The translations under genes and the position numbers were made by a program. 12,320 nucleotides of DNA, from NCBI GenBank assembly GCA_020433785.1, contig JAGRCC010000539.1, forward strand, positions 1-12,320, given 5' to 3'. Of the stretch, positions 1-12,320 are shown one piece after another. Positions within the stretch are counted from its first letter, which is position 1. Every line of letters begins with the position of its first letter. The notes under the pieces were generated by a model that was not told where the DNA came from, ran no database searches, and saw nothing but the letters and a program-made list of their open reading frames with translations. This DNA is from Anaerolineae bacterium (GTDB lineage: Bacteria > Chloroflexota > Anaerolineae > 4572-78 > J111).

Positions 1-56
1 AAAATTTTTTTGTTTGTACTTAGTATTTTTATCAGTTGTAAATCAACCAATTAATC

Positions 57-86
57 GGAGAATAACAAAGCAAGCTTTGTTGCTCC
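57..86 (-). terminator. Imperfect hairpin downstream of the M16 gene; possible weak terminator
   Basis: An inverted repeat lies 46 bases past the stop of the M16 peptidase gene. The core is AACAAAG (64-70), a CAAG loop and CTTTGTT (75-81). It is flanked by GGAG (57-60) and CTCC (83-86), which can also pair across a small internal bulge. Read on the minus strand, no run of U follows directly, so it is not a textbook intrinsic terminator. It could be a weak or factor-assisted terminator or an RNA 3'-end stabiliser. The rest of 1-131 is A+T-rich and shows no gene. Confidence 0.3.
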
Positions 87-131
87 AACTCGTTAGCTGA
101 CTAATTCTTGAAGCCACAGGTGATTTGTCAA

Positions 132-3023
132 TTACTCCTCAATAACCTGACCATCAGCATCTACGACCACTACCGGGCCGATCTCCTCAAGTTGGGGTTC
201 GACCTCCTCGGCGTTGCCGACGACGACGATAAGGGGCGACTCAGTATCGATGTATTTGGCCGCGGCTGTGAGGGCGTCATCAGCGGTTACGGCTTCCAAG
301 GTGGGGAGATAGTCGTTTAGCTCGTCAATCGGTACGCCGGTCAGGTAACGGTTGCTGAGTTGATCGGCGAAATCGGCCGGGTCTTCGATGCGCAGGGCAA
401 AGTTGCCGATCAACAGCCCTTTGGCATCGGCCAGTTCGGCCTCGGAGATAGGCTCGGTGGTGATGCGCTCCAGCTCGGCCAGAATCTCGCGGATGGCGTC
501 GCCGGCGTGGGCTTGATCGACATCGCTCAATACCCGGAAGGTACTGATATCGTTGGGCCGGCCAAAGCGGCTAAAAATACCGTAAGTATAGCCCTTGTCC
601 TCCCGCAGATTATCAAACAAGCGTGACGAAGCGCCGCCGCCCAAGACCGAGTTGACCACAGTCAGGGCGTAGCGATCGGGGTTACGAGCGTTGATGGCCC
701 GGTTGCCGATTTGAATGGTCGCTTGCTCCGATTCGGGCCGGTCCACCAGGTAAATCACCGAGGTGTCGCCGACTTTGACCTTCGGATAAGCGAGGTAATC
801 GGGGACGTCGCCTTCAGGCCAATCCCCAAAAACGCGCTCGGTTTGAGCCTGAACTTCCTCCAACGTCGTATCGCCGACAGCAACCAGCAGTGCATTATTG
901 GGCTTAAAGTAAGTTTCATAATAATCGATCAGATCGGCCTGGGTTAAAGCGCTGACCGTTTCCGGGGTTGTGTAGTAACCGTAAGGGTGATCGACATAGG
1001 CGATGCGGCCAAACTGGCGATTGGCCAGGGTATTGGGATCAACGTCGTCCTGTTCCAGAAAGGTCAGCGTCTGCTCACGGACCACCTCAAGTTCCTGCTC
1101 CGGAAAGGTGGGGTTGAGCGTCATATCTTGCAGCAGATCGAAAGCCAGGTCGGCGTCTGTGCTTAGGGCATTGACCGACAGCGACAGCCACTCCAGCGAG
1201 GCGCTCGAACTAACCGAGCCGCCGACCGCCTCGATCGCCTGAGCGATCTCTGCTGCGGTGCGATTCTGGGTGCCTTTGGTCAGCAGTTCGGCCACAAAAT
1301 CGGCCACTCCCTGTTGATCGGCCTCAGCCGCGGCCGTGCCGCCGCCAACGTACAACTGCAAGTTCAGCTTCGGCACTTCGCTTTGCTCGACAAAGATAAC
1401 TTCCAAGCCATTGTCCAGGGTAAAGGTTTCAAACGGCGGAAAGTCGGTCTCGGTGATGGGCAGCGAGGCTGGAACTTCGGTACGAGTGATGATGCCTTCG
1501 GGTAATTCGGCCAGCACCTCATCGGTCAGGTCCAGGTCGAGCAGGTCCGAAGCCGGCTCGTCGCTGACTTTGACCTCAACCGGCTCGACCAGCTGGCCGG
1601 GATAGTCGGCCAGCTTTTCCTCGCCGTCGGGCAGCGTGATGAGGATGTTAGCCGGTTTGTCGCGCAGATAGATGGCGGCCACGCGCTCGATGTCCGCCAG
1701 AGTGACGGCTTCGTACATGTCCAGTTCCTCGATCAAGGCGTTGGGATCGTTGAAGTTAAGCACCGCATCCTGAATCGACTCGGCTGTACTTAGGGCCGAG
1801 GCGCGGAAACCGGTGATAGCCCCAACCAACAGCCGGGTCTTGACCCGATCGAGTTCCTCTTGGGTGACGCCCTCATCAATAACAGCGTCAAATTCGGTGC
1901 GAATCAAATCGGCGACGGTATCGACCGAGTCGCCGGCGTTGGGAAAACCACCGGCGTACAGAATGCTCGCGCCCAGGTAATCGACCAGGTTGGTAAAAGC
2001 CGAGGCCGCTGCCCCTTGGCGAACGATGTTCTGCTCGAAGCGGCTGCTGTCGCCGCTGCCTAAAATATCCATCAGTAAATCGAGCGCGTAAAAATCGGGC
2101 GTACCGCGCGGCGGGCCAACCACGGTCATCACGTAGCGGGGCAGCTCAACCTGCGGGTCGATCAGCGTCTCTTGATAACCGAGGGCGTAGCCGTCAGGCG
2201 TGGTTTCAGTTATGGGAAATTCATCCGGCAGGGGGTACACGTCGGTAATCAGCGGCAGCGGTTCGCCGGCGGGAATATCGCCAAAGTAGGCTTGCACCAG
2301 CTCTTGGGTCAGCTCAACATCGATATCACCGACAATCACCAGGGTGGCGTTGTTGGGTTTGTAATACATCTCGTGAAAATCTTGCAGTTCGTCCAGCGCG
2401 GCGGCCTTGAGGTCATCCGGGCTGCCGATGACTGAGCGCTCGTAAGGCACGTAACCCTGGAAGGGCAAGGTCAGTAGCCGGCGGCCGGAGACGCCGTAAG
2501 GCTGGTTAGCGACGCGCTGGTTATACTCTTCCAGCACCACGTCACGCTGCGTTTCAAACGCCTCTTGATCGACATCCAGCGAGGCCATGCGGTCGCTCTC
2601 CAGCCACAGCACGCGCGGCAGTTCGTTCGATGGCGCGACTTCCCAGTAAGCGGTCTTATCGGCGGCGGTGTAGGCGTTATTGTCCGCCCCGATGGCTTCC
2701 AGATAGGCGTGATACTCGTCGTTGCCAACGTTAGCCGAACCTTCAAACATCATGTGCTCAAACATATGGGCAAAGCCAGATCGCTCCGCCGGATCGTTAG
2801 CGCCGCCCACGCGGTACCAGATATCGACGGCTACCACCGGCGCGGAGTGATCTTCGGCCAGAATCACGCGCAAGCCGTTCGGCAGCGTGTAATCGACCAG
2901 ATCGAGCGCATAATCTTCAAAATTGATGGTCTCGACATCGCCCTCTTGGGCCAGCGCCGAGCCGGTCAAGGCGGCGCTCAATAAAATCATCATTGCCAGC
3001 AGAACGCCGGACTTTTTTAGCAT
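132..3023 (-). CDS. Secreted two-domain M16 family zinc metallopeptidase
   Basis: This 963-residue protein is a pitrilysin/processing-peptidase-type (M16) zinc protease, expected to degrade or trim peptides outside the cytoplasm. Residues 1-25 form a signal peptide: KK, a hydrophobic core, then ALA before Q26. The start ATG at 3023 is preceded by a strong GGAGGAGA ribosome site. Domain 1 (about 38-480) carries the inverted zinc motif HxxEH at 86-90 (H86, E89, H90), with the distal glutamate ligand at E165 or E166, about 75 residues later as the family requires. An acidic linker (about 485-530) leads to domain 2 (about 533-955). There the aligned motif is degenerate (D575, A578, E579), but the Arg/Tyr signature SRLF...GYTYG (R801, Y814) is present. 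One active and one inactive half in a single chain is the normal M16 plan. The gene is probably monocistronic, since a terminator lies upstream. The substrate is unknown. Confidence 0.96.
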   Translation of the reverse strand: MLKKSGVLLAMMILLSAALTGSALAQEGDVETINFEDYALDLVDYTLPNGLRVILAEDHSAPVVAVDIWYRVGGANDPAERSGFAHMFEHMMFEGSANVGNDEYHAYLEAIGADNNAYTAADKTAYWEVAPSNELPRVLWLESDRMASLDVDQEAFETQRDVVLEEYNQRVANQPYGVSGRRLLTLPFQGYVPYERSVIGSPDDLKAAALDELQDFHEMYYKPNNATLVIVGDIDVELTQELVQAYFGDIPAGEPLPLITDVYPLPDEFPITETTPDGYALGYQETLIDPQVELPRYVMTVVGPPRGTPDFYALDLLMDILGSGDSSRFEQNIVRQGAAASAFTNLVDYLGASILYAGGFPNAGDSVDTVADLIRTEFDAVIDEGVTQEELDRVKTRLLVGAITGFRASALSTAESIQDAVLNFNDPNALIEELDMYEAVTLADIERVAAIYLRDKPANILITLPDGEEKLADYPGQLVEPVEVKVSDEPASDLLDLDLTDEVLAELPEGIITRTEVPASLPITETDFPPFETFTLDNGLEVIFVEQSEVPKLNLQLYVGGGTAAAEADQQGVADFVAELLTKGTQNRTAAEIAQAIEAVGGSVSSSASLEWLSLSVNALSTDADLAFDLLQDMTLNPTFPEQELEVVREQTLTFLEQDDVDPNTLANRQFGRIAYVDHPYGYYTTPETVSALTQADLIDYYETYFKPNNALLVAVGDTTLEEVQAQTERVFGDWPEGDVPDYLAYPKVKVGDTSVIYLVDRPESEQATIQIGNRAINARNPDRYALTVVNSVLGGGASSRLFDNLREDKGYTYGIFSRFGRPNDISTFRVLSDVDQAHAGDAIREILAELERITTEPISEAELADAKGLLIGNFALRIEDPADFADQLSNRYLTGVPIDELNDYLPTLEAVTADDALTAAAKYIDTESPLIVVVGNAEEVEPQLEEIGPVVVVDADGQVIEE

Positions 3024-3149
3024 GGAATCTCCTCCACATTCTTGGGGTTACATAAAATATTAGCCAGTCAAGATTAAGGGCGGGTGAATGAGGCCGTGGG
3101 TTGGATTAATGTTATATGAGTTGTGGCATTTTACCCGAAGTCGGCCGGC

Positions 3150-3178
3150 AAACAAAAAGCGCTCGACGTGAGCGCTTT
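3150..3178 (-). terminator. Rho-independent terminator after the 122-residue orphan gene
   Basis: A perfect 9-bp stem, AAAGCGCTC (3156-3164) with GAGCGCTTT (3170-3178), encloses a five-base loop. Read on the minus strand, the stem is followed by TTTTTGTTT (the stem's last three Ts overlap this run). This is a classical intrinsic terminator starting 24 bases after the stop of the 122-residue gene. It separates that transcript from the downstream M16 peptidase gene, which must then have its own promoter within roughly 3024-3150. I could not identify convincing -35/-10 boxes for it there. Confidence 0.85.
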
Positions 3179-3201
3179 AGGGGCGGATGGCGATAAGGCG
3201 A

Positions 3202-3570
3202 TTACGAATTTTGCCTCACAAAGTTAAGGGCGGTGCTGCCCATGCCCATCAGCCTCGGCTCGCTGCGACCGGGCATTAGAAAGCGCTCCTTACCGTTCAG
3301 ATCGAGCGGCCAATAAACGCTCAACAGATCGAGCAGGGTTAACAATGAGAACGCGCAGGCGTTGGGTAAATATTTCATGGTGAGGTTGACGGTCCCCAGC
3401 AGTTGCTCTTCGGTGAGCGCGCCAAAACTGCCGGTGGTGTGCATCAACTCGACAAATTTGTTGAGAGTTCGTTCGTCGGCCTCAGGAATGTTGCGAATGG
3501 CGAAAGAGGCCATGGCCGAAATGTGTTGTTTATCAATTTTGTTGGAACCGGGCTTTTTTTGATCAGGCAT
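3202..3570 (-). CDS. Hypothetical protein, 122 residues, last gene of the SPFH cluster
   Basis: I do not recognise the family. The start ATG at 3570 has a GAAAGGA ribosome site eight bases upstream. The N-terminus is charged and lysine-rich (residues 1-15). A mostly helical stretch follows, including the acidic ERTLNKFVELMH segment (33-44). A hydrophobic helix at about 70-86 (ACAFSLLTLLDLLSVYW) could be buried or membrane-associated, and the tail is short and polar. There is no signal peptide and no obvious catalytic motif. The gene follows the 148-residue orphan after a 203-base gap containing a palindromic repeat, and it ends at a strong terminator. It is therefore the distal gene of the SPFH cluster or a separate short transcript. 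That it works with the SPFH protein is suggested only by position. Confidence 0.75.
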   Translation of the reverse strand: MPDQKKPGSNKIDKQHISAMASFAIRNIPEADERTLNKFVELMHTTGSFGALTEEQLLGTVNLTMKYLPNACAFSLLTLLDLLSVYWPLDLNGKERFLMPGRSEPRLMGMGSTALNFVRQNS

Positions 3571-3623
3571 GCTAAAATCCTTTCGTTTTGAGTTAATAAC
3601 CTCAATTCAATAATTAAATCCGA

Positions 3624-3760
3624 GTAGGTTGGGTTGAATGAAGCCATTGGAGACACCGTTGCCCAAATTGTTGGGTTTCGCCAGCGATGCAGGGCTAACA
3701 CCCAGAATGAAACCCAACGTTAGCTCTAGAGGGCAAAATTTTCGGCTCAACCCAACCTAC
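3624..3760. repeat. 137-bp palindromic, MITE/REP-like intergenic repeat
   Basis: The outer ends are a perfect 14-bp inverted repeat: GTAGGTTGGGTTGA (3624-3637) and TCAACCCAACCTAC (3747-3760). Nested inside is a second 10-bp inverted repeat, GTTGGGTTTC (3670-3679) and GAAACCCAAC (3709-3718). Smaller pairings add to it: CCCAA/TTGGG at 3662-3675 and GCTAAC/GTTAGC at 3694-3724. TTGGGTT-armed palindromes of this style are familiar as dispersed non-coding repeats in cyanobacteria, Chloroflexota and others. The assignment here rests on that resemblance, since only one full copy is in the window. It has no credible coding potential. It begins 13 bases past the stop of the 148-residue gene and separates it from the 122-residue gene. 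No clear target-site duplication is visible. Confidence 0.7.
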
Positions 3761-3773
3761 GCTGACAGGTTTA

Positions 3774-4220
3774 TTACATCGCCGATGGTAATTCGATATT
3801 GGGGCCTCTTTCTTTGCTTGGCCCGATTTTATCGATGCCAAACGAGTAAGCGGTATAGAGCAGCGTGTTTTTGATGCCCAAGTAATAAGATTTCAACTGG
3901 CGCTGCTTCGATTCGGCCTCAATCGGCTTACTGAGCAAAAGTATCCAGGCAATCTCTAACGTGTGCTTGATATCCTGCTTATTCCAGGTTCTCAGCCGTA
4001 ATTCACCGGTTGATATTTTTTTCGAGGGACCGTTTTCATTCAATTCGATCCCAAATCGCTTGGCCAGGTAATCGATGGCGGTATCGCTGCCTTGTAAATA
4101 GGCTTTGGCGTACCCGTCGCCATCTTCGATAAACGAGGCGGGTACACTGGCTTCGATGCCAGCTTTAACCGACCGCAAATGGGTTTTGATGCTTTCAACG
4201 TGCCATATTTTTGCGACCAT
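3774..4220 (-). CDS. Hypothetical protein, 148 residues, downstream of the SPFH gene
   Basis: This gene is not recognised. It starts at ATG 4220 with an AAAGGAAA ribosome site, only 11 bases after the SPFH stop, so the two are almost certainly co-transcribed and perhaps co-regulated in dosage. The product looks soluble and basic. It has an N-terminal helical part (about 1-25), a segment with GYAKAYLQGSDTAIDYLAKRF (about 36-56, shaped like a helix-rich substrate- or partner-binding region), and a central amphipathic to hydrophobic helix (about 84-98). A long helix at 105-126 is rich in K, Q and Y. No signal peptide, metal site or nucleotide-binding motif is visible. Two GPSK tetrapeptides occur, at 64-67 and 133-136. 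A role as a cytoplasmic partner of the membrane SPFH protein is inference from neighbourhood only. Confidence 0.8.
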   Translation of the reverse strand: MVAKIWHVESIKTHLRSVKAGIEASVPASFIEDGDGYAKAYLQGSDTAIDYLAKRFGIELNENGPSKKISTGELRLRTWNKQDIKHTLEIAWILLLSKPIEAESKQRQLKSYYLGIKNTLLYTAYSFGIDKIGPSKERGPNIELPSAM

Positions 4221-4231
4221 GATCGTTTCCT

Positions 4232-4975
4232 TTAATAGTTTCCATTACGTTGGGCTTCATGCGAGGCCATCAGCGGCAGCGAATGAATGGCGTCCACGCC
4301 GCCGAGCATGAGCGCCATTTGATCCGGTTTTTGTTTGAGACTGTTAGCCAAAATCACTTCATTGAGCAATCTGACCAATTCCGGAACCGGATAGCTGCGC
4401 AGAACCTCTAATATCGATTCGTCGTGCTTAACATCGTACATGGTGTGTTTGAACTGCGGCGGAGCGATCAGTTCTTTGAGCAATATGCCGTTATGCTTTA
4501 GCGGGGCCAATCCCAAGGGACGCAAGGTGGCGGTTAAATAAGCGGCCAGATTTTTCTCCATCAACATCATCGTTACATCGTTCGATAATGCCTCGGACCC
4601 GTAGCGAACGACCAACCGGCGCAACCCTTGATTCGTATAGTCACGAACTATAATCTTAAGAAGGTTCTCATCAGCGTTAACCAGTTGGGCGGCCGCGTTT
4701 TTTAGGGCGGCATCCGGTCTAAAGGTAAATAGAACGGTCATCTGAATGGTAAACGGGATGTTGTCGCAGCTTAGCATCTCCGTGAAGTAAAAATCGCCGA
4801 CATAGATGCCCGTTTTAACGATCTTGAGCGGGCGCTCGATAATCGGGACGATCCAGCTCAAACCGGGCGGTTTGATGCGATGATAGCGTCCCAGCCGCAT
4901 CACCGGCGTCACGTGATTATCGGGCGTAAAAATAAAACCGAATAATCCTATAAACCAAAGTAATAGCCTTGTCAT
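4232..4975 (-). CDS. Short membrane-anchored SPFH/Band-7 domain protein
   Basis: This 247-residue protein has one N-terminal membrane segment (about residues 3-17, LLLWFIGLFGFIF). An SPFH (stomatin/prohibitin/flotillin/HflK-C) domain follows at about 22-172. The family pattern is visible: LGRYHRIKPPGLSWIVPIIE near 28-47, the CDNIPFTIQMTVLFTF strand block near 70-85, and RDYTNQGLRRLVVRYGSEAL near 111-130. Such proteins form oligomeric scaffolds or cages on the inner membrane that organise proteases or lipid domains. This one is short: the long Ala/Glu coiled-coil arm of flotillins and HflK is absent, replaced by about 60 residues with two predicted helices. The start ATG 4975 has an AAGGAGACG ribosome site, the same sequence used by the 40-residue gene upstream. 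No adjacent NfeD or FtsH partner is present, so its client is unknown. Confidence 0.85.
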   Translation of the reverse strand: MTRLLLWFIGLFGFIFTPDNHVTPVMRLGRYHRIKPPGLSWIVPIIERPLKIVKTGIYVGDFYFTEMLSCDNIPFTIQMTVLFTFRPDAALKNAAAQLVNADENLLKIIVRDYTNQGLRRLVVRYGSEALSNDVTMMLMEKNLAAYLTATLRPLGLAPLKHNGILLKELIAPPQFKHTMYDVKHDESILEVLRSYPVPELVRLLNEVILANSLKQKPDQMALMLGGVDAIHSLPLMASHEAQRNGNY

Positions 4976-5029
4976 TTTCGTCTCCTTACTCCGTTAAGTC
5001 ACTATCCTCTAATTTATATTTAATAGCTG

Positions 5030-5152
5030 TTATGGGGCGTCGTCGCGGTGAGTCAGTTTAGCAATGATAAAAATGATGCTCACAGCTCCAACCAACCACG
5101 CCGTAAAGATAATCCATAAAAAAATCCAAACATTGAGCGTAATGTCATACAT
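5030..5152 (-). CDS. Small single-span membrane peptide, 40 residues
   Basis: This is a small ORF read on the minus strand from ATG 5152 to the TAA at 5030-5032. A polar start (MYDITLN) is followed by one hydrophobic stretch at about residues 8-31, with three tryptophans and an LVGAVSIIFIIA core, then a charged tail KLTHRDDAP. This is a classic single-pass membrane microprotein. Support for translation: an AAGGAGACG ribosome site lies just before the start and is identical to that of the SPFH gene 54 bases downstream. The composition of a lipid-spanning helix flanked by charges is also unlikely in random sequence. It probably leads the SPFH operon and may be an accessory subunit of the SPFH assembly. 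The family is not recognised. An opposite-strand ORF overlaps it but has no such support. Confidence 0.72.
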   Translation of the reverse strand: MYDITLNVWIFLWIIFTAWLVGAVSIIFIIAKLTHRDDAP

Positions 5153-5481
5153 GAGCGTCTCCTTCATCCATAAATGCTGTCAGTTGACCGCTGACTGCCG
5201 CCAGGCTATTTCACCAAGGGTGACATACCGCCGGCTGCTGCTAGATTTTTAATAAACAACGCAACTTTGATGTAATTAAAGTATATCGGAAAAAGTTAGA
5301 GGGGAATGGACAACTTCATGTCAGAATACCAATAGTTTGAGGCTCAACTCTGTCACGAAGCTACCATTTTCTGACAATCGATAAGATAACAGTCACTTGA
5401 ACAGGTTATAAAGGTTGATTGGCCGATAAAGTGACTGTCACCTGCAAAAAATATGGAGGATAAAGAAATACGCCGCAAAAA
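5153..5481. other. 329-base intergenic region between the regulator and the SPFH cluster
   Basis: This gap is A+T-rich and holds no credible gene on either strand. It should contain the end of the kinase/regulator transcript and the promoter of the SPFH cluster. The part near the regulator stop contains a spaced inverted repeat and a short palindrome, listed separately. A TATACT hexamer on the minus strand (5285-5280) could be a -10 box for the cluster, but the only TTG-like -35 (TTGTCC) sits 22 bases away, so the promoter call is weak. Small GTCAG/CTGAC and TCACC/GGTGA hairpins occur in the presumed leader (about 5175-5225). No clear intrinsic terminator follows the regulator. Confidence 0.5.
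5389..5441. promoter_or_regulatory. Spaced inverted repeat with GTGAC-T-GTCAC palindrome; candidate operator
   Basis: ACAGTCACTT (5389-5398) and AAGTGACTGT (5429-5438) are perfect 10-bp inverted copies, 30 bases apart. The right copy is part of an 11-bp odd palindrome, GTGAC-T-GTCAC (5431-5441). A further CTGTCAC half-site lies at 5350-5356. Spacing of about four helical turns between the arm centres (40 bp) would suit two dimers on one DNA face. The site lies downstream of the regulator gene and upstream of the SPFH cluster, so it could control that cluster. It has no U-tract and so does not look like a terminator. Confidence 0.35.
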
Positions 5482-7440
5482 TCATTCCGTGGCCGGATGA
5501 CATTTGAGAATAAGCCGATAACCCACGCCTCTGATGTTTTCGATGTATTGGTATGAGTCATCGCCGTCCGGTTGCAGTCGATCGCGCACTCGTCTGACTA
5601 AACTTTGAATATTATTGTAATCGCGCAATCGCTCATAATCGCCCCACACGCCTTTGCCGATCATGGCAAACGTACAGAGCGAGTCCCGGGGCTGCTCCAC
5701 GGCCTGGCGATACAACACCGTTAACAATTTGTATTCCGTTTCGGCTAAGGTGAGCCACTGGCCTTCGAGCCAGACATCATAGCCTAACTTCTGCTCATCG
5801 AGCCAGGGACTGTGCGGTTTATCGTATTGGGGCGGGTCGGGGCTGAGATTGTGGCAAATTTCCCGCGCGGAGTCCAGGGCATGCAAAAAACGGGCCAATT
5901 CACTGCTGCGGTAGTAAATCTCAGGCTCATAGCCATTGATGACCTTAAGCGTGCGCAGCAGCAGCCCGATTTGGTACAACGACCGCGAGTAATTCAATTT
6001 TTGGAGGGCGTACCACCGTATGTGACGAATAACCGTCAGCGCTTTTTGAATTTCGGGGTTCAAATCAACCGAATCCGGGTCCGTTTCCGCCTCGACCTCA
6101 GCTAGCAGATATTCTTCCAACTGCCGGCGTTCATGATGCGGCAGGTCGCCGATCAAGGTGAATTTCACCAAAATTTCCAGATCGATGAAATCTTGAAGCA
6201 GCGGGCCTTGGCTAAGCCCCCCAAAGTCGATTAACCACGACCGGTCTCGCCAATCAACCAAAATCGTGTCGCCGCTCAGGCGTTTATGGGTGACGCCGTA
6301 TCGAATTGAAGCTTCAATGGGAATAGTGCCCTCAATTAAGCCGATCAACAGCGTTAGGGACGTGTCATCGAAGCGGGGCAAATTATTCACCAACGCGTGG
6401 GTCTGAAGGGCGTTAATGCGCCCGGTCAGCGCCGATGGCGCCAGGATCTCGTGCTCGTTAAAGAAATAAGCCCAAATCACAGCCACAGCCGAGTCAGTTT
6501 CTTCGAATTTTACATTCTGTTGGTGATAGCGAGCCAAGGTGCGGCCAAATAGCGTGGTTAAAACCGCCACAATCTTTTCGGGCGAGTTGTACCGGTAAAA
6601 TTCCGCCAACGGCACCACCTTTTCCAACTCAGCGTCGGTTAACGTGTAGGCCACAGCCGCATAGCGTGTGGTTTCAATTCGTTGTTTGAACAATTTGGCG
6701 GTTGCGCCCTCGGTGGCCATACGGGGCGCAAATTTTTCGTGAGATTCGTCTTCGTCTTGGATGGCCCGGCGCAAACCGCAGGTCACCACCAATCGAACCG
6801 GCACGCTTTCCGGGAAAAAGGAAAAAACAGCCAGCGTCACTTTATGATGACCGGCCGCGATCAGTCGATGCAGGTTGATTTGCCGGCTGCGATGGAAAAG
6901 GCAGCAAAACAGATCGTCTAATTCGTCAATCCGGGCCGGCAGCAGCTCATTATCAAGGTCCGGCTCGATTAACGTCACCAGATGGGCCAGCGACACCAGC
7001 TGATTTTGATCACGGCGGATATCGAGCTGCCAGTTCAGGCGAACGTGTTCGTTAAACACGCGCTCGACCGCTTCTAGAATCGCCTCAATCCCTTCCGCCT
7101 TGCCGATAAAATTTACGGCCGGCGGCAAGCTATCCAGGCGCGGGCCTAACGCTTCGCGGGCCAATTCAAAACTGGGGTGAGCCGTTAAGATGATTTTGGG
7201 AATAGGCCGGTACGCTTCTTGCTGGGCCAACAGTAACCCGCTAATATCCTGCCCATCGTCATCATCTTCCATCCGGATATCTAAAATGATCAAATGCACG
7301 TGCTGCGCCGCCAGTTTGGCTTCAGCCTCAGCTAGTGAGTAGGCGCGATAAACCCGATAATCGGCGGCTTCGAGTAAACGGGCGTGCACATCAAGATAAC
7401 TGGCTGAATTATCAACGAAAAGAATACGCTTCTGTTTCAA
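5482..7440 (-). CDS. Response regulator: receiver, kinase-like (probable pseudokinase) domain, OmpR-type winged helix
   Basis: This 652-residue transcription factor is paired with the upstream sensor kinase. Residues 1-125 are a receiver: phospho-acceptor D54 in IILDIRM, D10 in the acidic pocket, T86 and K114. Residues about 200-500 resemble the aminoglycoside-phosphotransferase/kinase-like fold, including a motif block at 384-406 (THKRLSGDTILVD...WLIDF). Aligned with the usual HGDLHxxNILVD...IDF, the catalytic Asp is R387 and the metal-binding Asn is T392, while the second Asp (D405) remains. The N-lobe lysine position also appears changed (T220). Residues about 547-648 are an OmpR/PhoB winged helix (LTLAETEYKLL, NNIQSLVRRVRDRL, IRGVGYRL). 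Typical family members are about 230 residues, so the insert of some 400 is exceptional. The start is TTG at 7440, overlapping the kinase stop (TTGA), with AAGGTGAG upstream, implying translational coupling. Confidence 0.9.
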   Translation of the reverse strand: MKQKRILFVDNSASYLDVHARLLEAADYRVYRAYSLAEAEAKLAAQHVHLIILDIRMEDDDDGQDISGLLLAQQEAYRPIPKIILTAHPSFELAREALGPRLDSLPPAVNFIGKAEGIEAILEAVERVFNEHVRLNWQLDIRRDQNQLVSLAHLVTLIEPDLDNELLPARIDELDDLFCCLFHRSRQINLHRLIAAGHHKVTLAVFSFFPESVPVRLVVTCGLRRAIQDEDESHEKFAPRMATEGATAKLFKQRIETTRYAAVAYTLTDAELEKVVPLAEFYRYNSPEKIVAVLTTLFGRTLARYHQQNVKFEETDSAVAVIWAYFFNEHEILAPSALTGRINALQTHALVNNLPRFDDTSLTLLIGLIEGTIPIEASIRYGVTHKRLSGDTILVDWRDRSWLIDFGGLSQGPLLQDFIDLEILVKFTLIGDLPHHERRQLEEYLLAEVEAETDPDSVDLNPEIQKALTVIRHIRWYALQKLNYSRSLYQIGLLLRTLKVINGYEPEIYYRSSELARFLHALDSAREICHNLSPDPPQYDKPHSPWLDEQKLGYDVWLEGQWLTLAETEYKLLTVLYRQAVEQPRDSLCTFAMIGKGVWGDYERLRDYNNIQSLVRRVRDRLQPDGDDSYQYIENIRGVGYRLILKCHPATE

Positions 7441-10400
7441 TGGGCGCTCACCTTTGGTCGGTCAATCACGGTTGTTTCCACCGGCAGCGTAATCACCACG
7501 GTCGTGCCCCGGTCGGTGGTGGTATCGATGTCAATATCACCGCGATACGTTTGAAAAATCGTCTTGGCCAGCATTAAACCGATGCCGGAGCCTTTACTGC
7601 CCTCCGGTTTGTCGACTGGTTGTTTAAATAGCTTGGTGCGCAGCGATTCCGGAATACCGGGGCCGGTATCTTCGATCAATACCTCAATTTTCCGATCGAT
7701 CAGGCGGGTGGTCAGCGTTATTTGCTGTTCCGGCGAATTGGCCAGTTCCATGGCGTGAACCGCATTATCAATGATCAATTCAAAGCCGCGCCGCAGCCAT
7801 TCCTGGCTGGCCCGCACCGTGGCCACATTATCCAGGTCCGTTGCCAGGTTTAATTGTAAAGCGACCGCTTGATACCGGATTTGTCGCCAGCGACGTTCCA
7901 AATAGGTTCTGATGGTTTCATTTATCCGCAAGGAGTTGATCGCATCCTCGTACGACAGCGGCGCGGTAATGGGAATATCTTTGATGCCATTAATCACCGC
8001 GTCTAACTGTTCGAGCTGCTGCTCGATTTCCGCCGTTTGCTGGGCTTTGGGCAGCAGCGTTTTCAGCCAAGCCACATGCCCCTTGGCCGTGCCGACTTCA
8101 CGTTTGATATTGTGCCCCCAGGTCGTGCTGACCATCCTAATCCAATCCACCGCCGTGTGCGTGCCGATAAATCCTTTGATCTGCTTCATTTCTTCGTATT
8201 GGCGGGCTCGATCGATGGCCACGGCAAATTGGCCGGCTAAAATCTCAAGCAGCGCGATTTCTCGCTCAGAAAAGTGTTTGGGCGACTTACTGCGAACACA
8301 CAGCGCGCCGATAGCATCATTTTGGCTTAAAAGCGGCACGCCCAAGAGGGCGCGGTAGCCTTGCTGAGAAAGGACGGGATTAGCCTGGGTATTTTGTTGA
8401 GTATCCACAATAATAACGGGTTTGCGTTGTTCAATGATTTTTCGAGTAAGACCATTGGTTCGAACTTGGGGCGAGTAGAGCTGTAGCCCCTGATGGACAT
8501 TAACTTTAAACCCGTGCGTAATTTCCTCCTGTTGAGCATCCCAAAATAAAACACCGCCTTCATAGGTATCGGTCAGTCTTATGGCCTCAGTTAGAACCAG
8601 TTTCAAAACCTCGCTAAGTTCCGACGTGCCGGCCAGCGATACGGCGACTTGCCGCAAAATATTGGCTTCCTTTAGCTGTTCCGTGGTGTCCTGATACAGT
8701 TGGGCGTTAATAATGGCGTTGGCCAACTGATCAGCCATAATTTGCAGCGTAGCCACATCCTCATCGCCCCAATCGCCGAACGACGTGCTTTGCACATCGA
8801 GTACGCCGATAACTTCGCCGCGCACCATCAGGGGAAAGGCCATTTCGGCTCGGGTCAGCGGCAGCGTCGGAATATAATGAAGGTCGCGGCTGACATCGGG
8901 AGCCAGATGGGCTTGGCCTGATTGAGCCACCGTCCCAATAATTCCTTGGCCAACGGCTAATGAATAGCCCCCATTCAACCGGGCTCTGTTGGCCGGATAT
9001 ACGGCCTGAAGTTCAAGCCGTTCCCGTTTTTTATCGAAAAGAAACACCCCGGTATGATAAAAGCCAAAACTACCGGTGATCAACCGTCCGGTTTCAGTCA
9101 ACAGCTTGTCAATCTCCAAAATGGCCGTCGTATGCCGGGCTACTTGAGCGGCGGTACTCAACAGTTTGGCTTTGCGCTGTGTTTCTTCAAATAAGGCGGC
9201 ATTTTGAATAGCAACGCTGGCCTGGTCGGCTAACGCTTCCAGCGCCCGCAGATGTTCATTATCAAAGGCGTGGTAACGATGGTCTTCGACATCAATCACC
9301 CCGATGACCCGCGCGCCGGATTTGATCGGCACCGCGATTTCAGAACGGGTTTCGGGATCATATCTGATATAATGTTCGTTCAACGTCACATCGTTAACCA
9401 AATGCGATTTTTGCCGGGTCGCGGTAAGGCCGACAATCCCAATTCGGCCGTTTTGAGATAAATCGATATTACCAATCGATTGTTTCAGTCGTTCCAAATG
9501 ATTGGGCGGATAGGCGGCTACAAACTGGAGTTGACGATGATTAAGCCGGGCCAGATGGCTTGAGCGCGTCCCCCCGGTCAATTGACAAGCCTGCCGGACA
9601 ATAATCGACAGCACTTGCCCGGAATCCAGCGTACTATTCAACGCCTGACCGGCTTCATACAGCGTTTCCTGAATTCTAACCCGTTTCTCAATCCGTTTGA
9701 AGAGCTGCGCATTGCGAATGGCCACCGCCGCCTGATTGGCAAACAGTTTGATATTATTGAGCTCATCATCGGTAAAACTGTGGGGGCTTCGATAACTAAC
9801 AATAAGTACCCCCACTTTTATGCTTCTAACCGTCAGGGGCAGCCCGACCGAAGAGCGAATTCCTTCGGATTTAGCAAACGTATCGTTCATAATCGCATCC
9901 GCGCCCCGATTTTCGGCGATATGAAGCCGGTCAAGCGCTAAAATTCGATGGATCGTCGATTGTCGGGATTGGCCTGCGGCTGAAATTTTATGACTATATC
10001 TGACGCCGATCATGGTCTGCGGGAAATCGAAATCGTCGGTTTCCGGGTCAAAGGGATACAGGGTGACCACATCAGCGCCCAGAATATCTTGGGTTTGTGT
10101 CACAATGGCTTTAAGGGTGCTGGCTAAATCGCCCACCACGGTAACCTCGGCTACCGCGCGCGCCGCGTTGCGCGTTTGCCGCACCTGTTCCAATAACTTC
10201 GCATTTCTCAGCGCCAAAGCCGCGTGATTGGCAAACAGCACCGCGGCCTCATATTCTCTATCTGAGAAATCACGCCGATTTTCAAAGTTAACATACAGCA
10301 CACCCAGCGACTCGCCCCCCACGCGCAAAGAAATGCCCTGAAAACTTTGCGCTTTAATTTGCTCCAGAAAACGATGAGTGGTTTTGCCCAAAAAATGGTA

Positions 10401-12320
10401 ATTTTCCCGGTCCGAAACATTTTTGACCCCCACCCAGGCCGTCTCCATAATGGTGTGGGCTGTACCGCCCTGGCGAGGCTCTACTTTTTGAAATAGGTTC
10501 CAAGAATCGAGCGTGATGCCGTCAGCCACGGCTTTTTCTCGCAGAAAGCGATTTTGGGCGGCATCGTACGGCAAAATGACAGCGGAGTCGGCGTGCAGCA
10601 CTTCGCGGGCGCTGCACACGATTTGTTTCAAAACATCTTGCAAACTGGCCACCCCGGCCAACGCTTCAGCCGCGCGGCGCATATATTCCAGCTCTTTTAT
10701 CCGCCGGGCGCTGTCGAAAGCGATGGCGGCTTGATTGACGTAGAGTTGCAGGGCTTCAACTTCGGCTTTAGCGAAGCGGCGAGGCTGATTATAATGAATC
10801 CACATGACCCCAATCCGCTGGCCTTCAACCGCCACCGGAAAACACAAGGCGGCCTTGATATTGGGCGAAAAGACGCTGGGATTAATCCGGTGCTGTTCCT
10901 TGGCTACATCTTCGATGACGGCATAATGGCCGGTCTGCATCACTTTCATCGAAAGCCCCTTGGGCCGGATAACATCCTTGATATCAACCTGCTCATCCGT
11001 GCCCACGCTCACCTGCCGCAGTGGATCGCTCAAAATCAGGCTGGCGCCATTGGCATCGGCGGCGACGCAGGCCAATTCCAAAATATCACGCAGCACCTTA
11101 TCCGAATCGTGCGATAATACCAAAGCATTGCTCGCTTCGAAAAAGGAACTCAATCGTTCGGTCGCCACCCGCGTTTCATGCAGCAGCCGCGTATTATCGA
11201 TGGCGATAGCGGCCGTATTGGCAAAAGTTAAGATTAATTCAATCTCGGCTTCATTAATGCCGGCCCGGGTAAACTTATTGTCGGCCACTAAAACGCCAAT
11301 CGGTTGGTCTCTGGCCCATAGGGGGACCACAATGAGCGGTCGGGCCGGTTTAAAGGCCTCCACAAACGCAGCGGGTACGCTCTGGGGCGATGTCTCCGTC
11401 AGCAGCACATAGTTGCCCTGCAACACCGCTTGCGAGAAAACATCGCCGCCGATAGGGTCTACCGGCAGCTGTAACCGGCGAGTATGATCATTGATCGGCG
11501 TTGACGGCAATTGATCGCCTTCCAGCGCGCTCAAAAATTGGGCAAAATCCGGCAGCCCTTCGGCTACGGCTTGTTCCCAGTCGGCGTGGGCCGCGGCGGG
11601 GTCGATGTGGCCGATGCCCATCCGTCCCACCAAATTTTCGCGCGATTCGTCTAATAAGAACAAGGCCGCCCGATTAAACCCCAACCCGTACCCGGCCGTG
11701 ACGCCGGTCAGCACCACGTGCAATATTCGATCTAAATCTTGCGACGCCTGAATATAATCGCTAATTTTATGCAGCACATCCAGCTGGGCCGCGTAATGTT
11801 TAACCGCTTTGTGCGCTTCCGAATTGCCCACGGCAATGGCCACCTGATTGGCAAAGGTTTGGCACAATTCCACCTCCTCCGAGGTAAAATGGCGCGTCCG
11901 GCCAATGGCATCCAGGCTAAACGAGCCGATCACCCGCTCTTGCAGCACCATCGGCACAATTAAGATCGATCGGATATCAAATCGCTCGAACACCGCCCCC
12001 ACCGGCCCCAACGCGGCTTTATCCGTTATTTCCGACAAAACTATCGGCTCCCGGCGGGCAATCAACCGCTCTTCCAGCGCAACCCCTTTAACTTGGATCT
12101 CGATGCCGTTGGTGCCGATGGGCGGGTACTCGGCTGTCACCCGGCCGCGCTCATAATGCGGCGCATCGAACAACACCAGCCCGCTGTGGTCGGCTTTAAT
12201 CAAATCGACCGCGGCCTGGCACACTAGCGCCAAAATCTTATCCACGTCCAACGTTGAATTGAGCGACGTAGACACCCGCTGAATAACTTCCAGATTGCGC
12301 GCCCGCCGCTCGGCTTGCTG
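7437..12320 (-). CDS. Multi-GAF sensor histidine kinase (5'-partial, runs off the window)
   Basis: The frame is open to the right edge: codons before the GTG at 12275 read QQAERRARNLEVIQR, a coiled linker typical between GAF domains. The true start is therefore outside the window and 1627 residues are visible. Counting from that GTG, eight GAF domains lie at about 1-150, 170-360, 375-522, 532-692, 705-855, 870-1025, 1038-1192 and 1202-1355. Each ends in a repeated FANQ/ADQ-AxAIxNA-type helix. The kinase core follows: probable phospho-acceptor H1388 in WGHNIKRE, N-box N1504 (IIDNAVHAM), G1 box DTGPG (1536-1540), G2 box GSGIGL (1562-1567). No membrane span is seen, so it is probably cytosolic and senses ligands, redox state or light through its GAF domains. 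It presumably phosphorylates D54 of the regulator encoded immediately downstream, with a 4-base overlap. None of the GAF domains shows an obvious, decisive chromophore cysteine. Confidence 0.93.
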   Translation of the reverse strand, partial: QQAERRARNLEVIQRVSTSLNSTLDVDKILALVCQAAVDLIKADHSGLVLFDAPHYERGRVTAEYPPIGTNGIEIQVKGVALEERLIARREPIVLSEITDKAALGPVGAVFERFDIRSILIVPMVLQERVIGSFSLDAIGRTRHFTSEEVELCQTFANQVAIAVGNSEAHKAVKHYAAQLDVLHKISDYIQASQDLDRILHVVLTGVTAGYGLGFNRAALFLLDESRENLVGRMGIGHIDPAAAHADWEQAVAEGLPDFAQFLSALEGDQLPSTPINDHTRRLQLPVDPIGGDVFSQAVLQGNYVLLTETSPQSVPAAFVEAFKPARPLIVVPLWARDQPIGVLVADNKFTRAGINEAEIELILTFANTAAIAIDNTRLLHETRVATERLSSFFEASNALVLSHDSDKVLRDILELACVAADANGASLILSDPLRQVSVGTDEQVDIKDVIRPKGLSMKVMQTGHYAVIEDVAKEQHRINPSVFSPNIKAALCFPVAVEGQRIGVMWIHYNQPRRFAKAEVEALQLYVNQAAIAFDSARRIKELEYMRRAAEALAGVASLQDVLKQIVCSAREVLHADSAVILPYDAAQNRFLREKAVADGITLDSWNLFQKVEPRQGGTAHTIMETAWVGVKNVSDRENYHFLGKTTHRFLEQIKAQSFQGISLRVGGESLGVLYVNFENRRDFSDREYEAAVLFANHAALALRNAKLLEQVRQTRNAARAVAEVTVVGDLASTLKAIVTQTQDILGADVVTLYPFDPETDDFDFPQTMIGVRYSHKISAAGQSRQSTIHRILALDRLHIAENRGADAIMNDTFAKSEGIRSSVGLPLTVRSIKVGVLIVSYRSPHSFTDDELNNIKLFANQAAVAIRNAQLFKRIEKRVRIQETLYEAGQALNSTLDSGQVLSIIVRQACQLTGGTRSSHLARLNHRQLQFVAAYPPNHLERLKQSIGNIDLSQNGRIGIVGLTATRQKSHLVNDVTLNEHYIRYDPETRSEIAVPIKSGARVIGVIDVEDHRYHAFDNEHLRALEALADQASVAIQNAALFEETQRKAKLLSTAAQVARHTTAILEIDKLLTETGRLITGSFGFYHTGVFLFDKKRERLELQAVYPANRARLNGGYSLAVGQGIIGTVAQSGQAHLAPDVSRDLHYIPTLPLTRAEMAFPLMVRGEVIGVLDVQSTSFGDWGDEDVATLQIMADQLANAIINAQLYQDTTEQLKEANILRQVAVSLAGTSELSEVLKLVLTEAIRLTDTYEGGVLFWDAQQEEITHGFKVNVHQGLQLYSPQVRTNGLTRKIIEQRKPVIIVDTQQNTQANPVLSQQGYRALLGVPLLSQNDAIGALCVRSKSPKHFSEREIALLEILAGQFAVAIDRARQYEEMKQIKGFIGTHTAVDWIRMVSTTWGHNIKREVGTAKGHVAWLKTLLPKAQQTAEIEQQLEQLDAVINGIKDIPITAPLSYEDAINSLRINETIRTYLERRWRQIRYQAVALQLNLATDLDNVATVRASQEWLRRGFELIIDNAVHAMELANSPEQQITLTTRLIDRKIEVLIEDTGPGIPESLRTKLFKQPVDKPEGSKGSGIGLMLAKTIFQTYRGDIDIDTTTDRGTTVVITLPVETTVIDRPKVSAH

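Follow-up and report, generated by a model that had tools for sequence, protein, structure and literature searches.

A response regulator with a putative TCAD9 pseudokinase of predicted APH fold between its receiver and its winged helix

What can a kinase-fold domain do when it lies between the receiver and the DNA-binding domain of a response regulator? The question is raised by a gene of an Anaerolineae bacterium (GenBank assembly GCA_020433785.1, contig JAGRCC010000539.1), of which we analysed a stretch of 12,320 nucleotides, called the window below. A sequence-only reading of this DNA had described the product as a response regulator with a degenerate kinase-like middle part, and had suggested that this part is a pseudokinase used for ligand sensing or allosteric transmission. 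As judged from titles and the openings of abstracts, we found no account in the literature of a receiver joined to its DNA-binding domain through a pseudoenzyme of kinase fold.

The regulator and its three-part layout

The regulator is encoded on the minus strand by an open reading frame of 652 amino acids, which had been placed correctly at 5482-7440. It starts with a TTG at 7440, and this choice is backed by the five nearest homologues, which have their Met in the same alignment column. Three Pfam families matched above their cut-offs: Response_reg at residues 6-100 (40.4 bits, cut-off 30.2), TCAD9 (PF19974) at residues 381-481 (42.6 bits, just above the cut-off of 40) and Trans_reg_C (39.2 bits, cut-off 26.2, profile positions 3-77 of 77). 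The last match bears out the OmpR-type winged helix (wHTH) that had been seen at the C-terminus, and the second, which exceeds the curated cut-off and covers only the C-lobe (positions 297-403 of the 429 in the profile), bears out the guess that the middle domain is TCAD9-like. With a phosphorylatable Asp in its receiver (REC) and a Trans_reg_C wHTH, the protein is an OmpR-family response regulator. None of the 25 NCBIfam families listed for it reached a cut-off.

The same layout recurs in other proteins. We found at least 37 homologues among the 7991 database candidates that were scored, which were those sharing the most words with the regulator. Our alignment has 36 rows, the window protein and 35 of the 37 homologues, and all 35 have the identical three-part layout at 30-78% identity, TCAD9 having been precomputed for most of them. 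Because 35 aligned homologues carry it, the layout is more than chance.

The receiver had been called complete. Its four key residues are indeed in place, and they are almost invariant in the 36 rows (D54 in 36, D10, T86 and K114 in 35 each); D54 is also present in all 60 of the wHTH-type receivers aligned. The domain is not fully textbook, because Asn11 stands where the acidic pair normally has its second member. This replacement is found in 53 of the 60 REC-TCAD9-wHTH receivers, and in 5/17 of the REC-TCAD9 proteins without a recognised wHTH. An Asn at residue 11 (codon 7408-7410) may change metal binding or the lifetime of the phosphate.

The full-length regulator was modelled with a mean pLDDT of 85.8. 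Receiver matches filled the fold-search list of this model, and for this reason we folded the middle domain alone. The model of residues 131-545 (pLDDT 91.5, pTM 0.90) gave PDB matches that are kinase-fold, and its predicted fold is bilobal and APH-like. This is the outcome on which the sequence-only reading had staked itself beforehand. The size given there, about 300 residues, was too small, as the domain has about 400.

Matches at 1e-20 or better occur in 23 of the 396 genomes of a relative's class, some of them without a wHTH, and single loci come from metagenome-assembled genomes labelled Proteobacteria (L002) and Blastocatellia (L004). A phage or plasmid origin was considered and set aside, as tblastn gave no match for the whole regulator in a plasmid collection or for its TCAD9 part in a phage collection. 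PADLOC gave nothing for the regulator beyond a weak match at the level of the receiver (SduA, 1e-4), and nothing at all for the kinase, the Band_7 protein and a 148-aa protein. No known RNA element exceeded its Rfam cut-off.

Table 1. Features of the window, with residue counts in three groups of TCAD9 proteins
Feature	Positions	Strand	Basis or counts
Receiver domain (residues 1-132); D10, N11, D54, T86, K114	7045..7440	-	Pfam Response_reg; D54 conservation
TCAD9 domain of predicted APH fold, putative pseudokinase (residues 134-541)	5818..7041	-	PF19974, model, PDB matches
OmpR-type winged helix (residues 562-643)	5512..5757	-	Pfam Trans_reg_C
T220 codon, at the beta-3 Lys place	6781..6783	-	K in 31/31 without REC, 15/17 REC-TCAD9, 0/61 REC-TCAD9-wHTH
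R387 codon, at the catalytic Asp place	6280..6282	-	D in 29/31 without REC, 16/17 REC-TCAD9, 1/61 REC-TCAD9-wHTH
T392 codon, at the metal-binding Asn place	6265..6267	-	N in 30/31 without REC, 16/17 REC-TCAD9, 21/61 REC-TCAD9-wHTH
D405 codon, DFG-like Asp, retained	6226..6228	-	D in 29/31 without REC, 15/17 REC-TCAD9, 52/61 REC-TCAD9-wHTH
Multi-GAF histidine kinase, 8 GAF matches and HATPase_c	7437..12320	-	Pfam, open frame
Band_7/SPFH gene, downstream of the regulator	4232..4975	-	Pfam Band_7; tblastn over 34 loci
Unannotated 40-aa one-helix microprotein	5030..5152	-	DNA match to L001 and translations

Catalytic residues across TCAD9 architectures

We gathered TCAD9 domains in homology searches and in Pfam scans of the relatives' genomes and aligned 109 of them; 27 rows that were duplicates, fragments or unanchored had been discarded before residues were counted. 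We distinguished 61 REC-TCAD9-wHTH proteins, 17 REC-TCAD9 proteins without a recognised wHTH (two of which, L021 and L084, run off the fetched DNA) and 31 TCAD9 proteins without REC, which are mostly the best Pfam matches of each search and are thus biased towards intact motifs. The counts in Table 1 are not independent, since the sequences are related and one identical pair was kept among the 61.

The window protein has T220, R387, T392 and D405, as had been read from the sequence, so that only the last of the four residues of an active APH-type kinase is present. The earlier alignment to the kinase motif proved exact: the Lys, Asp, Asn and Asp of the other architectures fall at columns 220, 387, 392 and 405. 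The second outcome that would have spoken against the sequence-only reading, homologues with intact catalytic residues elsewhere, was thus not seen. All four are intact in 29 of the 31 proteins without REC. The five intact REC-TCAD9 proteins that were scanned all pass the Pfam cut-off of the APH profile (23.2 bits) with 25.8-39.2 bits, whereas the window protein scores 15.4.

In the wHTH group the Lys is gone throughout and the catalytic Asp survives once. Residue 387 varies between R, Q, T, S, N, H, I and others, with no single replacement, and the nine domains that have lost D405 have E, Y, N, H or G instead. Three proteins are exceptions. P0005 has the REC-TCAD9-wHTH layout and still shows HGDL..N..IDF, the Lys being the only one of the four that it lacks. 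P0024 has no recognised wHTH, yet it has lost all four residues. L084 has lost only the Lys of the four and has Leu for F406; no wHTH was seen in it, and its frame runs off the contig.

We tabulated the alignment columns enriched in Lys, Arg, Asp, His, Glu or Asn and found no substitute Lys in the N-lobe. The sole column with at least 70% Lys is K466 (43/61), which lies in a helix of the C-lobe and is also common in the intact relatives (12/15 and 12/31). Relocated catalytic residues were therefore rejected as an explanation.

Loss is not confined to the catalytic residues. Twenty-four positions are at least 85% conserved in the 46 intact domains. Five of them (G196, P207, K220, D387 and E488) have all but disappeared from the wHTH group, with retention of at most 2%. 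A Fisher test on the 24 gave no significant excess of losses at the four catalytic positions (p = 0.13). E230, Y265, F406, E422, R475 and Y489 are fold residues that persist in the wHTH-fused proteins. The wHTH group also has conserved residues of its own, such as R170 (50/61). Beside the lost Lys stands C221 (codon 6778-6780), present in 53/61 wHTH-type and 0/46 intact domains; it may have a redox or structural role.

We placed these changes on a quick maximum-likelihood tree, built with the catalytic columns excluded and without bootstrap. One branch (SH-aLRT 100, length 0.8) holds all 61 wHTH proteins together with P0024 and L084, and it sits both beside and among the receiver-TCAD9 proteins. 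K220 needs a single change, at the base of the wHTH clade, and thus loss of the Lys marks the wHTH lineage. D387 needs four changes and N392 eleven, which are not single clean loss events. Taken with the predicted kinase fold, the loss of catalytic residues across the lineage, with P0005 (lacking only the Lys) as the exception, supports the earlier proposal: to judge from sequence and model, the wHTH-type TCAD9 domain is probably a lineage-wide pseudokinase.

Neighbouring genes in the window and at related loci

A histidine kinase gene adjoins the regulator gene, as in a two-component system, and its stop overlaps the regulator start by 4 bases. The kinase frame is open to the end of the window, and its true start probably lies outside. 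The histidine of its W-x-H motif (H1388, codon 8112-8114) is invariant in the 22 aligned cores. Of 33 related loci, 30 encode a kinase core upstream on the same strand; it is either the adjacent gene or set apart by one or two small receiver genes. At the other three (L003, L012 and L104) the sequence stops short of an upstream kinase, and for the L104 gene a partial match was seen at an edge (L076). GAF domains of the relatives' kinases were Pfam-checked in L001, L005 and L099.

In 8 of the 33 loci a tandem-S1 query hits the gene that precedes the main kinase, and Pfam confirmed S1, receiver, GAF and HATPase domains in the three that were scanned (L001, L005 and L014, the last from outside the 33). 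These histidine kinases, which combine a pair of S1 RNA-binding domains with a receiver and GAF (L001 1708-4002, L005 2008-4362, L014 2565-4991), stand upstream of the multi-GAF kinase, and they may sense RNA.

Between kinase and regulator, 9 of 23 wHTH-type loci have a gene that joins a receiver to an effector-like domain. It is REC-TIR in L002, a receiver with a two-TM TRADD-N-associated domain (REC-2TM) in L003, L004, L005, L007, L012 and L013, and REC-EAD7 in L105 and L108. The other 14 have no effector gene there: 11 have small receivers only (L006, L008-L011, L102, L104, L106, L107, L109 and L110), and three (L001, L103 and L111) have nothing, like the window, inside which there is no effector gene. 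The receiver fusions of the relatives comprise CAP12-PCTIR TIR, CyanoTRADDas_TM, EAD7 and CHAT. Neither the recurrent pairing of kinase and regulator nor these conflict-type genes had been noticed in the sequence-only reading. Locus L105 encodes both a TCAD9-EAD7 protein and a receiver-EAD7 protein (911-2986 and 9883-10500), possibly a homotypic pair of the kind that the idea of EAD coupling predicts.

At ten loci the TCAD9 protein has no wHTH. Four of these (L115, L116, L117 and L119) have a separate downstream wHTH gene with an ATPase-like part, for which STAND/AAA matches were below cut-off in the two that were Pfam-scanned. Some REC-TCAD9 proteins are themselves fused to ATPase/STAND-like stretches, below the Pfam cut-off. 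A TCAD9 protein with SIR2 (SIR2_2), ThsA-like by PADLOC, occurs in L019/L116, and REC-CHAT occurs at one locus, L114.

Downstream of the regulator the window and L001 share a cassette. It consists of the microprotein, the Band_7 gene, which is 70% identical, and two genes that match no Pfam family, at 58% and 76%. The microprotein, which is too short for the list of open reading frames, is conserved in sequence and place (L001 12242-12364). Band_7 also follows in L108 and L110 (38-39%), in each some 0.2 kb past the end of the regulator gene. The order regulator, then Band_7, is thus shared by 3 of the 34 loci searched (L001, L108 and L110). The cassette may be a target operon or a partner of the regulator. 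Upstream of it 6 of the window's 11 TGWCAG sites cluster at 5177-5440. In L001, 3 of 7 lie within 12102-12137, with a total no higher than in shuffled sequence. One pair, spaced by 20-21 bp, is common to both. As the pattern was picked after the alignment had been viewed, it is a lead only, and we regard the cluster as candidate binding sites of the regulator. A sigma-70 scan gave no more matches than shuffles did. Elsewhere in the window (132-3023, minus strand) lies a gene for a 963-aa double M16-type peptidase-like protein, which matches the models YfmF and YfmH with scores under the cut-offs.

A model for the regulator and its place among known systems

Building on the architecture, the predicted kinase fold, the Lys and Asp losses and the recurring histidine kinase neighbourhood described above, we think it fairly probable that this OmpR-type regulator uses its APH-fold TCAD9 pseudokinase, set between receiver and wHTH, as a non-enzymatic transmitter or docking platform. 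The upstream histidine kinase would phosphorylate D54. The state of the receiver, possibly together with a bound nucleotide or partner, would then be passed through a rigid pseudokinase to the winged helix and alter DNA binding. As the relatives suggest, the ancestor may have been a catalytically equipped REC-TCAD9 protein, accompanied at some loci by a separate ATPase-like wHTH gene, and fusion to the wHTH would have gone along with the loss of catalysis. The pathway may be an alarm or conflict response, as other receivers at such loci carry TIR, 2TM or EAD7.

The middle domain may sense a ligand or transmit allosterically, as was suggested at the outset. It is possible, though we consider it rather unlikely, that the domain binds a nucleotide or small ligand as a sensor, so that occupancy of the pocket gates DNA binding alongside receiver phosphorylation. 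The predicted kinase fold is kept, as are D405, E230 (54/61) and an Asp, Glu or Asn at 391 (54/61). However, ordinary ATP binding is argued against by the loss of K220 in all 61 domains and of the conserved beta1-beta2 turn residue G196 (retention 0.0), and D405 itself is replaced in nine. Kinase-fold proteins with rearranged chemistry do exist, SelO and WNK among them, and the firm retention of D405, E422 and R475, together with the group-specific C221 and R170, would fit an active enzyme of that type. We consider this very unlikely, given an N-lobe without substitute Lys, a K466 that belongs to the C-lobe and is shared with intact relatives, and a residue 387 that varies. That the domain is a decaying, functionless insert in an ordinary two-component regulator, its conflict link incidental, seems scarcely credible to us. 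The catalytic residues do drift freely and the window has no effector gene, but 61 proteins have kept the domain almost in full, even distant ones with 30-40% identity, all of them retain E422, R475 and Y489, and REC-effector genes recur at the nine loci.

We prefer the transmitter or docking platform, and we read the regulator as the arm that supplies the transcription factor in a two-component branch derived from TCAD9 conflict systems. We can extend this, with considerable doubt, to the loci as a whole: they might form a distinct two-component conflict class in which kinases, some with tandem S1, phosphorylate several receivers at once, namely a TIR/2TM/EAD7/CHAT/SIR2 set and a TCAD9 set. 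The TCAD9 domain of the window's lineage would then be a dead, wHTH-fused gauge that watches a partner or an invader factor and sets the transcription of the response. The family is a tractable case of an enzyme turned into a signalling part because catalytically equipped sister proteins survive, sometimes in the same genome (L001 and L099 are both in G001). Here one can study how an enzyme may have become a signalling part when an output was fused in cis.

The window protein shares with OmpR/PhoB-family regulators the receiver and the Trans_reg_C wHTH, and differs from them in the putative pseudokinase of about 400 residues between the two and in the D-N form of the acidic pair. From APH-like kinases such as APH(4)-Ia, methylthioribose kinase and maltokinase it differs in that the catalytic Lys and Asp are absent and the APH profile stays below cut-off. 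It resembles TCAD9 (PF19974) in its profile match and in the conserved F406, D417, E422, R475 and Y489; where it has REC and wHTH, two of the four Pfam-scanned TCAD9 proteins without REC have Pkinase and one has Clp_N. TCAD9 is a label tied, in the portion of the source available to us, to vWA-MoxR-VMAP systems (PMC10910872), and no Pfam match to MoxR, vWA or a third ternary component was found in the five window proteins scanned. In the available portions of Kaur et al. 2020 (PMC7159879) and its 2021 follow-up (PMC8195603), APH-related kinases are effectors of NTP-dependent ternary conflict systems, and histidine kinases are absent from, or independent of, the receivers. The likeness to such systems lies in TCAD9 here and in EAD7, TIR, 2TM, CHAT or SIR2 at some related loci. 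The difference is that the receivers described there come without histidine kinases, whereas the loci described here are built round histidine kinases and receivers. Unlike in those portions of the two accounts, TCAD9 and EAD-type conflict modules are now placed beside histidine kinases.
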